Shown here: one piece after another, positions 1 through 64,000 of the stretch
Position numbering within the stretch: the first letter of the stretch is position 1
Layout of the letters: each line of letters starts with the position of its first letter
Assembly: GCA_016234445.1 (NCBI GenBank)
Contig: JACRBT010000005.1
Coordinates: 124,001-188,000 of the forward strand
DNA from: Chloroflexota bacterium
GTDB taxonomy: Bacteria; Chloroflexota; Dehalococcoidia; Tepidiformales; Tepidiformaceae
DNA: 64,000 bases
Direction: 5' to 3'
Position numbers and translations under genes: made by a program
Notes under the pieces: model-generated
Seen by the model: the letters and a program-made list of their open reading frames with translations, nothing else
Told to the model about the DNA's origin: nothing
Databases searched by the model: none

Positions 1-230
1 CCTACTTCTTCGCGAGCAGCCTGATTGCGACGACGCTCTTTGTCGTCGGCGGCAGGTTCACCAGCGAGATCGTCCTCGTCGCCGCCGCCTCTATCCCCGC
101 GCTCGGCATCGGCTGGGTGGCGGGAAACCGCGTCTACGGCCGCCTCGACCCCGTCCAGTTCCGCCGGGTCGTCATCGGCGTCCTCCTCGCCAGCGGCATC
201 ATCGCCCTCGTCACCGCCTTCGCCCGATGA
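1..230 (+). CDS. TSUP (TauE/SafE) family permease, C-terminal fragment
   Basis: The window opens inside a reading frame whose codons start at base 3 and which stops with TGA at 228-230. The 75 visible residues form two hydrophobic helices around a short basic loop with a G-x-x-x-G-x-x-x-G-N-R pattern and an LDPVQFRRVV stretch. That is the typical end of sulfite exporter TauE/SafE-type transporters, where a small-residue helix is followed by 'G.rl...l....fr...' and a last membrane span. The substrate cannot be told from this piece. It is converging on the minus-strand pair that follows, with a 22-bp gap. Family call is by motif memory; only the last quarter of the protein is visible. Confidence 0.6.
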   Translation, partial: YFFASSLIATTLFVVGGRFTSEIVLVAAASIPALGIGWVAGNRVYGRLDPVQFRRVVIGVLLASGIIALVTAFAR

Positions 231-252
231 GGGCCGACGGCGCTGCGCCCGG

Positions 253-978
253 TCAGGCTCGGGACGCGATGTACCGTCTCAGGAGTTCAGGGCTTGCCTC
301 CCAGCCGAAGTGCGCGAAGAGCTGGATCGCGACATCGACGGCAACGTCGTCCGCGGTCCCCAACAACTCCTCGGCGCCCAGTTGGATGGGGCCAATGGAG
401 AGGTCGTGCCGTGCGACATAGCCGGGGTGGCGGGGCGGCCACGCAAGGTCGTCCGAGAAGAGCAAGATCCCTGCGTTGCCGCGAAGCGCGACTTCGATCT
501 GGACGCGCTCGCCGCCCGCGATGCGCGTCGCAAGGCGCCCTGCGAACGTGAGGAACGCACGGAGCGAATCGAGCGCCCAGTACGCCTCCAACAGCCCGGT
601 AGGCGGTTGTGGCGGCTGGAGACGCGCAACCCTCTCTGCTCTCCACGCCTCATCGCCGTCTGCGTTGCCGGGGAGTACCAGGTGGTGCACAAATTGCCCG
701 CTCTGATACAGCCGCCAGTAGCTCAGCTCGGGTTCCCACGACTCGACCCAGCCCGGCCCGGCGGCCGAATACCGGGGATCCCGGTCGAGTTCGGGATAGC
801 TGGTCAGGCCGCGGTGGGTGCGCACCTGGCAGTCCTCAACCCGCCTCCAGCAGTCGTTCATGGTGGGGATGCGATGCTCGTCGTAGACGACGGGCCGGAG
901 CAGGAATCGCCAGTGCGGATGCTCCGCCACGGCGGCGGCTTCGGCGGGGATGGGGCTGGAGGCAATCTGCGTCATCAC
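253..978 (-). CDS. Uncharacterised partner protein of the AlbA_2 gene
   Basis: A soluble protein of about 241 residues with no signal peptide or membrane span. It is rich in Trp and Tyr, with a WRRVEDCQVRTHRG stretch near residue 45, WVESWEP near residue 77 and YWRLYQSGQFVHH around residues 87-99. I recall similar proteins next to AlbA_2-domain genes, but cannot name a family. The start is either GTG at 978 (GTGA overlap with the upstream stop) or the next codon ATG at 975 (TGATG overlap), so it is translationally coupled to the AlbA_2 gene. The codons are less strictly GC-ending than those of the carboxylase gene nearby, which hints at transfer. Function unknown. Confidence 0.7.
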   Translation of the reverse strand: MMTQIASSPIPAEAAAVAEHPHWRFLLRPVVYDEHRIPTMNDCWRRVEDCQVRTHRGLTSYPELDRDPRYSAAGPGWVESWEPELSYWRLYQSGQFVHHLVLPGNADGDEAWRAERVARLQPPQPPTGLLEAYWALDSLRAFLTFAGRLATRIAGGERVQIEVALRGNAGILLFSDDLAWPPRHPGYVARHDLSIGPIQLGAEELLGTADDVAVDVAIQLFAHFGWEASPELLRRYIASRA

Positions 979-1574
979 AGTCCTCGCAGTTCTTCGACGT
1001 ATCGTTGTTCACTCGAGGATGCCACACCCGGGAGTCCTTGAGTACCCCCGAACTGGGAGAAGACCCTCACGAATCGGGCGACCGCCCGCTCCGTCGCGAG
1101 GTCCAGGAGTTCTCGCATGTCGCTCGCATCCCGGATCTCCGTCGTTTCGGGCATCCGGCGCGATCGGTAGTAGATCGCCCCCGGGCGAAGGCCGACCCCG
1201 CCTTTCCTGCAGATGACAGGCACATCGTGGAATTGGTCGACACTTACGACGGTGAACCTCTTCGTCTCCAGCTCCACCGTCGACACCTGCAGTGCCACGT
1301 AGGGGTTGGCGTAGCTGTTCACGTAAGCCCGAACACTGTCCTCGGTAAACGTCGCGGCGTCCTCTCTCGAAACCCCGGCGGCCGCGTACGTGTGGTCTGA
1401 GTTACGGCGCATGCCCAGCACGATGTAGCCGCCGTCTCGCAGGTTCGCCATGCCAAGTGCCGTCTTGGCGATCTTGTCCTTCAGCTCGTCCCATCGTTGC
1501 GACTCTTTGTACTCAACGTGGCGTTCTTCTCGCCGCCGCGCGATGAGGTCCTCCAATTCGCTGATATCCGCCAT
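975..1574 (-). CDS. AlbA_2 (Schlafen-type) putative nucleic-acid/ATP-binding protein
   Basis: 199 residues. The N-terminal half reads as an AlbA_2/Schlafen fold: a VEYKES strand near residue 20, an [13 protein letters not shown] strand-turn near residues 43-55, and a later [20 protein letters not shown] segment near residues 119-138, which matches the 'g.iYvR.gs.n' strand of the family. The protein is short and lacks the C-terminal helicase-like or winged-helix parts seen in longer members. AlbA_2 proteins occur in regulators and in defence or toxin contexts; nothing here fixes the role. It is first in a two-gene unit with the downstream unknown protein. The ATG is preceded by TAGAAT ending 6 nt before it, with no Shine-Dalgarno. 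Its mixed third positions differ from neighbouring genes. Confidence 0.75.
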
Positions 1575-1617
1575 GGCGCGATTCTACGCGACCCCGCGGG
1601 CGTGTAGGCTTCCCCCC
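1575..1617. promoter_or_regulatory. 43-bp divergent promoter region (AlbA_2 / carboxylase)
   Basis: Only 43 bp separate two divergent starts. On the minus strand TAGAAT (1581-1586) ends 6 nt before the AlbA_2 ATG. On the plus strand TAGGCT (1605-1610) ends 7 nt before the carboxylase ATG. Neither start has a Shine-Dalgarno sequence. With a normal 17-bp spacer the plus-strand -35 would fall on the minus-strand -10, so the two promoters should exclude each other. Both -10 placements predict leaderless transcripts. Confidence 0.55.
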
Positions 1618-3228
1618 ATGGAGTGGCACGACATCCCCGAGCTCCCCACCCGCGTCGACCTTCGCGACCCCCTCTACAAGGCCAATCGCGAGGCCAACCT
1701 CGCCCTCGTCGATGACCTCCGCGCCCGCCTGGACCGCGTCCGGCTGGCCGGCGGCGAGGAGTACATCGCCCGCCACCACGACCGCGGCAAGCTTCTCGCC
1801 CGCGAGCGCATCCAGCGCCTCATCGACCCGGCGGCGCCGTTCCTCGAATTCAGCCCCCTCGCCGCCGATGGCGTCTACGACGACGACGTCCCCAGCGCCG
1901 GCATCGTCACCGGCCTCGGCACGGTCTCCGGCCACGAATCCGTCATCGTCGCCAACGACGCCACCGTCAAGGGCGGCACCTACTACCCGATCACCGTGAA
2001 GAAGCACCTCCGCGCCCAGGAGATCGCCGAACAGAACCGCCTCCCCTGCATCTACCTCGTCGACTCCGGCGGCGCCTTCCTCCCCCTCCAGCACGACGTC
2101 TTTCCCGACCGCACGAACTTCGGCCGGATCTTCTACAACCAGGCCCGGATGAGCGCCCAGGGCATCTACCAGGTGGCCGCCGTGATGGGCAGCTGTACCG
2201 CCGGCGGCGCCTACGTCCCCGCGATGTCCGACGAAGCCGTGATCGTCCGCGGCACCGGCACCATCTTCCTCGGCGGCCCCCCGCTCGTGAAGGCTGCCAC
2301 CGGCGAAGTGACCACGGCCGAGGAACTGGGCGGCGCCGACGTCCACACCCGCATCAGCGGCGTCGCCGACCACTTCGCCGAAGACGACGGCGAGGCGCTT
2401 CGCATGGTCCGAGGCATCCTCGCCAGCGTCCCGCGGTCGAAGCAGCCGCCGTGGGAAGTCGCCCCCAGCGAGGAGCCCGCCCACGATCCCGACGACCTCT
2501 ATGGCGTCGTCTCGCCCGACATGCGCCACGCCTACGACGTCCGCGAGGTGATCGCCCGCATCGTCGATGGCTCGCGCTTCCAGGAGTTCAAGGCGCGCTA
2601 CGCCACCACCATCGTCTGCGGGTTCGCCCGGATAACCGGCTTCCCCGTCGGCATCGTCGCCAACAACGGCATCCTTTTCAGCGAAAGCGCCCTCAAGGCG
2701 ACCCACTTCATCGAACTCTGCGGCCAGCGGCGCATTCCCCTGGTCTTCCTCCAGAACATCACCGGGTTCATGGTCGGCAAGCAGTACGAAAACGGCGGCA
2801 TCGCCAAAGACGGCGCCAAGATGGTCACTGCTGTCGCCAGCGTCGAGGTGCCGAAGTTCACCGTCGTCATCGGCGGCAGCTTCGGCGCCGGGAACTACGC
2901 GATGTGCGGCCGCGCCTACAGCCCCCGCCAGCTCTGGATGTGGCCCAACGCCCGCATCTCGGTCATGGGCGGCGAACAGGCCGCCAGCGTCCTTCTCCAG
3001 GTCCGCCTCGACCGTGGTGACCAGATGACCCCGGACCAGCAGGAACAGTTCAAGCGCCCGGTCATCGACCGCTACGAAGTCGAAGGCTCCCCCTACTTCA
3101 GCACGGCGAGGATCTGGGATGACGGCGTCATCGACCCGGTCGACACGCGGCGCGTGCTCTCGCTGGGCATCTCCGCCGCCCTCAACGCGCCCATCCCGGA
3201 GACGAAGTGGGGCGTCTTCCGCATGTGA
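1618..3228 (+). CDS. Acyl-CoA carboxylase carboxyltransferase (beta) subunit, methylcrotonyl-CoA type
   Basis: 536 residues, the usual length of the MccB-type carboxyltransferase that moves CO2 from carboxybiotin to an acyl-CoA. Two crotonase-like halves are visible. The N half has [13 protein letters not shown] near residue 49 and [12 protein letters not shown] near residue 143. The C half has [20 protein letters not shown] near residues 383-402 and [14 protein letters not shown] near residues 420-433. The full-length match to 3-methylcrotonyl-CoA carboxylase (Leu degradation) is good, but geranyl-CoA or another branched acyl-CoA is possible. No biotin-carboxylase alpha subunit lies nearby. 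The ATG follows TAGGCT by 7 nt; the open frame extends further upstream but only into the divergent gene. Confidence 0.9.
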
Positions 3229-3249
3229 ACCACCGGCCCCGGACGCGGG

Positions 3250-3909
3250 TCACATCCCCGACGGGTGTACGCCGGCGACATACCCGGCGGCGAAGGCGCG
3301 CACGACCGACGCGGCGGTCAACACCGTCACGCTCTGACCTTTGCCAACCTGGAGCGGCGAGCCGTAACCGCCGGCCGCCCAGGGCAGAAGCGCCTTCCCG
3401 GTCCAGAGCAGCGCCCGCCCGGGATCGCCGCTGGTGGCGACGAAGACGCCCGCGGGCAGGTCGCCGGCTCTCGCCAGGACGCGCGGAGTCACGTCCCGCC
3501 GGGTGCGCTCGCCGTGGAGCACGCGGTCGATCGGGTCGATCCCGCCCGCGCGCGTCAGCCCGGATCCGGGGTTGCCCGCCAGCCATGCAGCGACGAAGCG
3601 CTCGAAGTCGCCACGTCGGCAGAGCGCGCAGGGACGATGCCCGGCGGCGAACGCGGTAGCCTCGTCGAGGAAGAAGAGCTCGGTGTAGCGGCCGGGAGTC
3701 ATCACCTCGCGGTGCCAGCCCCTGTACTCCAGGAGGCAGGTGATCCAGCGTCGCGAGACCCATCGCCGCCGCCCGAGGCGCTGTTTGCCGTCGTGGAAGC
3801 AGCCGCCGCGGTTGCCCATCAGCGTCCCCCGGGCCGGGGTCGCGACGATTTCGCCGAAGGGTGTCACGCGGTTCTGGAGGGGGTGCCCGCCGGGCTCAGA
3901 CCCCGGCAT
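3250..3909 (-). CDS. Conserved protein of unknown function (PGRYTELFFLDEATA family)
   Basis: 219 residues. It contains strings I recall from a widespread uncharacterised family: QNRVTPFGEI near residue 12, ARGTLMGNRG near residue 26, then WITCLLEY and PGRYTELFFLDEATAFAAGHRPCALCRR in the first half. The C-A-L-C pair suggests metal binding or a redox site. There is no signal peptide or clear membrane span. The C half has a ...LLPWAAGGY...GKGQSVTVLTAASVVRAF segment. The start overlaps the end of the upstream ccsA gene by 14 nt, so it is probably in the same transcript. A later Met at residue 31 is possible but would cut the conserved N-terminus. No function can be given. Confidence 0.75.
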   Translation of the reverse strand: MPGSEPGGHPLQNRVTPFGEIVATPARGTLMGNRGGCFHDGKQRLGRRRWVSRRWITCLLEYRGWHREVMTPGRYTELFFLDEATAFAAGHRPCALCRRGDFERFVAAWLAGNPGSGLTRAGGIDPIDRVLHGERTRRDVTPRVLARAGDLPAGVFVATSGDPGRALLWTGKALLPWAAGGYGSPLQVGKGQSVTVLTAASVVRAFAAGYVAGVHPSGM

Positions 3910-4843
3910 AACTGTGGAGGCCCGAGACCCAGAGGTTCACCCCGAAGTAGGTGAACATCACGAGTGCCCACATCGCCACCAGCCACCACATCGGGTCGGG
4001 TCGCCAGCCGCGCCGCCAGCTCTTCGGGACCACCCTGCGGATGCCCGGCGCGCTCGCCACGGAGCCGGTCCCTGCCCGCGCGTGGAAGTAGGCGGCGACG
4101 CTAAGCCAGGTCACGAGCGCGCTCGTTTCCTTCGGGTCCCAGCCCCAGTAGCGGCCCCAGGCGCTGTTCGCCCACCATGCCCCCAGCGCGATGCCGAGCG
4201 CCAGCAGCGGGAAGCCAACCATGACTGCCTTGTGGGCGAGGTCGGCCGCGGCTTCGGCACTGGGCAGGCTCCGGAACCGGCGGTGGCCTTCGCCGCCCTG
4301 GGCGAGGTAGACCACGGCGCCGCAGAATGCAACCGTCAGCACGGCGTACGAAATCATCATCACGCTGACGTGGAGCGTCATCAGCGGGCCGTTCTGGAGC
4401 GCGGGAATCAGGGGGACGATTTCCGACGGGAACTGGGTCGCGATCAGGAGCATGGCGATCACGATCGGCATGGCGACGATCCCGAACCGCCGCTGCCGCG
4501 ACCACCCTTCGAACGCCATGTAGGCAGCCGCGATCCCGAAGGCGAAGGCCACGGTGAATTCGTACAGGTTCGCCACGGGCGCGTGATCCACCGCCGCCCA
4601 GCGGGAAGCGACTGCCCCGGCGAGCGCGGCGACGGTCATGCCAAGAAACGCGGTTGCGAGCCGCCCCGTGCCGGGGTTCGCCGTCAGCACGGGCGTGGAC
4701 ACGGTCACCGTCCCCGCCTCCGTCTGGGCGCTGAAGCGGCGGAGGGCGACAGTGCCGCTGAGCACGTACCCGACGTACAGGCCGCCCGCCAGCAGCGACG
4801 TCGCCAGCCCGGTCCAGAACAGGTAGATCGAGAGGTCTGCCAC
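3896..4843 (-). CDS. ccsA: Cytochrome c assembly protein CcsA/CcsB (ResC-like), haem handler
   Basis: 315 residues, multi-spanning membrane protein of the haem-handling protein family used in system II cytochrome c maturation. The hallmark tryptophan-rich segment is near residues 227-242 (WGRYWGWDPKE), followed by WLSVAAYFHAR. Conserved His candidates are in DHAPVANLYEF near residue 87, TLHVSVMMISY near residue 157 and the last helix. About eight hydrophobic helices can be counted. The start is GTG; a GAGG stretch sits upstream. ResB/Ccs1, the usual partner, is not in the window. It sits third in a same-strand run with the zinc-ribbon gene, a small ORF and the conserved unknown gene downstream. 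Confidence 0.9.
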   Translation of the reverse strand: MADLSIYLFWTGLATSLLAGGLYVGYVLSGTVALRRFSAQTEAGTVTVSTPVLTANPGTGRLATAFLGMTVAALAGAVASRWAAVDHAPVANLYEFTVAFAFGIAAAYMAFEGWSRQRRFGIVAMPIVIAMLLIATQFPSEIVPLIPALQNGPLMTLHVSVMMISYAVLTVAFCGAVVYLAQGGEGHRRFRSLPSAEAAADLAHKAVMVGFPLLALGIALGAWWANSAWGRYWGWDPKETSALVTWLSVAAYFHARAGTGSVASAPGIRRVVPKSWRRGWRPDPMWWLVAMWALVMFTYFGVNLWVSGLHSYAGV

Positions 4844-4922
4844 TCGTTGTGCCTCGCGTCACAATGGTAGCCGGATTTCCCCAGCCGGCGACAGCACGCC
4901 CGGGACGATCGGCGAGGCGGCT

Positions 4923-5207
4923 TTACCCCGGCCGTGGCCCCCACGCGGCGACGCTGGCGGCGAACGCCTCGCGCACAGCCGCGGCGGTCGCGTCGTCGAG
5001 GAGTTCGCGAAGCTCGGCAAGCCGCCCTTCGAGGTAGTCCATCGCCGCTTCCGTGCTGGTCACGTCGTCGCTGTCGGCAGCCTCACGCACGAGAGCCGCC
5101 GCCAGCTGGCCGGGAGCCGAGGCGATGAGCGCACGGGCCGTCACCGCCGTCGTCACACCGGCGCCGAGCATCCGGGAGACTTGCAAGAGGAGAGGATTCG
5201 CGGCCAT
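4923..5207 (-). CDS. Small hypothetical protein (94 aa)
   Basis: 94 residues, mostly helical, rich in Ala and acidic residues, with no Cys and no membrane segment. A hydrophobic N-terminal helix (LLLQVSRMLGAGVTTAVTARALI) is too polar for a signal peptide. The C half has a DYLEGRLAELRELLDDATAAAVREAF helix that looks like a coiled coil. The ATG follows a GGGGAGGGAG Shine-Dalgarno. It lies 36 bp after the zinc-ribbon gene on the same strand and 79 bp before ccsA. Function unknown; I know no family. Confidence 0.6.
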   Translation of the reverse strand: MAANPLLLQVSRMLGAGVTTAVTARALIASAPGQLAAALVREAADSDDVTSTEAAMDYLEGRLAELRELLDDATAAAVREAFAASVAAWGPRPG

Positions 5208-5243
5208 GCTGCTCCCTCCCCGTCGGCGATGCCTGGCAGCCAG

Positions 5244-5612
5244 CTAGGAGCGGGCGACGTGTTCGTCCCGGGGGGCGGCAGGCTTGATCTTGTTGTAGCA
5301 GGAGCTGCAATAGACGGGCCGTTCGCCGCGGGGGACGAACGGCACCTCGGTCATCTGCGCGCATTCGGCGCAGGCGGCCGGGTGCATCTGGCGCGGCGTC
5401 TTCCCGCCGAAGCTGGCGAAGTTGCCGTAGCGGACGTAGCCGTCGGTCTCCTGCATCGTGTTCTGCGTGGCACGGCGCGCCGACCGGCAGGTCTGGCAAC
5501 GGGTGGGCTCGTTCATCAGCCCTTTGTTCGCGTAGAACTCTTGCTCGCCGGCGGTGAAGACGAAGTTCGTGCCGCAATCGCGGCAAGCGATTTGCTTATC
5601 GGCAAAGGCCAA
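5244..5612 (-). CDS. Zinc-ribbon protein (probable zinc-ribbon domain, two C4 modules)
   Basis: 122 residues. The N-terminal module has CRDCGTNF near residue 10 and CQTCRSAR near residue 39, the 'probable zinc-ribbon' arrangement found in many Chloroflexota and Firmicutes small proteins. A second module has CAEC near residue 82 and CSSCYNKIK near residue 103, so eight cysteines are available for two zinc ions. Between them is a Tyr/Phe-rich linker. A nucleic-acid or ribosome-linked role is plausible but not shown. The start is TTG, 10 nt after an AGGAG box; TAGAAT on the minus strand at 5652-5657 is a likely -10. First gene of a minus-strand run ending at 3250. Confidence 0.75.
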   Translation of the reverse strand: MAFADKQIACRDCGTNFVFTAGEQEFYANKGLMNEPTRCQTCRSARRATQNTMQETDGYVRYGNFASFGGKTPRQMHPAACAECAQMTEVPFVPRGERPVYCSSCYNKIKPAAPRDEHVARS

Positions 5613-5799
5613 GGGACAGGGACTCCTGGGTCCGCGTCATCGCGGGATTCGATTCTAGCGTAGCACACCCTCGTCCGAGTCTGTCTTGCGATCGGCCCGA
5701 CAGCCTCTCATGTCCTCGTTCCCTTGCTGGTGCGAAAAGGCAATCAACCCTTTTCACAACGCTGAGTAATCAACGCTCGCGGCGAGACCGCCCTCGCGG

Positions 5800-5805
5800 T
5801 ATACT
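5800..5805 (+). promoter_or_regulatory. Candidate -10 of the mreB operon
   Basis: TATACT lies 52 nt before the mreB TTG in a 245-bp intergenic stretch that is AT-richer than the surrounding genes. No good -35 is visible at the right spacing. This would give a leader of about 45 nt, so unlike many first genes here mreB is not predicted to be leaderless. Confidence 0.45.
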
Positions 5806-5833
5806 GAGTTATCGTCACGCGGCGCGTTCGTGA

Positions 5834-6919
<1,086 letters not shown>

Positions 6920-6937
6920 CATCTCGTCGCGCCCTGT

Positions 6938-6943
6938 TACGGT
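6938..6943 (+). promoter_or_regulatory. Possible internal -10 before mreC
   Basis: TACGGT ends 6 nt before the mreC ATG and no Shine-Dalgarno is present, which matches the leaderless pattern found elsewhere in this window. mreC may therefore have its own promoter in addition to read-through from mreB. Confidence 0.35.
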
Positions 6944-6949
6944 GGTCGC

Positions 6950-7780
6950 ATGCTGCTTTTCTCTCGGTACAGTTGGTGGGTCGGAGCGATGGTCGGCCTC
7001 GCGCTGTTCCTCGCCGTTGCCGGCCAGACCGGGCTGTTGCAGCCGTTCCAGGGGCTCTTCCTTGACGTAACTCGTCCGATTGAAAACGGGCTCAACGGCA
7101 TCTTCCGTCCCGTCGCCTCGTTCCTTTCCGATGCCGGCAGCTTGAACGAGCTCCAGGACGAAAACCGCCGCCTCCGCCTCGAAAACGAGCGCCTCCAGAA
7201 CGAGGTCAGCGCCCTCCAGTCCGACGCCGACCGCGTGAAGGAACTCGAAGAGGCGCTCAAGGTCCAGAGCGGGAGCGGCATCGAGGCCTCGGTCGCCGCC
7301 TCCATCGTCCATCGCGACTCTTCTGCCTTCACCGACGTCGTCAGCATCGACCGCGGCAGCTCCAGCGGGATCAAGGCCGGCATGGTCGTCCTCTCCTCCC
7401 AGGGCACGCTCCTCGGCACGGTGACGCGGGCGTTCGACAACCACGCCTTCGTCCGCCTCATCACCGACAGCCAGAGCAAGGTCGCGGCCGAGATCAAGGA
7501 ATCCCACGCCGACGGCATCGTCCGCGGCACCGCCAACCGTGGCCTCTCCTTCGAACTCGCCCAGGCCGACATCAAGGTCGGCGACCTCGTCGTCACCTCC
7601 GGCCTCGGCGGCAACTACCCGCCCGACATCCCCATCGGCAGGGTTACAAAGGTCTCGGGCACCTCCCAGGACCTCTTCCGCAAGGTCGAACTCGAATCCC
7701 TCGTGCGCGTCTCCACGGCCCGCACCGTGCTCGTCCTCACCAGCTTCGTCCCCCAGCGCCTCGACCTGGAGTCCCGATGA
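6950..7780 (+). CDS. mreC: Cell shape-determining protein MreC
   Basis: 276 residues. One N-terminal transmembrane helix (about residues 9-27), then a coiled coil from about residue 64 to 103 (ELQDENRRLRLENERLQNEV), then the beta-rich MreC periplasmic domain with VSIDRGSSSGIKAGMVVLS near residues 127-145 and GDLVVTSGLGGNYPPDIPIGRV near residues 208-229. It scaffolds the PBP2-RodA machine outside the membrane. 30 bp after mreB; its stop overlaps the mreD start by ATGA. Confidence 0.93.
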   Translation: MLLFSRYSWWVGAMVGLALFLAVAGQTGLLQPFQGLFLDVTRPIENGLNGIFRPVASFLSDAGSLNELQDENRRLRLENERLQNEVSALQSDADRVKELEEALKVQSGSGIEASVAASIVHRDSSAFTDVVSIDRGSSSGIKAGMVVLSSQGTLLGTVTRAFDNHAFVRLITDSQSKVAAEIKESHADGIVRGTANRGLSFELAQADIKVGDLVVTSGLGGNYPPDIPIGRVTKVSGTSQDLFRKVELESLVRVSTARTVLVLTSFVPQRLDLESR

Positions 7781-8289
7781 GAGCGGCCCTGACCGGTGCG
7801 GCGCTCCTCCTTGCGGCGCTCGCCCAGGTGACGGTCGCCAGCCTCTTCCCGTGGCAGGCCGCGCTCCCCGACCTTGCCTTGCTCACCCTGCTCCTCTTCG
7901 CGGCCTTCGCCGGCCCTGCCACCGTGATGGTCGGGCTGCCGCTCCTCGCCATCTCCCTCGGGTTCGCCTCCGACAGGTCGCCCGCGCTCATCCTGCTCGC
8001 CTATCTTCCCCTGCTCCCGATAGCTTCCGGCCTCGAACAGTCGGCGGTGCCGCTGAACCGCTACACGACGTGGCTCATCGCCGGGCTCGCGACGGGCGCC
8101 TGGGCGCGCTTAATCCTCGCTTTCGGCGCCATCGCCCAGGGAGCCAGCGCCGACTTGGGGAGCCTCGCCTTCAGGCTCGTGCTTCCCGGCCTCATCCTCG
8201 ACGGCCTCCTCCTCAGCATGGTCTATCTCCCCATCCGTGCCTTCGGCTGGGAAGGGCGCGGCCCGTCGCTGCAGCAGGCGAGGTGGTGA
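7777..8289 (+). CDS. mreD: Rod shape-determining protein MreD
   Basis: 170 residues, nearly all hydrophobic, with about five membrane helices. The family diverges strongly; the call rests on length, hydrophobicity, the ALPDLALL segment after helix 1 (about residue 29) and its fixed place between mreC and the class B PBP. The start ATG overlaps the mreC stop (ATGA), so the two are translationally coupled. The protein ends in a short basic tail. Confidence 0.9.
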   Translation: MRAALTGAALLLAALAQVTVASLFPWQAALPDLALLTLLLFAAFAGPATVMVGLPLLAISLGFASDRSPALILLAYLPLLPIASGLEQSAVPLNRYTTWLIAGLATGAWARLILAFGAIAQGASADLGSLAFRLVLPGLILDGLLLSMVYLPIRAFGWEGRGPSLQQARW

Positions 8290-8291
8290 CC

Positions 8292-8336
8292 ATGGCGGAC
8301 GACATCAAGGCCGCGCCGGGAGGGAAGCACCCGTGA
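8292..8336 (+). CDS. 14-codon minicistron between mreD and PBP2
   Basis: An ATG 2 nt after the mreD stop opens a 14-residue frame (MADDIKAAPGGKHP) whose TGA overlaps the GTG start of the PBP2 gene as GTGA. A GCGAGGTGG purine run precedes its ATG. The frame also contains the PBP2 Shine-Dalgarno (GGGAGGGAAG). It may act only as a translational bridge that carries ribosomes from mreD to PBP2. Nothing shows that the peptide itself matters. Confidence 0.4.
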   Translation: MADDIKAAPGGKHP

Positions 8337-10255
8337 GCATGCTCGGCGAAGGCTTCCGCGGCACCCCCGGCACCAGCCGCAACCGCCCCCACGGCAACCT
8401 CACGGCACTGAAGCTCGCCGTCATCCTGCTCTTCAGCATCCTCGTCGCCCGGCTCGGCTACATGCAGATCATCAACGGCGACGCCTACGCCCAGCGTTCC
8501 CGGGAAAACCACATCACCGCCACCAACATCCTCCCGCCGCGCGGCCTGATCGTCGACCGCAATGGCCAGCCATTGGTCAACAATGTTGGCATATACTCCG
8601 CCACCATCGTGCCCGAACTCCTCCCCGAGGGCGAAGCCGTCCGCTACGCCATCTACCAGCGCCTCGAACAGCTCCTTGGCGTTCCCGCCCTCGAAATCCG
8701 CCAGCGCGTGCTCGACGCCGAAGCGGAGCGGCGTGCCCACCTCGAACTCCCGATCAAGAAGTACCTGACCAAGGCGCAGGCGCTCCAGCTGGAAGAAGTC
8801 TCCACCGACATGCCCGGCGTCAGCCTCACGATCACCCCCGGCCGCGAATACATTGCCGGGTCTGCCTTCAGCCACATCCTCGGGTTCGTCGGCGCCCAGA
8901 CGCCCGAGGAGCGCCCGGCGCTGAAGAAGCAGGGCTACGCCATCAACGAACCCGTTGGGAAGGACGGCATCGAGGCCTGGTACGAGGACGAGCTTCGCGG
9001 CGACATCGGCCTCAGCGCCACCGAACGCGACGCCCAGGGGCACCTCATCCAGGCGCTGAAGACGAAGGACCCGGTGGCAGGCAACAGCCTCACCCTCGCC
9101 ATCGACGCCGGCCTCCAGGAGTTCGTCGCCCAGCTCCTCGAAGACTCACTCGAATCTGCCGGGACCATCGCGACCACTGCGGCTGCGGTCGTCATGAGCC
9201 CGAAGACCGGCCAGGTCTACGCACTCGTGTCCCTCCCGACGTTCGACAACAACCTCTTCGCCCGGCCCGATGAGCGAGGCCAGGAGTACCAGTCGCTCCT
9301 CGACGATCCCCGCAAGCCCTTCCTCAACCGCGCTCTCACGGCCGAGGCGCCGGGCTCCACCTTCAAGCTCGTGACCGCCAGCGCCGGCCTCCAGAACGGC
9401 AACCTCACCACCTCTTCCAACCGGACCGTGACGTCCACCATCCTCGAAATCAAGGGCGAGAACGGGGTCATCTACCCGTTCACCGACTGGCGCGCCCACG
9501 GCTACGTGGATTTCTACACGGCCATTGCATGGTCTTCCAACCACTTCTTCTACCAGGCCTCCTGCGGCATCCCCCAGGAAGGCATCCGCGGCATGGGGAA
9601 GAACTCGGAAGAGTCGGCGGCGGTCCTCGCCCACTACGCCCGCGGCTTCGGCTTCGGACAGGGCACCGGTATTGACCTGTTTGGCGAAGGCGACGGCATC
9701 GTCCCGACGCCTGACTGGAAGCGCCGCCTCTACGCCGGCCCCCAGTTCAACGAAAACGACCGCGACTGGTTCTACGCCGACACCTGCTTCATGGGCATCG
9801 GCCAGGGCGACGTCACCGCCACGCCCATCCAGGTTGCGCGCATGACCGCGGCGGTCGCCAACGGCGGCAAGCTCCTCACGCCCCGGATCGTCAAAGACGT
9901 CGTCTCCCCGGACGGCACCGTGAAGGAACTGAAGCCCGAGTGGAAGCAGGTGCCCGTCGACGCCAAGAACCTCGCCGAAGTCCGCAAGGGCATGCTCCTC
10001 TCCGTGAACGACGGCGCCGGCCAGCGCGCCTACATCCCGGGCCTCGGGATCGCGGGCAAGACCGGTACCGCCGAATTCGGCCCCGTCCTCGCGAACGGCA
10101 AGCAAGCCCAGCACGCATGGTTCACCGGTTTCGCTCCCTATGACGACCCCGAAGTCGTCGTGACCGTCTACTTCGACCTTGGCGTCGGCGGCGACAAGGC
10201 GGCGCCCGTCGCCGCCCGCATCTTCCAGTACTTCGCGGAGAACGTGACCCCGTGA
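8333..10255 (+). CDS. mrdA: Penicillin-binding protein 2 (class B transpeptidase)
   Basis: 640 residues from GTG 8333, which follows GGGAGGGAAG; the ATG two codons later is an alternative. One N-terminal membrane anchor (about residues 26-45), then the PBP dimer domain with PPRGLIVDRNGQPLVNN near residues 66-82, then the transpeptidase domain. The catalytic motifs are S-T-F-K at about residue 342, S-S-N at about residue 401 and K-T-G at about residue 576. It cross-links peptidoglycan during elongation with RodA as glycosyltransferase. The start overlaps a 14-codon minicistron, and its own stop overlaps the rodA start (GTGA). Confidence 0.95.
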   Translation: MSMLGEGFRGTPGTSRNRPHGNLTALKLAVILLFSILVARLGYMQIINGDAYAQRSRENHITATNILPPRGLIVDRNGQPLVNNVGIYSATIVPELLPEGEAVRYAIYQRLEQLLGVPALEIRQRVLDAEAERRAHLELPIKKYLTKAQALQLEEVSTDMPGVSLTITPGREYIAGSAFSHILGFVGAQTPEERPALKKQGYAINEPVGKDGIEAWYEDELRGDIGLSATERDAQGHLIQALKTKDPVAGNSLTLAIDAGLQEFVAQLLEDSLESAGTIATTAAAVVMSPKTGQVYALVSLPTFDNNLFARPDERGQEYQSLLDDPRKPFLNRALTAEAPGSTFKLVTASAGLQNGNLTTSSNRTVTSTILEIKGENGVIYPFTDWRAHGYVDFYTAIAWSSNHFFYQASCGIPQEGIRGMGKNSEESAAVLAHYARGFGFGQGTGIDLFGEGDGIVPTPDWKRRLYAGPQFNENDRDWFYADTCFMGIGQGDVTATPIQVARMTAAVANGGKLLTPRIVKDVVSPDGTVKELKPEWKQVPVDAKNLAEVRKGMLLSVNDGAGQRAYIPGLGIAGKTGTAEFGPVLANGKQAQHAWFTGFAPYDDPEVVVTVYFDLGVGGDKAAPVAARIFQYFAENVTP

Positions 10256-11397
10256 GCATTGGCTACAGCCGCCCCGGCGCCTTCCGAGGCTGGGACAGGT
10301 TCGACTACCTGCTCATGCTCGCGTCGCTCTGCCTCGTCGGGTTCGGGCTCGTCCTCATCCACAGCGGGTCGGTGAACGCCTACAGCGGCCCCGTCGCCAG
10401 CTTCTCGAACCCCGTCGCGAAGCAGACGCTCTTCGCCGTCGTCAGCATCGGCGCCATGCTCCTGGTTTCGAAGCTGGACTACCACTACCTCACCCACTAC
10501 GCGTGGGTCCTCTACGGCCTCGCCATCCTCTCCCTCCTCGCCATCCTCGTGATCGGCCAGACCGCCTATGGCTCGACCCGCTGGTTCGACCTCGGCCCCA
10601 TCCAGGTGCAGCCATCCGAATTCGCCAAGCTCGCCACCGTCCTCACCCTCGCCCGCTTCTTCAGCGAGCATGGCGGCGACGCCCGCGACCTGCGAGCGCT
10701 GGTTCTTTCGCTGCTCATCGTGATCCCCCCGGCCGGTCTCGTCTTCATCGAGCCGGACCTCGGGACGAGCATCGTCTTCGGCGCGATCTGGATTGGCGTG
10801 GTCCTCGTCGCGGGCGTCAGCCGCGGCCACCTCATGGTGCTCGGGGCCGCCTGCATCGCCATCGCCCCCTTCGCCTGGACCTTCGCCGTCGCGGACTACC
10901 AGGTTGAGCGCATCTCCGTCCTGGTCGACCCCTACGAAGACCAGGGCGGCCTCGGCGCCGGCTACAACAACATCCAGGCCGAGATCGCCGTCGGTTCGGG
11001 GCAACTCCTCGGCAAGGGCATCACCAACGGGGAACAGACCCAGTTCGGCTATCTCAAGGTGCCCACCAAGGACTTCATCTTCAGCGTCCTCGGCGAAGAG
11101 ACGGGCTTCGCGGGGGCGATGGTCCTCTTCTCGCTCTTCATCCTCCTCCTCTGGCGAGGCATCCGCGCCGCCCAGATCGCCGGCGACACCGCCGGTCAGC
11201 TCGTGGCTGTCGGCATCGTCCTGCTCATCCTCACCCAGACGTTCATCAACGTTGCCGTGAACCTCGGCCTTTTCCCGGTCACCGGCATCCCGCTGCCGTT
11301 CGTCAGCCAGGGCGGCAGTTCGTTGATGAGCATGTTCATCTCGCTGGGGATCCTCCAGAGCATCATCATGCGCCACCGCGCCTACCGGCAGACGTAG
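10252..11397 (+). CDS. rodA: RodA peptidoglycan glycosyltransferase (SEDS family)
   Basis: 381 residues with about ten membrane helices. SEDS hallmarks include GSTRWFDLGPIQVQPSEFAK near residue 104, FIEPDLGTS near residue 165 and GIPLPFVSQGGSS near residue 344. It polymerises lipid II with PBP2. The GTG start overlaps the PBP2 stop as GTGA. The gene ends 1 nt before the stop codon of the convergent radA gene, so the two transcripts must overlap or be terminated inside the opposite gene. Confidence 0.95.
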   Translation: MSIGYSRPGAFRGWDRFDYLLMLASLCLVGFGLVLIHSGSVNAYSGPVASFSNPVAKQTLFAVVSIGAMLLVSKLDYHYLTHYAWVLYGLAILSLLAILVIGQTAYGSTRWFDLGPIQVQPSEFAKLATVLTLARFFSEHGGDARDLRALVLSLLIVIPPAGLVFIEPDLGTSIVFGAIWIGVVLVAGVSRGHLMVLGAACIAIAPFAWTFAVADYQVERISVLVDPYEDQGGLGAGYNNIQAEIAVGSGQLLGKGITNGEQTQFGYLKVPTKDFIFSVLGEETGFAGAMVLFSLFILLLWRGIRAAQIAGDTAGQLVAVGIVLLILTQTFINVAVNLGLFPVTGIPLPFVSQGGSSLMSMFISLGILQSIIMRHRAYRQT

Positions 11398-11398
11398 C

Positions 11399-12763
11399 TC
11401 AGGCGGACTTCAGCGCTGCCAGGACATCCCGGACCGTCGCCACGGGGACGGCCGTGACCCCCTCGACCCCCTTCGTCCCCGGCGGCACGTAGCAGCGCCG
11501 GAACCCCAGGCGCCCGAGTTCCGCCAGCCGCCGTTGGGCCTGCTGCACCCCGCGGATCGCTCCTGAAAGCGCCACCTCGCCGAGGAAGGCGGTCCCGGCC
11601 GGCAGGGGCCGGTCACCGATGGCGGAGGCCAGTGCGGCGACGACGGCCAGGTCCGCGCCCGGATCCCGCAGCCGCAGGCCCCCGGAGACCGTGGCCACGA
11701 CGTCCATCTGGCCCGCGTTCATGCCCCCGCGCCGCGCCAGCACCGCCAGCAGCAGGTGCAGCCGCGCCGTCTCCAACCCTGACGCGATCCGCCGCGGCGA
11801 GGCCAGGAACGAAGGCACCGCCAGCGCTTGCACTTCCACCGCGATCGGCCGCGTCCCCTCGATGACGGCGGTCACCGCGCAGCCGCTCGCCGATTGGTCG
11901 ATGGCGTCGAGGAACGCCGCGCTGGGGTTCTCGACGCTCCGTAGCCCCTCGCCCGTCATCTCGAAGACGCCCACCTCGTCCGTCGCCCCGAAGCGATTCT
12001 TCACGGCCCGCAGCACCCGCAGCGCACCGCCCTCGGCGCCTTCGAAGTACAGCACCGCGTCGACGAGGTGTTCGAGCAGCCGCGGCCCCGCAATCTCGCC
12101 ACCCTTGGTCACATGGCCGGTGAGGACAGTCGCGATCTCGTTCGATTTCGCCCACCCCACCAGCCGCGCCCCCGCTTCCGCAAGCTGGGCCGGCCCCCCG
12201 GAGCGCGTCTCCAGCCCCTCGACGTAAATGGACTGGATAGAGTCGATGATCGTCACCGACGCACCGAGGGCCTCGGCCGCGGCAAGCGCGCTCTCCAGGT
12301 TCGTCTCCGGTACGAGCGAGATGCCGTCGCCCGGGACCCCCAGCCGCGACGCGCGCAGCCGCACCTGCCGGGGCGACTCTTCGCCGCAAACGTAGGCCAC
12401 GTTCCGACCCGCCGCCGCCAGCCGTGCCGCTGCCTGCAGCACGAGCGTCGACTTGCCGATCCCCGGGTCGCCGCCAACGAGCACGAGCGACCCCGGGACC
12501 ATTCCCCCGCCGAGGACGCGGTCGAACTCGGGGATCTCCGTCAGCAGGCGCCGTCCGGGCTCGTCGGGCACGTCCGCGAGCGAGATGGACCGCGCCGGGA
12601 GGGCTGCGCCGTTCCCACCACCGCGGGCGGCGGGACCGGGCCGGGCGCTTTTCTCGAACTGTTCCAGGGTGTTCCACGCCTGGCACTGGAGACACCGGCC
12701 CGCATACGCCGCCGCTTCGAAGCCGCACGCCGAACACCGGTACCCGCGCTGCACTTTCGCCAT
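11399..12763 (-). CDS. radA: DNA repair protein RadA
   Basis: 454 residues, the normal RadA length. C4 zinc finger (C10, C13, C24, C27), RecA-like ATPase with Walker A GGDPGIGKST at about residues 97-106, the RadA-specific KNRFG motif in VKNRFGATDEVGVFEM, and a C-terminal Lon-protease-like domain without the catalytic pair. RadA drives branch migration in recombination repair. The frame is open further upstream, but the ATG at 12763 starts directly before the zinc finger and has TACTAT (minus strand, 12770-12775) ending 6 nt upstream. Convergent with rodA. Confidence 0.95.
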   Translation of the reverse strand: MAKVQRGYRCSACGFEAAAYAGRCLQCQAWNTLEQFEKSARPGPAARGGGNGAALPARSISLADVPDEPGRRLLTEIPEFDRVLGGGMVPGSLVLVGGDPGIGKSTLVLQAAARLAAAGRNVAYVCGEESPRQVRLRASRLGVPGDGISLVPETNLESALAAAEALGASVTIIDSIQSIYVEGLETRSGGPAQLAEAGARLVGWAKSNEIATVLTGHVTKGGEIAGPRLLEHLVDAVLYFEGAEGGALRVLRAVKNRFGATDEVGVFEMTGEGLRSVENPSAAFLDAIDQSASGCAVTAVIEGTRPIAVEVQALAVPSFLASPRRIASGLETARLHLLLAVLARRGGMNAGQMDVVATVSGGLRLRDPGADLAVVAALASAIGDRPLPAGTAFLGEVALSGAIRGVQQAQRRLAELGRLGFRRCYVPPGTKGVEGVTAVPVATVRDVLAALKSA

Positions 12764-12769
12764 CAGCGG

Positions 12770-12775
12770 ATAGTA
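12770..12775 (-). promoter_or_regulatory. radA: -10 hexamer of radA (leaderless type)
   Basis: TACTAT on the minus strand, 6 nt from the ATG, with no Shine-Dalgarno in between. The transcript should begin at or within a base or two of the start codon. Confidence 0.5.
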
Positions 12776-12854
12776 CGGGAATCGCCGCCTCGGTGGCGCT
12801 CGCGACCTTTCGCCCCCCGGCACCCACCCGCTACACTCCCCGCGAGGTGATCCC

Positions 12855-13289
12855 ATGTCCACGGCCATGACCCGAAGCGAGCGCGAAGCCTTCCTTGCGG
12901 ACGTCCACGTCGGCGTCCTTTGCGTCGATGAACCCGGCCGCGGGCCGCTCGCCGCCCCCGTCTGGTACTGGTACGAGCCCGGCGGCGACGTCCACGTCGT
13001 CACCGGCGCAGGCTCCCGCAAGGGCCTCCTGCTCCGGCAGGCCACCCGCGCCAGCCTCGTCGTCCAGACCGAAGCCCCGCCCTACAAGTACGTCACTGTC
13101 GAAGGCCCCCTCGCCCTCGGCACGCCCGAATACGAGCGCGACATCCGCAAGGTGGCCCACCGATACCTCGGCCCCGTCATGGGCGACCGCTACCTCAAGT
13201 CCACCGGCGGCGGCGAAAACGTCGCCGGGCAACTGCTCGTCCGGATCACCCCCGAACGCTGGCTGACCGTCGACTACGGCAAGGCCTGA
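12855..13289 (+). CDS. Pyridoxamine 5'-phosphate oxidase-like (PPOX / F420-dependent type) protein
   Basis: 144 residues with a split beta-barrel flavin-binding fold. The N-terminal EAFLADVHVGVLCVDEPGRGPLAAPVWYWYEPGGDVHVVTG order is the common PPOX pattern, with GSRKGLLLRQATRASLVVQTE following near residue 55 and KYVTVEGPLAL near residue 77. Members use FMN or F420 and reduce or oxidise unknown substrates. The ATG follows GAGGTGA by 4 nt, and TACACT at 12832-12837 is a likely -10, so this gene has a short leader and a Shine-Dalgarno. Divergent from radA across 91 bp. Confidence 0.75.
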   Translation: MSTAMTRSEREAFLADVHVGVLCVDEPGRGPLAAPVWYWYEPGGDVHVVTGAGSRKGLLLRQATRASLVVQTEAPPYKYVTVEGPLALGTPEYERDIRKVAHRYLGPVMGDRYLKSTGGGENVAGQLLVRITPERWLTVDYGKA

Positions 13290-13337
13290 CCCCCGCGACG
13301 CTGTCCCGAACCGGTACCCCGGCGCTACCCTCGATTC

Positions 13338-13823
13338 ATGGCCTACCAGCCCGAAGACCTCGCCGACCTCGAAGTCGCCCTCCTCGGGGTCCTCTCGATC
13401 GGCTTGCCCCCGGCGCGCGCCGCCGGCAGCGAAACCTTCCGCATCGACCACGTCACCGCCGTTGTCGCCGGGCTCGCCGCACAGGGCCGCGGCGAGGTGC
13501 ACCTCGAAGCCGGCGGCCTCCGGGCAACCACGGCCTTCCGGCAGTCCCTCCGCGACGCCATCCTCTCCCTCGCCGAACGGGGCATCCTCGCCGCCAGCCA
13601 GCCCGCCGGCGCGCCCGCCGCTCCCGGTGGTTTCGAAGCCGGCCTCGAACTCGACCTCGTCGACCCGGATGAACACCCGGCAGTCCTCGACCGCTACCTC
13701 GGCCAGCTCTGCATGGAACGGCTCTTCAACGTCCCGGCCGTCTACCCCTACCTGATGGAGCGCTACTCCAGCAGCGGCGAAGTCTGGCGCCGCATTCGCG
13801 AAAGCGGCTACGCCCGCGACTGA
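13338..13823 (+). CDS. Hypothetical protein (161 aa)
   Basis: 161 residues, acidic, no Cys except one, no membrane span. The N half looks like a winged-helix-sized unit (DLADLEVALLGVLSIGLPP, then HVTAVVAGLAAQGRGEVHLEAGG) followed by FRQSLRDAILSLAERGIL. A Pro/Ala linker near residue 95 leads to a Tyr-rich C-terminus (NVPAVYPYLMERYSSSGEVW). I do not recognise a family. TACCCT ends 6 nt before the ATG, the leaderless pattern. Convergent with the oxidoreductase gene, 21 bp apart. Confidence 0.65.
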   Translation: MAYQPEDLADLEVALLGVLSIGLPPARAAGSETFRIDHVTAVVAGLAAQGRGEVHLEAGGLRATTAFRQSLRDAILSLAERGILAASQPAGAPAAPGGFEAGLELDLVDPDEHPAVLDRYLGQLCMERLFNVPAVYPYLMERYSSSGEVWRRIRESGYARD

Positions 13824-13844
13824 TGACCCTTGTCCCAGGGCTCG

Positions 13845-14828
13845 CTACACCGACAGCACGATCTTGCCGAAGTTCGCGTTTGCTTCCATGTACTCCTGGG
13901 CCGCTCCCGCCTCCGCGAGGGGGAACACCCGATCGACGATGACCTTGATGCGCCCGCTCGCGATGTGCGGCAGCACGCCCTTTTCGAACGCGCGGGTCGC
14001 CTGCGCCTTCTCTTCCAGCGACCGTGCCCGCAGCGTCGTCCCCCGCACCTGCAGCCGCTTCGCCAGGAGCATCCCCAGGTTCGCCTGCGTGACGGCGCCG
14101 CCCATCAACCCGACCAGCACCATCCGCCCTTTCGGCGCCATCGCCCGCATGTTGCGTTCCCAGTAGGAAGCGCCGATCACGTCGAGCACCACGTCGACGC
14201 CGCTCCCGCCCGTGGCCCCGAGGCACTCGTCGGCGAAGTCCTTCGTGTTGTAGTTGACGCCGACGTCCATGCCGAGCACCCCCGCCCGCGCCAGCTTCTC
14301 TTCGCTGCTCGCGGTGCCGATGACCAGGCTGGCGCCCATCATCTTCGCGATCTGGACGCCGGCCACCCCGACGCCCGAGCCCACCGCGTGGATGAGCACC
14401 GTTTCGCCCGCAACCATGTCGCACTGGCGGAGCGCGTCGTGCGCCGTGATGTAGACCTCGGGCGTCGCCCCGGCCTCTTCCCACGCCAGGTTCGCCGGCA
14501 CCTTCGTCGCCAGCCGGTGGTTGATCGAAACCATCTCCGCGTACCCGCCGCCGGCCACCAGCCCCATCACGCGGTCCCCGGTGGCGAACCCCGTCGCGCG
14601 TTCGCCGGCCCGGACAACTTCACCGGCGAATTCAAGCCCCGGCACCTCGAACTGCGGTTTCGGCCCCGGCTGCGGGTACTGCCCCCTGCGTTGGAGTGTG
14701 TCGGCGCGGTTCAGGGCCGCCGCACGGACGCGGACAAGGAGGTCGTCTGGCCCCGCCAACGGTTCGGGGATGTCGCGGTACTGGAGGACTTCTGGCCCCC
14801 CGGGAGCAGAGATGACAATCGCTTTCAT
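13845..14828 (-). CDS. NAD(P)H:quinone oxidoreductase / zinc-independent MDR family
   Basis: 327 residues, medium-chain dehydrogenase fold like p53-inducible PIG3 and QOR. MKAIVISAPGGPEVLQYRDIPEP at the start, NRADTLQRRGQYP near residue 42, GLEFAGEV near residue 65, and the nucleotide-binding VLIHAVGSGVGVAGVQIAKMMGA near residues 143-165. Structural and catalytic zinc ligands are absent. The frame is open far upstream, but this ATG begins the conserved N-terminus and has TAGACT (14836-14841) ending 7 nt before it. Divergent from the GNAT gene. Confidence 0.9.
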   Translation of the reverse strand: MKAIVISAPGGPEVLQYRDIPEPLAGPDDLLVRVRAAALNRADTLQRRGQYPQPGPKPQFEVPGLEFAGEVVRAGERATGFATGDRVMGLVAGGGYAEMVSINHRLATKVPANLAWEEAGATPEVYITAHDALRQCDMVAGETVLIHAVGSGVGVAGVQIAKMMGASLVIGTASSEEKLARAGVLGMDVGVNYNTKDFADECLGATGGSGVDVVLDVIGASYWERNMRAMAPKGRMVLVGLMGGAVTQANLGMLLAKRLQVRGTTLRARSLEEKAQATRAFEKGVLPHIASGRIKVIVDRVFPLAEAGAAQEYMEANANFGKIVLSV

Positions 14829-14909
14829 GCCCCGAAGTCTACCCTCCCGTGGCCTCACCCGGGACGATCCCGGCCGGAATTTCCTGCGCCTGGGCCTATA
14901 CTCGGCGGT
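14829..14909. promoter_or_regulatory. Divergent leaderless promoters (oxidoreductase / GNAT)
   Basis: 81 bp between two ATGs. TAGACT on the minus strand (14836-14841) ends 7 nt before the oxidoreductase, and TATACT on the plus strand (14897-14902) ends 7 nt before the GNAT gene. No Shine-Dalgarno is seen on either side. Confidence 0.5.
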
Positions 14910-15797
14910 ATGCCATTTGCTCCCCGCCCCATCGGCCGCTTCCAGGTCCGCGCCGCCGCCGCGGAGGATGCCGGCGCCATCGCAATGCTCCTCTCGGCCG
15001 CCTTCCCGGAGGCCGATGACCCGCCCGAGGCTCGCGCGGCGACGACCGAATCCGTCCGCCTCCTCCTCCAGACCGGCAGCGACATCCTCGTGGCGCTGGA
15101 CGGCGATGCCCTCTGCGGCGCCGTCCGCCGGCGCGACGGCGACGGCATCGCCTGGTTCGACCTCCTCGCCTCCCGCTGCCCCGGCGCCGGGCGTGCCCTC
15201 GTCCGGGCGGTGGAGACCTCGGCCCAGGACCGGGGCCTCCGCCTCATCCGCGTCGAGTGCCCGGACGCCTACCCGCTGCCCGAGCTCTTCGCTCGCTGGG
15301 GCTACCTCCCGATCGGCCGCTCGGCGACCGCGGCAGGCATGGAGTCGCTCACCCTCGAAAAGCGCCTCCCCCTGCTCACCGTCCGCGAACAACGCCGGGC
15401 CGACGCCGCCGCGATCGCCGCCATCACCGGCGACGACCCCTGGCCCTACGAACAGGGGCACCGCCCCGGCTGCTTCGTCCTTGCCGACGGCGACCGCGTG
15501 ACCGGCGTCATCACCGTCCGGGACGACCGCATGGGCACGGCTGAAGTCGCCGAACCCGCCGTCCTCGAGCCGTACCGCGGCCGCGGGCTCGAACTCTGGA
15601 TGATCGACCGTGCCACGATCTACGCCGAAACGCGCGGCTTCCACACCGCCACCATCTCCGCAACGCCGCTGACAAACGCCCTCCGCCGGGACCTCGAGGA
15701 TCGCCGCTGGTTCGCTGCCGAGGGCGTCCCCGGCGCACCCTACACCCGCCAGCTCGAAGCCCGCGCCGAAGAAGGCCTCGGCGACCCCTTCGACTGA
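14910..15797 (+). CDS. Tandem GNAT N-acetyltransferase
   Basis: 295 residues with two acetyltransferase-like halves. The N half has FQVRAAAAEDAGAIAMLLSAAFPE at the start and GAGRALVRAVETSAQDRGL near residue 97. The C half has LTVREQRRADAAAIAAITG near residue 152 and VLEPYRGRGLELWMIDRATIYAETRGFHTATI near residues 216-247, which matches motif A (Q/R-x-x-G-x-G/A). Substrate unknown. The long upstream open frame is antisense to the oxidoreductase and was not used; this ATG has TATACT 7 nt before it. Confidence 0.8.
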   Translation: MPFAPRPIGRFQVRAAAAEDAGAIAMLLSAAFPEADDPPEARAATTESVRLLLQTGSDILVALDGDALCGAVRRRDGDGIAWFDLLASRCPGAGRALVRAVETSAQDRGLRLIRVECPDAYPLPELFARWGYLPIGRSATAAGMESLTLEKRLPLLTVREQRRADAAAIAAITGDDPWPYEQGHRPGCFVLADGDRVTGVITVRDDRMGTAEVAEPAVLEPYRGRGLELWMIDRATIYAETRGFHTATISATPLTNALRRDLEDRRWFAAEGVPGAPYTRQLEARAEEGLGDPFD

Positions 15798-15843
15798 CCG
15801 GGGTGACCAACGTCATAGGCAGCGACACGAATCCGTGCGAGAT

Positions 15844-15871
15844 TTCACAATCGAGACCCGTGTGCTACTAT
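15844..15871 (+). promoter_or_regulatory. Promoter of etfBA
   Basis: TTCACA (15844-15849), 16-bp spacer, TACTAT (15866-15871). Transcription would start near 15878, leaving a leader of about 80 nt. The leader holds a 7-bp inverted repeat, CCGGGTT at 15875-15881 with AACCCGG at 15924-15930, then AGGAGG at 15942-15947. Confidence 0.5.
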
Positions 15872-15959
15872 GCCCCGGGTTACCCCCAATCCTTCTTTCG
15901 CATCACATCCCCCCGGTCCGGCGAACCCGGATCGTAGCTCCAGGAGGCTCGGCCAGCGC

Positions 15960-16763
15960 GTGAACATCATCGTTTGCGTCAAGCAAATCCCTGACCCGGA
16001 AACGCCCTCATCGTCCTTCAAGGTCGACGAAGCGGCGAAGAAGGTCATCCCCGCCCAGGGCATCGCCCCTGTGGTCAATCCCTTCGACCCCCAGGCGACC
16101 GAAGCCGCCCTCCGCCTCAACGAGGCTGACGGCGGCGGCAAGGTCACCGTCATCAGCCTTGGCGCCGAATCGGCCCGCGATGCCATCAAGCACGCGCTCG
16201 CCATGGGCGCCGACGAAGGCGTCCTCCTCAACGACCCCTCCTTCGACGGCATCGACAATTTCCAGACCGCCGTCGCCCTGGCGAAGGCCATCCAGAAGGT
16301 CGGCGAATTCGACCTCATCCTGATGGGCCGCTCCGCCGCCGACTGGGACATGGGTGTCGTTCCCTCCGGCGTCGGCCAGCTCCTCGGCGTCCCCGTCGTC
16401 AGCGTCGCCAAGGCGATCGAAAAGAACGGCGGCAGCGTCAAGGTTGAACGCGTCCTCGACGACGGCTTCCAGACCGTCGAGGCGCCCCTGCCTGCCATCG
16501 TCTCGGTCTCGAACGAATTCGGCGAGCCTCGCTACCCGCAGCTCCGCCAGATCATGCTCGCCGCCAAGAAGACGGTGCAGATCTGGAGCGCGGCCGACAT
16601 CGGCCTCGGCGCCGAAGAAACCGGCGCGGCCAATCGCTGGCTCCCCCTCGAAGCCCTCTACGTGCCGAAGGTCGAAAGCAACGTCGAGATCATCGAAGGC
16701 GATTCGCCCGAGGAAAAGGCCCGGAACCTCGCCCAGAAGCTCCGCGCCGCCAAGCTCATCTAA
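15960..16763 (+). CDS. etfB: Electron transfer flavoprotein beta subunit
   Basis: 267 residues from GTG, starting NIIVCVKQIPDPET, the normal EtfB opening. The family signature is near residues 115-145 (GRSAADWDMGVVPSGVGQLLGVPVVS) with an AMP-binding region following; VERVLDDGFQTVEAPLPAIVSV is near residue 162. It carries AMP and accepts electrons from acyl-CoA dehydrogenases with EtfA. AGGAGG lies 12 nt upstream, a rather long spacing. Followed by etfA after 10 bp. Acyl-CoA dehydrogenase and enoyl-CoA hydratase-like genes at 45-48 kb are likely functional partners. Confidence 0.95.
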   Translation: MNIIVCVKQIPDPETPSSSFKVDEAAKKVIPAQGIAPVVNPFDPQATEAALRLNEADGGGKVTVISLGAESARDAIKHALAMGADEGVLLNDPSFDGIDNFQTAVALAKAIQKVGEFDLILMGRSAADWDMGVVPSGVGQLLGVPVVSVAKAIEKNGGSVKVERVLDDGFQTVEAPLPAIVSVSNEFGEPRYPQLRQIMLAAKKTVQIWSAADIGLGAEETGAANRWLPLEALYVPKVESNVEIIEGDSPEEKARNLAQKLRAAKLI

Positions 16764-16773
16764 GGACTGAACG

Positions 16774-17736
16774 ATGCCAGGGATTCTCGTAGTCGCTGAA
16801 ACCGCTGATGGCGCGATCGCGCCGATCTCCTTCGAACTGCTCGGCGCCGCTCGGCAGCTCTCCGCGCAGGGTGGCGGCTCCGTCACCGCTTTCGTCGCCG
16901 GCCCCGAATCGCTCGGCGCCGCCCTCATCTCCCATGGCGCCGACAGCGTCATCGCCGGCACCAGCGCCGCCCTCGCCTCCGGTACCGCCGAGGTCCTCGT
17001 CCCCGCCGTCACGGCTGCCATCACGCAGTCCGGCGCCGACGTCGTCCTCCTCGGCCAGACCAGCTTCGGCCGCGACCTCGGCCCGGCCCTCGCCTTCAGC
17101 CTGAAGACGGCCGTCGCCATGGACTGCGTCGAACTCAAGATCGACGGTGGCCGCCTCCGCGTCACCCGGGGCTGCTACGGCGGCAACGCCCGCGCCGAGC
17201 ACACCTGGAAGGCCAGTCCCCAGGTCGCGACCGTCAAGCCGAAGTCGTTCGACGCCCTCGAAGCCGACGCCGGCCGCAGCGGCTCCACCTCGGCGATCGC
17301 CGACGCCGGCGAAGCTCGCGTGAAGGTCCTCGGCACGAGCAAGGCCGAGACCACCGGTGTCCGCCTCGAAGATGCCCCCGTCGTCGTCAGCGGAGGCCGC
17401 GGCCTCGGCGACCCCGGCGCCTTCAAGATGCTGGAAGAACTCTCGGGCCTGCTCAAGGGCGCGACCGGCGCCAGCCGTGCCGCCTGCGACCTCGGCTGGT
17501 ATCCGCCCTCCCAGCAGGTTGGCCTCACCGGCAAGACCGTCTCGCCCGGCCTCTACATCGCCGTCGCGATCAGCGGCGCCAGCCAGCACATGGCCGGCAT
17601 GGCCGGTTCGAAGGCCATCGTCGCCATCAACAAGGACGGCGACGCGAACATGGTGAAGGTCAGCAAGTTCGCCATCGTCGACGACTACAAGAAGGTCGTC
17701 CCCGCCCTGATCGAGGAGATCAAGAAGCTCGCCTGA
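16774..17736 (+). CDS. etfA: Electron transfer flavoprotein alpha subunit
   Basis: 320 residues. The FAD-binding C-terminal domain is clear: [20 protein letters not shown] near residues 205-224, [28 protein letters not shown] near residues 249-276 and [13 protein letters not shown] near residues 279-291. The ETF heterodimer passes electrons from flavin dehydrogenases to the quinone pool through ETF:quinone oxidoreductase, which is not in this window. Standard ATG, 10 bp after etfB. Confidence 0.95.
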
Positions 17737-17779
17737 CGAGAGCGGCCGCGCCCCTTCCCGCCGACAAGGAGCGGACCAG

Positions 17780-18373
17780 TTGGACCCAGTCCCGCCAGCT
17801 GTACGGTCGGTCATGCGCAGGCTCGAGGCCGAAGACGCGCGCGATCGAGTGGATGGCACACCACGGGCACGGCGCCTGCGTGCCATCCAGCCGGAAGTTG
17901 GCGAGTTCTTGCTGGCGATCGCCACCGCCGTCGCCGCCCGGACGATCGTCGAGGTGGGAACCTCCGCGGGCTATTCGACCCTCTGGCTGGCGCTGGCGGC
18001 GGAGCGAACCGGCGGCCGCGTGACCACCTTCGAGGTCGACCCGGCGAAGGTCGCGATCGCCGCGCGAAACCTTGCCGAAGCGGGGCTCAGCCACCGCGTG
18101 GACTCGCGCCTCGAAGACGGCCTCGCCGGGCTTCAGCGGACGGCGGCCCAGGCTGACCTCGTCTTCATCGACGCGGAAAAGGAAGACTACGAGAGCTTCT
18201 TGGAGCCAGCGGTGCGGGCCCTTCGCCCCGGCGGCACCCTCGTCGCCGACAACCTGACCTCCCACGCGGAGGACCTGGCGGGCTTCCGCGCGAAGGCACT
18301 CGGCCATCCCCACCTGAGCGGCCTCGTCGTCCCCATCGGCCGCGGCGAACTCCTGGCAGTGAAGATCGACTGA
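17780..18373 (+). CDS. O-methyltransferase (class I SAM-dependent, OMT_3 type)
   Basis: 197 residues. SAM motif I is VEVGTSAGYSTLWLALA near residues 56-72, acidic motif TTFEVDP near residues 80-86, DLVFIDAEKEDYESFLEPA near residues 125-143 and LRPGGTLVADN near residues 147-157. This is the metal-dependent caffeoyl-CoA/catechol-type group, though the substrate is unknown. The start is TTG, 8 nt after AAGGAG. Its codon use is slightly less GC-biased than etfBA. 43 bp after etfA, so it may be read with it. Confidence 0.88.
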   Translation: MDPVPPAVRSVMRRLEAEDARDRVDGTPRARRLRAIQPEVGEFLLAIATAVAARTIVEVGTSAGYSTLWLALAAERTGGRVTTFEVDPAKVAIAARNLAEAGLSHRVDSRLEDGLAGLQRTAAQADLVFIDAEKEDYESFLEPAVRALRPGGTLVADNLTSHAEDLAGFRAKALGHPHLSGLVVPIGRGELLAVKID

Positions 18374-18374
18374 C

Positions 18375-18446
18375 GCCGGCAGGGCGGTTCTAGGCCTGGG
18401 TGGATGCCGCGGCGTTGCCGCGCAACCGCTGGCGGCGACGCCTCAA
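18375..18446 (+). repeat. Imperfect direct repeat, copy A
   Basis: About 72 bp that recurs about 489 bp downstream with roughly four fifths identity by eye. Shared cores include GATGCCGCGG and GTTGCCGCGCA. It begins just after the methyltransferase stop. It looks like a decayed copy of the 3' end of the minus-strand gene that ends inside copy B. Confidence 0.55.
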
Positions 18447-18456
18447 GAGGGGCACC

Positions 18457-18540
18457 ATGAACACGACGCGCATGGCACGCGAGGTCACGCTCAGGCCTGC
18501 GCCCGGTGCCCGGTCTCACGACGAAGGAGGATGCACGTGA
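18457..18540 (+). CDS. 27-codon leader ORF coupled to the small membrane protein
   Basis: ATG to TGA, 27 residues, basic N half (MNTTRMAREV). The TGA overlaps the GTG at 18537 of the next gene as GTGA, and the frame covers that gene's AAGGAGG. A GAGGGG run sits before its own ATG. It may be a coupling leader or chance; no homology is known to me. Confidence 0.3.
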   Translation: MNTTRMAREVTLRPAPGARSHDEGGCT

Positions 18541-18773
18541 GCGTTCCCACCGTCGAGTGGGACGGATGGCGTATCTCGACCGTCACGCTCTCGATCCTGA
18601 TTCTGCTTTTCTCCGCCTCGGTTGCGGCCGCGTGGGTCTCTCCGCGGAACTTGGCCGGACGCGAGCGTCTACTTGCGCGGCTTGGCTGTCTCACACTGGC
18701 CGTCGTCGCCTGGCTGCTGGCGCTCCTGTTGATCGCCGGGACGATAGTCGGACGGATTGGAATCGCTGTTTAG
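18537..18773 (+). CDS. Small two-helix membrane protein (78 aa)
   Basis: 78 residues with two hydrophobic helices: about residues 14-33 (TVTLSILILLFSASVAAAWV) and about residues 47-70 (LTLAVVAWLLALLLIAGTIV). A basic loop lies between them. GTG is preferred over ATG 18531 because AAGGAGG at 18524-18530 is 6 nt from the GTG but touches the ATG. It lies between two direct repeats and next to a secreted protein gene on the other strand. Function unknown. Confidence 0.55.
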   Translation: MSVPTVEWDGWRISTVTLSILILLFSASVAAAWVSPRNLAGRERLLARLGCLTLAVVAWLLALLLIAGTIVGRIGIAV

Positions 18774-18863
18774 GAAGGTTCAGGGGGCGAGTGCTCGGGC
18801 CCGCCGGGACGCTGAAGCCAGGGCGTCGCGCACCGGCTGCCTCCTCCGTGTCGCCTCGGGGAG

Positions 18864-18936
18864 GCCGGCGGGGCGGGTGTTAGGCTTGGGTAGATGCCGC
18901 GGAGTTGCCGCGCAGCTACTGGCGTCGCCGCCTCAG
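18864..18936 (+). repeat. Imperfect direct repeat, copy B
   Basis: Second copy of the repeat seen at 18375-18446. Its right part encodes, on the minus strand, the last residues and TAG stop of the secreted protein gene. In copy A the stop is changed. Confidence 0.55.
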
Positions 18937-19503
18937 CCGCCAGGCCAGGAGCCCTCCGCCCCCGCCCACCGCCAGCAGCACCGCCGCCACAGATGCAACG
19001 ACCGCCGCTCCGGCACCGTCATCCGTCGCGTTCGCTCGAAGCGCCGCCTCGTACTCTTCGGATGTCACCGGGATGCCATGGGCGGCCAGCACCTGGAGCC
19101 CTCGCTCGCCCACCACACGTGGCAGGGGCGCCGCTCCCGGGACGGGATTGAGAATGAGAGCCGCCTGGCTCCCCTTGTATTCGGGATAGAAACGGCCCGT
19201 CTGGTCTCCTAGTGCCGGGTCGCGCGGAGGAGTCAGCGGCTTGTTGGCGCTCGGGTCCCACGCCGCTCCCCAATACAGGGCCACGTCGAGGTGGGGCCGC
19301 TCCCCTGCGTGCGGCAGCGGCCCCTCGAAGGTGTCGCCGCTGATGATCTCGTAATTCTCCGCCCACGAATCCACCAGCACGGGCTTGCGAAGGGCGTCCC
19401 CGGTGATGAGCGTGTACCACGGGGCGGCCGCATCCGCCGACCGTCCGCCGAGCGCCAGGACGGCCAGCAAGCACGCCCCCAGGGCCACCGTCGCCCGGGT
19501 CAT
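18916..19503 (-). CDS. Secreted, C-terminally anchored protein of unknown function
   Basis: 195 residues. A signal peptide (VALGACLLAVLALGGRSADA) is followed by an extracytoplasmic domain with PWYTLITGDALRKP, WAENYEIISGDTFEGP and LDVALYWGAAW, then a C-terminal membrane helix (about residues 163-187) and an Arg-rich tail. That layout resembles a wall- or membrane-anchored surface protein, but no LPXTG is present. On the minus strand TTGCAA, an 18-bp spacer and TACCCT form a possible promoter. The start at ATG 19503 is chosen to put the signal peptide at the N-terminus; GTG two codons upstream is possible. Unknown family. Confidence 0.65.
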   Translation of the reverse strand: MTRATVALGACLLAVLALGGRSADAAAPWYTLITGDALRKPVLVDSWAENYEIISGDTFEGPLPHAGERPHLDVALYWGAAWDPSANKPLTPPRDPALGDQTGRFYPEYKGSQAALILNPVPGAAPLPRVVGERGLQVLAAHGIPVTSEEYEAALRANATDDGAGAAVVASVAAVLLAVGGGGGLLAWRLRRRRQ

Positions 19504-19567
19504 CGTCACGCCATCACCACGCCGGGAGGGTACTCGCGGGCGCACGGTGATTGCAAGCTGTCAATCG

Positions 19568-19644
19568 TGGTACGGCTGGAGGGATTCGAACCCCCGACCC
19601 TCTGTTCCGAAGACAGATGCTCTATTCCACTGAGCTACAGCCGC
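19568..19644 (-). tRNA. tRNA-Arg (anticodon TCG)
   Basis: Full cloverleaf on the minus strand. The acceptor arm GCGGCTG pairs with CAGCCGT (one G-U), the D arm is GCTC...GAGC, and the anticodon arm TCTGT-CTTCGGA-ACAGA has anticodon TCG at 19610-19608. The T arm has GGTTCGAATCC. The CCA tail is encoded. It reads CGA, a rare codon in this GC-rich DNA. Upstream on the minus strand TTGCCG-18-CATACT is a possible promoter, followed by an 8-bp hairpin (GGAACCGC/GCGGTTCC). Confidence 0.95.
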
Positions 19645-19728
19645 CCGAACCGCGGCCGGAACCGCCCGCCCGCGGTTCCAGTATGCCTTCGCGCCAGAAG
19701 CGGCGGCAACTTCGGCGGCAACGCGAGC

Positions 19729-19752
19729 GGGCGAGCCGCAGCGGGCTCGCCC
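19729..19752 (-). terminator. 9-bp hairpin after the MMPL gene (no U tract)
   Basis: GGGCGAGCC and GGCTCGCCC form a perfect 9-bp stem with a 6-nt loop 24 bp past the MMPL stop. There is no T run on the minus strand, so it may end transcription only with Rho or protect the 3' end. Confidence 0.35.
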
Positions 19753-19775
19753 TTTCTTCGCTCGCGGTGGCAGCG

Positions 19776-22034
19776 CTATTCGGCGGCCATCAGCGGGTGC
19801 TCCAACGCCTCCGGGACGAAGCGGGCCGCCCCTGCTGGCTTGCCTTCGATCCCGAGGTCGGGAAGCCATTCCAGCCAGCTCGGGAAGTACCAGTTCCAGT
19901 CCCCCAGCAGCTCCATGCTCGCCGGCACGAGCACCATCCGGATGATCGTGGCGTCGACCAGGATCGCGACGGCGAGCCCGAATCCGACCTGCTGGAAGAT
20001 GACCAGGTCGCTCGACGCCATCGCCGCGAACACCGCGACCATGATTAGCGCCGCCCCCGTGATGATCCCCGCGGTCTGGCGCAGCCCGTGGACGACCGAC
20101 AGCGTGTTCTCGCCGGTAGCGTCGTATCGCTCCTTGATCCGGCTGAGCAGGAAGACGTGGTAGTCCATCGACAACCCGAAGAGGATGGCGAAGAGGAACA
20201 GCGGGAGCCAGGACTCGATGACCGGAGACTCCCGGAAGCCCAGCAGGTCCGTCCCTACCCCCTTCTGGAAGACCAGCACCAGCAGTCCGTACGCGGCGCC
20301 GACCGACAGCATGTTCATGGCCACCGCCTTCAGCGGCACCACGATCGAGCGGAAGACGAGCATCAGCAGCAGGAAGCTCATCCCGAGGACGAACGTGAAG
20401 ACCAGCGGCAGGTAGCTCACCTGAGCCTGGACCGAGTCGACCGACTCCGCCGTGGGCCCGCCCACGAAGACCTCTGCCTCGCTGCCATTGAAGGCTGCGG
20501 GGATGTAGTCGTTTCGCAGCCGTTCGAGCGCGGACTTCGACTCGCGGCTGGAAAAGTCCCCCGGCATGGCAACGGTCAGGAGGGCGATGTCGCCGGCTTC
20601 GTTCGTCTCCAGCCTCGTCGCCCCGAAGAACCCGTCGTCCCCAACCGACTTCGTGAGCCGCTCGACGCCTGCCGTCACGGCTGCGGCATTGACGTCCGGG
20701 GCGTCAATCACGACGTCCGCCGTGAGCACCCCGTCCGAGAACTCCCTGTTCAAGACGTCGAAGGCGTGGCGAGCGTTGCTGTCCTCCGGCAACGTCCCGA
20801 TCCCGACATTCCCGAGGTTGAAGTCGAGAACCGGCAGCGTCGCGGCCACCAGAAGGCCCCCGGAAAGAAGCACGCTGACGACCGGGCGCGCGGTGACGAA
20901 CCTCGTTGCCGTTGCCCAGGGGCCGCCGGCATCGTCCACGTCCAGGTTGGTCCGGCGCCCGTTCCACGGCAGCGACAGCCAGTTGACGCGGTCGCCCAGG
21001 AGCGACAGCACGGCCGGGAGCAGCGTCAGGGCGGCGAGCACGGTTGCCGCCACGACGAGCATCGCCCCTACCCCGAAGCTTCGGAACACCGGGTCCGGGG
21101 TGACGAGCATCCCGCCGAGGGCGATCGCGACGGCCATCCCCGAGAAGAGGACCGCGCGGCTGGCGGTGGCGCCGGCGGCCGTGATCGCCTCGACCTTCGG
21201 CTTGCCGGCCGCACCTTCCTCCCGGAAGCGCTGGACGATGAACAGCGAGTAGTCGATGCCGACAGCCAGGCCGATCATCGTGATGATGAAGACGACGAAG
21301 TCCGACATCCCCATCGCGTTGCTGACAAGCGCCGTGGCGCCGACGGCGACGAAGATGGAGGCGACCGCGGCAACGATCGGCAGGCCCGCCGCGACCGCTG
21401 CTCCGAAGACGACGAGGAGGATCACCAGCGCGATGCCCAGGCCAATCACTTCGCCCTGCCTCAGGGTTTCGGCCATCGACGAGCTGATTTCGACCCCGAC
21501 GCTTCCGAAGCCGACGGTGGTCACGCGGAAACCCTCGCTTCCGTCGGCGGCGTGGACTACGTCGATCAGCGGTTCTGCCGTGATTGAGGCATCGGCTTCG
21601 CCGCCGATCAACGTGGTGGGCAGGATGACCGTGTGCCCGTCGCCCGAAACGAGGCCTTCCCCGCCGTCCCGGTAACTCACTACCGACTTGACTTCGGGGA
21701 CGGCCCTGAGGTCGGCCACGAGCGAGTCGACGAAGTCCGCGAACGCCGCCTGATCCGCCGTTGAGTCCGTGGACTCGACGACGATGTACTCCTCCGGTGA
21801 CGTCTGGGCGCGCAGCCGTTCCTTGATCAGGTCGTTCGCCCGCGTTGCCTCGGTCCCGGCGGTTCCCGCGTCCGACGAGAGGTTCATCAGGCCGGACGCG
21901 GCGAACGCGGCGGCGAGCAGCACTACCCAGAAAGCAAGCGTGCGCCACGGGTGGAGGGCAGCCGCGCGGGTCAGCCCCCCCGTGAAGCCGATGCCTTGCG
22001 GCGCGCGGCCGTTGTTGGCATGTGTCCCTTTCAT
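19776..22034 (-). CDS. MMPL/RND-family transporter
   Basis: 752 residues, close to YdfJ/MmpL proteins. There are two repeats of one helix, an extracytoplasmic domain and five helices. The first set has GIALVILLVVFGAAVAAGLPIV near residue 196 and the family motif GIDYSLFIVQRFREE near residues 258-272. The second repeats it as GLSMDYHVFLLSRIKERYD near residues 627-645. Both D-Y pairs, which carry the proton relay, are present. It exports lipids or hydrophobic compounds; the cargo is unknown. AAGGAGG lies 6 nt before the ATG. It follows a NarL-type two-component pair on the same strand, the arrangement of ydfH-ydfI-ydfJ in Bacillus. Confidence 0.92.
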   Translation of the reverse strand: MKGTHANNGRAPQGIGFTGGLTRAAALHPWRTLAFWVVLLAAAFAASGLMNLSSDAGTAGTEATRANDLIKERLRAQTSPEEYIVVESTDSTADQAAFADFVDSLVADLRAVPEVKSVVSYRDGGEGLVSGDGHTVILPTTLIGGEADASITAEPLIDVVHAADGSEGFRVTTVGFGSVGVEISSSMAETLRQGEVIGLGIALVILLVVFGAAVAAGLPIVAAVASIFVAVGATALVSNAMGMSDFVVFIITMIGLAVGIDYSLFIVQRFREEGAAGKPKVEAITAAGATASRAVLFSGMAVAIALGGMLVTPDPVFRSFGVGAMLVVAATVLAALTLLPAVLSLLGDRVNWLSLPWNGRRTNLDVDDAGGPWATATRFVTARPVVSVLLSGGLLVAATLPVLDFNLGNVGIGTLPEDSNARHAFDVLNREFSDGVLTADVVIDAPDVNAAAVTAGVERLTKSVGDDGFFGATRLETNEAGDIALLTVAMPGDFSSRESKSALERLRNDYIPAAFNGSEAEVFVGGPTAESVDSVQAQVSYLPLVFTFVLGMSFLLLMLVFRSIVVPLKAVAMNMLSVGAAYGLLVLVFQKGVGTDLLGFRESPVIESWLPLFLFAILFGLSMDYHVFLLSRIKERYDATGENTLSVVHGLRQTAGIITGAALIMVAVFAAMASSDLVIFQQVGFGLAVAILVDATIIRMVLVPASMELLGDWNWYFPSWLEWLPDLGIEGKPAGAARFVPEALEHPLMAAE

Positions 22035-22049
22035 CTCGTACCTCCTTGG

Positions 22050-22078
22050 AGCCTCTGCCAGGCTTCACAACAGAGGCT
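22050..22078 (-). promoter_or_regulatory. Leader hairpin just before the MMPL ribosome binding site
   Basis: AGCCTCTG and CAGAGGCT form an 8-bp stem with a 13-nt loop directly upstream of the AAGGAGG site. It could affect translation of the transporter. Confidence 0.35.
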
Positions 22079-22156
22079 AAGAGGCCCCGCCGGCGGCGGC
22101 GTCGCCCAGGAAAGGGAACTTGTCGTCAACGCCAGGGGGATTTTCTCGAGCCCGGC

Positions 22157-22174
22157 CTACCCCTTCCGGGGTAG
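22157..22174. promoter_or_regulatory. NarL-type 7-2-7 palindrome between regulator and MMPL genes
   Basis: CTACCCC-TTCC-GGGGTAG is a perfect 7-bp inverted repeat. Read as TACCCCT-TC-CGGGGTA it fits the NarL-family pattern TACYYMT-N2-AKRRGTA at 13 of 14 positions. It lies about 120 bp before the MMPL start and about 30 bp upstream of a minus-strand TTGACG (22129-22124). The regulator encoded next door has a NarL-type DNA-binding domain, so it is the obvious candidate binder. It could instead be only a weak hairpin; no T tract follows on either strand. Confidence 0.5.
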
Positions 22175-22202
22175 CTGCCGCTCTCAGCGGGCGGCCGGTC
22201 GC

Positions 22203-22871
22203 CTAGTTCGTCCTCGGCTTCACCAGGCCGATGTCGTAGGCGAGGATGACGGCTTGCGCCCGGCCGTGGAGGTCGAGCTTGTCGAACACGTGCTTCACGT
22301 GCGTCTTCACCGTGCCCTCGGAGACGACCAGGTGGGCCGCGATCTCAACGTTCGAAAACCCCTGCGCCACGAGCTCGAACACTTCGCGCTCGCGCTGGGT
22401 TAGCGCCTCAAGCAGGCCGTCGTCCACGCCCGTCGAAGGTGGCGGCGCGGCGAACTGACCGATAAGGCGGCGGGTGACGGAGGGCGCCAGTAGCGCTTCG
22501 CCCGAGGCGACAACCCGGATGCCCGCGACGAGGTCATCCGCCCGCGTGCGCTTGAGCAGGAAGCCCGTGGCCCCTGCTCGCAGCGCTTCGTACACGTACT
22601 CGTCGAGTTCGAAGGTCGTCAGGATCATCACCCGCGAACTTTCGGACCGGCCCAGCGCGGTGATCCTCCGCGTCGCCTCCAGCCCGTTCATCACCGGCAT
22701 CTGGACGTCCATGAGGATGACGTCCGGGTCGAGCGTTGTCGTCAGGTGGACCGCCTCGGCGCCGTTGCCAGCCTCCGCGACGACTTCGATGTCCGGCTCC
22801 GCCTCGATGATGAGGCGCAGGCCCGCGCGCACGAGGTTCTCGTCGTCCACCAGCAGCACGCGGATGCTCAC
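22203..22871 (-). CDS. NarL/FixJ-type response regulator
   Basis: 222 residues. Receiver domain with acidic pocket D9-D10, phosphoacceptor D55 (VILMDVQMP) and Lys in FLLKR near residue 107. A linker leads to a LuxR-type helix-turn-helix: LTQREREVFELVAQGFSNVEIAAHLVVSEGTVKTHVKHVF near residues 154-193. Start GTG overlaps the kinase stop as GTGA, so the pair is coupled. It probably controls the MMPL gene through the palindrome between them. Confidence 0.95.
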   Translation of the reverse strand: MSIRVLLVDDENLVRAGLRLIIEAEPDIEVVAEAGNGAEAVHLTTTLDPDVILMDVQMPVMNGLEATRRITALGRSESSRVMILTTFELDEYVYEALRAGATGFLLKRTRADDLVAGIRVVASGEALLAPSVTRRLIGQFAAPPPSTGVDDGLLEALTQREREVFELVAQGFSNVEIAAHLVVSEGTVKTHVKHVFDKLDLHGRAQAVILAYDIGLVKPRTN

Positions 22872-24139
22872 GCGGTGTCTCCCTTGAAGGGGAGTCTCGC
22901 GTGGACCCGGTACCCGCCCCCGGCCGCCGGGCCAGCAACGAGATCTCCGCCGAAAAGCGCGACGCGCTCCTTCATGCCGACGAGACCCCTCCCTCCTTCC
23001 GAGTCGCCTCCGCCCTGTTTCGGCGACCCCCGCCCATCGTCGACCACGTCGAGCTCCAGGCTGTTGTCGCCATACCGGATCGCCACCCGGACTCGCGACG
23101 CCTGTGAGTGTTTGAGGGCGTTGGTCAGCGCCTCCTGCACAATCCGGTACGCCGACAGGTCCACGCTCGCCGGCAGGTCCATCCGGCTCCCTTCGACGGA
23201 AACATCGACCGGCAGGCCCGCTTCGGAGACCTGGGCAGCCAGGTTGTCCACCGACGCCAGCCGGGGCTGCGGCGCCAGCGCCTCCCCGCCGCCGTCCGCG
23301 GCGCGCAGCAGGCCAAGCATCCGCTCCATGTCAGACAGAGCTTCGCGACCCGCTGCCTCGATCGACGCGAGTGAGTCCCGGGCTGCCTCCGGCCTCGACT
23401 CAAACACCCGCTGTGCTCCCGCCGCCTGGAGCACGACAACGTTGAGCGCGTGCCCAACGATGTCGTGCAGCTCCCGGGCGATGCGGGCGCGCTCGGCGGC
23501 GACGGCCTCTTTGGCCAGGGCTTCGCGCTCGCGTTCGAGCGCGGCGGCACGCGCGCCGGCTGCTTCCGCTTGTTCCCCCCGGACCCGGACAAAGGTGCCC
23601 ACGAACCACGTGACCGCCCAGGTGGCCGCTGTCCCTGCCGCCCCGGCGGAACTGAAATCGTCGCGGGTCGTGGCGAAGTAGCCACCGAGCGCCAGGGCGG
23701 TGGCCACCACGGCAACCGCCGCAGTCAGGCCGGTCGTCAGGGTTGCCGCCGTGTACACCGCGATCAGCGAGCCGAACGTCCCCGGCTGCACCACCGCGTA
23801 CCCCATAGCGGCGTACAGAACGATCGCGGCGCCGGTGACGACGACCACCCCGAGGGGAGCGACGCGCCGCCAGGCGACCGGCAGCGTCTGGAAGAGCACC
23901 AGCACCGTCCCGATAAAGTCGTCCTCCCGGAATCGTTCGTCACCGTTGCGGCTGGCAACCACACCGATCGCGGCCGCGGCGAGCGTGACGGCGATCAGCG
24001 CGTCCAACACGTACGGATCGATTCCGCGGACGCGAGCGACCAGGCCGCTCGTCTCTCCACGCGGGGGCCCTTGCTGCGTGCTCGCGTGTCCCACTTGGCC
24101 AACCCTTCGTTCAGGGCGAGCAGATGGCGTACTGGCCAT
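22868..24139 (-). CDS. Sensor histidine kinase, HisKA_3 (NarL-partner) type
   Basis: 423 residues from ATG 24139. Five or so membrane helices between residues 45 and 165 with almost no external loop suggest sensing within the membrane, as in LiaS/DesK-like kinases. A coiled coil (EQAEAAGARAAALEREREAL) leads to the phosphorylation helix ERARIARELHDIVGHALNVVV, with the His near residue 230. The HATPase domain has RIVQEALTNALKHSQA, VVDDGRGSP and GGRGLVGMKERVALFGG. The frame continues upstream into the VWA gene, but this ATG has a GAGGG site and gives a normal N-terminus. Coupled to the regulator by GTGA. Confidence 0.9.
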   Translation of the reverse strand: MASTPSARPERRVGQVGHASTQQGPPRGETSGLVARVRGIDPYVLDALIAVTLAAAAIGVVASRNGDERFREDDFIGTVLVLFQTLPVAWRRVAPLGVVVVTGAAIVLYAAMGYAVVQPGTFGSLIAVYTAATLTTGLTAAVAVVATALALGGYFATTRDDFSSAGAAGTAATWAVTWFVGTFVRVRGEQAEAAGARAAALEREREALAKEAVAAERARIARELHDIVGHALNVVVLQAAGAQRVFESRPEAARDSLASIEAAGREALSDMERMLGLLRAADGGGEALAPQPRLASVDNLAAQVSEAGLPVDVSVEGSRMDLPASVDLSAYRIVQEALTNALKHSQASRVRVAIRYGDNSLELDVVDDGRGSPKQGGGDSEGGRGLVGMKERVALFGGDLVAGPAAGGGYRVHARLPFKGDTA

Positions 24140-24219
24140 CCCTCGCCGAAGTCGACGCAGGCAATGGTAGTCCACCCACGAGATGTTCACGATCCCGCCG
24201 CTCTTCCCGGTTGACCTCG

Positions 24220-25302
24220 CTACGGGTAGCGGTTCCACGCCAGCGACAGGGCCACAGCCACGATCGCCGCCAGCGCACCCATCGCCACGAAGGCCACGCT
24301 GACCTCCCGGTCCTCTTTGGTGACTGCGACCTCGTTCGGGAGGTCCTTGAAGACTTCGTCCAGCTGCTCGGCGTCCTCGGCCTTGTGGTAGGTTCCGCCG
24401 GTGAGTTCGGCGATGCTCGCGAGGGTTTCCTCGTCGACCACCAGCGACTGGCGCCGCGCTCCGCCACCGCCCCCACCGCCGCCCACGCCCCCGGGGCCTC
24501 CGAACTGGCCCGGCAGGGCGCCGCTCCCGAGCTGGTCCCGCGAGCACACCAGCGGGGCCGGGGTATCCGTGCCGAACCCGATGGTGTAGACCCGAACGCC
24601 GCGATCCGCGGCCTCTTGCGCCGCCACGATCGGGTCGACTCCCTGCGTCGTCGCCCCGTCCGTCAGCAGCACGATGATGTCCGGCTGATAGTCACCCGCG
24701 ACTGCCACCGCGGGGCCGCCGGGGGTCGCGTCGAGGTCGATCCCGCTCCGGGACACGTTCGGGTTGATCTCGGCGATCGCGTCCACGGCCTTGAGAACCG
24801 CGCTCCCGATCGCCGTCCCGCGGGCGGCCCGGAACGCCTCGATCGCCGCGAGTAGTTCCTTCCGATCCGTCGTCGGGGGCACCACCAGTTGGGCCAGCCC
24901 CGAGAATGCCACGATGCCGATCCGCGTGTCCCCGGGCTGGTCCTTGATGAACCGGCTGGCGACGTCCTGGGCCGCGGTCAGCCGGTTCGGAGCCACGTCC
25001 GAGGAACACATCGAGAGCGAGACGTCCATCGCGAGGATGATCGAAGCCCGTTTCGTCGGCACCGCGACGACCGCCTGAGGGCGCGAAGCCGCGACCATGA
25101 GGCTGGCCAGGCTCAGCAGGTACAGCGCGAACGGAAGGTGCCGGCGCCAACGGGCGTGCCTCGGAAGCGCGTCCCGGATGAGCGAGAGGCTGGCGTAGCG
25201 CACCGCGAACCGGCGCTTCCGCCGCTGCAGCCAGGCGTAGATCGCGACCGCGACCGGGATCAGGATGAGGGACAGCAGGACGAGCGGCCAGGAGAACGAC
25301 AT
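24220..25302 (-). CDS. VWA-domain membrane protein (BatA/BatB-like)
   Basis: 360 residues. N-terminal helix (residues 5-24), a second near residues 58-76, a VWA domain and a C-terminal helix. The metal-site motif DVSLS is near residue 94, with GTAIGSAV near residue 162 and LLTDGATT near residue 215 completing the MIDAS. A glycine-rich loop (PGGVGGGGGGGG) at about residues 270-281 is an insert. Such proteins sit beside MoxR ATPases and DUF58 proteins and are thought to help metal or protein-complex maturation or envelope stress responses. 2 bp after the preceding VWA gene and last of the five-gene set before the kinase. Confidence 0.88.
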   Translation of the reverse strand: MSFSWPLVLLSLILIPVAVAIYAWLQRRKRRFAVRYASLSLIRDALPRHARWRRHLPFALYLLSLASLMVAASRPQAVVAVPTKRASIILAMDVSLSMCSSDVAPNRLTAAQDVASRFIKDQPGDTRIGIVAFSGLAQLVVPPTTDRKELLAAIEAFRAARGTAIGSAVLKAVDAIAEINPNVSRSGIDLDATPGGPAVAVAGDYQPDIIVLLTDGATTQGVDPIVAAQEAADRGVRVYTIGFGTDTPAPLVCSRDQLGSGALPGQFGGPGGVGGGGGGGGARRQSLVVDEETLASIAELTGGTYHKAEDAEQLDEVFKDLPNEVAVTKEDREVSVAFVAMGALAAIVAVALSLAWNRYP

Positions 25303-25304
25303 GG

Positions 25305-26291
25305 CTACGGCACCCTCCCGAACCAGCGCATGGTCAACGCCCCGCCCACGATCAGCAAGAGCACCGCGGCGGCCGCCGCCAGCGAGGTCACTTCCATGGG
25401 GTCCCCCTCAACCGTCAGTCGCAGGTCGATGTTGTCGTAGATCTCCACCAGCGTGGCGGCGTCTTCGGCGACGAAGTAGGTCGCGCTCGTGTTCGTCGCG
25501 ATCTCCTGCAGCAGCGGCTCGTTCAGGGCCGTGGCCACGCGAAAGCCGTCGATCTCCACCGTCGCGCCATCCGCGCTGCCAATGCCGATGGTGAAGACCC
25601 GGACCCCCGCGTTGCCCCCAATCTGGGCGGCGATGAGCGGGTCGAACCGCGAGGTGTTCTCGCCGTCGGAGAGCAGGATGATCACGGCCGACCCGAAATA
25701 GCCGATGTCGACAGACTCCAGGTCGCCCTCGAGCGCCGCCTGCTCGAGCAGGATCGGCTTGCCGGAGATCGCACCCAGCGAGGTCATGATCCCTTCCCCG
25801 AGCGACGTGCCTCCTTCCGAGGACAGGCGCTCGACGGCTGCGAGCACGTCTGCCTTCACCGCCGTCGGCTGCTGGACGACGAGCGCGCCGTCGGCGAACG
25901 CAACCACGCCGATCTGGATCGTCGACGGCTGGTTCTCGACGAACCGGGTAGCGGCCTCCTTCGCGGCGGCCATCCGCGACGGCTTCAGGTCGTCCGCCCG
26001 CATGCTGCTTGAGACGTCGAACGCGAGGATGACCGTGCCCTCGCGGTGCGGGAAGCCAGCCACTTCCGGGCGCGCCAGGGCGGCCAGGAGCAGCGCAATC
26101 GCCACGAGGAAGACCCCGGGCGGGACGTGCCTCCGCCACCCCAGGCGCCGCGCCGTACCGGCCTGGGCCAGCCGCATCGTCCCGAGTTCGGCTGCCCGCT
26201 TCTCTCGTCGCTGCAGCAAGAGGACATAGCCCGCGACCAGCACCGGCACCAGCGTCAGCGAGAGCAGCATGATCGGCCACGCGAACGACAT
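25305..26291 (-). CDS. VWA-domain membrane protein (BatA-like)
   Basis: 328 residues. Helix at residues 5-25, a second near residues 57-71, VWA domain with the MIDAS set DVSSS near residue 91, GGTSLGEG near residue 150 and LLSDGENTS near residue 197, then a C-terminal helix (about residues 299-321). It resembles its neighbour along the full length, so the two are likely an old duplication. The start overlaps the DUF58 stop by one base (TGATG). Confidence 0.88.
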   Translation of the reverse strand: MSFAWPIMLLSLTLVPVLVAGYVLLLQRREKRAAELGTMRLAQAGTARRLGWRRHVPPGVFLVAIALLLAALARPEVAGFPHREGTVILAFDVSSSMRADDLKPSRMAAAKEAATRFVENQPSTIQIGVVAFADGALVVQQPTAVKADVLAAVERLSSEGGTSLGEGIMTSLGAISGKPILLEQAALEGDLESVDIGYFGSAVIILLSDGENTSRFDPLIAAQIGGNAGVRVFTIGIGSADGATVEIDGFRVATALNEPLLQEIATNTSATYFVAEDAATLVEIYDNIDLRLTVEGDPMEVTSLAAAAAVLLLIVGGALTMRWFGRVP

Positions 26292-27211
26292 CAGCGGACC
26301 CTCTTCTTTCGCTGCTCCGCCATCCGCACGAGAGCAACGACCAGGTCTTCGTCTGTCGCAATGTCGAACGGGTCGACGCCGGCGTTCATGAACCCGGCCT
26401 TGAGCCGTTCCTCCCTCACCCGGGCCAGTTCCGCGAAGCGGCGCCGAAGCCCCGGGTCGCCCGTGTCGACGAGGAGCTGCTCGCCCGTCTCGGCGTCCTC
26501 CATGACGATGACCCCGGCGTCCGGCAGCTCGACTTCGCGGCGGTCCCAGAGGCGGATGGCGACGAGGTCGTGCTTGCGCGCGAGCAACGTCAACGGCCGT
26601 TCCCAGCCCGGTGCGCTGATGAAGTCGGAGATCAGGAAGATCAGCGAACGCCGCTTGATCGTGTTCAGCCCGGCGAAGATGAGCCCGCTCAGGTCGGTCG
26701 CCGTGCGCGTCGCCGCCGGCGGCCGCAGGAGGTCGTGGGCGAGCCGCAGCACCTGGTTCCGGCCCCCCGCCGGCGGGATCGTCTGTTCCACCTGTCCCGT
26801 GTAGAGGATCGCCCCGACCCGGTTACCCCGGCGGGTAAGGAGCCGTGCCAGCGTCGCCACCACTTCCGTCAGGACAAGCCCCTTTGGCCGCTCTTCCAGG
26901 CCGAAACTCATCGACGGCGAGCGGTCGAGCAGCATCCAGGCCGTGACCTCCCGGTCCTCGACGTACTCCCGCACGTAGGGGCTGTCCATCCGGGCCGTCA
27001 CATTCCAGTCGATGTGCCGGACGTCGTCGTTCGCCTGGTATTCCCGCAGGTCGGCGAAGTCCAGCCCCGCGCCGTAGAACAGCGTGCGGTAGTCGCCCTG
27101 GAAGATGCCGTCGAGCCGGCGGATCACCCGCCACTCGAGCCGGTGCAGGATCCGCTCAGGCGTTGGCTGCAGATCCGAAGGCGGCGGCGGGGGTTGGACG
27201 GATGCTCTCAT
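26291..27211 (-). CDS. DUF58 domain protein
   Basis: 306 residues, soluble. The DUF58 signature is DVRHIDWNVTARMDSPYVREY near residues 62-82, followed by a VWA-like strand VTAWMLLDRSPSMSFG near residues 88-103 and LIFLISDFISA near residue 192. DUF58 proteins always travel with MoxR ATPases. Its start overlaps the end of the moxR gene by 56 nt; no shorter start keeps the conserved region, apart from non-standard codons, so the overlap looks real. Confidence 0.88.
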   Translation of the reverse strand: MRASVQPPPPPSDLQPTPERILHRLEWRVIRRLDGIFQGDYRTLFYGAGLDFADLREYQANDDVRHIDWNVTARMDSPYVREYVEDREVTAWMLLDRSPSMSFGLEERPKGLVLTEVVATLARLLTRRGNRVGAILYTGQVEQTIPPAGGRNQVLRLAHDLLRPPAATRTATDLSGLIFAGLNTIKRRSLIFLISDFISAPGWERPLTLLARKHDLVAIRLWDRREVELPDAGVIVMEDAETGEQLLVDTGDPGLRRRFAELARVREERLKAGFMNAGVDPFDIATDEDLVVALVRMAEQRKKRVR

Positions 27212-28190
27212 TGAGGGAGACCTTTGGAAGTGGGACGGCGGTCAGGATCTTCTTGAGGATGTCGTCGGCGCTCACCTTTTCGGCGAGTGCTTCGTACGAC
27301 AGCACGAGGCGATGGCGGATGACGTCGAGGGCGAGGTCCCGCGCGTCCTGGGGCAGGGCGTACTGGCGGCCACGAATGAGGGCGAGCGCCCGCCCCGCGA
27401 GGATGAGGTTGATGGTGGCCCTCGGGCTTGCCCCGAACGCCAGGTAGCGCCCGAGTTCGCCCAGGCCAACCGATTCCGGGTTGCGCGTCGCCCGGACCAG
27501 TCGCACCGCGTATTCGATGATCGCGGGGTCCACGTAGACGGCGTCCGCGTCTCGCTGCAGCGCGAGGAGCTGGTCCTTGTTGATCACCCGGTGCGTGCTC
27601 TCCAGCGCCCCGGTCATCCGTTCGGCGATGACGAACTCCTCGGTTGCCGAGGGGTAGTCCACGAGCACCTTCAGCATGAAGCGGTCCTGCTGGGCTTCGG
27701 GCAGTTGGTAGGTCCCTTCCGACTCGATCGGGTTCTGGGTCGCCAGGACGAGGAATGGCTCCGCGACCCTGTGCGTCTCCACGCCGATTGTCACCTGCCG
27801 CTCCTGCATGACTTCGAGCAGCGCGCTCTGGACCTTCGCCGGCGCCCGGTTGATCTCGTCGGCGAGCAGCAGGTTGGTGAACACCGGCCCGAGCGACGTC
27901 TGGAACTCGCCCGACCGCTGGTTGTAGATGCGGGTGCCCGTCAGGTCCGCCGGGACGAGGTCGGGGGTGAACTGGACGCGCTTGAAGTCCCCGCCGATGG
28001 AGGCCGCGAGCGTCTTGATCGCGAGCGTCTTGGCGAGCCCCGGGACGCCTTCGACAAGGACATGGCCGCGGGCGAGCAGGGCGACGATCAGCCGCTCCAG
28101 CAATGCGTCCTGGCCGACGATCACCTTCTTGACCTCGTAGAGCACCTGCTCCATTGGGTTGCTGCCGTTCGGCGTTGGCTCGTTGGTCAT
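27156..28190 (-). CDS. MoxR-family AAA+ ATPase
   Basis: 344 residues. Walker A in LVEGVPGLAKTLAIKTLA near residues 47-64 (G-x-x-G-x-A-K-T, the MoxR form), Walker B LLLADEINRAP near residues 108-118, sensor 1 in LATQNPIESEGTY near residues 149-161 and GASPRATINLILAGRALALIRGR near residue 269. MoxR proteins act as chaperones with VWA partners, as with the two VWA genes here. Start ATG 28190 is 13 bp after the protease stop; further upstream Met codons lie within the protease gene. Ends inside the DUF58 gene. Confidence 0.92.
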   Translation of the reverse strand: MTNEPTPNGSNPMEQVLYEVKKVIVGQDALLERLIVALLARGHVLVEGVPGLAKTLAIKTLAASIGGDFKRVQFTPDLVPADLTGTRIYNQRSGEFQTSLGPVFTNLLLADEINRAPAKVQSALLEVMQERQVTIGVETHRVAEPFLVLATQNPIESEGTYQLPEAQQDRFMLKVLVDYPSATEEFVIAERMTGALESTHRVINKDQLLALQRDADAVYVDPAIIEYAVRLVRATRNPESVGLGELGRYLAFGASPRATINLILAGRALALIRGRQYALPQDARDLALDVIRHRLVLSYEALAEKVSADDILKKILTAVPLPKVSLNESIRPTPAAAFGSAANA

Positions 28191-28203
28191 CTGAATCCCC
28201 TGG

Positions 28204-29043
28204 CTATCGTGGTGGTCCGCCGCCCGCACCACCCGCCGCCCCAATCGGGACCGCGAAGCCAATGCCGGTGAAGGAGTCGTTGTTCGAAGGGTTGGCGAGG
28301 GCGGTGACAATGCCGATCACCTGCCCCGCCCGGTTGAGGAGCGGCCCGCCCGAGTTCCCCGGGTTGACCGCGGCGTCGAACTGGATCAGGCCTTCGAGCA
28401 CCCCGCTGCCATCCTGCATGGGCAGCTTGCGGTTGAGCCCCGAGATGACGCCGGCGCTCATCGACGCCACCAGGCCCAGCGGGTTCCCGACCGCGAACGC
28501 CTCGTCGCCAACGTGCACCCCACCGGAACCGCCAAGCACCGCCGGGACGATGATCTCCGGCGTGCCGTCGGGCATGAGCACCGCGATGTCGTTCTCGGGC
28601 TCCGCGGTCGCGATCTGGGCCGTGGCTTGCGTCCCATCGGCGAAGATCACGCGAATGATGGTCGCGCCCGAGACCACGTGGTAGGCCGTGAGGATCGACC
28701 CGTCCTGGTTGATGACGACCCCCGTCCCCACCCCATGGCTGGCGCCGCCGTCCGCGGTGCCTTCGGTCTGGATGTAGACCAGCGACGGGAGGATCGCCTG
28801 GTAGACCAGGGCGGAGACTGCTGGCCGATCGAGGGCCTTCGCGACCGCTGTCGAGACGGCGGGCCCCACGTCGATCCTGGTCGTCGCCGTGGTCCCACCG
28901 TCGAGTGCCGTGAAGAGGTAGAGCGCGGCGAGGGTCACGGCCAGGCCGAGGACGGGCGCGATGGCGCGCCGCCAGCGGGCAGCCGGCCGCCGCCGCCCCG
29001 GCTCCTCAGCCGCGGAGCTGTTGGTGTCACCCGGTTCCTGCAT
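28204..29043 (-). CDS. Membrane-anchored S1C (trypsin/DegP-like) serine protease without PDZ
   Basis: 279 residues. A Pro/Arg-rich cytoplasmic start, a membrane helix near residues 31-48 and a trypsin-like domain. The triad is visible as His in TAYHVVSG (about residue 119), Asp in ENDIAVL (about residue 149) and Ser in NPGNSGGPL (about residue 232). The protein stops soon after FTGIGFAVPIG with a Gly/Pro tail, so no PDZ domain exists, unlike full HtrA. First gene of the minus-strand run into MoxR, DUF58 and VWA genes, suggesting an envelope-quality role. Start chosen at ATG 29043. Confidence 0.85.
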   Translation of the reverse strand: MQEPGDTNSSAAEEPGRRRPAARWRRAIAPVLGLAVTLAALYLFTALDGGTTATTRIDVGPAVSTAVAKALDRPAVSALVYQAILPSLVYIQTEGTADGGASHGVGTGVVINQDGSILTAYHVVSGATIIRVIFADGTQATAQIATAEPENDIAVLMPDGTPEIIVPAVLGGSGGVHVGDEAFAVGNPLGLVASMSAGVISGLNRKLPMQDGSGVLEGLIQFDAAVNPGNSGGPLLNRAGQVIGIVTALANPSNNDSFTGIGFAVPIGAAGGAGGGPPR

Positions 29044-29231
29044 CAATGCCCGCCCACTGAGCGATTCTGACACGCCGGGGGCAGTCCACGCGCGAACACC
29101 CCGCACCCGGCGCCCTCCCCCGCTAACCGGAGGTTTACTTTCCGCAGCCACCCGGCGACACCCGTCCCGGGCCGTTGGGGTCCGCAAGCGGGAACGAACG
29201 GCCGTGTGACTCCGCCCCGCCATTTGCCACC

Positions 29232-31007
29232 ATGGATGGCGAGATGCGAACCGACTGGCCGCCGATCGTCAAGGATCCCCGCGAGTGGACGGTTGCCCCG
29301 AACCTCGTCAGCTACGACGCGGCCCGGGCGGCGTTCTCCTGGGAGGCAGCCCGGGCCGAACTGGATGGACTTCCCGGCGGCGCCCTCAACATCGCTCACG
29401 AGGCCGTCGGCCGCCACGCCCGGGGACCCCTCCGCGACCGCACCGCCATCCTCTGGCTGGGCAAGTCGGGCGAGCGCCGGGAGATCAGCTACCACGAACT
29501 GGACGACCTCAGCAGCCGCTTCGCGAACGTGCTGGCGGGACTTGGCGTCGAGCGGGGTGAACGCGTCTTCGCGCTGGCCGGGCGGATCCCGGAGCTCTAT
29601 GCCGCCGCCCTCGGGACCCTGAAGTACGGCGCGGTCTTCTGCCCGATGTTCTCCGCGTTTGGCCCCGAGCCGATCCGTCAGCGGCTGGGCATCGGCGATG
29701 GGAGGGTGCTCGTCACCACCGGCACGCTCTACGAACGGAAGGTCGCCGGGATCCGGGATTCGTTGCCGGGGCTCCGCCACGTCCTCACGGTGAACGGCGA
29801 GGGCGTCGACTCTCCGGCCGGGACGCTCGACTTCGGCCAGGCCATGGCGGCCGCCCCCGCTGGGTTCGAAACCGCGCACACCCGGCCGGAAGACATGGCG
29901 CTCCTCCATTTCACCAGCGGGACGACGGGCAAACCGAAGGGCGCCGTCCACGTCCACGAGGCCGTGGTTGCCCACCACATCACCGGCAAGCTGGCCCTCG
30001 ACTTCCACGACGGCGACGTCTTCTGGTGCACGGCCGACCCCGGCTGGGTCACCGGAACCTCCTACGGCATCATCTCGCCGCTCACGAACGGGATAACGAT
30101 GGTTGTCGACGAAGCCGAGTTCGACGCCGACCGCTGGTACGGCATCATCCAGCGCGAACGCGTGACCGTCTGGTACACGGCCCCGACCGCGGTCCGGATG
30201 CTGATGAAAGTCGGCGACGAGGCCGTCCGCGACTACGACCTCTCCAGCGTCCGCTTCATGTCGAGCGTGGGCGAACCACTGAACCCCGAAGCCGTCGACT
30301 GGGGGAGGCGCGTCCTCCGGCTCGCGATTCACGACAACTGGTGGCAGACGGAGACCGGCGGGATCATGCTCGCGAACTTCCGGTCGATGGACATCCGCCC
30401 GGGTTCGATGGGCAAGCCGCTGCCGGGGGTGGACGCCGCGATTGTCGCGCGCGACCCCGGCGCCGGGGTGGTCGAGGTCACGGACGCTGACGTGGAGGGC
30501 GAACTCGCCCTGCGGCCGGGGTGGCCCTCGATGTTCCGCGCCTATCTGGGCGAAGACGAACGCTACCGCAAGTGCTTCGCCGGCGGCTGGTACCTCACCG
30601 GCGACCTCGCCCGCCGCGACGCCGCCGGCTACTACTGGTTCGTCGGCCGCGGCGATGACGTTATCAAGTCGGCCGGCCACCTTGTCGGGCCGTTCGAGGT
30701 GGAAAGCAGCCTGATGGAGCACCCGGCGGTGGCGGAGGCGGGGGTCATCGGCAAGCCGGACCCGGTGGCCGGTGAGGTCGTCAAGGCGTTCGTTTCGCTG
30801 AAGTCGGGGTTCGAAGCGACCGAACCCCTCCGGAAAGAGTTGCTGGGGTTCGCCCGGCAGCGCCTCGGCCCGGCCGTCGCCCCAAGGGAGATTGACTTCC
30901 TTGATACGCTGCCTCGTACGCGAAGCGGCAAGATCATGCGACGGCTGCTCAAGGCTCGCGAACTCGGCCTGCCCGAAGGCGACACCTCAACCCTGGAGAC
31001 GACGTGA
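29232..31007 (+). CDS. acsA: Acetate-CoA ligase, AcsA-like (AMP-forming)
   Basis: 591 residues, ANL superfamily. ATP loop [21 protein letters not shown] near residues 232-252, [16 protein letters not shown] near residues 265-280, which is typical for AcsA, hinge region [26 protein letters not shown] near residues 467-492, and the acylatable Lys in [12 protein letters not shown] near residue 563. It makes acetyl-CoA (or a related short acyl-CoA) from acid, ATP and CoA. First gene of a tightly overlapping operon with 2-oxoacid dehydrogenase genes; its stop overlaps the E1alpha start (GTGA/TGATG). No Shine-Dalgarno is obvious at the ATG. Confidence 0.87.
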
Positions 31008-31999
31008 TGGCCGCTAAGCGAACAGTCGATGCCGCCGCCACCCACGGCCTGGCGCTCTACCGCGAGATGCTGCGGGTCCGGCGCTTCGAAGAGAAGTGTG
31101 CCGAACTCTACAGCGCCGCGAAGATTCGCGGCTTCCTCCACCTCTACATCGGCGAGGAGGCGGTCGCCGTCGGGGTGATGCAGGCCCTTCGCCCGGAAGA
31201 TGCGATCGTCGCCACCTACCGCGAGCATGGCCATGCGCTCGCCCGCGGCGTCGCGATGGGCCCGCTCATGGCCGAGATGTATGGCAAGGTCACCGGCTGC
31301 AGTCGCGGGCGCGGGGGCTCCATGCACGTCTTCGATGCGGCCGCCCGGCTCGTCGGCGGCAACGCAATCGTCGGCGGCGGGCTGCCGCTCGCGGTGGGGA
31401 TGGCCCTTGCCGACAAGCTCCGCGGCCTCGACCGGGTGACCGCCTGTTTCTTCGGCGAAGGCGCGGTGGCGGAAGGCGAATTCCACGAGTCGATGAACCT
31501 TGCGGCCCTCTGGGACCTCCCCGTCCTCTTCTGCTGCGAAAACAACCTCTATGCGATGGGGACGGCGCTGGGCCGGTCCGAGTCGGAGATAGACCTCTGC
31601 CTGAAGGCGAGCAGCTACGAAGTCCCCGCCTGGCCCGTGGACGGTATGGACGTCGTCGCCGTCGAGGACGCCGCTCGCCGCGCCGTGACGACGGTGTTGG
31701 GGGGCGGTGGGCCCATCTTCCTCGAGCTTCGGACCTACCGCTTCCGCCCGCATTCGATGTACGACCCGGAACTCTACCGGGAGAAGGCGGAGGTGGAGGA
31801 GTGGAAGCTCCGCGACCCCATCCCTGCCCTGGCCGCCCGCCTCCGGGAAGGGGGCGCGCTTCCCGACGCCGTGGCCGAGGCGATGGAAACGGAGATCGCG
31901 AAGGAGATCGAGGACGCCGTCGCGTTCGCCGAGGCCAGCGATTGGGAGTCGGTCGACGAGCTTGAGCGGTTCGTCTACGCGGAGGAGGCAGCGCCATGA
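31004..31999 (+). CDS. pdhA: 2-oxoacid (pyruvate/acetoin) dehydrogenase E1 alpha subunit
   Basis: 331 residues. Thiamine diphosphate enzyme of the E1 alpha/beta type. [18 protein letters not shown] near residue 18, [17 protein letters not shown] near residue 45, [10 protein letters not shown] near residue 102, and the ThDP motif [32 protein letters not shown] near residues 149-180. Pyruvate and acetoin dehydrogenases are hard to tell apart by eye; a branched-chain substrate is less likely. Start GTG 31004 or ATG 31007, both touching the acs stop. Confidence 0.9.
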
Positions 32000-32991
32000 G
32001 CGGCGACCCGGCACCGATGACCTACCGCGAGGCGATGCGCCAGGCGATCCGCGAGGCCTTGCTTCGCGATGAGCGCGTGTTCTTGATGGGGGAAGACGTT
32101 GGCCGCTACGGCGGCTGCTACGCCGTGAGCAAGGGACTCCTGGACGAGTTCGGCCCGGCCCGGATCCGGGACACGCCCCTCTCGGAGTCCGCGTTCGTGG
32201 GCGCCGGGATCGGCGCCGCCGTCAACGGGATGCGGCCGATCGTCGAGATCATGACCGTCAACTTCAGCCTGCTCGCCCTCGACCAGATCCTGAACAATGC
32301 CGCGACGCTCCTCCACATGTCCGGCGGCCAGTTCCCGGTGCCTCTCGTCATCCGGATGGCGACAGGGGCGGGGCGGCAGGTGGCGGCGCAGCACTCGCAC
32401 AGCCTCGAAGGCTGGTACGCCCACATTCCGGGGATCAAGATCCTCGCCCCCGCCACGGTCGAGGACGCCCGCTGCATGCTCTGGCCCGCGCTGGAGGACC
32501 CGAACCCCGTCCTGATCTTCGAACACGCCCTCCTCTACAACAGCGAAGGCGAAGCGCCCGCGGAGGGACACACCGTCGATATCTCACGCGCCCGCCTGCG
32601 CCGTGAAGGCCGCGACGTCAGCCTCTTCGCCTACGGCGGCACGCTCGCCAAGACCCTTCAGGCGGCGGAAGCGCTGGCGACTGATGGCATCGAGGCCGAA
32701 GTCGTGGACCTCCGCGTACTCCGGCCCCTGGACACCGCGGCCATCCTTGCCTCCGTCGCGAAAACGCGGCGGGCTGTCGTCGTCGACGAGGGCTGGCGGA
32801 GCGGCGGCATCTCCGCCGAGATCAGCGCCCGGATCACGGAGGGCTGCTTCTACGAACTCGACGCGCCGGTGGCCCGCGTCTGCACCCGGGAGGTCCCGAT
32901 CCCCTATCCCAAGCACCTCGAAGACGCGGCCCTGCCCCAGGTCCCGGCCATCATCGCCGCCGCGCGGGAAGTGGTGGGGAATCGTGGCTGA
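31996..32991 (+). CDS. pdhB: 2-oxoacid dehydrogenase E1 beta subunit
   Basis: 331 residues. [33 protein letters not shown] at the start, [20 protein letters not shown] near residue 67, [18 protein letters not shown] near residue 134 and the C-terminal transketolase part [23 protein letters not shown] near residues 236-258. It pairs with E1 alpha. Starts at an ATGA overlap and ends 8 nt inside the E2 gene, so translation of E1 and E2 is coupled. Confidence 0.92.
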
Positions 32992-34342
32992 ATTCCGGAT
33001 GCCTGCCCTCGGCGCCGACATGGAGGCCGGCACCCTCCTCCGCTGGCTGGTGAAGCCGGGGGACGCGGTGAAGCGCGGCGACATCGTCGCGGAGGTTGAA
33101 ACCGACAAGGCGGACGTCGAGGTGGAGATCTTCGATACCGGCACTGTCGTTGCGTTGCTCGTGGGCGAAGGCGAAAAAGTGCCCGTCGGGACGCCGCTGG
33201 CAACGCTCGGACCGGCGGGCGCCCCCGCCGCGGCGGACACGGTCAGCCCAGTTCCGCCTCCGCCGGTAGCCGCGATTCATCGCGCCCCGCCCCCGGCCGC
33301 GGCTCCACCGGCCCCCGCGCCATTCCGTCGCGGCGGGAGGGTGACCCCCACTGCCCGGCTCCTGGCCGAGCGGCTCGGTCTCGACATCGCCGGGATCACG
33401 GGCAGTGGCATCGACGGGGCAGTGACGAAAGCGGACATTGAACGCGCGGCCCAAGCCCCACGCGGGCCGGTCACCGCCGAGCCGGCGCGGCTGCGTTCCT
33501 CACCGGCGGCGCGGCGCCGAGCGCAGGACCTCGGACTCGCACTCGCCTCGCTGCCGGGCACCGGCCCGGGCGGCGCCGTCACCCTCGCAGACGTTGAGCG
33601 CGCCGCTGCGGCGCCCCAGCCTCCGCGGAAGACGGAGGCCCCGCCGCCGCCAGTGCCACGGGCGCCCGGTCCCGACAGGATTCTTGCCCGCCGCCGCGCG
33701 ATCGCCGCTGCCATGTCCCGTTCGAACCGCGAGATCCCCCACTACTACCTCGGCACCCGGGTCGACATGACCAACGCCCTGGCCTGGCTCGAACGCACCA
33801 ACCAGGACCGCCCGCCGCAATCGCGGCTGCTCTACGCGGCGCTCCTCCTCAAGGCAACCGCGCTCGCCGTCCGCGAGGTCCCGGAGATGAACGGCTACTG
33901 GGCGGACGACGCCTTCCAGCCGTCGGAGGCGGTCCACCTGGGGATGGCCATCTCGCTCCGCGAAGGCGGCCTCGTCGCCCCGGCGATCCATGACGCCAAC
34001 AGGCTCCCGCTTGAGGACCTCATGGCGGCACTCCGCGACCTGGTCACCCGGGCGCGGGCCGGGTCGCTCCGCAGCTCCGAACTGGCTGACCCGACGATCA
34101 CCGTGACGAACCTTGGCGAACAGGGGGTCGAGACCGTCTTCCCGGTGATCTTCGCTCCCCAGGTCGCGATCGTCGGGTTCGGGAAAATCACCCGCGAACC
34201 GTGGGCGGTGGGCGATCTTGTCGGCTTGCGGCCGATCATCCGCGCCTCCCTGGCGGCCGACCACCGCGCCAGCGACGGCCATCGCGGCGGCCTCTACCTC
34301 AACGCCATCGGACGCCTGCTCCAGGAACCGGAGAAACTATGA
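32984..34342 (+). CDS. pdhC: Dihydrolipoyl acyltransferase E2 with two E3-binding domains
   Basis: 452 residues from GTG 32984. Lipoyl domain at residues 3-75 with the lipoylated Lys at 42 (E-T-D-K-A). A Pro/Ala linker follows. Then come two peripheral subunit-binding domains, about residues 118-156 ([15 protein letters not shown]...[16 protein letters not shown]) and about residues 169-206 ([15 protein letters not shown]...[16 protein letters not shown]). Then a second linker and the catalytic domain with the H-x-x-x-D-G motif near residue 427. Most bacterial E2 proteins have a single binding domain. No E3 gene is in the window. Confidence 0.92.
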
Positions 34343-34593
34343 ACCAGGAAGCATTGCGAACCGCAATTCTCGATTCCCTCCGCGAGATCGCTCCGCAGGC
34401 CGACTACGGCCGCCTCGGCGACGCCGACGACATTCGCGACAGCCTCGACCTGGACTCGATGGACATCCTCAATTTCGTCATCGCCCTCCACGCGCGGACG
34501 GGGATCGACGTCCCCGAGCGCGACTATTCGAAGCTGGGAACTATGGCGAAGGCGCTCGCCTACCTCTCAGCCCCGGCGGGCGGGAGCGGCTGA
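34339..34593 (+). CDS. Acyl carrier protein
   Basis: 84 residues, acidic helical bundle. The phosphopantetheine Ser is S40 in DLDSMDILNFVIAL, the standard D-S-M/L context, and helix 3 follows with TGIDVPERDYSKLGTMAKALAYL. Starts at an ATGA overlap with the E2 gene, so it is made together with the dehydrogenase. No ketosynthase or other fatty-acid synthesis gene is nearby, so it may be a dedicated acyl acceptor or donor for this complex; that is inference. Confidence 0.87.
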   Translation: MNQEALRTAILDSLREIAPQADYGRLGDADDIRDSLDLDSMDILNFVIALHARTGIDVPERDYSKLGTMAKALAYLSAPAGGSG

Positions 34594-34788
34594 CGCTGGA
34601 GAGCGTGGTGGCTTTGATGCGACTTCATCAACTGTGCCCGGGGTTTGAATCACTTCATAAGAAATGCGTATGTTTCAGGGTTTTCCCTGGTGCCGCCGTA
34701 ACAAAGCGGCCGCGGATGGTGTCTACTTGGTGTCAACCGTTCGTCCACCTGTCGAGGGGGTGGGCAGTAGCGGAGGCGGGGTGACGAT
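34594..34788 (+). promoter_or_regulatory. Upstream region of the sigma factor / Tad locus
   Basis: 195 bp, AT-richer than the genes around it. It holds a small hairpin CAGGG-TTTT-CCCTG (34676-34689) and a second weak one (GCCGC/GCGGC, 34692-34710). GGAGGCGGGG precedes the sigma factor ATG. A promoter must be here, but I cannot choose a -35/-10 pair with confidence. Confidence 0.35.
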
Positions 34789-35361
34789 ATGAGCACAGCT
34801 GCTGTTGCGCGGAGCCTGGCGCGTCAGCCTCTGGAAGCGGCGCCGATCCGAGACCAACAATGGTTCGCGGGCGTGTACGAGCGCACGGTGCGGCCGGTGT
34901 ACCGCTATGCGATCGCCCTGGTACACGATGAAGGGGAGGCGGAAGACGTGACGGCGGAGGTCTACCTCAGGGCGTGGCGAATGCGCCATTCCTACAGGGG
35001 CAACGGGAGCGAGACTTCGTGGCTGCTCAGCATCGCCCATAACGTTGCGGTGTCGTCGCTCCGTGGCAACAGTGTCGCCGCTCGAACGACGCCGTTCGTC
35101 CTGGAGCACGGCGACGCTTCCACTGAGGACCCGGCCGAGATCGCCGACCGCGGTCCCGGCAACGAACGGCTGGCCGACGCGCTCCACCATCTCACCGGTG
35201 AGCAGCGCCAGGTCATCTTTCTGAGGTTCTTCGAAGGTCTTTCGCACGACGAAGTTGCCCATCGCCTGGCGATGAATCCCAACGCGGTGCGGGCCGTCCA
35301 GTTCCGGGCGCTGCACCGGCTGCGGCGCTTGATGGAGGCTACCAATGCTTCGACGGCATGA
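34789..35361 (+). CDS. ECF-type RNA polymerase sigma factor
   Basis: 190 residues. Region 2 runs from about residue 25 (FAGVYERTVRPVYRYAIALVHDEGEAEDVTAEVYLRAWR) to residue 83, and region 4 is near residues 136-183 (LTGEQRQVIFLRFFEGLSHDEVAHRLAMNPNAVRAVQFRALHRLRRLM). Regions 1 and 3 are absent, as in ECF sigma factors. It heads the Tad pilus locus on the same strand and probably controls it or itself. The next ORF overlaps its end by 17 nt. Confidence 0.92.
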   Translation: MSTAAVARSLARQPLEAAPIRDQQWFAGVYERTVRPVYRYAIALVHDEGEAEDVTAEVYLRAWRMRHSYRGNGSETSWLLSIAHNVAVSSLRGNSVAARTTPFVLEHGDASTEDPAEIADRGPGNERLADALHHLTGEQRQVIFLRFFEGLSHDEVAHRLAMNPNAVRAVQFRALHRLRRLMEATNASTA

Positions 35362-35629
35362 ACAAATCGCGGCGTCGGCGCTTGGCCAGTGCATCGACAG
35401 GATGCTCAAGGGGAGCCCTTGGGAGGACGAACTCCCTCAGCGCTCTCCCGAACGAGAGGAAGTGGTGGGGTTGATGGCGGTGGCCCAGTGGCTGCTGGGG
35501 ATGGCGCGAAGGACGCGGACGCTCGACGCGGGGGGCATCCACCGCGTCTGGGCCGCAACCGAGCGCCGGCTGAACGACCAGGAGCCCGGGCGACGAAGGT
35601 GGCTCTCGGCGGCGTTCATCCCTATCTGA
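35345..35629 (+). CDS. Small protein co-translated with the ECF sigma factor (candidate anti-sigma)
   Basis: 94 residues overlapping the sigma gene end by 17 nt. Mostly helical and charged: HEQIAASALGQCIDRMLKG, then EREEVVGLMAVAQWLLGMARRTRTL. No Cys pair or HxxxCxxC zinc anti-sigma motif and no membrane helix. Position suggests a partner of the sigma factor, but no family supports that. Confidence 0.55.
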   Translation: MLRRHEQIAASALGQCIDRMLKGSPWEDELPQRSPEREEVVGLMAVAQWLLGMARRTRTLDAGGIHRVWAATERRLNDQEPGRRRWLSAAFIPI

Positions 35630-35727
35630 GGCGGTAGACGCGTCCCGTCCGCCGCGCGCTGCCGCAAGGCGAAGTGCGGACAGGTTGGCCGTTCCTGCAT
35701 AACACAATAGAAAGAGGTGCATTTCAG

Positions 35728-35922
35728 ATGCGGGACTTCATCCTTCGAACTGCAGCAAGGCTGCACAGCTTCAGCCGCCGTGATGAGGGCGTCACGGTCA
35801 TGGAATACGGCGTCACCGTCGCCCTCGTCTCCCTCGTCGTCGCGGGCCTCCTGGCCGCGACCGGCGAGACCGTGATGGGCGCCATCGAGGACGCCATCCT
35901 CGCCGCCATCGCCGCCGTGTAA
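35728..35922 (+). CDS. flp: Flp-type pilin
   Basis: 64 residues. Basic leader ending RRDEG, then VTVMEYGVTVALVSLVVAGLLAATG. Cleavage after the Gly by a TadV-type peptidase would leave Glu at +5 and Tyr at +6, the Flp hallmark. A hydrophobic helix follows and the mature part is only about 40 residues. The start ATG 35728 follows an AGAGGTG site; an upstream Met would give an untypical 18-residue extension. The peptidase gene is not in the window. A long stem-loop follows the stop. Confidence 0.92.
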   Translation: MRDFILRTAARLHSFSRRDEGVTVMEYGVTVALVSLVVAGLLAATGETVMGAIEDAILAAIAAV

Positions 35923-35929
35923 CGCCCCA

Positions 35930-35975
35930 GGCGGGTGGGTCCCGCTGCGAGCGGATACACCGGGACTCACCCGCC
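35930..35975 (+). promoter_or_regulatory. 15-bp stem-loop between pilin and TadE genes
   Basis: GGCGGGTGGGTCCCG (35930-35944) pairs with CGGGACTCACCCGCC (35961-35975) over 15 bp with one G-U, around a 16-nt loop. It begins 8 bp after the pilin stop. No T run follows, so complete termination is unlikely; partial attenuation or 3'-end protection of pilin mRNA fits better. Confidence 0.55.
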
Positions 35976-36002
35976 ACCACACAAACCCGCGGAGGGACCG
36001 AA

Positions 36003-36407
36003 ATGAAACGGGAGCACGGCCAGGCCGCCATCGAATTCGCCCTCGCCCTCCCGTTCCTCCTGGGATTCATCTTCTTCATCGTGGACGTTGGGCTGCTGGG
36101 CTACTCCTATGTGAGCGTCACCAATGCGGTCCGCGAAGGCGCACGATGCGGCGCCGTGGGCGGCACCGACGCCGCCGTCACCGCGCGCGTCCAGGAAGCC
36201 AGCGGCGGACTGGCAAACTTCAGCGGCGTCAGCAGCCTCGCGCGCGGCGCCACCATCGGCAGCGACATCACCGTCCAGGCCGAGTTCACCTACGACTGGG
36301 TGACACCGATCTCGCTCGTCCCGGGGCTGTCGAACTTCACCTTCACGCGCGAAGCCACGATGCGGATGGAAACGGCGCCCCCGTACACGAAGGCGGTGTG
36401 CCAGTGA
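36003..36407 (+). CDS. tadE: TadE-like pseudopilin / pilus assembly protein
   Basis: 134 residues. N-terminus REHGQAAIEFALALPFLLGFIFFIVDVG is the TadE pattern: G, then A-A-I-E-F and a hydrophobic helix. The rest is extracytoplasmic with SVTNAVREGARCGAVGG near residue 38. Preceded by GGAGGG. Its stop overlaps the next gene's GTG as GTGA, so the minor pilins are made together. Confidence 0.9.
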   Translation: MKREHGQAAIEFALALPFLLGFIFFIVDVGLLGYSYVSVTNAVREGARCGAVGGTDAAVTARVQEASGGLANFSGVSSLARGATIGSDITVQAEFTYDWVTPISLVPGLSNFTFTREATMRMETAPPYTKAVCQ

Positions 36408-37534
36408 GCGCGCGCCGTGTACTCGCACAGGCAAGGGCAGCCGCGGGCGCCGAGTCCGGGCAGTCGATCGTCCTGATCGCCCTTTCGACGTTTTTCCTCC
36501 TTGCCATCCTGGCGATCGTCGCTGAGTCGAGCCTGATCTACGTCCAGCGTCGCGACCTCCAGAACGCGGCCGACGCTGCCGCCCTCGCCGGCGCGCAACA
36601 GCTCCCCGAGGACCCATCCCTCGCGATTTCGGATGCCAGGGCGTGGGCGGCGAAGAACGTCTCCGGGCTGACGCTGAACGAAGCCGAAGTGTTCGATGGC
36701 AACCTCGCCGTTCGTTCCACCGTGAAGAAGCGGGCCGAGACCATGTTCAGCGGCCGCTTCAGTTTCGGCCGGCCGGAAATCACGGCCCGCGCCGCGGCAA
36801 AGGTCCGCGCCCCCCAACTCCTCGGACCGGGGGTCATCCCGGTGGCCATCGACGACGACACGGCGCGGACCGGGCTGGTCACCCTGAAGGAGTATTCGGG
36901 GAACAACTCCGACCCGCGGAGCAGCTACCAGCTGCTGGACCTGCCCGGGGGGAACGGCGCGAACGACGTCTGCAACTTCCTCATCGGGGGAAGCATCGAG
37001 CCGATCACGGATCCGGTTGACGCGAAAGCCGGCAATGTCTCCTCGCTGCACAACTGCCTGGTGATCCGAATGGACGCGGCGGAAGCGAACAACTGCCTGG
37101 ACATGGACGATGTGGCGCCGGCGGGGCTTCTGATCGAACGATGCAATCCGCTGGCGGGGGCGGGCCGCAATGCGGCGGGTGTCCAACCAACGGCCGTGGT
37201 TGTGGTGCCGGTCATCAAGAACTTCTGCAACGGGGCCTGCGACCTCGACATCGTTGGCGATGGCACGGCCCTTCGACAGTTCGCCTATTTCCTCATCGAT
37301 CGCAGCACCGTGGAACCGATCGGCGGCGGGCCGACCTGCGCGCCGCCGGGGGGCGGTGGTGGCGGTGGTGGCGGTGGCGGCGGTGGTGGCGGCGGTGGCG
37401 GGAATGGCACCGGCCAGTGCTGGATCACGGGGCGATTCCTCCAGGCAGCACCACTCCCCCTGCAGGAAAGCGGCGTGCCCATCGCCGACTACGGACCGGG
37501 CGCGGTGGTGAAGGTGGTGCAACTCATCGAATGA
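36404..37534 (+). CDS. TadG-like pilus assembly protein with an 18-glycine run
   Basis: 376 residues from GTG. N-terminal GQSIVLIALSTFFLLAILAIVAESSLIYVQRRDLQNAADAAALAGAQ is the Tad-associated 'Tad_helix' region near residues 18-64. The rest is extracytoplasmic and Cys-containing (C-N-P, F-C-N-G-A-C). A run of 18 Gly codons (GGT/GGC mixed) near residues 319-336 lies between two Cys residues, C315 and C342 by count from the sequence. The standard TadG VWA domain is not visible. The tract could lengthen or shorten in frame by slippage. Confidence 0.83.
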   Translation: MSARRVLAQARAAAGAESGQSIVLIALSTFFLLAILAIVAESSLIYVQRRDLQNAADAAALAGAQQLPEDPSLAISDARAWAAKNVSGLTLNEAEVFDGNLAVRSTVKKRAETMFSGRFSFGRPEITARAAAKVRAPQLLGPGVIPVAIDDDTARTGLVTLKEYSGNNSDPRSSYQLLDLPGGNGANDVCNFLIGGSIEPITDPVDAKAGNVSSLHNCLVIRMDAAEANNCLDMDDVAPAGLLIERCNPLAGAGRNAAGVQPTAVVVVPVIKNFCNGACDLDIVGDGTALRQFAYFLIDRSTVEPIGGGPTCAPPGGGGGGGGGGGGGGGGGGNGTGQCWITGRFLQAAPLPLQESGVPIADYGPGAVVKVVQLIE

Positions 37535-37589
37535 ATCCGGCAGCAGGCGGCTTCGCCAGCGTCCAAACCCACAGAGCGGAGGTCTTCTC

Positions 37590-38459
37590 ATGAACCGTGC
37601 AAGTTCCCTTTCGATTGGTGGCAGCAGCAGGCTCGGCCTCCTGCTCGCGGCAGCGCTCGCGGCCGTCGCCGGCGTCCTTGTCTACACGGCCGTACAAAGC
37701 GCGGATGACGGCGGCGGTGTGTCGTCCGTCACCGGCGGCGATTCCGTATTCGTCGTCACCGCGAAACGCGACATCCCGGCGCGGACGGAGATCACCGCCG
37801 ACATGCTCCAGCTGACGGAAGTGCCGGCGAAGGCGCTGCTCGCCGGGGCACTCGGCGAGGACCGGCTCGCGGTTGGGCAGGTGGCCCGGATCCCCATCTA
37901 CCGCGGCGAGCAGCTGGTCCAGGAGAAGCTCGCTTCCGCCGGGGACGACACGCAGCAACTGGGCCTCCCCTACGTCGTCCCGGCTGGCAAACGCGGCATG
38001 GCGGTGAAGGCCGACAAGGTTGTTGGAGCCGGCGGCCTCCTGCGCCCTGGTGACCGCGTGGACGTGCTCGGCACGGTGGAAGTGAAATACCAGTCGCTGA
38101 ATGGCGGCACCGAGTTCCACGACACCCGCTCCTTCTTGCTTGCCCAGGATGTCGAAGTGCTGGCTGTCGAACAGAAGCTCGAAAACAAGGCGCTACCCCA
38201 GGGCGATGGGTCGTCCACCACTGACGGGACGCTCGTCGACCAGGCCGATCCTCAACCGGACGCCACCGTCGTGACGCTCGCGATCACCTCCGAAGAAGCA
38301 CAGCAGATCCTGCTGGTGGAGGTGAAGGGGACCATCCGCCTGGCCGTCCGGGCTCCCGGCGACACGGCGGTCGCGGAGACCCCCGACAGCACGCTGCTGA
38401 GCCTGGCAGACCCGGAGTTCCAGGCGGCCCTCAAGGAAGCGCTCAAGAACGCGCGCTAG
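37590..38459 (+). CDS. cpaB: Flp pilus assembly protein CpaB
   Basis: 289 residues. N-terminal helix (about residues 14-33), then a SAF domain with VFVVTAKRDIPARTEITADMLQLTEVPA near residues 53-80, RIPIYRGEQLVQEKL near residue 100 and the CpaB signature PAGKRGMAVKADKVVGAGGLLRPGDRVDVLGTV near residues 131-163. CpaB helps place the secretin or works in the periplasm-side assembly of Tad pili. AGGTCTTC precedes the ATG at good spacing (GGAGG). Confidence 0.9.
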   Translation: MNRASSLSIGGSSRLGLLLAAALAAVAGVLVYTAVQSADDGGGVSSVTGGDSVFVVTAKRDIPARTEITADMLQLTEVPAKALLAGALGEDRLAVGQVARIPIYRGEQLVQEKLASAGDDTQQLGLPYVVPAGKRGMAVKADKVVGAGGLLRPGDRVDVLGTVEVKYQSLNGGTEFHDTRSFLLAQDVEVLAVEQKLENKALPQGDGSSTTDGTLVDQADPQPDATVVTLAITSEEAQQILLVEVKGTIRLAVRAPGDTAVAETPDSTLLSLADPEFQAALKEALKNAR

Positions 38460-38504
38460 CGCCACCCGGGCCCGGCTGGGCCAGAGAGGACAGGAGGCAA
38501 CACA

Positions 38505-39740
38505 ATGGGACGAAACCCACTGGTCATGATCGTCGATGAGCGGGCGCCGGTCCGCGCGGAGATCCAGGCGATGCTCTCGCCGGCGCGGCTGGCCGTCGTC
38601 GCCGACTGCGGCTACGGCGTCGAGGCGTCGTCGCTCGCGGAGGAAACGCGGCCGAACCTCGTGCTCGTCGCGATCGAAGAGCCGACTGTCCGGGCGCTGC
38701 AGACCGTCTCGTCGATCCGCAGCATTCTCCCGAATTCGCCGGTCATCGCCTATTCGAGCACGACGGACTTCGGGGTCGTGCGCCAGGCGATGCAGACGGG
38801 CATCCGCGATCTGCTCCCCCAGCCCGTGAAAGCTGGGGAACTGCTGGCCGCGATCGAGCGGGCCATGCGAAACGCCGATCCGGCCGAGGAAGGCTCGCCC
38901 GCACCGGTCCGGGCCGCCGGCACGATTCTCACGGTGTTTGGTGCCAAGGGCGGCATCGGCAAGACAACGATCGCCACCAACCTCGCCGCCGCAATCGCCC
39001 GGGATTCGAGCAGCTCGGTCCTCATCGTCGACCTGGACACGCGCTTCGGCGACGTCGCGATCATGATGGACGTGGAGCCTCGTTTCACTGTCGCGGAAGT
39101 GGCGACGGCGCTGCCGACGATGGACCGGGAGACCTTCAAGAGCGCGCTGATCGAGCACAGCACCGGCGTCCACATCCTCCCGGCGCCGCGCCACCCGAAC
39201 GAATGGCGCAACGTCACGGCCGGGGAGATCAAGGAGCTGGTGCGGTTTGCGGCGCGACTCTACGACTACGTCATCCTGGACACGCCGGGGACCTTCAGCG
39301 ACATCGTCGGCGCCGCGATCGAGGTGGCGACGCAGGTGCTCGTCATCACGAGCGTCGACATGGCGAGCATCAAGGACACGTCGTTGATGCTGGACCTGCT
39401 CGAGAGCGAGTCGTTCCCGGCGGAAAGGCTGTTCATCACGGTCAACCACGCGAACGGCGCCAATTCGATCCGCGCGGCCGACATCCAGCGCGTTCTCCAC
39501 AAGGAGATCTTTTGGGAGCTCCCGCACGACACGGAAGTGAGCACCGCGACCCAGTACGGCAAGCCGGTCGTCATAACGAAGCCGCACTCGCGCGCCGGGG
39601 AAAGCTTCACCGCCATGGCCGGCAAGATCACGGGGAAGCCGCCGGTGAAAGAACACCGCCACTTCTTCCGCGTGACCCGGCGCCCGGCTGTGCAGGTCAC
39701 GGGGGCGATGGCAGGAAGTGGGGTAGGCCGCCATGCCTGA
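38505..39740 (+). CDS. tadZ: TadZ/CpaE-like localisation ATPase
   Basis: 411 residues. Receiver-like N-domain (residues 1-125) in which the phosphoacceptor Asp site reads V-A-I-E-E-P, so it cannot be phosphorylated there. A MinD/ParA-type ATPase follows: FGAKGGIGKTTIATNLAAAIA near residues 145-165, LIVDLDTRFGD near residue 174 and YVILDTPGTFS near residue 257. These features match TadZ, which marks the pole or assembly site. AGGAGG is 9 nt before the ATG; the end overlaps TadA by 8 nt. Confidence 0.9.
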   Translation: MGRNPLVMIVDERAPVRAEIQAMLSPARLAVVADCGYGVEASSLAEETRPNLVLVAIEEPTVRALQTVSSIRSILPNSPVIAYSSTTDFGVVRQAMQTGIRDLLPQPVKAGELLAAIERAMRNADPAEEGSPAPVRAAGTILTVFGAKGGIGKTTIATNLAAAIARDSSSSVLIVDLDTRFGDVAIMMDVEPRFTVAEVATALPTMDRETFKSALIEHSTGVHILPAPRHPNEWRNVTAGEIKELVRFAARLYDYVILDTPGTFSDIVGAAIEVATQVLVITSVDMASIKDTSLMLDLLESESFPAERLFITVNHANGANSIRAADIQRVLHKEIFWELPHDTEVSTATQYGKPVVITKPHSRAGESFTAMAGKITGKPPVKEHRHFFRVTRRPAVQVTGAMAGSGVGRHA

Positions 39741-41118
39741 CATTGGACGCTCGGACGGTGAGTCGATCTTTCGACTCGGCGCATCTCGCCCCGGCGGGGG
39801 GTCCGCGCTGGCGAATCCCCCGGTGCATGTCCTGAAGCCCAGCGAGGGGCCGGACCTCGCTTCGATGGTCGAATCTATCCACGAATCGCTGATCAGCAGC
39901 CTCGACGTCGAGAAGCTTCGCGGCGTCGACAGCAAGGAGGCGCGCCGGCTCGTTGAAGAAGCAGTCCTGTCCCTCATCGTTGCTGGCGACTATCCCGTCT
40001 ACGGCGAACTGCGGCAGCGCGTGGTGGCGAGGGTCGCGGACGAGGTCCTCGGACTTGGGCCTATCCAGGGATTGCTGGACGACCCCGCGGTCTCCGAGGT
40101 CATGGTGAACGGCCCCGACCTGGTCTACTTCGAGTCGAACGGGATCATCCAGATGAGCGATGTCCGCTTCCGCGACGACGAGCATGTCCGGCGGGTGGGC
40201 GAGCGGATCCTGGCGGAGATTGGCAGGCGGGTGGATGAGTCGACACCGATGGTCGACGCGCGGCTGAAGGACGGCTCCCGCGTGAACATCACGATTCCGC
40301 CGGCGACGCCGCGCTGCCCGACGATCACCGTGCGGAAGTTCCGGCGGGACCGCTACCAGATGGAAGACCTCATCGCGGCGGGCACGCTGGACCAGCGCAT
40401 GGCCGACTTTCTCGGGGCCTGCACGACCTACAAGCTGAACGTCCTCATCTCCGGCGGCACCGGCAGCGGGAAGACGACCTTCCTCAACGCCCTCTCCGCC
40501 TACATCCCCCGGACGGAGCGGATCATCACGATCGAGGACCCCCTCGAGCTGGCGCTCCAGCAGCGGCATGTGATTGCGATGGAGGCTCGCCCGCCCGACA
40601 TGACCGGGCATCACGCCATCACCCAGCGTGACCTCCTCCGGAACGCCCTCCGCATGCGCCCCGACCGGATCATCGTCGGCGAGGTCCGCGGCGCGGAGGC
40701 GTTCGAGATGCTCCAGGCGATGAACACCGGCCACGAAGGCTCCCTCAGCACCGTCCACGCCAACTCCCCGCGGGACGCGATCTCGCGGATCGAGAACATG
40801 GTCCTCATGGCCGGGATTGAACTGCCCGTCTCGGCGATCCGCGAGCAACTGGCGGCGGCGTTGCACCTCATCATCCAGCTCCAGCGCTTCCCCGACGGTG
40901 TCCGCCGGATCGTGAAAGTGACCGAGGTAACGGGGATGGAGGGCACGGCGGTCACGCTCCAGGACATCTTCGCTTTCCAGGTGGAGACGATCACCGCGGA
41001 CGGCAAAGTCACCGGGCGCTACCGGCCGACCGGCCTGCGCCCAACCTTTAGCGAGACGCTGAAGATGGCCGGCTGCGACTTCGACACCGGGATCTTCATC
41101 GAAGGAGCAACGAGATGA
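39733..41118 (+). CDS. tadA: TadA/CpaF secretion ATPase
   Basis: 461 residues. CpaF N-domain with YGELRQRVVARVADEVLGLGPIQGLLDDPAVSEVMVNGPDLV near residues 91-132, Walker A ISGGTGSGKTTFLNAL near residues 238-253, Asp box ITIEDPLELAL near residues 263-273, His box and Walker B LRMRPDRIIVGEVRGAEAFEMLQAMNTGHEGSLSTVHANS near residues 303-342. Drives Flp pilin polymerisation. Its stop overlaps TadB (ATGA). Confidence 0.95.
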   Translation: MPDIGRSDGESIFRLGASRPGGGSALANPPVHVLKPSEGPDLASMVESIHESLISSLDVEKLRGVDSKEARRLVEEAVLSLIVAGDYPVYGELRQRVVARVADEVLGLGPIQGLLDDPAVSEVMVNGPDLVYFESNGIIQMSDVRFRDDEHVRRVGERILAEIGRRVDESTPMVDARLKDGSRVNITIPPATPRCPTITVRKFRRDRYQMEDLIAAGTLDQRMADFLGACTTYKLNVLISGGTGSGKTTFLNALSAYIPRTERIITIEDPLELALQQRHVIAMEARPPDMTGHHAITQRDLLRNALRMRPDRIIVGEVRGAEAFEMLQAMNTGHEGSLSTVHANSPRDAISRIENMVLMAGIELPVSAIREQLAAALHLIIQLQRFPDGVRRIVKVTEVTGMEGTAVTLQDIFAFQVETITADGKVTGRYRPTGLRPTFSETLKMAGCDFDTGIFIEGATR

Positions 41119-42089
41119 ACGTGGCGCTGCTCGCTGCTCTCCTCGCCGGGCTGAGCGCTTTCGTCGGCGTCGGCGCGCTCGCCGGGCAATTTGGGACGAA
41201 CCACCGGAAGCTGGTCGAGCGGGCGGTCGCGTTCTCCCGGCAGCGGACCGATGCTCCCGGGGGCCGCGCTCCGCGTGTCGAGCTGCTGCGCCCGAACGCA
41301 CTCGCGAACAGTGCTGCCTTGAGTGGACTGCTCGGCCGCTACCACTGGGCCGTGGACCGGGGATTGCTGCTGGAACGCGCGGCAGTCCCGATGAAGGTGA
41401 GCGAATACCTCCTCGTGGTTGGGGCGAGCGCGGTCGCCGTGGGAATCGCAGCCGCGGTCCTGAGCGGCCTTCCCCTCGTGGGACTGGCATTCGCGGCCGC
41501 CACGGTCATCGGCTTCGAGACCTGGTTGCGGGGCCGGGCCCGGAGGCGGCTCGCGCTTTTCGAAATGCAGCTGCCAACCGCCCTCGATGTGATGTCCACG
41601 TCGCTGAAGTCCGGCTTCTCGATCATGGAGGCTGTGGCGACAGTCTCCCGCGAAATGGAGGCGCCGCTGGGCGCCGAATTCGCACGCATCCTCAATGAGG
41701 CCCGTGTCGGGGGTTCGTTCCAGGCCAGCCTGGAGAAGCTGGTCGAACGCGTGAAGAGCAGGGACCTGCGGCTGGTGGTGCGGGCACTGGAGGTCCACCG
41801 CCGGGTCGGCGGCGACCTCGCGGCGATCCTCGAAAGCGTGGCGGCGACAATGCGCGAGCGCGAGGCCTTGCGAGGCCATGTGCGGGCGCTTGTCGCGCAG
41901 CAGCGGTTCGGCGCGATCGTCGTCGGTCTGCTCCCCGCGTGGGTCGTCGGCTTCCTGTTCGTGGCCGATCCCGAATTCATCTCGCCGCTCTGGGAAGAGG
42001 TGGCCGGGCGCTTGATGCTCGGCGGCGGGATCCTGATGGAAGTCCTGGCGTTCTTTGTGATGAGCCGGATAACGAGGATCGAGGTGTGA
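41115..42089 (+). CDS. tadB: TadB inner-membrane platform protein
   Basis: 324 residues, type II secretion F family. Three or four helices (about residues 2-18, 99-133, 260-300) around the cytoplasmic GSPII_F domain with FEMQLPTALDVMSTSLKSGFSIMEAVATVSREMEAPLGAEFARILNEARVG near residues 151-201. Works with TadC as the pilus platform. Coupled to TadA by ATGA. Confidence 0.93.
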   Translation: MNVALLAALLAGLSAFVGVGALAGQFGTNHRKLVERAVAFSRQRTDAPGGRAPRVELLRPNALANSAALSGLLGRYHWAVDRGLLLERAAVPMKVSEYLLVVGASAVAVGIAAAVLSGLPLVGLAFAAATVIGFETWLRGRARRRLALFEMQLPTALDVMSTSLKSGFSIMEAVATVSREMEAPLGAEFARILNEARVGGSFQASLEKLVERVKSRDLRLVVRALEVHRRVGGDLAAILESVAATMREREALRGHVRALVAQQRFGAIVVGLLPAWVVGFLFVADPEFISPLWEEVAGRLMLGGGILMEVLAFFVMSRITRIEV

Positions 42090-42091
42090 CC

Positions 42092-42985
42092 ATGGCGATT
42101 CTGGCGGCGGTTTTCGCGGCGTGTGCCGCGTTCGTTGGGGCGTATTCGCTGGTGACGCCGGGGCCGCGGCGCGGGCTGACATCGCGCCTCGAACGGTTCG
42201 ACCGGGCCGATTCGCTGAACCGCGACGACGTCCTCGCGCTTCCCTTTGCCGTGCGCGTCGGGATCCCGGTCGCGGGCCGGGTGAAGGGTTGGCTGTCGAA
42301 CATCCTCCCGGCATCGATCGTGGCGAAGCTGGAGAAGCAGCTCCTGGTCGCCGGGGAACCCCTGAGCCTGCATGCATTCCTCGCTCTCCAACTCGCGGTC
42401 GTCGGGGCGACGACTCTTGGGGCGCTCGCCGGGCTGACGGCCGTGCCCGCCGGGCTTCCGAGCCTCGCTGTTGCCGGTGGGGCCGTGATTGTGGCGCTGC
42501 TCCCGATCGTCTGGCTTTCGAGCCGCGTCTCCGAGCGGAAGGAAGCGATCCTCCGGGCACTGCCCGATGCCATCGACCTCATCGTCACGACGGTCGAGGC
42601 CGGCCTCGCCATCGACGGGGCGCTCGCGGAGGTTGGCGCGGAGACGCCCGGACCCTTGGGCCGGGAACTCCGGATGACGGTCCGGGAGACGACCCTCGGC
42701 CGCAGCCGCCGCGACGCGCTGCTGCGGCTCATCGAACGGACCGAAGTCGCCGAACTGCGGACCTTCGTCCAGGCGCTCATCCAGGCGGAACAGACCGGCA
42801 TCCCCATCGGCCAGGTGCTGCGGACACAGGCGGCGCAGGTGCGGCTGAAGCGCCGCCAGCAGGCCGAAGTCCAGGCCCAGCGCGCGCCGGTGAAAATGGT
42901 GCTGGTACTGGTCACAATGGTGCTCCCCGCGATGCTGCTCTTCGTCCTCGGACCGGCGCTCCTGCGGATCTCGGACGTCATCTGA
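42092..42985 (+). CDS. tadC: TadC inner-membrane platform protein
   Basis: 297 residues. Helices near residues 3-19, 95-134 and 270-293, and a GSPII_F domain with ILRALPDAIDLIVTTVEAGLAIDGALAEVG near residues 152-181. ATG 42092 follows GAGGTG at 42081; a GTG two codons earlier overlaps the TadB stop and is an alternative. Last clear gene of the locus; no TadD, secretin or prepilin peptidase is seen downstream. Confidence 0.93.
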   Translation: MAILAAVFAACAAFVGAYSLVTPGPRRGLTSRLERFDRADSLNRDDVLALPFAVRVGIPVAGRVKGWLSNILPASIVAKLEKQLLVAGEPLSLHAFLALQLAVVGATTLGALAGLTAVPAGLPSLAVAGGAVIVALLPIVWLSSRVSERKEAILRALPDAIDLIVTTVEAGLAIDGALAEVGAETPGPLGRELRMTVRETTLGRSRRDALLRLIERTEVAELRTFVQALIQAEQTGIPIGQVLRTQAAQVRLKRRQQAEVQAQRAPVKMVLVLVTMVLPAMLLFVLGPALLRISDVI

Positions 42986-43027
42986 CTCGACCGCCCGCCC
43001 GAACCTGACGCCCGGTCGTTGCTCCCC

Positions 43028-43033
43028 TAGAAT
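43028..43033 (+). promoter_or_regulatory. Candidate -10 of the CoA-transferase operon
   Basis: TAGAAT lies 40 nt before the ATG; a GGGAGGGGAGGA ribosome site at 43058-43069 confirms a leadered transcript. Confidence 0.45.
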
Positions 43034-43072
43034 CCGAGTGCCCCGGGCACAGCCGCCGGGAGGGGAGGACGG

Positions 43073-45493
43073 ATGGGCCCGCTCGAAGGGTTGCGCGTCG
43101 TCGAGGTTGGCGAAGGCGTGGCCGGACCCTACTGCGGCAAATTGCTCGCCGGTCTCGGCGCCACCGTCGTCAAGGTCGAGCCGCCCGGCGGCGATCGTAC
43201 CCGGCGGGACGGCCCCTTCCCCGGCGACCGCCCCGACCCGGAACGCAGCGGCCTCTTCCTCCACCTCAACACGGGCAAGGAGAGCGTCGTCCCCGGAGCG
43301 ATGCCCGTCGCCGAGGCGGTCGCCCGGCTCATCACCAACGCCGACATCCTCGTCTCCGCCCTCGATCCCGCGGCGCTGGGCGGCTCCGGGCTCGACTTCG
43401 AAGCCCTCCTGCGCGCGGACCCCCGCCTGGTCATCGTCTCGATAACCCCGTTCGGGCTCACCGGCCCCTACGCGAGCTACCGGGGAGGCGAACTGGTCGC
43501 TTACGCGGCCAGCGGCTACATGATGCTCACCGGCTCGCCTGATCGGGAGCCGCTGAAGGCCTATGGCGAACTCGTCCACTACGAAGCCGGCGCCCACGCC
43601 GCGCTCGGCGCCCTCACCGCCATCTTCGCCCGCGAAATGACCGGCCGCGGCCAGGTCGTCGACGTTTCGGTCATGGAGGCCGGCACCTTCCTCATCGGCG
43701 GCGTCGAACAGAACGCCTACTTCCACGGCCAGGTGGCGAAGCGAAACGGCACCCGCCTCCTCGGCTTCCCCGCCCGCCACTCCTACCCTTCGACCATTCG
43801 CCCCTGCCTGGATGGCTTCGTCCATTGCCATTCGAACAACCGCCACCTCGACCTGCTCGCCGCCCTCATCCCCAACCCGCGGCTCCTCGCCCCCGACCTC
43901 CTCGACTCGATGATGGGACACGCCGACGAGATCGACGCCATCATGGACCCCTGGCTCGCCACCCGGACCCGGGCGGAGATCGTCGCCGAGGCCCAGTCGC
44001 TCCGCCTGCCCTTCACCGAAGTCCGCGAGCCCGGCGAAGTCATGGCCGAACCCCACCACCGCGAGCGCGCCAGCTTCGTCACCGTGGAACACCCCGGGGC
44101 TGGGCCCGTGCTCCAGCCGGCCGCGCCCATCCGCTTTTCCGCCACCCCGTGGGAAACGAGGCCCGCCCCGATCCTCGGCGCCCACGCACAGAAGTGGCTC
44201 GGCAGCGAGTCCCCAGCGCCCCGGGACCCGGGCATGCCGCCTCTCGCGCGGCCCACGAAGCCGCTCGCCGGGATCCGCATCGTCGACTTCACCAACGCGG
44301 TCGCCGGCCCCATCGCCACCTTCCTTCTTTCCGACCTCGGCGCCGAGGTCATCAAGGTCGAGGCCCCGAACGGGCGGCCCTTCCACGCCGCCGGCACCGC
44401 CCCCCGCACCGACGGCAGCGACGAGCGCAGCTACGACCGGATCATGATCTTCAACGAGCTCAACCGCGGGAAGCGCAGCGTCGTCATGGATGTCGCGAAG
44501 CCGGAGGGCCGGGCACTCTTCCTCGAACTCGTCGCCACCGCCGACGCCGTCGTCCAGAACTTCTCCCCACGCGTCATGGGCAACCTCGGCCTTGGGTACG
44601 GCCAGCTCCGCGAAGCCCGCGAGGACATCATCCTCGTCTCCATGCCCGCCTTCGGCCTGGACGGCCCCTTCCGCGACCGTATCTCCTACGGCCCCGGCGT
44701 CGACGCCATGAGCGGCCTCTCCCACCTCACCGGCTACGCCGACGGCCCGCCGATGAAGCCCGGAAACTTCTTTTGCGATCAGAACGCCGGCGTCCACGCC
44801 GCCTTCGCCACCCTCGCTGCAATCCGCCACCGCCGCCGCACCGGCATTGGCCAGCACGTCGAACTGGCGATGATCGAAGGAGAGTTCCAGGTCGTCGGCG
44901 ACGCCTGCATCGACTTCGCCATGAATGGCCGTGAGCGGATGCGGATGGGCAACGACCACCCCTGGCTGGCCCCCCACGGCGTCTTCCCCTGCCGTGGCGA
45001 GGACCGCTGGGTCGCCATCGCCGTCGAGGACGATGGCCAGTGGCAGGCGCTTTGCCGTGTCATCGGCCAGCCCGCGCTCGCCTCCGACCCCCGCTTCGCC
45101 CGCACGCCGGATCGCTACGCCAACCGCACCCTCCTCCAGGCGCCGATCGAAGCCTGGACCCGCCAGCAGGACCACTACGAAGCGCAGACCATGCTCCAGC
45201 AGGCAGGCGTCCCCGCCGCCGCCGTCCTCGACGTAGCCGAGCTCCTCCGTGACCCCCACGTCACCGCCCGTCACGGCTTCGAATACGTCGACACCCCCGC
45301 CGTCGGCCCGACACCTTACCCGCGCGTCGCCTTCACCCTCGGCCTCACCCCTGCGCCGGTCGAACGGCCCGGGCCGGCCTTCGGGGAAGCGAACAACTAC
45401 GTCATCCAGGGCCTCCTCGGGAAGACGGGGGCCGAGTACCAGCGCCTGCTCGCCGCGGGCATCGTCGCCGAAGTGCCTTCGGGCAGCCACTGA
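43073..45493 (+). CDS. Tandem family III (CaiB/BaiF) CoA-transferase
   Basis: 806 residues, two CoA-transferase units in one chain. Unit 1: LEGLRVVEVGEGVAGPYCGKLLAGLGATVVKVEPPGGD near residues 4-41 and MTGRGQVVDVSVMEAG near residues 185-200, where the D in VDVS is the usual catalytic Asp. Unit 2: LAGIRIVDFTNAVAGPIATFLLSDLGAEVIKVEAPNG near residues 397-433 and GIGQHVELAMIEG near residue 591, with Glu at the catalytic position, a variant seen in the family. It moves CoA between acyl groups; substrate unknown. Followed by a hydratase-like gene after 12 bp. Confidence 0.9.
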   Translation: MGPLEGLRVVEVGEGVAGPYCGKLLAGLGATVVKVEPPGGDRTRRDGPFPGDRPDPERSGLFLHLNTGKESVVPGAMPVAEAVARLITNADILVSALDPAALGGSGLDFEALLRADPRLVIVSITPFGLTGPYASYRGGELVAYAASGYMMLTGSPDREPLKAYGELVHYEAGAHAALGALTAIFAREMTGRGQVVDVSVMEAGTFLIGGVEQNAYFHGQVAKRNGTRLLGFPARHSYPSTIRPCLDGFVHCHSNNRHLDLLAALIPNPRLLAPDLLDSMMGHADEIDAIMDPWLATRTRAEIVAEAQSLRLPFTEVREPGEVMAEPHHRERASFVTVEHPGAGPVLQPAAPIRFSATPWETRPAPILGAHAQKWLGSESPAPRDPGMPPLARPTKPLAGIRIVDFTNAVAGPIATFLLSDLGAEVIKVEAPNGRPFHAAGTAPRTDGSDERSYDRIMIFNELNRGKRSVVMDVAKPEGRALFLELVATADAVVQNFSPRVMGNLGLGYGQLREAREDIILVSMPAFGLDGPFRDRISYGPGVDAMSGLSHLTGYADGPPMKPGNFFCDQNAGVHAAFATLAAIRHRRRTGIGQHVELAMIEGEFQVVGDACIDFAMNGRERMRMGNDHPWLAPHGVFPCRGEDRWVAIAVEDDGQWQALCRVIGQPALASDPRFARTPDRYANRTLLQAPIEAWTRQQDHYEAQTMLQQAGVPAAAVLDVAELLRDPHVTARHGFEYVDTPAVGPTPYPRVAFTLGLTPAPVERPGPAFGEANNYVIQGLLGKTGAEYQRLLAAGIVAEVPSGSH

Positions 45494-45505
45494 CAGGAGG
45501 GCAAC

Positions 45506-46267
45506 GTGAGCGTCGTCATCGTCGAATCCAACGGGCCGGTCAAAACCGTCACCCTCAACCGCCCGGAAAAGCGCAACGCCATGAACGCGGACCTGCTTTC
45601 CGGACTCCACGCCGCCTTCCGCGAACAGCCGCCCGCGACCGAACGCGTCGCCGTCGTCCGCGCGAACGGCCCCGTCTTCTGTGCCGGGCTCGACCTCCGC
45701 GAGCGCGCCGGCACCCTCGACTCGCCCGGGGCCAGCCCGATCGAGGCCGTCCTCGAAGCGATCGAACACTACCCGCTGCCGGTGGTCGCCGTCGTCCAGG
45801 GCGACGCCATCGCCGGCGGCAACGAACTGGCGCTCCACTGCGACATCGTCGTCGCCTCGACCGCCGCGCGGTTCGGCATGTCGCTCGCCCAGATCGGCCT
45901 CGCCCCGACCTGGTTCCTCGCGAAGAAGCTGCTGGAGGTCGCCGGCCCCGTGGCCTCCCGGGAGATCCTCCTCCTCGGCGACCCCATCCCCGCCGCGCGG
46001 ATGCACGCCCTGGGGGTCATCTCCCGCGTGGCGGAGCCGTCCCGCCTCGAAGAAGAGGCCGCGCTGGTCATCGACCGCCTCGCCGCAAACGCGCCCCTCT
46101 CGCTCCGGGCGATGAAGGCACTCCTCGTCCGCGAGATGGCCTTCCGCGACGGCATCGCCCACGCGGACGTCGATGCCCTCGTCGAAGCCACCCGGGGCAG
46201 CGCAGACGCCCGCGAAGGCATGGCCGCCCGCCTCGACAAGCGCCCCGCGCGCTTCGAGGGCAGGTAG
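45506..46267 (+). CDS. Enoyl-CoA hydratase/isomerase family protein
   Basis: 253 residues, crotonase fold. VKTVTLNRPEKRNAMNADLL near residues 12-31, first oxyanion strand VFCAGLDLRERAG near residue 58 and second IAGGNELALHCDIVVAS near residue 103 with the Glu of helix 3 kept. The second catalytic Glu of true hydratases (F-G-x-P-E) is replaced by F-G-M-S-L, so the reaction may not be plain hydration. GTG start after AGGAGGG. Confidence 0.88.
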   Translation: MSVVIVESNGPVKTVTLNRPEKRNAMNADLLSGLHAAFREQPPATERVAVVRANGPVFCAGLDLRERAGTLDSPGASPIEAVLEAIEHYPLPVVAVVQGDAIAGGNELALHCDIVVASTAARFGMSLAQIGLAPTWFLAKKLLEVAGPVASREILLLGDPIPAARMHALGVISRVAEPSRLEEEAALVIDRLAANAPLSLRAMKALLVREMAFRDGIAHADVDALVEATRGSADAREGMAARLDKRPARFEGR

Positions 46268-46284
46268 CCATGCGGCGGATCGCG

Positions 46285-46290
46285 TAGACT
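46285..46290 (+). promoter_or_regulatory. -10 hexamer, leaderless type, before the GIY-YIG-like gene
   Basis: TAGACT ends 7 nt before the ATG; no Shine-Dalgarno between them. Confidence 0.45.
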
Positions 46291-46297
46291 CCCCGCG

Positions 46298-46636
46298 ATG
46301 GCAATCGAACTGACAAAGCCCTGGCGCGAACTCACCACCGCGGGCCTTGCCGCCGTCCGCGGCTACCTCGGCGTCTACGAGATTGGCGACGACCTGGGCA
46401 ACGTCCTCTACATCGGCTTCGCCGGCGGACGCTCGCTCTTCGGGCTCCGCGGCGAACTCGAACGCCACCTCGGCGACCCCGCCGGCCGCAAGACCCGGTT
46501 CCGGGTCGAGGTGAACACGGCCTACATCTCCCGCCACCGCGAGCTCCTGATGGCCCACGCCGCCCGCCACGGCGCCCTGCCCGAACTCAACCGCCTCGAG
46601 CCCGTGCCGCCCCTCGGCCGGCTCAGCCCCGGCTAA
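46298..46636 (+). CDS. GIY-YIG-like small protein
   Basis: 112 residues. YLGVYEIGDDLGNVLYIGFAGG near residues 24-45 fits a GIY-YIG core (G-V-Y ... Y-I-G), followed by LFGLRGELERHLGDPAGRKTRFRVEVNTAYISRHRELLMAHAARHGALPELN. The catalytic Arg/Glu are possible in the later helix, but the protein is short and may not cut DNA. Sits between beta-oxidation-type genes with its own promoter. Confidence 0.6.
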   Translation: MAIELTKPWRELTTAGLAAVRGYLGVYEIGDDLGNVLYIGFAGGRSLFGLRGELERHLGDPAGRKTRFRVEVNTAYISRHRELLMAHAARHGALPELNRLEPVPPLGRLSPG

Positions 46637-46654
46637 TCCCCCCGGAGGAACCAC

Positions 46655-47821
46655 GTGGACCTCGAACTCTCCGAAGAGCAGCGCCTCATCGTCGACACCA
46701 CCCGCCGCTTCGTCCGCGACGAGATCGTCCCCCTCGAAGCAGACCTCGACCCGGACGCGAGCGAACTCGACCCCGGCGACCACGCCCGCCTCGTCGCGAT
46801 GACGAAGCAGATGGGCTTCTACGGACTGGACATCCCGCCCGAGTACGACGGCCCCGACATCGACATCGTCACCCGCACCCTGATGGCCATCGAGATGGCC
46901 CAGCACCGCGCCGGGCTCTATGCCCCCTGCTACGGCGTCTTCGGCGGCGCCGGCCTCGCCCAGCTTTTCGAAGCGAACGACGACCAGAAGCAGCGCTACC
47001 TCTTCCCCACCCTGCGCGGCGAAAAGCACGGCTTCTTCGGCCTGACCGAACCCTCCGGCGGCAGCGACCCCGCCCGCGCCATCCAGACGACAGCCGTCAA
47101 GGACGGCGACGACTGGGTCGTCAACGGCGCCAAGATCTTCATCAGCGGCGGCGACCGCTCTGACTACGGCATCATCTTCGCCCGGACCGACGCGGCGAAG
47201 GGCCGGGGCGGGATCACCTGCTTTATCGTTGACTCGGGCACCCCCGGCTTCCACGTCCGTCGCGTCGTCCACACCCTCCGTTCGACCCACTACGCCACCG
47301 AGCTCCAGTTCGAAGACATGCGCGTACCGGCCCGCAACGTCCTCGGCGAGGTCAACGGCGGTTTCGCCATCGCCAACGACCGCCTCAGCCGCCAGCGGAT
47401 CCCCTACGCCGCGGGCTGCATTGGCGTCGCCGTCAAGGCCCAGGAGATGGCCATCGCCTATGCCAACCAGCGCGAGACCTTCGGCGACCGCCTCGCCAGC
47501 CGCCAGGCCATCCAGTGGATGATTGTCGACAACGAGATCGACATCCGCACCAGCCGCTGGTTGACGCTCGCCGCCGCCGGCAAGGCGAACCGGGGCGAGC
47601 CGTTTCGCACCGAAGCCGCGATGGCCAAGCTGGTCAGCAGCGAAGCCGGGGGCCGCGTCGTCGACCGGGCGATGCAGATCCACGGCGGCTACGGCATGAC
47701 CAAGGACCTGCCCCTCGAACGCTGGTACCGCGAGATCCGCATCCGCCGGATCGGCGAAGGCCCCAGCGAAGTCCAGCGCCTGATCATGGCCCGCGACCTC
47801 CTCGGCGGCTCCTTCCACTAA
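46655..47821 (+). CDS. Acyl-CoA dehydrogenase
   Basis: 388 residues, full length. FGLTEPSGGSDPARAIQTTA near residues 128-147 (FAD/substrate loop), GAKIFISGGDRSDYGIIFAR near residue 161, QRIPYAAGCIGVAVKAQEMAIAYANQRETFGDRLASRQAIQWMI near residues 246-289, and the C-terminal RIRRIGEGPSEVQRLIMARDLL with Glu at the usual catalytic base site. Oxidises an acyl-CoA and passes electrons to ETF, encoded at 16-17.7 kb. GTG start after GGAGGAACC. The last ten codons are duplicated 331 bp downstream in a repeat array. Confidence 0.93.
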   Translation: MDLELSEEQRLIVDTTRRFVRDEIVPLEADLDPDASELDPGDHARLVAMTKQMGFYGLDIPPEYDGPDIDIVTRTLMAIEMAQHRAGLYAPCYGVFGGAGLAQLFEANDDQKQRYLFPTLRGEKHGFFGLTEPSGGSDPARAIQTTAVKDGDDWVVNGAKIFISGGDRSDYGIIFARTDAAKGRGGITCFIVDSGTPGFHVRRVVHTLRSTHYATELQFEDMRVPARNVLGEVNGGFAIANDRLSRQRIPYAAGCIGVAVKAQEMAIAYANQRETFGDRLASRQAIQWMIVDNEIDIRTSRWLTLAAAGKANRGEPFRTEAAMAKLVSSEAGGRVVDRAMQIHGGYGMTKDLPLERWYREIRIRRIGEGPSEVQRLIMARDLLGGSFH

Positions 47822-48152
47822 CCGCCGTCCCCGCCGGCCACCCCCACCATCCGTACCGCGACTGGTAAGGAGCGGAGTACTTCCACTGGAACGAATTTCC
47901 CTCCAGCGGCTCCCGATGCGGTGGCGCCGCTCGGACCTCGGACCTCGCACCTGTCCATCCGTACCGCGACTGGTAAGGAGCGGCGTACTTCCCCTGGAAC
48001 GAATCTCCCTCCAGCGCCTCCCGATGCGGTGGCGCCGCCCGGCCCTCGGACCTTGATCCCTCCAACGGCTCCCGATGCGGTGCCGCCGCTCGTACCTCGG
48101 ACCTCGGACCTTGATCACGTCCCGCGACCTCCTCGGCGGCTCCTTCCACTAA
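47791..48152 (+). repeat. Duplicated 3' end of the acyl-CoA dehydrogenase gene plus spacer
   Basis: 31 bases ending in the gene's TAA (47791-47821) recur exactly at 48122-48152. Weaker similarity starts about 11 bp before and continues after the TAA into the next repeat copy. So a unit of about 330 bp was duplicated in tandem, with one break inside the coding sequence. Confidence 0.8.
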
Positions 48153-48280
48153 CGCCGGGCCCGCCGGCCCCCTCCATCCGTACCGCGACCGCCAGGGAGC
48201 GGCGTACTTCCCCTGGAACGAATCTCCCTCCAGCGCCTCCCGATGCGGTGGCGCCGCCCGGACCTCGGACCTCGGACCCC
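47847..48280 (+). repeat. Interspersed noncoding repeat array (three full copies, one partial)
   Basis: Copies of about 100 bp begin with CCATCCGTACCGCGA at 47847, 47955 and 48174; a part copy lies at about 48058-48107. Each carries GGAACGAAT, CTCCAGCG and CCGATGCGGTG cores and ends in GGACCTCGG units. A minus-strand frame stays open across the copies, but the base changes between copies alter amino acids rather than wobble positions, which argues against coding. No transposase or terminal inverted repeats are seen. Confidence 0.75.
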
Positions 48281-48398
48281 GGACCTCCCCGCTGCCATCT
48301 CCCCCTTCCACCTCCCCCGCCCACCTCACGACCATCGCTGCATGGCCGCGTCCTTCCGCACTTGGACCTCGGACCTCGGGCCTCGGAACTGCCTCCGG

Positions 48399-48424
48399 AC
48401 GCGTTCAACGCGTGTTTTTTTTTT
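48399..48424 (+). terminator. Intrinsic terminator 1
   Basis: ACGCGT-TCA-ACGCGT, then G and ten T. A 6-bp stem with a 3-nt loop, plus-strand direction. Confidence 0.7.
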
Positions 48425-48462
48425 CGTGCACGGCGGATCGGCGCCGGGGACGGGGCGTCGAG

Positions 48463-48483
48463 ACGACTTCAAGTCGTGTTTTT
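48463..48483 (+). terminator. Intrinsic terminator 2
   Basis: ACGACT-TCA-AGTCGT, then G and five T. Same layout as terminator 1 with two changed but still paired stem positions. Confidence 0.65.
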
Positions 48484-48595
48484 CTTCCTGCGCACCCCAT
48501 TTCTTTCGTGGAGACCAGCTGTCGCTCCCGAGCCCCGGGCGGATCGCCGCTCGTCCCCGCCTTCGCCAGTCCGGGTCGCGAGAGGCTTTGGCTCC

Positions 48596-49522
48596 CTACC
48601 CCGCCCGCCTCACGTGGAAGAACCGTTCCATCGAGACCACATTCGGCGCGGCGCCCCCGGCCCGGTCGAGGGCGCAGTCCAGGGCGATGTGGCCGTTGGC
48701 GTCGAACACCCCGGCGAGGTCGCGGCGCGCGAGCGAAAGGTTGTGGGCCACTGCCCCGGCGCTGTCGTCGAGCCGCCAGGGGGAATGCCGCGAAAGGTCC
48801 GGCCTCACCACCCGCACCGGCATCTGGGTGGCGATGTTGGCCTCCATCGCGTCCGTCGTTGCGTGCGAAAGGATAGCGAACGACTGCTTCAGGACGCCGT
48901 AAACCGTCTTCGGGCGGCTGTTTCCCGGCGGTGGCGTGAGGTCGACCGCGAGGATCTCGCTGGCGCCCATTGCCGCAGCGGTGCCCAGGTCGACCGAGGC
49001 CGTCAGGCAGCCGTCGACGAACAACTCGCCGTCGATCTCCACGGGCTCGAACACCGCCGGGATGGCCGTGGACGCGAGGATCGCCTGGCCCAGCCAGCCC
49101 GACCGGAAGACGTGCTTTGCCCCGCGCGAGAGGTTGGTCGCCACCACCGCGAATTCGATCCGGGTGTCCTCAAAGCGCTTGTCGCCGATGTGGTTCGCGG
49201 TCAGTTCCGGGACGATGTTGTTCGTCGTCAGGCTCATCGGGTTGCGGACCAGGCGCGTCGCCAGCCGCCACGGGTTGAGCCGCACCAGGCGCATCTGGTC
49301 GAGCCCGATCCAGATCCGGAGGAGTTCGTCGGGATGGTCCGGGTGGAGCGACAGCCATGCGCCATTGAGCGAACCAACGCTCGTCCCCACGACCAGCCGC
49401 GGGCGGAATCCCTGCTCGTGGGCGGCGTGCATGTAGGCGGCCTGGATCACTCCATAGGCCCCGCCGCCGCCGAGCACCAGGGCCGGCCGCGACGTGCTCT
49501 CGCCAGGTGTAGGCGCCGCCAT
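48596..49522 (-). CDS. Patatin-like phospholipase / esterase
   Basis: 308 residues from ATG 49522. Oxyanion loop LVLGGGGAYGVIQAAYM near residues 14-30, nucleophile elbow VVGTSVGSLNGAW near residues 45-57 (G-T-S-V-G) and the DG/DG-like catalytic Asp in LFVDGCLTASVDLG near residues 163-176. Soluble, serine-aspartate dyad, probably a lipid esterase. Longer starts at ATG 49561 or 49588 are possible; neither has a good ribosome site. Divergent from the DinB gene. Confidence 0.85.
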   Translation of the reverse strand: MAAPTPGESTSRPALVLGGGGAYGVIQAAYMHAAHEQGFRPRLVVGTSVGSLNGAWLSLHPDHPDELLRIWIGLDQMRLVRLNPWRLATRLVRNPMSLTTNNIVPELTANHIGDKRFEDTRIEFAVVATNLSRGAKHVFRSGWLGQAILASTAIPAVFEPVEIDGELFVDGCLTASVDLGTAAAMGASEILAVDLTPPPGNSRPKTVYGVLKQSFAILSHATTDAMEANIATQMPVRVVRPDLSRHSPWRLDDSAGAVAHNLSLARRDLAGVFDANGHIALDCALDRAGGAAPNVVSMERFFHVRRAG

Positions 49523-49613
49523 CCTGCCATCCCCCGTATCTTCGATTGTCGACCAGTTCATGCCGAACATAATGGGCGATCCACCCACCCGTGCCCCGGA
49601 TACCCCCTTCCCG

Positions 49614-49619
49614 TACTAT
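49614..49619 (+). promoter_or_regulatory. -10 hexamer of the DinB gene (leaderless type)
   Basis: TACTAT ends 6 nt before the ATG. Confidence 0.5.
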
Positions 49620-49625
49620 TCCTCC

Positions 49626-50117
49626 ATGACTCCCACCCACCAGGCCGCCATCGACATCACCCGGGCGTCCCTCCAGATGCTCCGCGAAACCATCGACGAC
49701 CTTCCGGACGCGGCCCTCGACTGGTCGCCGGTCGCGGGGATGAACTCGCTCGGCGTCCTCGTCGTCCACTCCCTCTCGTCGACGCTCTTCTGGCTGGGGA
49801 ACGGCGCCGGGCGCCTGCGCTCGATCGCCGACTACCGCAAGGACGACCGCCTGCCGTCGTTCAAGACCACCGGCATCACTGCGGACGAACTTCGCCGCCG
49901 GATCGACGAGACCGCCGCCGAGGCCGGGCGCATCCTCGCTGGCGGCACCGATGCGCACCTCGCCGCGACGGTCACCTTCCCGGAGGACCCTTCCCAGGAC
50001 CGGACCGGCGCGGCTTGCCTCATCAGCGGGATCGCTCACCTCCGCGAACACGTCGGCCACGCCCAGGCCGTCCGCGACTTCTGGGCGGCCACGAGCCCCC
50101 AGAACTCCTGGCGCTGA
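49626..50117 (+). CDS. DinB/DUF664-like four-helix protein
   Basis: 163 residues, all helical. AAIDITRASLQMLRETIDDLPDAALDWSPVAGMNSLGVLVVHSLSSTLFWLGN at the start and GIAHLREHVGHAQAVRDFW near the end give the usual DinB/YfiT layout with His ligands in VVHSL and H-L-x-x-H-x-x-H. Members are thiol- or metal-dependent transferases or uncharacterised. Followed by ribD after 4 bp, likely co-transcribed. Confidence 0.8.
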   Translation: MTPTHQAAIDITRASLQMLRETIDDLPDAALDWSPVAGMNSLGVLVVHSLSSTLFWLGNGAGRLRSIADYRKDDRLPSFKTTGITADELRRRIDETAAEAGRILAGGTDAHLAATVTFPEDPSQDRTGAACLISGIAHLREHVGHAQAVRDFWAATSPQNSWR

Positions 50118-50121
50118 ACCC

Positions 50122-51231
50122 ATGCCAGAGCAGCCATCGCGCTTCATGCAGATGGCCCTCGACGCGGCGGCGTCCGTCCGCGGCGCGACCAGCCCGAACC
50201 CCTGGGTGGGCGCCGTGGCCGTCCACAATGGCAACGTCGTCTCCGTTGGCGCCACGAACCCGCCCCCCGGGCCTCATGCCGAGGCCGCGGCCCTCGCCGG
50301 GCTGCCCGCCGGCGCCGGCTCCGAACTCTACGTAACGCTGGAGCCATGCGCGCCCTTCCCGGGCAAGCGCACCCGCCCCTGCGCCGAAGCGATCATCGAG
50401 GCAGGCATCCGCCGCGTGGTCGTCGCCCTCGAAGACCCCCACCCCGGCGTCCGCGGCCAGGGGATCGCCATGCTCCGGGCCGCCGGCATCGAGGTCGAGA
50501 TCGGCGATGGCCGGGCCGAGGCGACCGCGCTCCTTCGCCCCTACCTCAAGCATCGCCAGACGGGGCTGCCCTACGTGATCGCGAAGTTCGCCGCCAGCCT
50601 GGACGGGCGAACGGCTACCGCCAGCGGCGACTCGAAGTGGATCACGGGCGAGGCCGCCCGCGCCCGCGGCCACGAACAGCGCGCCTGGGTCGACGCCGTC
50701 ATGGTTGGCAGCGGCACCGTCCTGGCCGACGACCCTGAGCTGACCGCCCGCCGCGACGGCATCGTCCTCCCGCGGCAGCCGGCGCGGATCGTCCTCGATG
50801 CGCGCGGCCGCGTTTCTCCGGGGGCGCGCCTCTTCGCCGCTCCTGGGAAGGTGATCGTCGCCACCAGCACCGCCGCGCCGGGACCGTGGAAACAGGCGCT
50901 CGCCGCCACCGGCGCCCAGGTCGTCGAGTGCGAAGCGACCGCGGACGGGCTCAACCTCGACCAGCTGCTCCATGCGGTCGGCGAACGGGGCGTGATGTCG
51001 ATCTGGGCTGAGGGCGGCGCGACGCTCCTGGGTTCGCTCTTCGACGGCCACCACGCCGACGAGGTCTGGGCCTTCATCGCGCCGGTCGTCATCGGGGGCA
51101 CCGGGCCGGGAGCCGTCGCCGGGCGGGGGGCGTCGCTCATCAGCGAGGCTTCGCGGCTGGAGCACACCGTGATCGAGACGATTGGCGCCGACGTCCTCGT
51201 CCGGGGCTACACTACGTACTGGCGTCCCTGA
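50122..51231 (+). CDS. ribD: Riboflavin biosynthesis bifunctional deaminase/reductase RibD
   Basis: 369 residues. Deaminase domain with zinc motif HAEAAAL near residue 52 and LEPCAPFPGKRTRPCAEAII near residues 73-92, then a reductase domain with VIAKFAASLDGRTATASGDSKWITG near residues 152-176, VDAVMVGSGTVLADDPELTAR near residue 191 and IWAEGGATLLGSLF near residue 293. It does two early steps after GTP cyclohydrolase II. No other rib genes are close. ATG chosen because the longer frame lies in the DinB gene. Confidence 0.93.
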   Translation: MPEQPSRFMQMALDAAASVRGATSPNPWVGAVAVHNGNVVSVGATNPPPGPHAEAAALAGLPAGAGSELYVTLEPCAPFPGKRTRPCAEAIIEAGIRRVVVALEDPHPGVRGQGIAMLRAAGIEVEIGDGRAEATALLRPYLKHRQTGLPYVIAKFAASLDGRTATASGDSKWITGEAARARGHEQRAWVDAVMVGSGTVLADDPELTARRDGIVLPRQPARIVLDARGRVSPGARLFAAPGKVIVATSTAAPGPWKQALAATGAQVVECEATADGLNLDQLLHAVGERGVMSIWAEGGATLLGSLFDGHHADEVWAFIAPVVIGGTGPGAVAGRGASLISEASRLEHTVIETIGADVLVRGYTTYWRP

Positions 51232-51266
51232 TCCACCACCACTCCAGGGCCGCCGAGGAGTCGACC

Positions 51267-51743
51267 ATGCCGCGTTACTGGATTGTCGTCGGAGGCCTCG
51301 AGATCTTTGGCAAGACTCGTGAGATGGGCTTCACCCGCCACGGTTTCAAGAGCACCCGCCGGAACATGGCCAATAGCATCCAGCCGGGCGACCGCCTCGC
51401 CTTCTACGTGACCGGGAAGAAGCAGTTCGCCGCCACGGCCACCGTCACGAGCCCCGTCGTCGAAGAGCGCACGCGAATCTGGCAGAGCGACAAGAAGCCG
51501 GACGAGCTCTATCCCTACCGCGCCGGGATCAAGCCCGCCGTCGTCCTCGAAGAGTCCCGGTGGCTGGACGCCGAGCCCTACCACGACCGCTTCACGTGGA
51601 CCCAGAAGTGGCCCCGCGCCAACTGGACGCTCGCCTACCAGGGCAACCTCCACGAGGTGCCGGAGGCCGACTTCGCTCTCCTCGAAGGGGACATGACAAG
51701 GGCCAGCGAAGAAAAGACGATTGCCGCGGTAAAGGCGGGCTGA
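51267..51743 (+). CDS. EVE/PUA-like domain protein
   Basis: 158 residues. YWIVVGGLEIFGKTREMGFTRHGFKSTRRNMANSIQPGDRLAFYVTGKKQFAATATVTS fits the EVE domain, with RTRIWQSDKKPDELYPYRAGIKPAVVL in the middle. EVE domains bind modified bases in DNA or RNA and occur in restriction and defence contexts; here the neighbours are housekeeping. Ends with a helical tail. Start ATG follows GAGGAG. Confidence 0.85.
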   Translation: MPRYWIVVGGLEIFGKTREMGFTRHGFKSTRRNMANSIQPGDRLAFYVTGKKQFAATATVTSPVVEERTRIWQSDKKPDELYPYRAGIKPAVVLEESRWLDAEPYHDRFTWTQKWPRANWTLAYQGNLHEVPEADFALLEGDMTRASEEKTIAAVKAG

Positions 51744-51779
51744 TAGTATCGCCGCCAACCCGGGGAGGGGGTGGGGGAT

Positions 51780-51983
51780 ATGGACCAGTTTCCGAAGTGC
51801 CGCAAATGCGACGACGGCGACCTTGTGCCGTTCTCTGACTTTGGCAGCCAGGGCGCGCCGATCCACTACAAAGCGTGGGTCTGCACCAACCCTGACTGCC
51901 TGTTCAACATCAAGATCCGCAATGGCGAACTCTTCGTGGAAGAGCCCGTAAACGACGGTCAATACCACACGCAGCGGCGGTAG
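51780..51983 (+). CDS. Small zinc-ribbon protein
   Basis: 67 residues. CRKC near residue 7 and CTNPDC near residue 36 make a C4 zinc ribbon; the rest is acidic with a basic tail. Start ATG 51780 after a G-rich run; a GTG at 51771 is possible. TAGTAT at 51744-51749 is a likely -10. Confidence 0.7.
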   Translation: MDQFPKCRKCDDGDLVPFSDFGSQGAPIHYKAWVCTNPDCLFNIKIRNGELFVEEPVNDGQYHTQRR

Positions 51984-52038
51984 CCAGCTGCCCCAGCCCT
52001 GCTTTCCTTGCAGGGCATTGTGATAGACTGCACGAACC

Positions 52039-52698
52039 ATGACCCAGGCGAACAAGATCTACCAGCCGCTGCCCGTCCTCGGTTCGCAGGTCGACGACGA
52101 AGTCCAGCAGAACCTCCTCGTCACCAGCGTTGACCAGGTGGTCAACTGGGCCCGCCGGTCCTCGCTCTGGCCGGCGATGTTCGGGCTCGCCTGCTGCGCC
52201 ATGGAGATGATCGCGACGGCGACGCCGCGCTACGACCTCGCCCGCTTCGGCGCCGAGATCTTCCGCGCGTCTCCCCGCCAGGCTGACCTCCTCATCGTCC
52301 CGGGCACCGTGACCTGGAAGATGGCCCCCGCCGTCCGCCGCATCTGGCTCCAGATGCCGGAACCGAAGTGGGCGATCGCGATGGGCGGCTGCGCGATCAT
52401 GGGCGGGCCCTTCGCCTACGCCTACAGCGTCACCCCCGGCGTGAACACGCTCCTCCCGGTGGACGTCTATGTCCCCGGCTGCCCGCCGCGGCCCGAATCG
52501 CTCCTCACCGGGATCATGCTCCTCCAGGACAAGATCAAGCAGGACACGATCGGCAAGACCTGGCGGCGCCGCGACGTCGAGCCCCAGTTCCATCGCTACC
52601 TCCCTGAGGGCGACCCGATCCGCAAGGAACTGGAAACCCTCTTCCCGCCGTACGTCCAGTACGACAAGCCCTACTCTGGCGGGGCGTTCCCCTCCTAG
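52039..52698 (+). CDS. nuoB: NADH-quinone oxidoreductase subunit B
   Basis: 219 residues. N2 cluster ligands in LACCAMEM near residues 52-59, [16 protein letters not shown] near residue 117 and [12 protein letters not shown] near residue 149. The C-terminal part ([16 protein letters not shown]...) is longer than in many NuoB. It is alone: no nuoA or nuoC flanks it. TAGACT ends 9 nt before the ATG and no ribosome site is seen. Confidence 0.93.
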
Positions 52699-52769
52699 GT
52701 TCGCGCCGCCGGCAACGAACTTCCCGGGCCGCCATGCGCGGCCCGAACAGTGCCCCCAAGGAGGCCACC

Positions 52770-52982
52770 GTGGCAAAGTCGAACTGGGCCGATGTCGAAG
52801 CTCTCGTGAAGGACTGGTTCGACCAGGGGCTGCAGCCCGACCGCGGCGACCTCGTCGACCTTGCCTACCAAAAAGATGCCAGCGACGACGTGATCGACGC
52901 CCTCGACACGCTCGGCGCCCGCCCGGTCGAATCGCTCGCGCAGCTCAAGGAGCTCCTGGCAAAGAACAACGCCCTCCTCTAG
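52770..52982 (+). CDS. Small DUF2795-like protein
   Basis: 70 residues. NWADVEALVKDWFDQGLQPDRGDLVDLAYQKDASDDVIDALDTLG is a helical unit like DUF2795, often found as single domains. GTG start lies 5 nt after AAGGAGG. Ends 9 bp before the convergent phosphatase gene. Function unknown. Confidence 0.6.
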   Translation: MAKSNWADVEALVKDWFDQGLQPDRGDLVDLAYQKDASDDVIDALDTLGARPVESLAQLKELLAKNNALL

Positions 52983-52991
52983 AACGCGACA

Positions 52992-53588
52992 CTACTCGGG
53001 CGCCATCCCGCCGTCCCAGAGCCGTTCCAGCTCCGTGGCGGCCGGGTCATAGCGCCAGGCGTCGGGGAAAGTCAGCCCCCGCCAGAAGGCAACGAGGTCG
53101 AACTCCCGCCCGCCGCCGCCTTCGCGGATCACCGGAGTCAGCGCGGCAAGGTAGAGGCTCATCGCCAGGCCGTGGTTCACCACCACGACGTCGCCCGTCC
53201 CGTCGGCGGCCATCGCCTGGTCGACAGCGGCTGCAAACCGCGCGGCCACATGCTCCCGCGGTTCCCAGCCGTGGGGGTTGTCGCCCGCAAGGTAGGCTGC
53301 CGCCACGGTCCGGTAGTCGCCGTCGAACCAGGCCGCCGGCTGCTCGACCTCCCGCACCCGCGGATCGACCCGGGTGGTCAGTCCCCGGCGCATCGCGATG
53401 ATGGCGGCTGTCTCGTCCACTTTCGGCTGGCCGCTCGCCAGGATAGGGGACGCCAGCGGCAGGTCCAGCGCGTGCGCGAGGAGGACGCAGTCTTCCCGGG
53501 CCGATTCGCCCAGGCGCCAGAGAGTGGAGGAGACGCCCGGCACCACTTCGGGCATCGCGTGCCGGACGAAGATGAGGCCGCGGCTCAC
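52992..53588 (-). CDS. Histidine phosphatase family protein
   Basis: 198 residues. LIFVRHAMPEV at the N-terminus has the R-H of the phosphohistidine site; a second H occurs in VVVNHGLAMSLYL near residue 139. Phosphoglycerate-mutase-like. GTG start overlaps the HAD gene stop by GTGA, so the two phosphatase genes are coupled. Confidence 0.83.
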   Translation of the reverse strand: MSRGLIFVRHAMPEVVPGVSSTLWRLGESAREDCVLLAHALDLPLASPILASGQPKVDETAAIIAMRRGLTTRVDPRVREVEQPAAWFDGDYRTVAAAYLAGDNPHGWEPREHVAARFAAAVDQAMAADGTGDVVVVNHGLAMSLYLAALTPVIREGGGGREFDLVAFWRGLTFPDAWRYDPAATELERLWDGGMAPE

Positions 53589-53995
53589 GCGCCTGGCGAA
53601 GGGCGGGGTTGCTGCTCCCGGGCGAAGGCGGCGATCTCGTCGTAGACCCGCCACATTTCGTCCTGCCGCCCATATGGCGCGCCGGCCGGTTCGATCACGA
53701 GCCCGCCGAAGACCTCGATGATCTCGGCGTGGTCGTCGACGGCGAAGTCGGGCGCGAAGGGCACACCGAGTTCGGTCAGCCTGGCGCGATGGTTGTGCAG
53801 CGGCTTCCAGAAGCAGTCGGTGATGTGGTGGTGCAGGTCGAAACGGCGCACCACCTCCCAGCGGGGGCCGTGCCCGCTCCAGAGGTAGATGGTGTGGCCG
53901 TCGTCCTTCAGCCGGGCGAAGACGTCGTGCACATGAGGGCGCAGCTTCACGTCCCACGTGATCAGCGTGTCGTCCACGTCGAAGAAGATGTTCAC
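53585..53995 (-). CDS. HAD-superfamily hydrolase-like protein
   Basis: 136 residues. DVDDTLITWD near residue 6 is HAD motif I (D-x-D-x-T); IYLWSGHG near residue 36 carries the motif II Ser; DFAVDDHAEIIEVFGGLVIEP near residue 82 is motif IV. Small, capless. GTG start after a GGGAGG run. First of a two-gene unit. Confidence 0.85.
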   Translation of the reverse strand: MNIFFDVDDTLITWDVKLRPHVHDVFARLKDDGHTIYLWSGHGPRWEVVRRFDLHHHITDCFWKPLHNHRARLTELGVPFAPDFAVDDHAEIIEVFGGLVIEPAGAPYGRQDEMWRVYDEIAAFAREQQPRPSPGA

Positions 53996-54037
53996 AGCAG
54001 GAGCGTGACGCCTCCCGCGGTCATTCGCAAGCGGGGC

Positions 54038-55435
54038 TCACTTCGTCCCCGGGTCCCCCGGTCGCAGGGGGTTGGTGAACTGCCGCCCGGCGTCGGTCAG
54101 GTCGCCGCTGAGATCGTCGCCCGCTGGCTTCGTCCCGCCGGCCACCCAGGCAACCAGGTCGTTCCAGGCCGTCCGCAGTTCCTCGGCGCTGAAGTTGCAG
54201 TGGCCCGGCGCCCGGATGGCCCGCTGGACCAGAAAGCTGCCCTTGCCGGCCGCTTCGACCCTCGCCCGGTAGGCGGTCTCCAGGCTGATGGGCACGAAGA
54301 GATCACCCGTCCCGTGCAGGGTAAGCAGGGGCGCCGTGAGCCTGCCGGTCGTCGGGACGGCGTCGGGATGGGCCTCAGCGTTGCGGGCCGAAGGGTCCGC
54401 CGCCAGCCGCCGGGCACCGGCGTTTACGGCTTCGGAAGTGGTCCCCAGCGCCGCATCCACGCGATAGACCGCGCCCGCGTTGGTGGCCGCTTTGCCCACC
54501 AGCGTGGAGCGGTTGGGGTCGAGCGCGAGCAGCCCGAAGTTCAGCGCGTACTGGTCCTTGAAGCCTTCGAGGAAGAACGGCCTCGGCCCGCCCGTCAGGT
54601 TGCGGATGATGTCGATGAACATGAGGCCCTTCGCCGTGGGCTGGGGGTCCGTCCCCTTCAGCTGGGCCTGGACTTTGGACATCGCGGAGAGCATTGCCGA
54701 CTGCCCGCTGCCGATCGGCAACGCCTGCCCGGAGACAAACTCGGCCGCCATCGCCCAGGAGAAGAGGTAGTCGATCTGTTCGATCCCGGTGACCGCACCG
54801 CAAAGCGAGAGGGCGCCGTCGTACTCCCCGACGAAGTGCTCCATCGAGAGCACGGTGACGTTGCCGCCCATCGAGGCGCCGGTGAGGTAGGTGCGCTTCG
54901 GCTTCCCGAAGGTGGCTTCGAAGTACCGTTTGAGCGCGAGGGAGTCGTCGGCGCCGATGCCGGGCGTGTAGCCGTTTTCGCTGTAGCTGCTGGCCGCCCA
55001 CGCGTAGCCCTGGTCGATGAATGCCCTGCGCAGGGCCTCGGGCGGGTCGTCCACGTAGACCTCGAGGTCGAACCCGCGGAAGCCATGGGCCCAGAGCACG
55101 AGGTCGCCGTTCCACTTCGCGGGCATCTCCACGCGGTAGACGGCGTTCCCAAGCTGCCCGAACGTGGCCGTCGCGCCGGGGAGTGCCGTGAACGCGGGGT
55201 CGCGCTGCGAAACCGGCTGCCCGGCGGACGTCCCCAGCCTGGGTTTGCCGGTCGGGGGCGCCGTGGGGACGGCGGTCGTGGATGTCGTGGCGGTAGCCGG
55301 CGCCGCGGTGGCGGTGGCTTCGATCGTTGCGGGCGGCGTGGTGGCGGCCGTGTTCGCGGGCGGGTCGCCACCACCGGAACAGGCGCCAAGAAGCGCGAGG
55401 AGCAGGACGAACGGGACGAGCACGGCGCGGCGCAT
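54038..55435 (-). CDS. Lipoprotein alpha/beta hydrolase (lipase/esterase-like)
   Basis: 465 residues. Lipobox L-L-G-A-C near residue 19, then a Thr/Ala-rich linker to about residue 65. The hydrolase domain has VLWAHGFRGFDLEVY near residue 113, nucleophile G-A-S-M-G-G near residue 190, LLTLHGTGDLFVPIS with the Asp near residue 377, and His in RAPGHCNF near residue 409. Surface lipid or ester hydrolase. TACACT (minus strand, 55442-55447) ends 6 nt before the ATG. Confidence 0.83.
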   Translation of the reverse strand: MRRAVLVPFVLLLALLGACSGGGDPPANTAATTPPATIEATATAAPATATTSTTAVPTAPPTGKPRLGTSAGQPVSQRDPAFTALPGATATFGQLGNAVYRVEMPAKWNGDLVLWAHGFRGFDLEVYVDDPPEALRRAFIDQGYAWAASSYSENGYTPGIGADDSLALKRYFEATFGKPKRTYLTGASMGGNVTVLSMEHFVGEYDGALSLCGAVTGIEQIDYLFSWAMAAEFVSGQALPIGSGQSAMLSAMSKVQAQLKGTDPQPTAKGLMFIDIIRNLTGGPRPFFLEGFKDQYALNFGLLALDPNRSTLVGKAATNAGAVYRVDAALGTTSEAVNAGARRLAADPSARNAEAHPDAVPTTGRLTAPLLTLHGTGDLFVPISLETAYRARVEAAGKGSFLVQRAIRAPGHCNFSAEELRTAWNDLVAWVAGGTKPAGDDLSGDLTDAGRQFTNPLRPGDPGTK

Positions 55436-55441
55436 TGCTCC

Positions 55442-55447
55442 AGTGTA
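55442..55447 (-). promoter_or_regulatory. -10 hexamer of the lipoprotein hydrolase (leaderless type)
   Basis: TACACT on the minus strand, 6 nt from the ATG, just after the CoA-transferase stop. Confidence 0.45.
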
Positions 55448-55470
55448 TGGGGGGCGGACGAAAGAGGCGG

Positions 55471-56751
55471 TCACGTCCCCGGCGGGCGGTCCCGCGTGAT
55501 CCCATCGTCCAGGAGCTGCCGGGCGGCGCCCTCGGAGAAGCCGATCTCCCCGAGGATGGCGAGCGTTTCCGACCCGTACGCCGCGGTCGGGTGGCCGGGC
55601 ACGAAGCCGCCGCCGTCGAGGTTGACGGGTGTCGAGAGCATCCGCACCGGTCCCAGCGCCGGGTGGGGAAGGTCGTGGAGCATGCCGTTCGCGAGGAGTT
55701 GGGGGTCGTCGAGCAGCTCGATCGGGAACTTCACGCCCGCCGCGGGCACGCCGTGCCTGTCGAAGATCTCCTTCCACTCCGCCGTGGTCTTCGACGCCAG
55801 GGTGGCTTCGGCGCGGTGCTGGAGGCTGGCGTAGTGGCGGGCCTGCTGTTCGCGGTTCATCGGTTCGTGATGGGCATCGTCGACGAGCCCGATCGCCCGG
55901 ATGAACGTCCGCTGGAGGCCGGGGCTGACGCAGGCGACGGCGATGGCGGCGTCCTTCGTCGCGTAGCTGCGGTAGTAGACGCTCGACATCGAACTGACGC
56001 GGAGCTGGGGTTGGACCGCGACCTGGTCGGCGTAGGGGGCACCTTCCCTGCGCAGCTCCGCCAGCTGTTCGTGGACCGCCGCGTGGGTCGGCCCGTCCGC
56101 GCCCTGCACCCGGAGGATCAGGTTGTTCTCCAGGACAAGGGCGGCCATCAGCAGGGATACGTCGACCTCGCCGCCCTTCCCGGTCTGTTCGCGGCGAAAG
56201 AGGGCAGAAGCGACGCCGAAGGAGAGCATCATCGCGCACATGTAGTCGGCGATCGGGGGGTCGCCGGCGAGGGGCAGGCCGTCGCGGATGCGTCCGTTGG
56301 CGGCCATCAGCCCGCTCCGCGCCTGGATGACGTAGTCCATGCCCGCGAGGCCGGCGTCGGGTCCGAAATGGCCAAAGGCGGTGACGTTGCCGACGACGAG
56401 CCGTGGGAACCGGCGGTGGAGGCTCTCGTAATCCAGCCCAACTTCGGCGGCGACGCCCGGCCGGAGGTTGGTCAGGACCACGTCGGCGTGTTGGAGCAGC
56501 GCTTCGATGACCGGGCGGGCGGATTCGTGCTTCAGGTCCAGGGGGAGGACGTGCTTCCCCCGGTTCCGGGAGATGAAGTGCCGCGTTTCCCCGGGCGCGA
56601 GCGGCGCCAGGTGACGAACGGGGTCGCCTTCGAGTGACTCGACTTTGATGACGTGGGCGCCCCCGTCGGCCAGGAGTTGGGCACAGTAGGGCACGGCGAT
56701 GAACTGACCGAATTCGACGACGGTGACTCCCGCGAACGGCTGGCTGGACAT
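55471..56751 (-). CDS. Family III CoA-transferase (CaiB/BaiF)
   Basis: 426 residues. FAGVTVVEFGQFIAVPYCAQLLADGGAHVIKVESLEGDPVRHLAP at residues 5-49, LDLKHESARPVIEALLQHADVVLTNLRPGVAAEVGLDYESL near residue 75 and TGKGGEVDVSLLMAAL near residue 188 with the catalytic Asp in VDVS. Substrate unknown. TAGGAT (minus strand, 56759-56764) ends 7 nt before the ATG. Confidence 0.92.
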   Translation of the reverse strand: MSSQPFAGVTVVEFGQFIAVPYCAQLLADGGAHVIKVESLEGDPVRHLAPLAPGETRHFISRNRGKHVLPLDLKHESARPVIEALLQHADVVLTNLRPGVAAEVGLDYESLHRRFPRLVVGNVTAFGHFGPDAGLAGMDYVIQARSGLMAANGRIRDGLPLAGDPPIADYMCAMMLSFGVASALFRREQTGKGGEVDVSLLMAALVLENNLILRVQGADGPTHAAVHEQLAELRREGAPYADQVAVQPQLRVSSMSSVYYRSYATKDAAIAVACVSPGLQRTFIRAIGLVDDAHHEPMNREQQARHYASLQHRAEATLASKTTAEWKEIFDRHGVPAAGVKFPIELLDDPQLLANGMLHDLPHPALGPVRMLSTPVNLDGGGFVPGHPTAAYGSETLAILGEIGFSEGAARQLLDDGITRDRPPGT

Positions 56752-56883
56752 GGGGGCAATCCTACGCGACCGCGCCCCCGCTGCGCTCGCCTGGCGGCCC
56801 GGCGCCGGCGATGGCCCTCGGCCGGGCCGTGTTCTACGCTTTCGCGGCCGCCACCGCTGGCGAGCGTCACCGGAGGCTGAAAT

Positions 56884-57777
56884 ATGAAGGTTGGACTGCA
56901 CGTTCCCCAGGTTGGCCGTTTCGCCACGCCCGAGACCATCGCCGGGTTCGCCCGCGCCGCCGACGAGGCCGGCTTCGACAGCCTCTGGGTCTTCGACCAC
57001 GTCGTCCTCCAGAAGGAGCAGGAGTCCCAGTACCCGTATTCGCCCGACGGCAAGATGGGGTTCTCCCCCCGCAACAACTTCATCGAAGCGAACACGCTCC
57101 TCACCTACCTCGCGGCGGTCACCTCAAAGGTGCAGCTGGGGACGAGTGTGCTGGTCGCGCCGATGCGGCACCCCGTGCTCAACGCGAAGCAGTGGGCCTC
57201 GATGGACCACCTCTCCGGCGGCCGGATGATCCTCGGCGCCGGCGTGGGCTGGTGGAAGCAGGAGTTCGAGGTCCTCGGTGTCCCCTGGGAGCGGCGCGGC
57301 AAGCGCATGGACGAATGGCTGCAGGTCACGAAGGCGCTCTGGCGCGACGAATGGGTCAACTTCAGCGGCGAGTTCTACGAATGCGTCGACTGGACCTGCA
57401 ACCCGAAACCCGTGAACGGGACCATCCCCATCTGGCTGGGCGGGGAGAGCCGGCAGCAGCTGGAGCGCGTCGGCAGGTTCGCCGATGGCTGGCATGCCAC
57501 GGCCAAGAGCCTTCCCACGGTAACCGAGGACTTCGCCATCGCCCGGGAGGCGGCCGAGCGCGCGGGCCGCGACCCCGCTGCCCTGAGCCTGAGCATTGAA
57601 GGCGCCGGCGTGATCGGCTCCGAGGGGAATGAACGCACGGTCGAGCAGCTTGCGTCGATCGCGGCGCAGGGCGTCGGCCACGCGGTTTGCCTGGTGAACC
57701 CGAGGGAGAACGACCACGCGGAGGACGTGATCCGGGCCTTCGGCCAGCAGTACCTCCAAACGGTCCATGATTTGTAG
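56884..57777 (+). CDS. LLM-class F420-dependent oxidoreductase
   Basis: 297 residues, luciferase-like TIM barrel. MKVGLHVPQVGRFATPETIAGFARAADEAGFDSLWVFDHVVL at the start, GTSVLVAPMRHPVLNAKQWASMDHLSGGRMILGAGVGWWKQEFEVLGV near residues 81-128 and PIWLGGESRQQLERVGRFADGWH near residues 182-204. These match TIGR03619-type F420 enzymes. The ATG follows GGAGG. Divergent from the CoA-transferase. Confidence 0.9.
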   Translation: MKVGLHVPQVGRFATPETIAGFARAADEAGFDSLWVFDHVVLQKEQESQYPYSPDGKMGFSPRNNFIEANTLLTYLAAVTSKVQLGTSVLVAPMRHPVLNAKQWASMDHLSGGRMILGAGVGWWKQEFEVLGVPWERRGKRMDEWLQVTKALWRDEWVNFSGEFYECVDWTCNPKPVNGTIPIWLGGESRQQLERVGRFADGWHATAKSLPTVTEDFAIAREAAERAGRDPAALSLSIEGAGVIGSEGNERTVEQLASIAAQGVGHAVCLVNPRENDHAEDVIRAFGQQYLQTVHDL

Positions 57778-57793
57778 GCCGTTCGGCCCTTGT

Positions 57794-57825
57794 TTACCGC
57801 TCGGAAAGTTTCAGGATAGCGGTAA
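57794..57825. other. Hairpin downstream of the LLM gene
   Basis: TTACCGCT and AGCGGTAA form an 8-bp stem with a 16-nt loop, no T run. It may end LLM transcription or serve as an operator. Confidence 0.35.
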
Positions 57826-57844
57826 CAGCTTCAGCTCGTAAGGC

Positions 57845-57875
57845 TTGACTTGCTCTCAAAGTTAGCCTAGCCTAA
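57845..57875 (+). promoter_or_regulatory. FTR1 promoter with overlapping DtxR/IdeR-like box
   Basis: TTGACT (57845-57850), a 17-bp spacer and TAGCCT (57868-57873) form a promoter. The 19 bases 57857-57875 (CAAAGTTAGCCTAGCCTAA) match the DtxR/IdeR box TTAGGTTAGSCTAACCTAA at 15 of 19 positions and cover the -10. This fits iron-bound repressor blocking iron-uptake transcription. Confidence 0.6.
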
Positions 57876-57911
57876 TCTTCGACGGAAGCTACTACTGGCA
57901 GAGGACTCGCG

Positions 57912-58772
57912 ATGGCGTTCTCGTTCCTGGTCACACTCAGGGAAGGCGTGGAGATGGCCCTCATCGTCGCCATCCTCCTCGGCTACCTCCGTTCGATTGG
58001 CCAGCGGCGCCACTTCCGCCATGTCTGGGCCGGGGTTGGGCTTGCCGCGGCGATCTGCATCGCCATCGGGGCCGGCCTCGAACTGGCCTCGAAGGAACTG
58101 GACAAGCGCGTTGTCGAAGCCTTCGAGGGTTTCGCGATGATCTTCGCCGTCCTGGTCCTCACGGGGATGGCCGTCTGGATGCGCCGCCAGGCGAGCGGCA
58201 TCTCGGCCGAACTCAAGCACCAGGTCGACGCCGCCATCGGCAAGGGCTCGGTGACCGCGATCGTCCTCCTCGCCGCCACCTCGGTCGGCCGGGAGGGTCT
58301 CGAAACCGTGCTTTTCCTCTTCGCCGGGGCGAGCAACGGCGTCTCCGGGCCCCAGTACGTCCTCGGCGGTCTCCTCGGGTTCGCCGTCGCCGCCGCTATC
58401 GGGACCGGCATCTACCAGGGCAGCACGCGCATACCTCTTCGCCCGTTCTTCCTTTTGTCGGGGCTGCTGCTGCTGGTGCTCGCGGCCGGGCTTCTCGCGA
58501 ACTCGGTGACAAAGCTCTACGAGGCCGCGATCATCAGCGACCTCGGCAGCCGACCCTGGGACACCGAAAGCCTTATCTCCATCACCTCCACCGAGGGCAA
58601 GTTCCTCAGCACCCTGCTCGGCTACGACTCCGCCCCGTCGCTCACGCAAATCGCGCTCTACTGGGGCTATCTCGTCCCGGCCGTGCTGCTCTTCCTCGCC
58701 TTTCCCACCTGGCGACGGCGCCCGGCTCGTGCCCCGGCGACCGTGGCCGCCCCCTCCTCGACATCCCACTGA
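57912..58772 (+). CDS. efeU: FTR1-family iron permease (EfeU-like)
   Basis: 286 residues, about seven membrane helices. Both ferric-binding motifs are present: TLREGVEMALIVAILLGYL near residues 8-26 and VGREGLETVLFLFAGA near residues 121-136. Takes up ferric iron after oxidation of ferrous iron by a partner. The next gene, 33 bp on, encodes a cupredoxin lipoprotein. A DtxR-like box covers the promoter. Confidence 0.92.
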   Translation: MAFSFLVTLREGVEMALIVAILLGYLRSIGQRRHFRHVWAGVGLAAAICIAIGAGLELASKELDKRVVEAFEGFAMIFAVLVLTGMAVWMRRQASGISAELKHQVDAAIGKGSVTAIVLLAATSVGREGLETVLFLFAGASNGVSGPQYVLGGLLGFAVAAAIGTGIYQGSTRIPLRPFFLLSGLLLLVLAAGLLANSVTKLYEAAIISDLGSRPWDTESLISITSTEGKFLSTLLGYDSAPSLTQIALYWGYLVPAVLLFLAFPTWRRRPARAPATVAAPSSTSH

Positions 58773-58805
58773 ACTCTCACATCACGAACACTCCCGGAGG
58801 TTCCC

Positions 58806-59552
58806 ATGTCCCGCTTTGTCCCCGGATTCCTCGGTATTCTCGCTCTCGCCGTCCTTGCGGCGGCCTGTGGTGGTGGCGATGGCGGCGAGCGCCGCGTCAT
58901 CCAGCTTCGCCAGACCGACGAAAACTGCACCCCTGCGACGCTCGAAGTCGGCGCCGGCGAAAAGGTCACCTTTGAAGTGACGAACGACGGCAAGAAGGAC
59001 GCAGAGATCGAGGGCATCGACGGGATGCGCCTGGAAGAGCTCCTCGTGCCTTCCGGCAAGACGCGCTCGCAGAAATGGACGGCCCCCGGCTCGGCGGGTG
59101 TCCAGAAGCTCAAGTGCTACGTGCCCGGCGGCCAATCCACCATCATCGAGGTCACCGTGGCCGCGAAGACCGGCGTCGACGTTGGCGGCGCCGCCGACCG
59201 GGCATCGTCCCGCGGCACGACGAAAGCCCCCAACGCCACCGTCACCGTCGACCTGACCGAATACCGCGTGATCACGGACGTGGCCTCGGTCGCGGCCGGC
59301 CCGACGAAGTTCGTTGCTCGCAACCAGAGTAAGTCCGAAGTCCACGAGCTCGCGGTGCTCTTTGTGAAGGCGGACGGTTCCTTCGACAACATGGGCGAAG
59401 TCGAAGACATCGACCCGGGGAAGTCCGGGGAGATTGTGCTCGATCTCCCGAAGGGGAAGTACGTCCTCGCCTGTGTCATCGTCCCCGGGGAGGCCGGGAG
59501 CAAGCTGGACCACTACAAGGAAGGCATGCGGCTGGACTGGCAGGTCAATTGA
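58806..59552 (+). CDS. Double-cupredoxin lipoprotein, EfeO-like, without peptidase M75 domain
   Basis: 248 residues. Lipoprotein signal with L-A-A-A-C near residue 21. Domain 1 (about residues 30-118) has C-T-P near residue 41 and a KLKCYVPGG end, like the EfeO cupredoxin. Domain 2 (about residues 138-248) has VHELAVLF, GKYVLACVIVPGE and LDHYKEGM, which supplies His, Cys, His and Met in type-1 copper order. The M75 domain of normal EfeO is missing and no EfeB gene is near. It may bind copper and oxidise ferrous iron for the FTR1 permease. Stop codon abuts the capA-like stop. Confidence 0.78.
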   Translation: MSRFVPGFLGILALAVLAAACGGGDGGERRVIQLRQTDENCTPATLEVGAGEKVTFEVTNDGKKDAEIEGIDGMRLEELLVPSGKTRSQKWTAPGSAGVQKLKCYVPGGQSTIIEVTVAAKTGVDVGGAADRASSRGTTKAPNATVTVDLTEYRVITDVASVAAGPTKFVARNQSKSEVHELAVLFVKADGSFDNMGEVEDIDPGKSGEIVLDLPKGKYVLACVIVPGEAGSKLDHYKEGMRLDWQVN

Positions 59553-61295
59553 TCACGGGGCCGGCGGGAGCTCCGCGGTTGCCTGGAAGACGTCCCCCAG
59601 GATCTTGGCGCGTAGGGTGCCGCCAACGAACTCCGGGTGGTACTGGTCGACGATCTGGTAGGGCATCAGCCGCACGTTGACCAGGCGTTTCCCCAGGAAG
59701 TTGGCCTCCAACAGGTAGCCCTGGCTGTGCTCCGGCGTGTGCTGCTGGTCGAAGATGAGGTTCCCCAGCGCGTAGGCGATGAAGCCCTGGCCGCGCGGCT
59801 CCACTGCCTGGACCCAGTGCGCCTGGTTCCCCACCACGAGGTCGGCCCCGGCGTCGACCGCCGCGCGGAGCGCCTTGATGCTGCGGGGGCTTGGCGTGTG
59901 GGTGTCTTCCGTCCCCGACTGGACCTGGACGACCACCACGTCGACATCAGCCTTCAGCTTGCGGATACGGTCGCTGAACCGCGCCAATGAGAGCTCGCTC
60001 GCGGGGCGGAAGAAGGCAGGCTCCCCGGCTGCGTTCTCCTCGGCGTAGCTGTCGTCGAGCGGGGCGGTGCCGGCGGCGGTTGCCGTCGCTTCGAGCTCGT
60101 AGGCGGCGACGTCGTCGAAGCCGAGGACGCCGAAGCGGACGCCGTTCACTTCGAAGATGGCGGGCGCGAGTGCCTCTTCGAGGTTCCTCCCGCCGCCGAC
60201 GTGGCGTATCCCGGCGGCGTCAAGCAGCTCCAGGGTACGCAGGAAGGCCCGGTCGTCGCAGAAGGCCTGGCCGCAGTCGAAGATGTGGTTCGTGGCGACC
60301 GTGACTTCGTCGATCCCCGCGAGGGTCAGCGCCGCCATCACCTCCGGCGGGGAGGTCAGGTTCGTCGTCGCGAGGCAGCCGTAGGGAGCCCCGATGTCCT
60401 GGATGCTGCCATCGAGCGACCCGAGGGCAAGGTCGGCAGCGGCGAGGTAGTCCCCGACCGGTCCCCGGAGCGCGGCGGCCCAGTCCCCGGTGGCCTTGAT
60501 CTTCACCAGCGTGCAGCGCGACTGGAGGATGTCGCCGGTCGCCACGACGATCGTGGCGACCGGCAGTTTCGCCTCGATCCGGGATGTTACGTCTGCCAGT
60601 GCTGCTTCCCCGCGTTTCGTCCCGGCGCTCACCGCCACGCGCCGGACGAAGGGCCACTGCGACCGGTCGCCACGCCCGCGGACGATGTCCACGCCGTCGA
60701 CGGCGAGCGCGCTGACCGCCGGGGTCACCAGGTCGAGCGGTATGAAGGCGATCATCCCTGTGCCGGGGACGGCCGCGGCCTGGATGAGGGAGGGGTAGTC
60801 AGCGTAGCGCTTCGTGTGTGTGCCGCCGAACTGCTGCACGAGGCTGATGTCGGCGATGGCGAGCCCAAACTGGGGCTTGCCGCCGATCCCGCCGACGGTT
60901 GCCCAGGTTGTCTCGCCCGAAAGAAGCGCGAGGAGCTGGGCGCCGGTCACGGAGTCGACGGCTGTGTCCAGGGAGGCGACGGGGACGAAATACTCCACGA
61001 TCACGCCGTCGGCACCGTCGCTCTCAGAGAACGAAAGGTCGGCGGTTTCGCCCGCGGCGGCAGGTGCGAAGCCGGCCGGGCCCAGCCCGCCGGGGAGGTC
61101 GCCTGAATAGTGGAGGGTGGGGTTGTCGTCTTTCCCGGCGATGGCGTCGTGCAGGCTGGAAGAGCCGCCGTCGTTGCCGGTTTCGTCGTAGACCACGGCG
61201 CCGAGCGCAAGCAGCGCCCCGGAAAACGTCCCCGCCGACAGGACGAAGGCTATTCGCCAGCCGCGGTTCGAGGGTTCCCGCCCGGGAATTGCCAT
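59553..61295 (-). CDS. CapA-like metallophosphatase (PGA_cap family), membrane-anchored
   Basis: 580 residues. N-terminal helix (about residues 13-34). The catalytic part is in the C half: VATGDILQSRC near residue 253, LGSLDGSIQDIGAP near residue 291, VTVATNHIFDCGQ near residue 331 with the N-H pair, GVRFGVLGFDDV near residue 388, VVVVQVQSGTE near residue 467 and LVVGNQAHWVQAVEPRGQGFIAYALGNLIFDQ near residues 502-533. The N half is a unique extension. Role in capsule or wall polymer is only by family. Start chosen at ATG 61295; convergent with the cupredoxin gene. Confidence 0.82.
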   Translation of the reverse strand: MAIPGREPSNRGWRIAFVLSAGTFSGALLALGAVVYDETGNDGGSSSLHDAIAGKDDNPTLHYSGDLPGGLGPAGFAPAAAGETADLSFSESDGADGVIVEYFVPVASLDTAVDSVTGAQLLALLSGETTWATVGGIGGKPQFGLAIADISLVQQFGGTHTKRYADYPSLIQAAAVPGTGMIAFIPLDLVTPAVSALAVDGVDIVRGRGDRSQWPFVRRVAVSAGTKRGEAALADVTSRIEAKLPVATIVVATGDILQSRCTLVKIKATGDWAAALRGPVGDYLAAADLALGSLDGSIQDIGAPYGCLATTNLTSPPEVMAALTLAGIDEVTVATNHIFDCGQAFCDDRAFLRTLELLDAAGIRHVGGGRNLEEALAPAIFEVNGVRFGVLGFDDVAAYELEATATAAGTAPLDDSYAEENAAGEPAFFRPASELSLARFSDRIRKLKADVDVVVVQVQSGTEDTHTPSPRSIKALRAAVDAGADLVVGNQAHWVQAVEPRGQGFIAYALGNLIFDQQHTPEHSQGYLLEANFLGKRLVNVRLMPYQIVDQYHPEFVGGTLRAKILGDVFQATAELPPAP

Positions 61296-61410
61296 GCGCG
61301 CATGTTCGGCGCGCGCCGGGGGCGGGTCAAACCCTGGCCCCTCAACCCTGGCCCATCGGGGCGCGGGCTTTCGCGGGCCTGGTCCCACTCACATTGGAAG
61401 GGCCCCGTAT

Positions 61411-61635
61411 CTAGCGGTCCGGGGTGGCCGACGGCCGTTCCGTCGCGGGCCGCGGCGGCGCTGCAGAGGCAGCGGGCTGTTGCTGTGCCAGCACCGCCCG
61501 TACCCGGACCAACCGCCGTCGCGGGGAACGCTGGCCCGATTGAAGCGCCAGCAGTTCCGCGGACCTGAGCTTGCGGCTGCGCTCCAGGCGGCTCACCTGA
61601 TGGCGGGCGCCCCGCGTCGGAGTGCCCGCCATCAC
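61411..61635 (-). CDS. Possible small basic protein (74 aa)
   Basis: 74 residues, rich in Arg, Ala and Pro. GTG followed by ATG, with an AAGGGA box upstream, 19 bp after the SDR stop. Could be real and co-transcribed with the SDR, or a chance frame in GC-rich DNA. No homology known to me. The rest of 61296-61654 holds nothing else I can support. Confidence 0.35.
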   Translation of the reverse strand: MMAGTPTRGARHQVSRLERSRKLRSAELLALQSGQRSPRRRLVRVRAVLAQQQPAASAAPPRPATERPSATPDR

Positions 61636-61654
61636 CGATTCCCTTGCTGGGATG

Positions 61655-62557
61655 TCAGGCTTTGCTGGCGAGGTGCGTCGCGAGCGGCGTCTGCGCGTTC
61701 CACATGGGCACGGCGCCTTCGAGGCTCGTGATCTGCTTCCAGTTGGACTGCACCCACTCGGCGTCCTTCATGTCGTCGAGGCCGGGGCGCAGGCCGGGGC
61801 CCTTGACGATGGCGGCGCGGTTGAAGTTGCCGGCGCCAGCTTCGATGATAAGGCCGCTGTCGGCGCAGTCCTTCGAAACCAGGTAGGTCACCGCGGGGAC
61901 GACCATCTCCGGCTTCAGCTTCTCGACCATCTCCTGGGGCATGACCGTCTGGGTGAGGCGGGTGCCGGCGACCGGGGCGATGGTGTTGACGTTGACGTTG
62001 TACTTGGCGCCCTCCTGCTTGAGGACGTTCATCAGCCCGAGCATGGCGGTCTTCGCCGAGCCGTAGTTGGCCTGGCCGAACTGACCGTAGATGCCCGACG
62101 ACGAGGTGGTGAGGACGACGCGGCCGTAGGACTGCTGGCGGAACACCGGCCAGGCGGCGCGGAGGACCGTGAACGAGCCCTTGATGTGGACGGCGAAGAC
62201 CTTGTCCCAGTCCTCCTCGCTCATGTTGTGGAAGGCGACGTCGCGGAGGATGCCGGCGTTGCAAATGACGACGTCGAGGCGGCCGAAGGTGTCGATCGCG
62301 GTCTTCACCATGTTGAAGCCGCCGTCGTAGCTGCTGACGCTGTCGTAGTTGGGGGCAGCTTCGCCGCCGGCGGCCTTGATCTCGTCGACCACCTTCTGGG
62401 CAGCGGCGCGGTTTTCGCCCTGGCCGTGGGGGTCGCCCCCGAGGTCGTTGACGACGACTTTGGCGCCGCGGCTGGCGAGGTCGAGTGCGTAGGCGCGGCC
62501 AAGGCCGGCCCCGGCGCCCGTGACGAGGGCGACCTGTCCGTCGAATCGAATGGTCAT
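61655..62557 (-). CDS. SDR-family oxidoreductase (MFE-2/hydroxyacyl-CoA dehydrogenase-like)
   Basis: 300 residues. VTGAGAGLGRAYALDLASRGAKVVVNDLGGD near residues 12-42 binds the cofactor; the 'NDLGGD' with a long helix is typical of peroxisomal multifunctional type 2 enzymes. CNAGILRD near residue 97 and the catalytic set S (TTSSSGIYG), Y and K in QANYGSAK near residues 158-165. Likely 3-hydroxyacyl-CoA dehydrogenase. Divergent from the hydrolase gene; frame upstream of ATG 62557 is not used. Confidence 0.87.
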   Translation of the reverse strand: MTIRFDGQVALVTGAGAGLGRAYALDLASRGAKVVVNDLGGDPHGQGENRAAAQKVVDEIKAAGGEAAPNYDSVSSYDGGFNMVKTAIDTFGRLDVVICNAGILRDVAFHNMSEEDWDKVFAVHIKGSFTVLRAAWPVFRQQSYGRVVLTTSSSGIYGQFGQANYGSAKTAMLGLMNVLKQEGAKYNVNVNTIAPVAGTRLTQTVMPQEMVEKLKPEMVVPAVTYLVSKDCADSGLIIEAGAGNFNRAAIVKGPGLRPGLDDMKDAEWVQSNWKQITSLEGAVPMWNAQTPLATHLASKA

Positions 62558-62704
62558 GTCTTGTGAGCTCTCTTTCCGAGTGGTGTTTCCTGCAAGGCCA
62601 CGGGCTGGTGCGTAGTGCCGTGCCGGGGCGGTGCGCGCAATTCCCGAGGGTACCAGTTCTTTCCGCTTATTTCCCGCGGCGAAGGCGAGGGCGCGGGCTC
62701 CGCG

Positions 62705-62710
62705 TATAGT
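62705..62710 (+). promoter_or_regulatory. -10 hexamer of the hydrolase gene (leaderless type)
   Basis: TATAGT ends 7 nt before the ATG; no Shine-Dalgarno. Confidence 0.5.
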
Positions 62711-62717
62711 GGTCCCC

Positions 62718-63452
62718 ATGCCGGGCAATTTCTGGGACGAAGAAGAGCCGGGGGCCGACCTCACCCTCAAGCTCCACCGGGTGGCGGCGAAGCCATCGGA
62801 GGAGCCCGGGGCGCTGGTGGTCATGCTCGAAACGAGCCGCGGGACCATCGAAGGCGTGCTCCACCCGGTCGAGGGTGGGACCGGCGCGGTCATCTGCGTC
62901 GGCGGCGCGATGGGCGGGCTCGACGGCCCCGCAGACGCGATCTACGCCCGCCTTGCTTCGCTCCTCGGCCCGAGCAACGTGACGGTCCTTCGCCTCAGCT
63001 ACCGCGAACCGAACAACTTCGAAGAGTGCGTGCTCGACGTGCTCGCTGGCTGCTCGTTTCTCCGCGGGATCGGGGCGGCGAACGCGGTGCTCGTGGGCCA
63101 CAGCTTCGGCGGGGCGGTGGTGATCAAGGCCGGCCAATTGGCGGACATCGTCTGTGCCGTGGCCTCCCTTTCGCCCCAGCTCTACGGGACGCGGCAGGTG
63201 GAGGAACTTGGCAAGCCGCTCCTCCTTGCCCACGGGATGGCCGACAACGTGCTCGACCACGAAGCGAGCGAGGACATCTACCGGCGGGCACTGGAACCGA
63301 AGCGGATCGTGCTCTTCGCCGAGGCGGGGCATTCGCTGTTCCAGGCGAAGGACGCGCTGGACCAGCTGCTGGCGGAGTGGATCCCGGCCCGGCTGGCGGG
63401 AGAGCCGATGGCGACCGGGCGGTCCGAGAAAGAAGGGCCTGGCCGGCCCTGA
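62718..63452 (+). CDS. Alpha/beta hydrolase (dienelactone-hydrolase-like)
   Basis: 244 residues. VVMLETSRGTIEGVLHP near residue 34, GAVICVGGAMGGLDGPADAIYARLA near residue 57, nucleophile VLVGHSFGGAVV near residue 125, acid in LLAHGMADNVLDH near residue 170, His in LFAEAGHSLFQ near residue 200. Cytoplasmic. ATG 62718 has TATAGT 7 nt upstream; an earlier in-frame start was rejected. Confidence 0.85.
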   Translation: MPGNFWDEEEPGADLTLKLHRVAAKPSEEPGALVVMLETSRGTIEGVLHPVEGGTGAVICVGGAMGGLDGPADAIYARLASLLGPSNVTVLRLSYREPNNFEECVLDVLAGCSFLRGIGAANAVLVGHSFGGAVVIKAGQLADIVCAVASLSPQLYGTRQVEELGKPLLLAHGMADNVLDHEASEDIYRRALEPKRIVLFAEAGHSLFQAKDALDQLLAEWIPARLAGEPMATGRSEKEGPGRP

Positions 63453-63479
63453 AGCGCTTCAAGCGGCGCGGGGCTCCGG

Positions 63480-63485
63480 TACAAT
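63480..63485 (+). promoter_or_regulatory. -10 hexamer of the last GNAT gene (leaderless type)
   Basis: TACAAT ends 7 nt before the ATG, 27 bp after the hydrolase stop. Confidence 0.45.
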
Positions 63486-63492
63486 CCCGGCG

Positions 63493-64000
63493 ATGAGCCC
63501 GGAAATCGTGGTACGAGTTGCCGGAGAGGCCGATGGCCCCATCCTGTCCGAGATCGAGCGTCGCTCGCCGTTGGGGCTCGGCGACGGCGCCATCACCATC
63601 GACCGCGGCGACGACTACTTCGCCGCGTCACGGCTGATGAACGCGGCGACGGTGATGCTGGCGGACGTGGTTGGGGTGCCCGCCGGGGCTCTCTGCGGGG
63701 CGGTGCACAGCGTGCTCCTGGGCGGAGTCGAGCGGCGCATGCTCTATGTTCACCATGCACGCATCCTTCCGGAATTCCAGCGGCGGGGCGTCGGTCGCGT
63801 CCTGGCATCCCGGCTCCGCGAGCACTTCGGGCCTGCCGGGTTCGACGCGGAGTACTGGTACATCGCCCCCGGGAATGCCACTTCGCAGGCGTTCGTGCGC
63901 GCTGCGCCGAATCGCTGGAGTTTCGGCCCGGCCTGGGTGTCGCTTTCCTGCGAGGAGTTGGCGGGGCCGCCCCATGGGCGCCCGGCGACCGCCGCCGACG
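63493..64000 (+). CDS. GNAT-family acetyltransferase, cut by the window end
   Basis: 169 residues visible, no stop before the window end. VVRVAGEADGPILSEIERRSPLGLGDG at the start, then LYVHHARILPEFQRRGVGRVLASRLREHF near residues 88-116, which is the acetyl-CoA motif (Q-R-R-G-V-G). TACAAT gives it a leaderless-type promoter. Substrate unknown. Confidence 0.78.
   Translation, partial: MSPEIVVRVAGEADGPILSEIERRSPLGLGDGAITIDRGDDYFAASRLMNAATVMLADVVGVPAGALCGAVHSVLLGGVERRMLYVHHARILPEFQRRGVGRVLASRLREHFGPAGFDAEYWYIAPGNATSQAFVRAAPNRWSFGPAWVSLSCEELAGPPHGRPATAAD

Follow-up and report, generated by a model that had tools for sequence, protein, structure and literature searches.

Within the window, meaning the whole 64,000-nucleotide stretch of Chloroflexota DNA that was analysed, an acyl-CoA dehydrogenase gene is followed by a short repeat array and then by a patatin-like gene on the minus strand (identified by Pfam), the two genes converging on the array (Table 1). 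Three units of about 100 bp, starting at 47847, 47955 and 48174, together with one half unit, occupy positions 47847-48278, and 25 bases separate the dehydrogenase gene from the first unit. This layout bears out the first-pass annotation, which had described an array of ~100-bp repeats. Each full unit carries a 5-nt CCGYR tag followed by an imperfect hairpin of 20 nt, built from a 4-bp stem, tandem G-A mismatches, a 2-bp stem and a GNNA loop. The three hairpins, designated REP 1 to REP 3, all lie in direct orientation, and their 3' tag is CGTA or AGTA in place of the CGTC that is common elsewhere. The three were the only matches when the window was scanned with this hairpin grammar, whereas 50 dinucleotide shuffles averaged 0.06, so that they are no chance find.

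Table 1. Features of the array and the adjoining gene (window coordinates).
Feature	Position	Strand	Basis
Acyl-CoA dehydrogenase gene, source of the copied 3' end	46655..47821	+	ORF; Pfam Acyl-CoA_dh_1/M/N above cut-offs
Original of the duplicated gene-end segment	47781..47844	+	Direct repeat D3
REP 1: tag CCGTA and hairpin CCGC.GA.CT.GGTA.AG.GA.GCGG	47851..47875 (hairpin 47856-47875)	+	Grammar scan
Unit 1 tail, GGACCTC heptamers at its end	47876..47954	+	Repeat analysis, grammar scan
REP 2: tag and hairpin as REP 1	47959..47983 (hairpin 47964-47983)	+	Grammar scan
Unit 2 tail	47984..48056	+	Repeat analysis, grammar scan
Half unit, tail only, within a 51-bp tandem duplication	48057..48111	+	TRF period 51, 48006-48104
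Captured gene 3' end including the stop codon	48112..48175	+	Direct repeat; 33-base exact match
REP 3: tag CCGTA and hairpin CCGC.GA.CC.GCCA.GG.GA.GCGG	48178..48202 (hairpin 48183-48202)	+	Grammar scan; block difference of tip from REP 2
Unit 3 tail, continuing into a (CGGACCT)4 array	48203..48287	+	Repeat analysis, grammar scan
Isolated (GGACCTC)n heptamer array	48364..48387	+	TRF

The array also contains a second copy of the end of the dehydrogenase gene. The longest exact match, 33 bases (47790-47822 = 48121-48153), spans the stop codon, and the two 64-base segments listed in Table 1 are 81% identical. A repeat of about 330 bp including the last ten codons had been proposed at first; the repetition of the gene end stands, with the repeated part amounting to the last nine codons plus the stop, the alignable second copy to about 167 bases (48112-48278, the gene end plus one unit), and 331 to the spacing. 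Once the 600 bases 47781-48380 are masked, no exact 20-mer is repeated on the plus strand of the window. In the nearest dehydrogenase orthologues (L129 and L188) the gene end is single, REPs are absent and different genes lie downstream, so that these loci provide no orthologous empty site. The base changes within the array, as had been claimed, follow no reading frame; what had been missed is that they follow the base pairing of the hairpin.

Further along, between the convergent genes, lie two similar palindromes, ACGCGTTCAACGCGT and ACGACTTCAAGTCGT (48399-48425 and 48463-48485), each followed by G and a T run; they are terminator-like and possibly paralogous.

Dispersal, pairing and placement of the hairpin

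When the 108-base unit was compared with the 3.54-Mb host genome (20 contigs) in a BLAST-type search, the array gave the only full-length matches. Elsewhere, the matches cover either bases 1-32 (in one case to base 40) or the GGACCTC stretch near bases 81-107. The idea that the 100-bp unit is itself the mobile element was dropped, since no part of it recurs except the first ~32 bases and the heptamer. The mobile part is thus about 30 bases long and consists of the tag and the hairpin CCGC-GA-CN-GNNA-N'G-GA-GCGG. Its pattern, CCGCGANNNNNANNGAGCGG, has 96 exact matches genome-wide, against none for the reversed control, and 143 matches when up to one mismatch is allowed (control 20). The full 108-bp unit is therefore found here only, but its core is not, so that the first-pass annotation withstands its own check, under which a unit confined to this site would have told against it.

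Base pairing is maintained where sequence is free to vary. When the search constrained the outer arms and let the inner positions vary, 95 of 96 copies had a Watson-Crick inner pair (G-C in 36, T-A in 30 and C-G in 29), where 1000 shuffles gave a mean of 32 and never more than 48. In the converse search, which constrained the inner part and let the arms vary, 119 of 125 hairpins formed the third outer pair, as G-C in 92 and as A-T in 27 (shuffle mean 76, maximum 91). Because these positions were left free, both counts constitute an unbiased test of pairing. The folding energy of single hairpins as DNA was no better than that of shuffles and by itself would have left the structure unnoticed. 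At tag positions -5 to -1, which read CCGYR, the C, C and G are each present in 113 of 115 hairpins. The stem foot is C-G in 115/115, the scan having kept only hairpins starting with CC, and the 3' CGTC is loose (C 79, G 76, T 68 and C 85 of 115).

All 118 hairpins in 53 regions fetched from the host genome fall outside genes, as predicted with a home-made model of codon usage, whose coverage of the window is 90%. As a region had to match the pattern or the unit to be chosen, the count for the CCAC/GTGG type is too low. Among 51 intergenic sites, 20 are unidirectional, 15 convergent, 10 divergent and 6 unclassified, and the median distance is 81 bp to the nearest gene 3' end vs 165 bp to the nearest 5' end. 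The question raised at first, whether the elements always stand after stop codons, is thus answered in the negative, with only a lean toward 3' ends. The view that the repeats are noncoding, recur elsewhere and captured the gene end by duplication is supported.

Hairpins occur on both strands, often as inverted pairs. Inverted neighbours closer than 300 bp are of different types in 35/35 cases (expected same-type rate 0.24), with a start-to-start spacing of mostly 52-59 and 78-101 bp, and direct neighbours are of the same type in 18/29. The array of the window contains no inverted pair. Most inverted pairs join CCAC/CT to a CCGC type, and their spacing is fixed; it looks as though a single composite element were assembled from two REP types. 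Hairpins also lie near the starts of contigs C1, C5, C6, C9 and C18 and near the end of C10 of the host genome (G000).

The GGACCTC heptamer is a separate repeat, its pattern giving 35 matches in the genome and none in the control. Intergenic heptamer arrays of many units (GGACCTC, ACTCGGA, CGGCTGT, TAGCTGT or AGGACTG) were seen at loci L058, L025, L029, L055, L082 and others, as well as at 48259-48287 and 48364-48387 of the window. In the TRF output, period 7 accounts for 42 rows, some of them overlapping, and the periods ranking next (14, 15 and 21) for 11. In one relative (L130), the acyl-CoA dehydrogenase orthologue is followed, from 2121, by a (GGGCTCA)n heptamer array.

Transposase genes of the host and its relatives

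The host genome contains three genes matching PF01797 (IS200-like, Y1), two of which are flanked on either side, at a distance of up to 1 kb, by repeated hairpins. At the first, on contig C9 (~67.3-67.8 kb, an ORF of 181 aa), a plus-strand hairpin lies upstream and minus-strand hairpins downstream; these hairpins match REP 1 and REP 2 in their CT/AG tip and in their CATCCG-type lead. The second, on contig C1 (~257.8-258.2 kb), is flanked by hairpins of the CC/GG and CCAC types. Both hairpin-flanked proteins carry HVH, WTE and Y----Q (WTEESVELACRYVTDGQ / EHVH and WTEDDISEACTYVSEGQ / THVH), while the third gene, of the Y..NP class, is without hairpins. With Pfam Y1_Tnp (PF01797, cut-off 23), the two hairpin-flanked genes score 23.8 and 23.1 bits and so pass only just. 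With the NCBIfam model for REP-associated tyrosine transposases (NF047646, cut-off 80), these two remain below at 20.4 and 24.8 bits, and the hairpin-free gene scores 74.2. The A2 profile gave no match to solved structures at E 0.01.

Class 3 of TnpA-Y1 has been described as having an HUH motif, Y----Q and W[TA], together with atypical flanking hairpins that have a CnGA 5' foot and a high copy number in the host (text of PMC6006769). In the host's family (37 genomes), at least four hairpins were found in 11 genomes, all of which contain a Y1 gene, as compared with 7 of the 26 others (Fisher p 3.7e-5, uncorrected for relatedness). From 44 PF01797 matches in the family, 43 loci were taken, a weak match in G036 being left out, and 22 of them were labelled class-3-like by eye from their motifs. 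Of these 22 genes, 7 have a strict hairpin at a distance of up to 1.3 kb; of the 21 other Y1 genes, none does. A relaxed grammar matched at 12/22 class-3-like and 4/21 other loci. Ten of the 22 were accepted under the relaxed rule, L212 and L237 being dropped (one unrelated site each) and the four others judged single chance matches; among those accepted, L211 is represented by a single hairpin with a 3-nt loop. The stems found in this way include CCCC/GGGG, GCGC/GCGC and GCCC/GGGC, and the remaining 12 class-3-like genes of the family have no repeated hairpin of the tandem-GA grammar nearby. In a wider Chloroflexota sample of 151, a class-3 match at 1e-10 was obtained in the host genome only.

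The same arrangement was found in Acidobacteriota, where 12 of 149 genomes contain 21 class-3-like loci. A hairpin is present at 11 of these and absent at the other 10; at 10 of the 11, hairpins form an inverted pair that faces the gene. The outer stems are GCCC, CCGC, ACAC, CCGG, GCGC or ACCC. Alignment of 22 RAYT-flanking hairpins, one or two per locus, gave CnGA as the consensus foot, the next base being A or G; in place of this foot the host's own hairpins have CCGT or CCGC. Five of the six stem pairs change on both sides in this set; as pairing was a requirement of the grammar that found these hairpins, this covariation is partly circular and is overstated by comparison with shuffles.

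Hairpin copy number partly follows the resident transposase. Three genomes have a CCGG-flanked gene, and CCGG-type copies number 221, 18 and 20 there; two of the remaining genomes have 43 and 6, and seven have none. For the ACAC type, the counts are 14 and 5 where an ACAC-flanked gene is present (two genomes); one further genome has 2 copies, and nine have none. In G003, which contains 94 hairpins, none of the three Y1 genes has a strict hairpin, and G242 has 43 CCGG-type hairpins and no Y1 gene found flanked by the strict type. These hairpins may be orphan populations or may belong to genes missed in fragmented assemblies.

Origin of the array

The array is best explained as a REP cluster of a class-3 IS200-like (TnpA-Y1/RAYT-type) REPtron, in which adjoining gene DNA was captured during duplication; a probability of about 0.86 is assigned to this reading. 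The kind of element is known, and the finding is genuine and ordinary in kind. In favour of this reading are the copy number, intergenic placement and pairing of the hairpins and their link to transposase genes in the host, its family and Acidobacteriota. Counting against it are the low scores of the two proteins with general models, the class-3-like loci at which hairpins are absent, the Y1 genes of G003, the 3' tag of the array and the folding energies. On the model of the TnpA-REP systems studied so far (PMC8266576), the 181-aa HUH transposase of contig C9 most likely recognises the folded single-stranded REP. The putative enzyme would cut and rejoin DNA beside the hairpin, thereby seeding REPs into intergenic DNA, and its action on the hairpins would be what spread them. 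An enzyme of class 3 that cuts beside a folded strand would explain the dispersal of the hairpins, their survival between genes and their link to transposase genes. At the array itself, one REP would have been duplicated in direct orientation together with the adjacent DNA, which contained the final dehydrogenase codons and the stop, and the 51-bp tandem duplication would be a second event. This local duplication may have been carried out by the transposase, or may have arisen by slippage or recombination between repeats.

The last of these choices leads to the strongest alternative, in which the local array is an ordinary satellite produced by slippage or unequal recombination, only the seed REP having been mobile and the transposase having had no role at this site. 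All three REPs being direct, the visible 51-bp tandem duplication and the frequency of heptamer arrays in the fetched intergenic regions are consistent with it. Furthermore, the junctions at 48104-48114 and 48050-48060 both carry GGACCTTGATC, and TGATCA is present at the gene end too, which suggests slippage or recombination at short homology; a transposase-made junction is also possible. A satellite leaves the dispersal and the link to transposase genes unaccounted for, and it is compatible with the REP reading, from which it differs in the local step only. We regard it as a serious candidate for that step, if somewhat on the unlikely side. The proposal of the first-pass annotation that the repeats spread by recombination likewise fits the local array and probably not the dispersal, since what is dispersed is a ~30-bp hairpin with compensatory changes, copies of which flank transposase genes.

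A second alternative is that the hairpin is an RNA element, kept for a role in the transcript as a terminator-like or mRNA-protecting 3' structure, its spread being incidental. GNNA loops and tandem GA mismatches are stable RNA modules, and the hairpin combines a GNNA loop, which is GNRA-like, with tandem sheared G-A. Its lean toward 3' ends points the same way, as do its enrichment in convergent gaps (15 of 45 classified sites vs 7 of 49 gaps in the window) and its position on the strand of the genes in 25 of 39 cases in unidirectional gaps. Against this, 10 of the 45 classified sites are divergent, hairpins stand on both strands and often in inverted pairs, and they flank transposase genes in two phyla with differing stem sequences. 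In addition, Rfam gave only four weak matches over 46500-49800, all below gathering scores and none over the array, and assignment of the array to an Rfam family was dropped. A transcript role as the reason for the hairpin is accordingly improbable.

Misassembly of the array from similar repeats is still less probable. REP repeats do break assembly, as is evident at the contig ends: of 40 ends, 6 have a hairpin no more than 500 bp away, whereas 0.29 sites would be expected. The array, however, is located 18.9 kb from the nearest end of its contig (C8, 191,152 bases), and its units differ by up to 6 of 99 bases, so that reads from them are distinguishable. Finally, a protein-coding repeat on the minus strand, for which a 183-aa frame open across the array (47784-48335) could be cited, was dropped as having next to no probability, because long open frames are commonplace in DNA so rich in G+C (one of 2259 aa on the minus strand runs across real genes) and the base changes track hairpin pairing, not codons.

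Within the REP cluster reading, a further possibility concerns the hairpin tip. Between units 2 and 3, 5 of 99 positions are different, and four of these lie in the tip, where the pair is kept (T-A to C-G), and the 50 bases 3' of the hairpin are identical. The same four-position swap separates C5:20103 from C9:27804, the 3' flanks of which are 88% identical. Altogether, 17 pairs of sites have similar flanks; the tips are identical in 14 and different in three (REP 3 vs units 1 and 2, and the C5/C9 pair). As the swaps amount to two events at most, they provide a lead and no result. It is conceivable, if doubtful, that the class-3 REP architecture (4-bp stem, tandem G-A, 2-bp stem, tetraloop) is fixed, that the stem drifts with the transposase and that tips are exchanged as a block. 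If so, single-strand processing or very short conversion tracts would rewrite the tip, and a resident REP could be re-addressed to another transposase.

Comparison with known REP systems

As described in the text of PMC6006769, class 3 shares with the present system the combination of HUH, Y----Q and W[TA], the hairpins flanking the gene and their high copy number. It is there reported mainly from Planctomycetes, Acidobacteria and Proteobacteria, whereas the host here belongs to Chloroflexota, and its CnGA foot differs from the CCGT or CCGC of the host genome. The tandem-GA/GNNA build is not described in that text, Fig. 7 and Table S1 aside, and no claim that it is undescribed is made. A literature search for this build, or for REPs in Dehalococcoidia, returned, as far as REPs are concerned, only the papers cited here and other REP papers.

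The REPINs/BIMEs and the gammaproteobacterial RAYTs resemble the present system, as far as the parts of PMC2817692 and PMC3116915 considered here go, in the inverted REPs that flank the transposase gene, the composite clusters and an abundance that tracks the transposase. They differ in tag and stem, and in that inverted neighbours are here always of two REP types. For the TnpA-REP system of E. coli, it was found that the single-stranded REP is recognised, that mid-stem mismatches and the tag matter, and that the cut is made beside the hairpin (sections of PMC8266576 drawn on here). The present REPs are likewise imperfect hairpins with mid-stem mismatches and a short conserved tag in front, but the mismatch is GA-GA instead of AA-GC and the tag CCGYR instead of GTAG.

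The GTAG- and CGTC-tagged REPs, as presented in the sections of PMC3733652 considered, are also short tagged palindromes that are intergenic, biased toward 3' ends and clustered. Most of their large clusters include REPs reiterated in tandem with flanking DNA segments (PMC3733652), as at the array studied here. The GTAG or GYRG tag of the GTAG superfamily is absent here, where the tag is CCGYR. In CGTC REPs, according to that paper, the foot of the stem consists of A-T pairs and a dedicated transposase is lacking, in contrast to the C-G foot and the loose CGTC 3' of the hairpin strand seen here. Membership in the CGTC superfamily, prompted by that 3' CGTC, was dropped, as stem foot and polarity do not fit.

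With the REP cluster reading, an odd array becomes readable as a cluster accompanied by a probable transposase in the same genome, and the reach of class-3 REPtrons would be extended to Chloroflexota. The captured stop codon shows that such clusters can copy pieces of genes. Moreover, a simple structural search rule, consisting of tandem GA and a CnGA-like foot, finds class-3 REPtrons in two phyla despite their differing stems. Which enzymes move REPs without GTAG is left open in the sections of PMC3733652 considered, and hairpin/transposase pairs of the present kind therefore provide natural test material.

Follow-up and report, generated by a model that had tools for sequence, protein, structure and literature searches.

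The EfeUOB system of E. coli and B. subtilis combines the FTR1-type permease EfeU with EfeO, which carries a cupredoxin (Cup) and an M75 domain, and with the DyP protein EfeB. Forms of EfeO with Cup and M75 and forms with M75 only are summarised in PMC9174327. In FtrABCD of Brucella and Bordetella the FTR1-type permease FtrC works with the small cupredoxin FtrB, proposed as a ferrous oxidase, and with FtrA and FtrD. The EXE glutamates of FtrB bind Mn(II), a mimic of Fe(II), and Cu-FtrB speeds up Fe(II) oxidation 3.5-fold over autoxidation; iron oxidation in vitro by FtrA and FtrB was reported only recently (PMC11966278). FTR1 with a cupredoxin and without M75 is already known in kind, from FtrBC and the EfeO-Cup family. 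In yeast, the permease Ftr1p is paired with Fet3p, a partner with several cupredoxin domains. The locus described here shares the FTR1-type permease with these systems, yet differs from EfeUOB in having neither M75 nor EfeB, and in a lipoprotein with two Cup domains, the second of which carries the full set of type-1 copper ligands. In titles and abstracts on EfeU, EfeO or FTR1 together with cupredoxins, a scope outside which Rajasekaran et al. 2010 on EfeO-cupredoxins falls, we found no fused two-domain FTR1 partner with a full blue-copper set.

The FTR1-lipoprotein gene pair

The window, the whole stretch of 64,000 nucleotides that was analyzed, lies on contig C8 of a 3.54 Mb genome of a Chloroflexota bacterium that is 97% complete. 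It contains the following features of the locus:

57857..57880, + strand: DtxR/IdeR-like iron box in two overlapping registers, with 15/19 and 14/19 matches to TTAGGTTAGSCTAACCTAA
57912..58772, + strand: FTR1/EfeU-type iron permease, 286 aa (PF03239, NF041756)
57939..57953, + strand: first RExxE motif, REGVE, FTR1 residues 10-14 (from the sequence)
58290..58304, + strand: second RExxE motif, REGLE, FTR1 residues 127-131 (from the sequence)
58806..59552, + strand: double-cupredoxin lipoprotein, 248 aa (gene call, Pfam and NCBIfam domains, AlphaFold2 model)

Both genes lie on the same strand, 33 bp apart, and GGAGG precedes the start of the lipoprotein. An antisense ORF at 57867-58769 and other mirror ORFs were rejected as genes, being by-products of high-GC coding. 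The permease, the sole copy in the genome by profile search, matches Pfam PF03239 with 150.8 bits (E 6.6e-44) and the NCBIfam EfeU model NF041756 with 243.4 bits, slightly below the cut-off of 255. Other genomes share this architecture at identities of 46-58%, a recurrence that is more than chance would give. No third gene is conserved around the pair in seven neighborhoods of 9-13 kb each; at this two-gene locus, with its unconserved flanks, genes for FtrA (P19) and FtrD are not in the operon.

The original prediction of a two-gene unit of FTR1 and a double-cupredoxin lipoprotein at 57912-59552 proved exact in its coordinates, and Pfam and NCBIfam models match the domains. Its claim that the lipoprotein lacks an M75 domain was confirmed by Pfam search. 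Likewise, no EfeB gene follows: the downstream neighbor (59553-61388) is encoded on the other strand. It had also named a partner encoded elsewhere as evidence against itself; across the 97%-complete genome, neither M75 (PF09375) nor DyP/EfeB (PF04261) gave any match.

The iron box CAAAGTTAGCCTAGCCTAA, in its 15/19 register, sits 55 bp before the FTR1 start. Apart from the two overlapping registers, no site in the 64 kb window reaches 13/19, and simulated sequence totaling 320 kb contained none of at least 14/19. The search consensus is that of IdeR/DtxR (PMC8464063); allowing up to three mismatches to the IdeR consensus gave no match, the FTR1 box having four. Many relatives, though not all, have a box of 13-15 matches 38-60 bp before FTR1, and the genome encodes one DtxR-family repressor. 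As judged from these sites, the unit is apparently iron-regulated. Overall, the locus is most likely an iron-uptake unit, and its role in iron is well supported.

Two cupredoxin domains with different ligands

The lipoprotein is organized as follows:

58806..58868, + strand: lipoprotein signal peptide with lipobox-like LAAAC and Cys C21 (from the sequence; C21 invariant in relatives)
58890..59162, + strand: domain 1, EfeO/FtrB-type cupredoxin, residues ~29-119 (Pfam Cupredoxin_1, structure matches)
58926..58928, + strand: C41, counterpart of the N-terminal EfeO Cys by alignment
59004..59012, + strand: E67-I-E69, EXE motif (E-x-E invariant in 17 domain-1 sequences)
59115..59117, + strand: C104, conserved cupredoxin Cys of domain 1 (invariant in the domain-1 alignment)
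59223..59549, + strand: domain 2, auracyanin/EfeO-like cupredoxin with full type-1 ligand set, residues 140-248 (profiles, model)
59343..59345, + strand: H180, predicted type-1 copper ligand (invariant, n = 19; aligned to auracyanin His)
59472..59474, + strand: C223, predicted type-1 copper ligand (invariant, n = 19; aligned to auracyanin Cys)
59511..59513, + strand: H236, predicted type-1 copper ligand (invariant, n = 19; aligned to auracyanin His)
59526..59528, + strand: M241, predicted axial type-1 copper ligand (invariant, n = 19; aligned to auracyanin Met)

For the mature protein, AlphaFold2 gives a model with a mean pLDDT of 85.4. Both domains are well modeled and the linker between them has low confidence; with a pTM of 0.52, the mutual placement of the two domains is not fixed. 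The NCBIfam EfeO model matches both domains, domain 2 best, and the Pfam Cupredoxin_1 match falls in domain 1. Each domain has closer relatives outside the lipoprotein.

The predicted model of domain 1 superimposes on FtrB of Brucella (8vuk; Z 12.1, rmsd 2.0, 89 residues aligned) and on the N-terminal domain of EfeO (7wgu; Z 11.9, rmsd 1.8, 88 aligned), and it also matches a Bacillus Cupredoxin_1 protein. By sequence profile, the domain is similar to EfeO (E 4.7e-5) and nitrosocyanin (4.7e-4), and a CopI model matches weakly within it. Domain 1 retains the EXE motif of FtrB. The copper ligands of FtrB itself are reported to be D118 and H121 (PMC11966278), which is not the type-1 set, and the fusion of two domains found here is a further difference. 

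C41 is present in 15 of the 17 domain-1 sequences and missing where a single domain has its own type-1 set.

Domain 2 matches EfeO (E 8.3e-10) and auracyanin 6kol (E 6.8e-5) by sequence profile. Within the full model its best match is auracyanin 1qhq (Z 13.6, rmsd 2.3, 109 aligned). Modeled alone (pLDDT 89.5), it is closest among solved structures to E. coli EfeO (Z 12.8, rmsd 2.1, 90 aligned), with the auracyanins at Z 10.8-10.5 (1qhq, Z 10.8). An alignment of 19 sequences from this phylum has only eight invariant columns, and four of these are H180, C223, H236 and M241, which align with the His, Cys, His and Met of auracyanin 6kol. The His, Cys, His and Met that had been read in type-1 order in the second domain are thus present and invariant among relatives, on a predicted cupredoxin fold. 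Copper binding by domain 2 is probable on this evidence. By alignment, the full type-1 set is absent from the Cup domain of E. coli EfeO.

The ligands are spaced C-x12-H-x4-M in every complete FTR1-linked copy, and C-x4-H-x4-M, with the ligands still invariant, in more distant members of the domain-2 family. The latter spacing is that of rusticyanin, with ligands H85, C138, H143 and M148 (PMC517927). The Cys-His loop of domain 2, with 12 residues where rusticyanin has 4, is modeled with modest confidence (pLDDT means 62-78). Auracyanin, the blue-copper protein of Chloroflexus and Roseiflexus, shares the predicted fold and the aligned ligands but has the 4-residue loop; domain 2 also differs from it in its fusion with an EfeO-type domain and its link to FTR1. 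A protein with two type-1 cupredoxin repeats (C-x4-H-x4-M) occurs in a genome from another class of the phylum, G714 (L097, 1501-2394, minus strand), and was not seen beside FTR1.

The similarity of both domains to EfeO qualifies two parts of the original prediction. An EfeO-type domain followed by a blue-copper domain is a correct description of the ligands, which differ between the two, but too sharp a contrast of families, because domain 2 is itself EfeO-type; both domains belong to the EfeO-Cup neighborhood. Both marks of an EfeO-Cup are found, namely similarity to the EfeO N-terminal domain and linkage to an iron-transport gene (13 genomes). A double cupredoxin in place of EfeO and EfeB is likewise right in that the genome has no M75 or EfeB, but the EfeO-like character of both domains suggests that the lipoprotein is rather an EfeO without M75 plus a second Cup domain.

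Foldseek matched the whole model best to two-domain laccases. A multicopper oxidase was nevertheless rejected: only single domains fit, and over the pair the laccase-like arrangement gives an rmsd of ~13 Å and a TM below 0.4. The whole lipoprotein contains just two histidines, H180 and H236, both of them predicted type-1 ligands, so it has no T2/T3 trinuclear cluster and is not a multicopper oxidase. The HxH motifs and T2/T3 ligands of Fet3p-like enzymes are not found in it.

FTR1 partners across the Dehalococcoidia

We surveyed 393 genomes of the class Dehalococcoidia, finding FTR1 above the cut-off in 69 and M75 in 12. Only two genomes (G014 and G129) have both; in these, FTR1 is followed by an EfeO with Cup and M75, and in G014 a DyP gene lies behind. 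The locus had been proposed as a simpler version of EfeUOB. This holds for its composition, FTR1 and a double cupredoxin with no M75 or EfeB, but is overstated if taken as an oddity, since FTR1 without M75 is the rule in the class (67/69) and many of its FTR1 genes lack any cupredoxin partner.

Thirteen genomes, which belong to five families of the class, have the fused double cupredoxin immediately after FTR1; a sample of 400 genomes drawn from across the phylum yielded no fused copy outside the class. The two domains are encoded by separate tandem lipoprotein genes in G003, G079 (L076 = L058) and G010 (at a contig edge). G015 and G019 carry domain 1 behind FTR1 and encode, at another locus, a domain 2 that shares ~65% identity with that of the window; in G008, FTR1 is accompanied by an EfeO-like Cup alone. 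Some eight related FTR1 loci encode a domain 1 that lacks type-1 ligands, with no adjoining domain 2, showing that type-1 copper beside FTR1 is not indispensable.

A single cupredoxin with both EXE and the full H...C-H-M set stands beside FTR1 in seven genomes (G012, G013, G021, G199, G083, G298 and G052), so a type-1 site beside FTR1 recurs. An example reads DHEFES...YCDITGHRQAGM, and these forms lack the counterpart of C41. Comparison of the sequences suggests that the fused form splits the iron site and the type-1 copper between two domains. Loci of this second architecture, with one small lipoprotein carrying EXE and H-C-H-M in one domain, are L014, L013, L012, L121, L122, L123 and L131.

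For 15 further FTR1 loci, these profiles detected no cupredoxin within the 4-7.5 kb taken; several of them adjoin a Fur- or DtxR-like gene. Regulators next to FTR1 in other families of the class are Fur-like at L115, L119 and L129 and DtxR-like at L127. At L116 (G062:C11, 2264-5195), FTR1 lies between two ORFs that look like the G domain and the membrane domain of FeoB, and a single open frame of 1010 codons in G060 (C37:6230-7879, minus strand) contains two FTR1 matches, possibly a permease fusion.

In a tree of domain 2, a weakly supported branch (64/78; 70% of bootstraps) sets the FTR1-linked copies apart. One genome, G106, has the double cupredoxin and no FTR1 match. At this locus (L107, G106:C5:136000-150000, gene at 8854-9579), domain 1 has diverged and the ligands of domain 2 are retained; the flanking genes, one TrmO-like and one for a small helix-turn-helix regulator, are of the same kind as at L055.

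A candidate copper-dependent route for iron

We propose, with a probability of roughly 55%, that the pair is an iron-regulated unit for Fe(II) uptake: Fe(II) presented by domain 1 would give up its electron to the type-1 copper of domain 2, and FTR1 would import the iron. When iron is plentiful, the DtxR-family repressor would shut off both genes; scarcity would lift the repression, and permease and lipoprotein would be made together. The lipoprotein would sit next to the permease, anchored to the outer face of the membrane. Domain 1, with its EXE motif and acidic patch, may bind Fe(II) and hand it over to FTR1, while the copper of domain 2, if loaded, would accept the electron released on oxidation of Fe(II) to Fe(III), and FTR1 would carry the resulting Fe(III) inward. 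This electron path is drawn by analogy with FtrB, EfeO and Fet3p; as in Fet3p-Ftr1p, a type-1 copper beside an acidic iron site would be the point of electron entry. Fet3p differs in that the lipoprotein has no type-2 or type-3 copper ligands. Lacking a trinuclear center, it cannot reduce O2, and the electron would pass to another carrier, such as a cytochrome or another cupredoxin.

The lipoprotein might instead serve FTR1 only as an extracytoplasmic iron receptor, as EfeO does for EfeU in Bacillus subtilis, any copper in domain 2 being structural or incidental and without a redox step. Both domains are EfeO-like by profile and predicted fold, several FTR1 loci make do with a domain 1 that has no type-1 ligands, and EfeU with EfeO forms a minimal ferric-uptake complex according to earlier work cited in PMC9174327. 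We nevertheless consider a receptor without redox function rather unlikely, as all four type-1 ligands are invariant in a domain whose other positions diverge to ~30-50% identity, and the full H-C-H-M set reappears in single-domain FTR1 partners of other families.

Still more doubtful is that domain 2 is a cupredoxin for general electron transport or copper handling, co-transcribed or fused by chance, in a unit that may serve copper too. It does belong to a broad family of stand-alone cupredoxins present in the same genomes and unlinked to FTR1, it is found alone at remote loci in two genomes, G106 retains it without FTR1, and the weak CopI match in domain 1 would fit a link to copper. However, the FTR1-linked copies are split from their paralogues by one change on the tree, if in only 70% of bootstraps, adjacency or fusion to the FTR1 partner is repeated, and an iron box lies upstream. 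FTR1-type proteins belong to an iron/lead transporter superfamily with lead-uptake members, which would allow for a cation other than iron. That the permease transports such a cation is very improbable, given that EfeU is its best model, that the iron box precedes it and that several FTR1 genes of the class adjoin Fur- or DtxR-like regulators.

Under the proposed Fe(II) uptake with electron transfer to domain 2, the two genes suggest a pared-down bacterial counterpart of the ferroxidase and permease of yeast. Tentatively, the lipoprotein might do the job of Fet3p without a multicopper oxidase, through an EfeO-type iron-presenting domain fused to a blue-copper domain, with uptake coupled to a respiratory or other carrier and not to O2 or peroxide. 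At stake is what oxidizes Fe(II) for bacterial FTR1 permeases. Within one class, fused, tandem and single-domain forms occur, and here a complete type-1 ligand set is found on the sole partner of the permease, which makes the link between copper and iron directly testable in a two-gene system.
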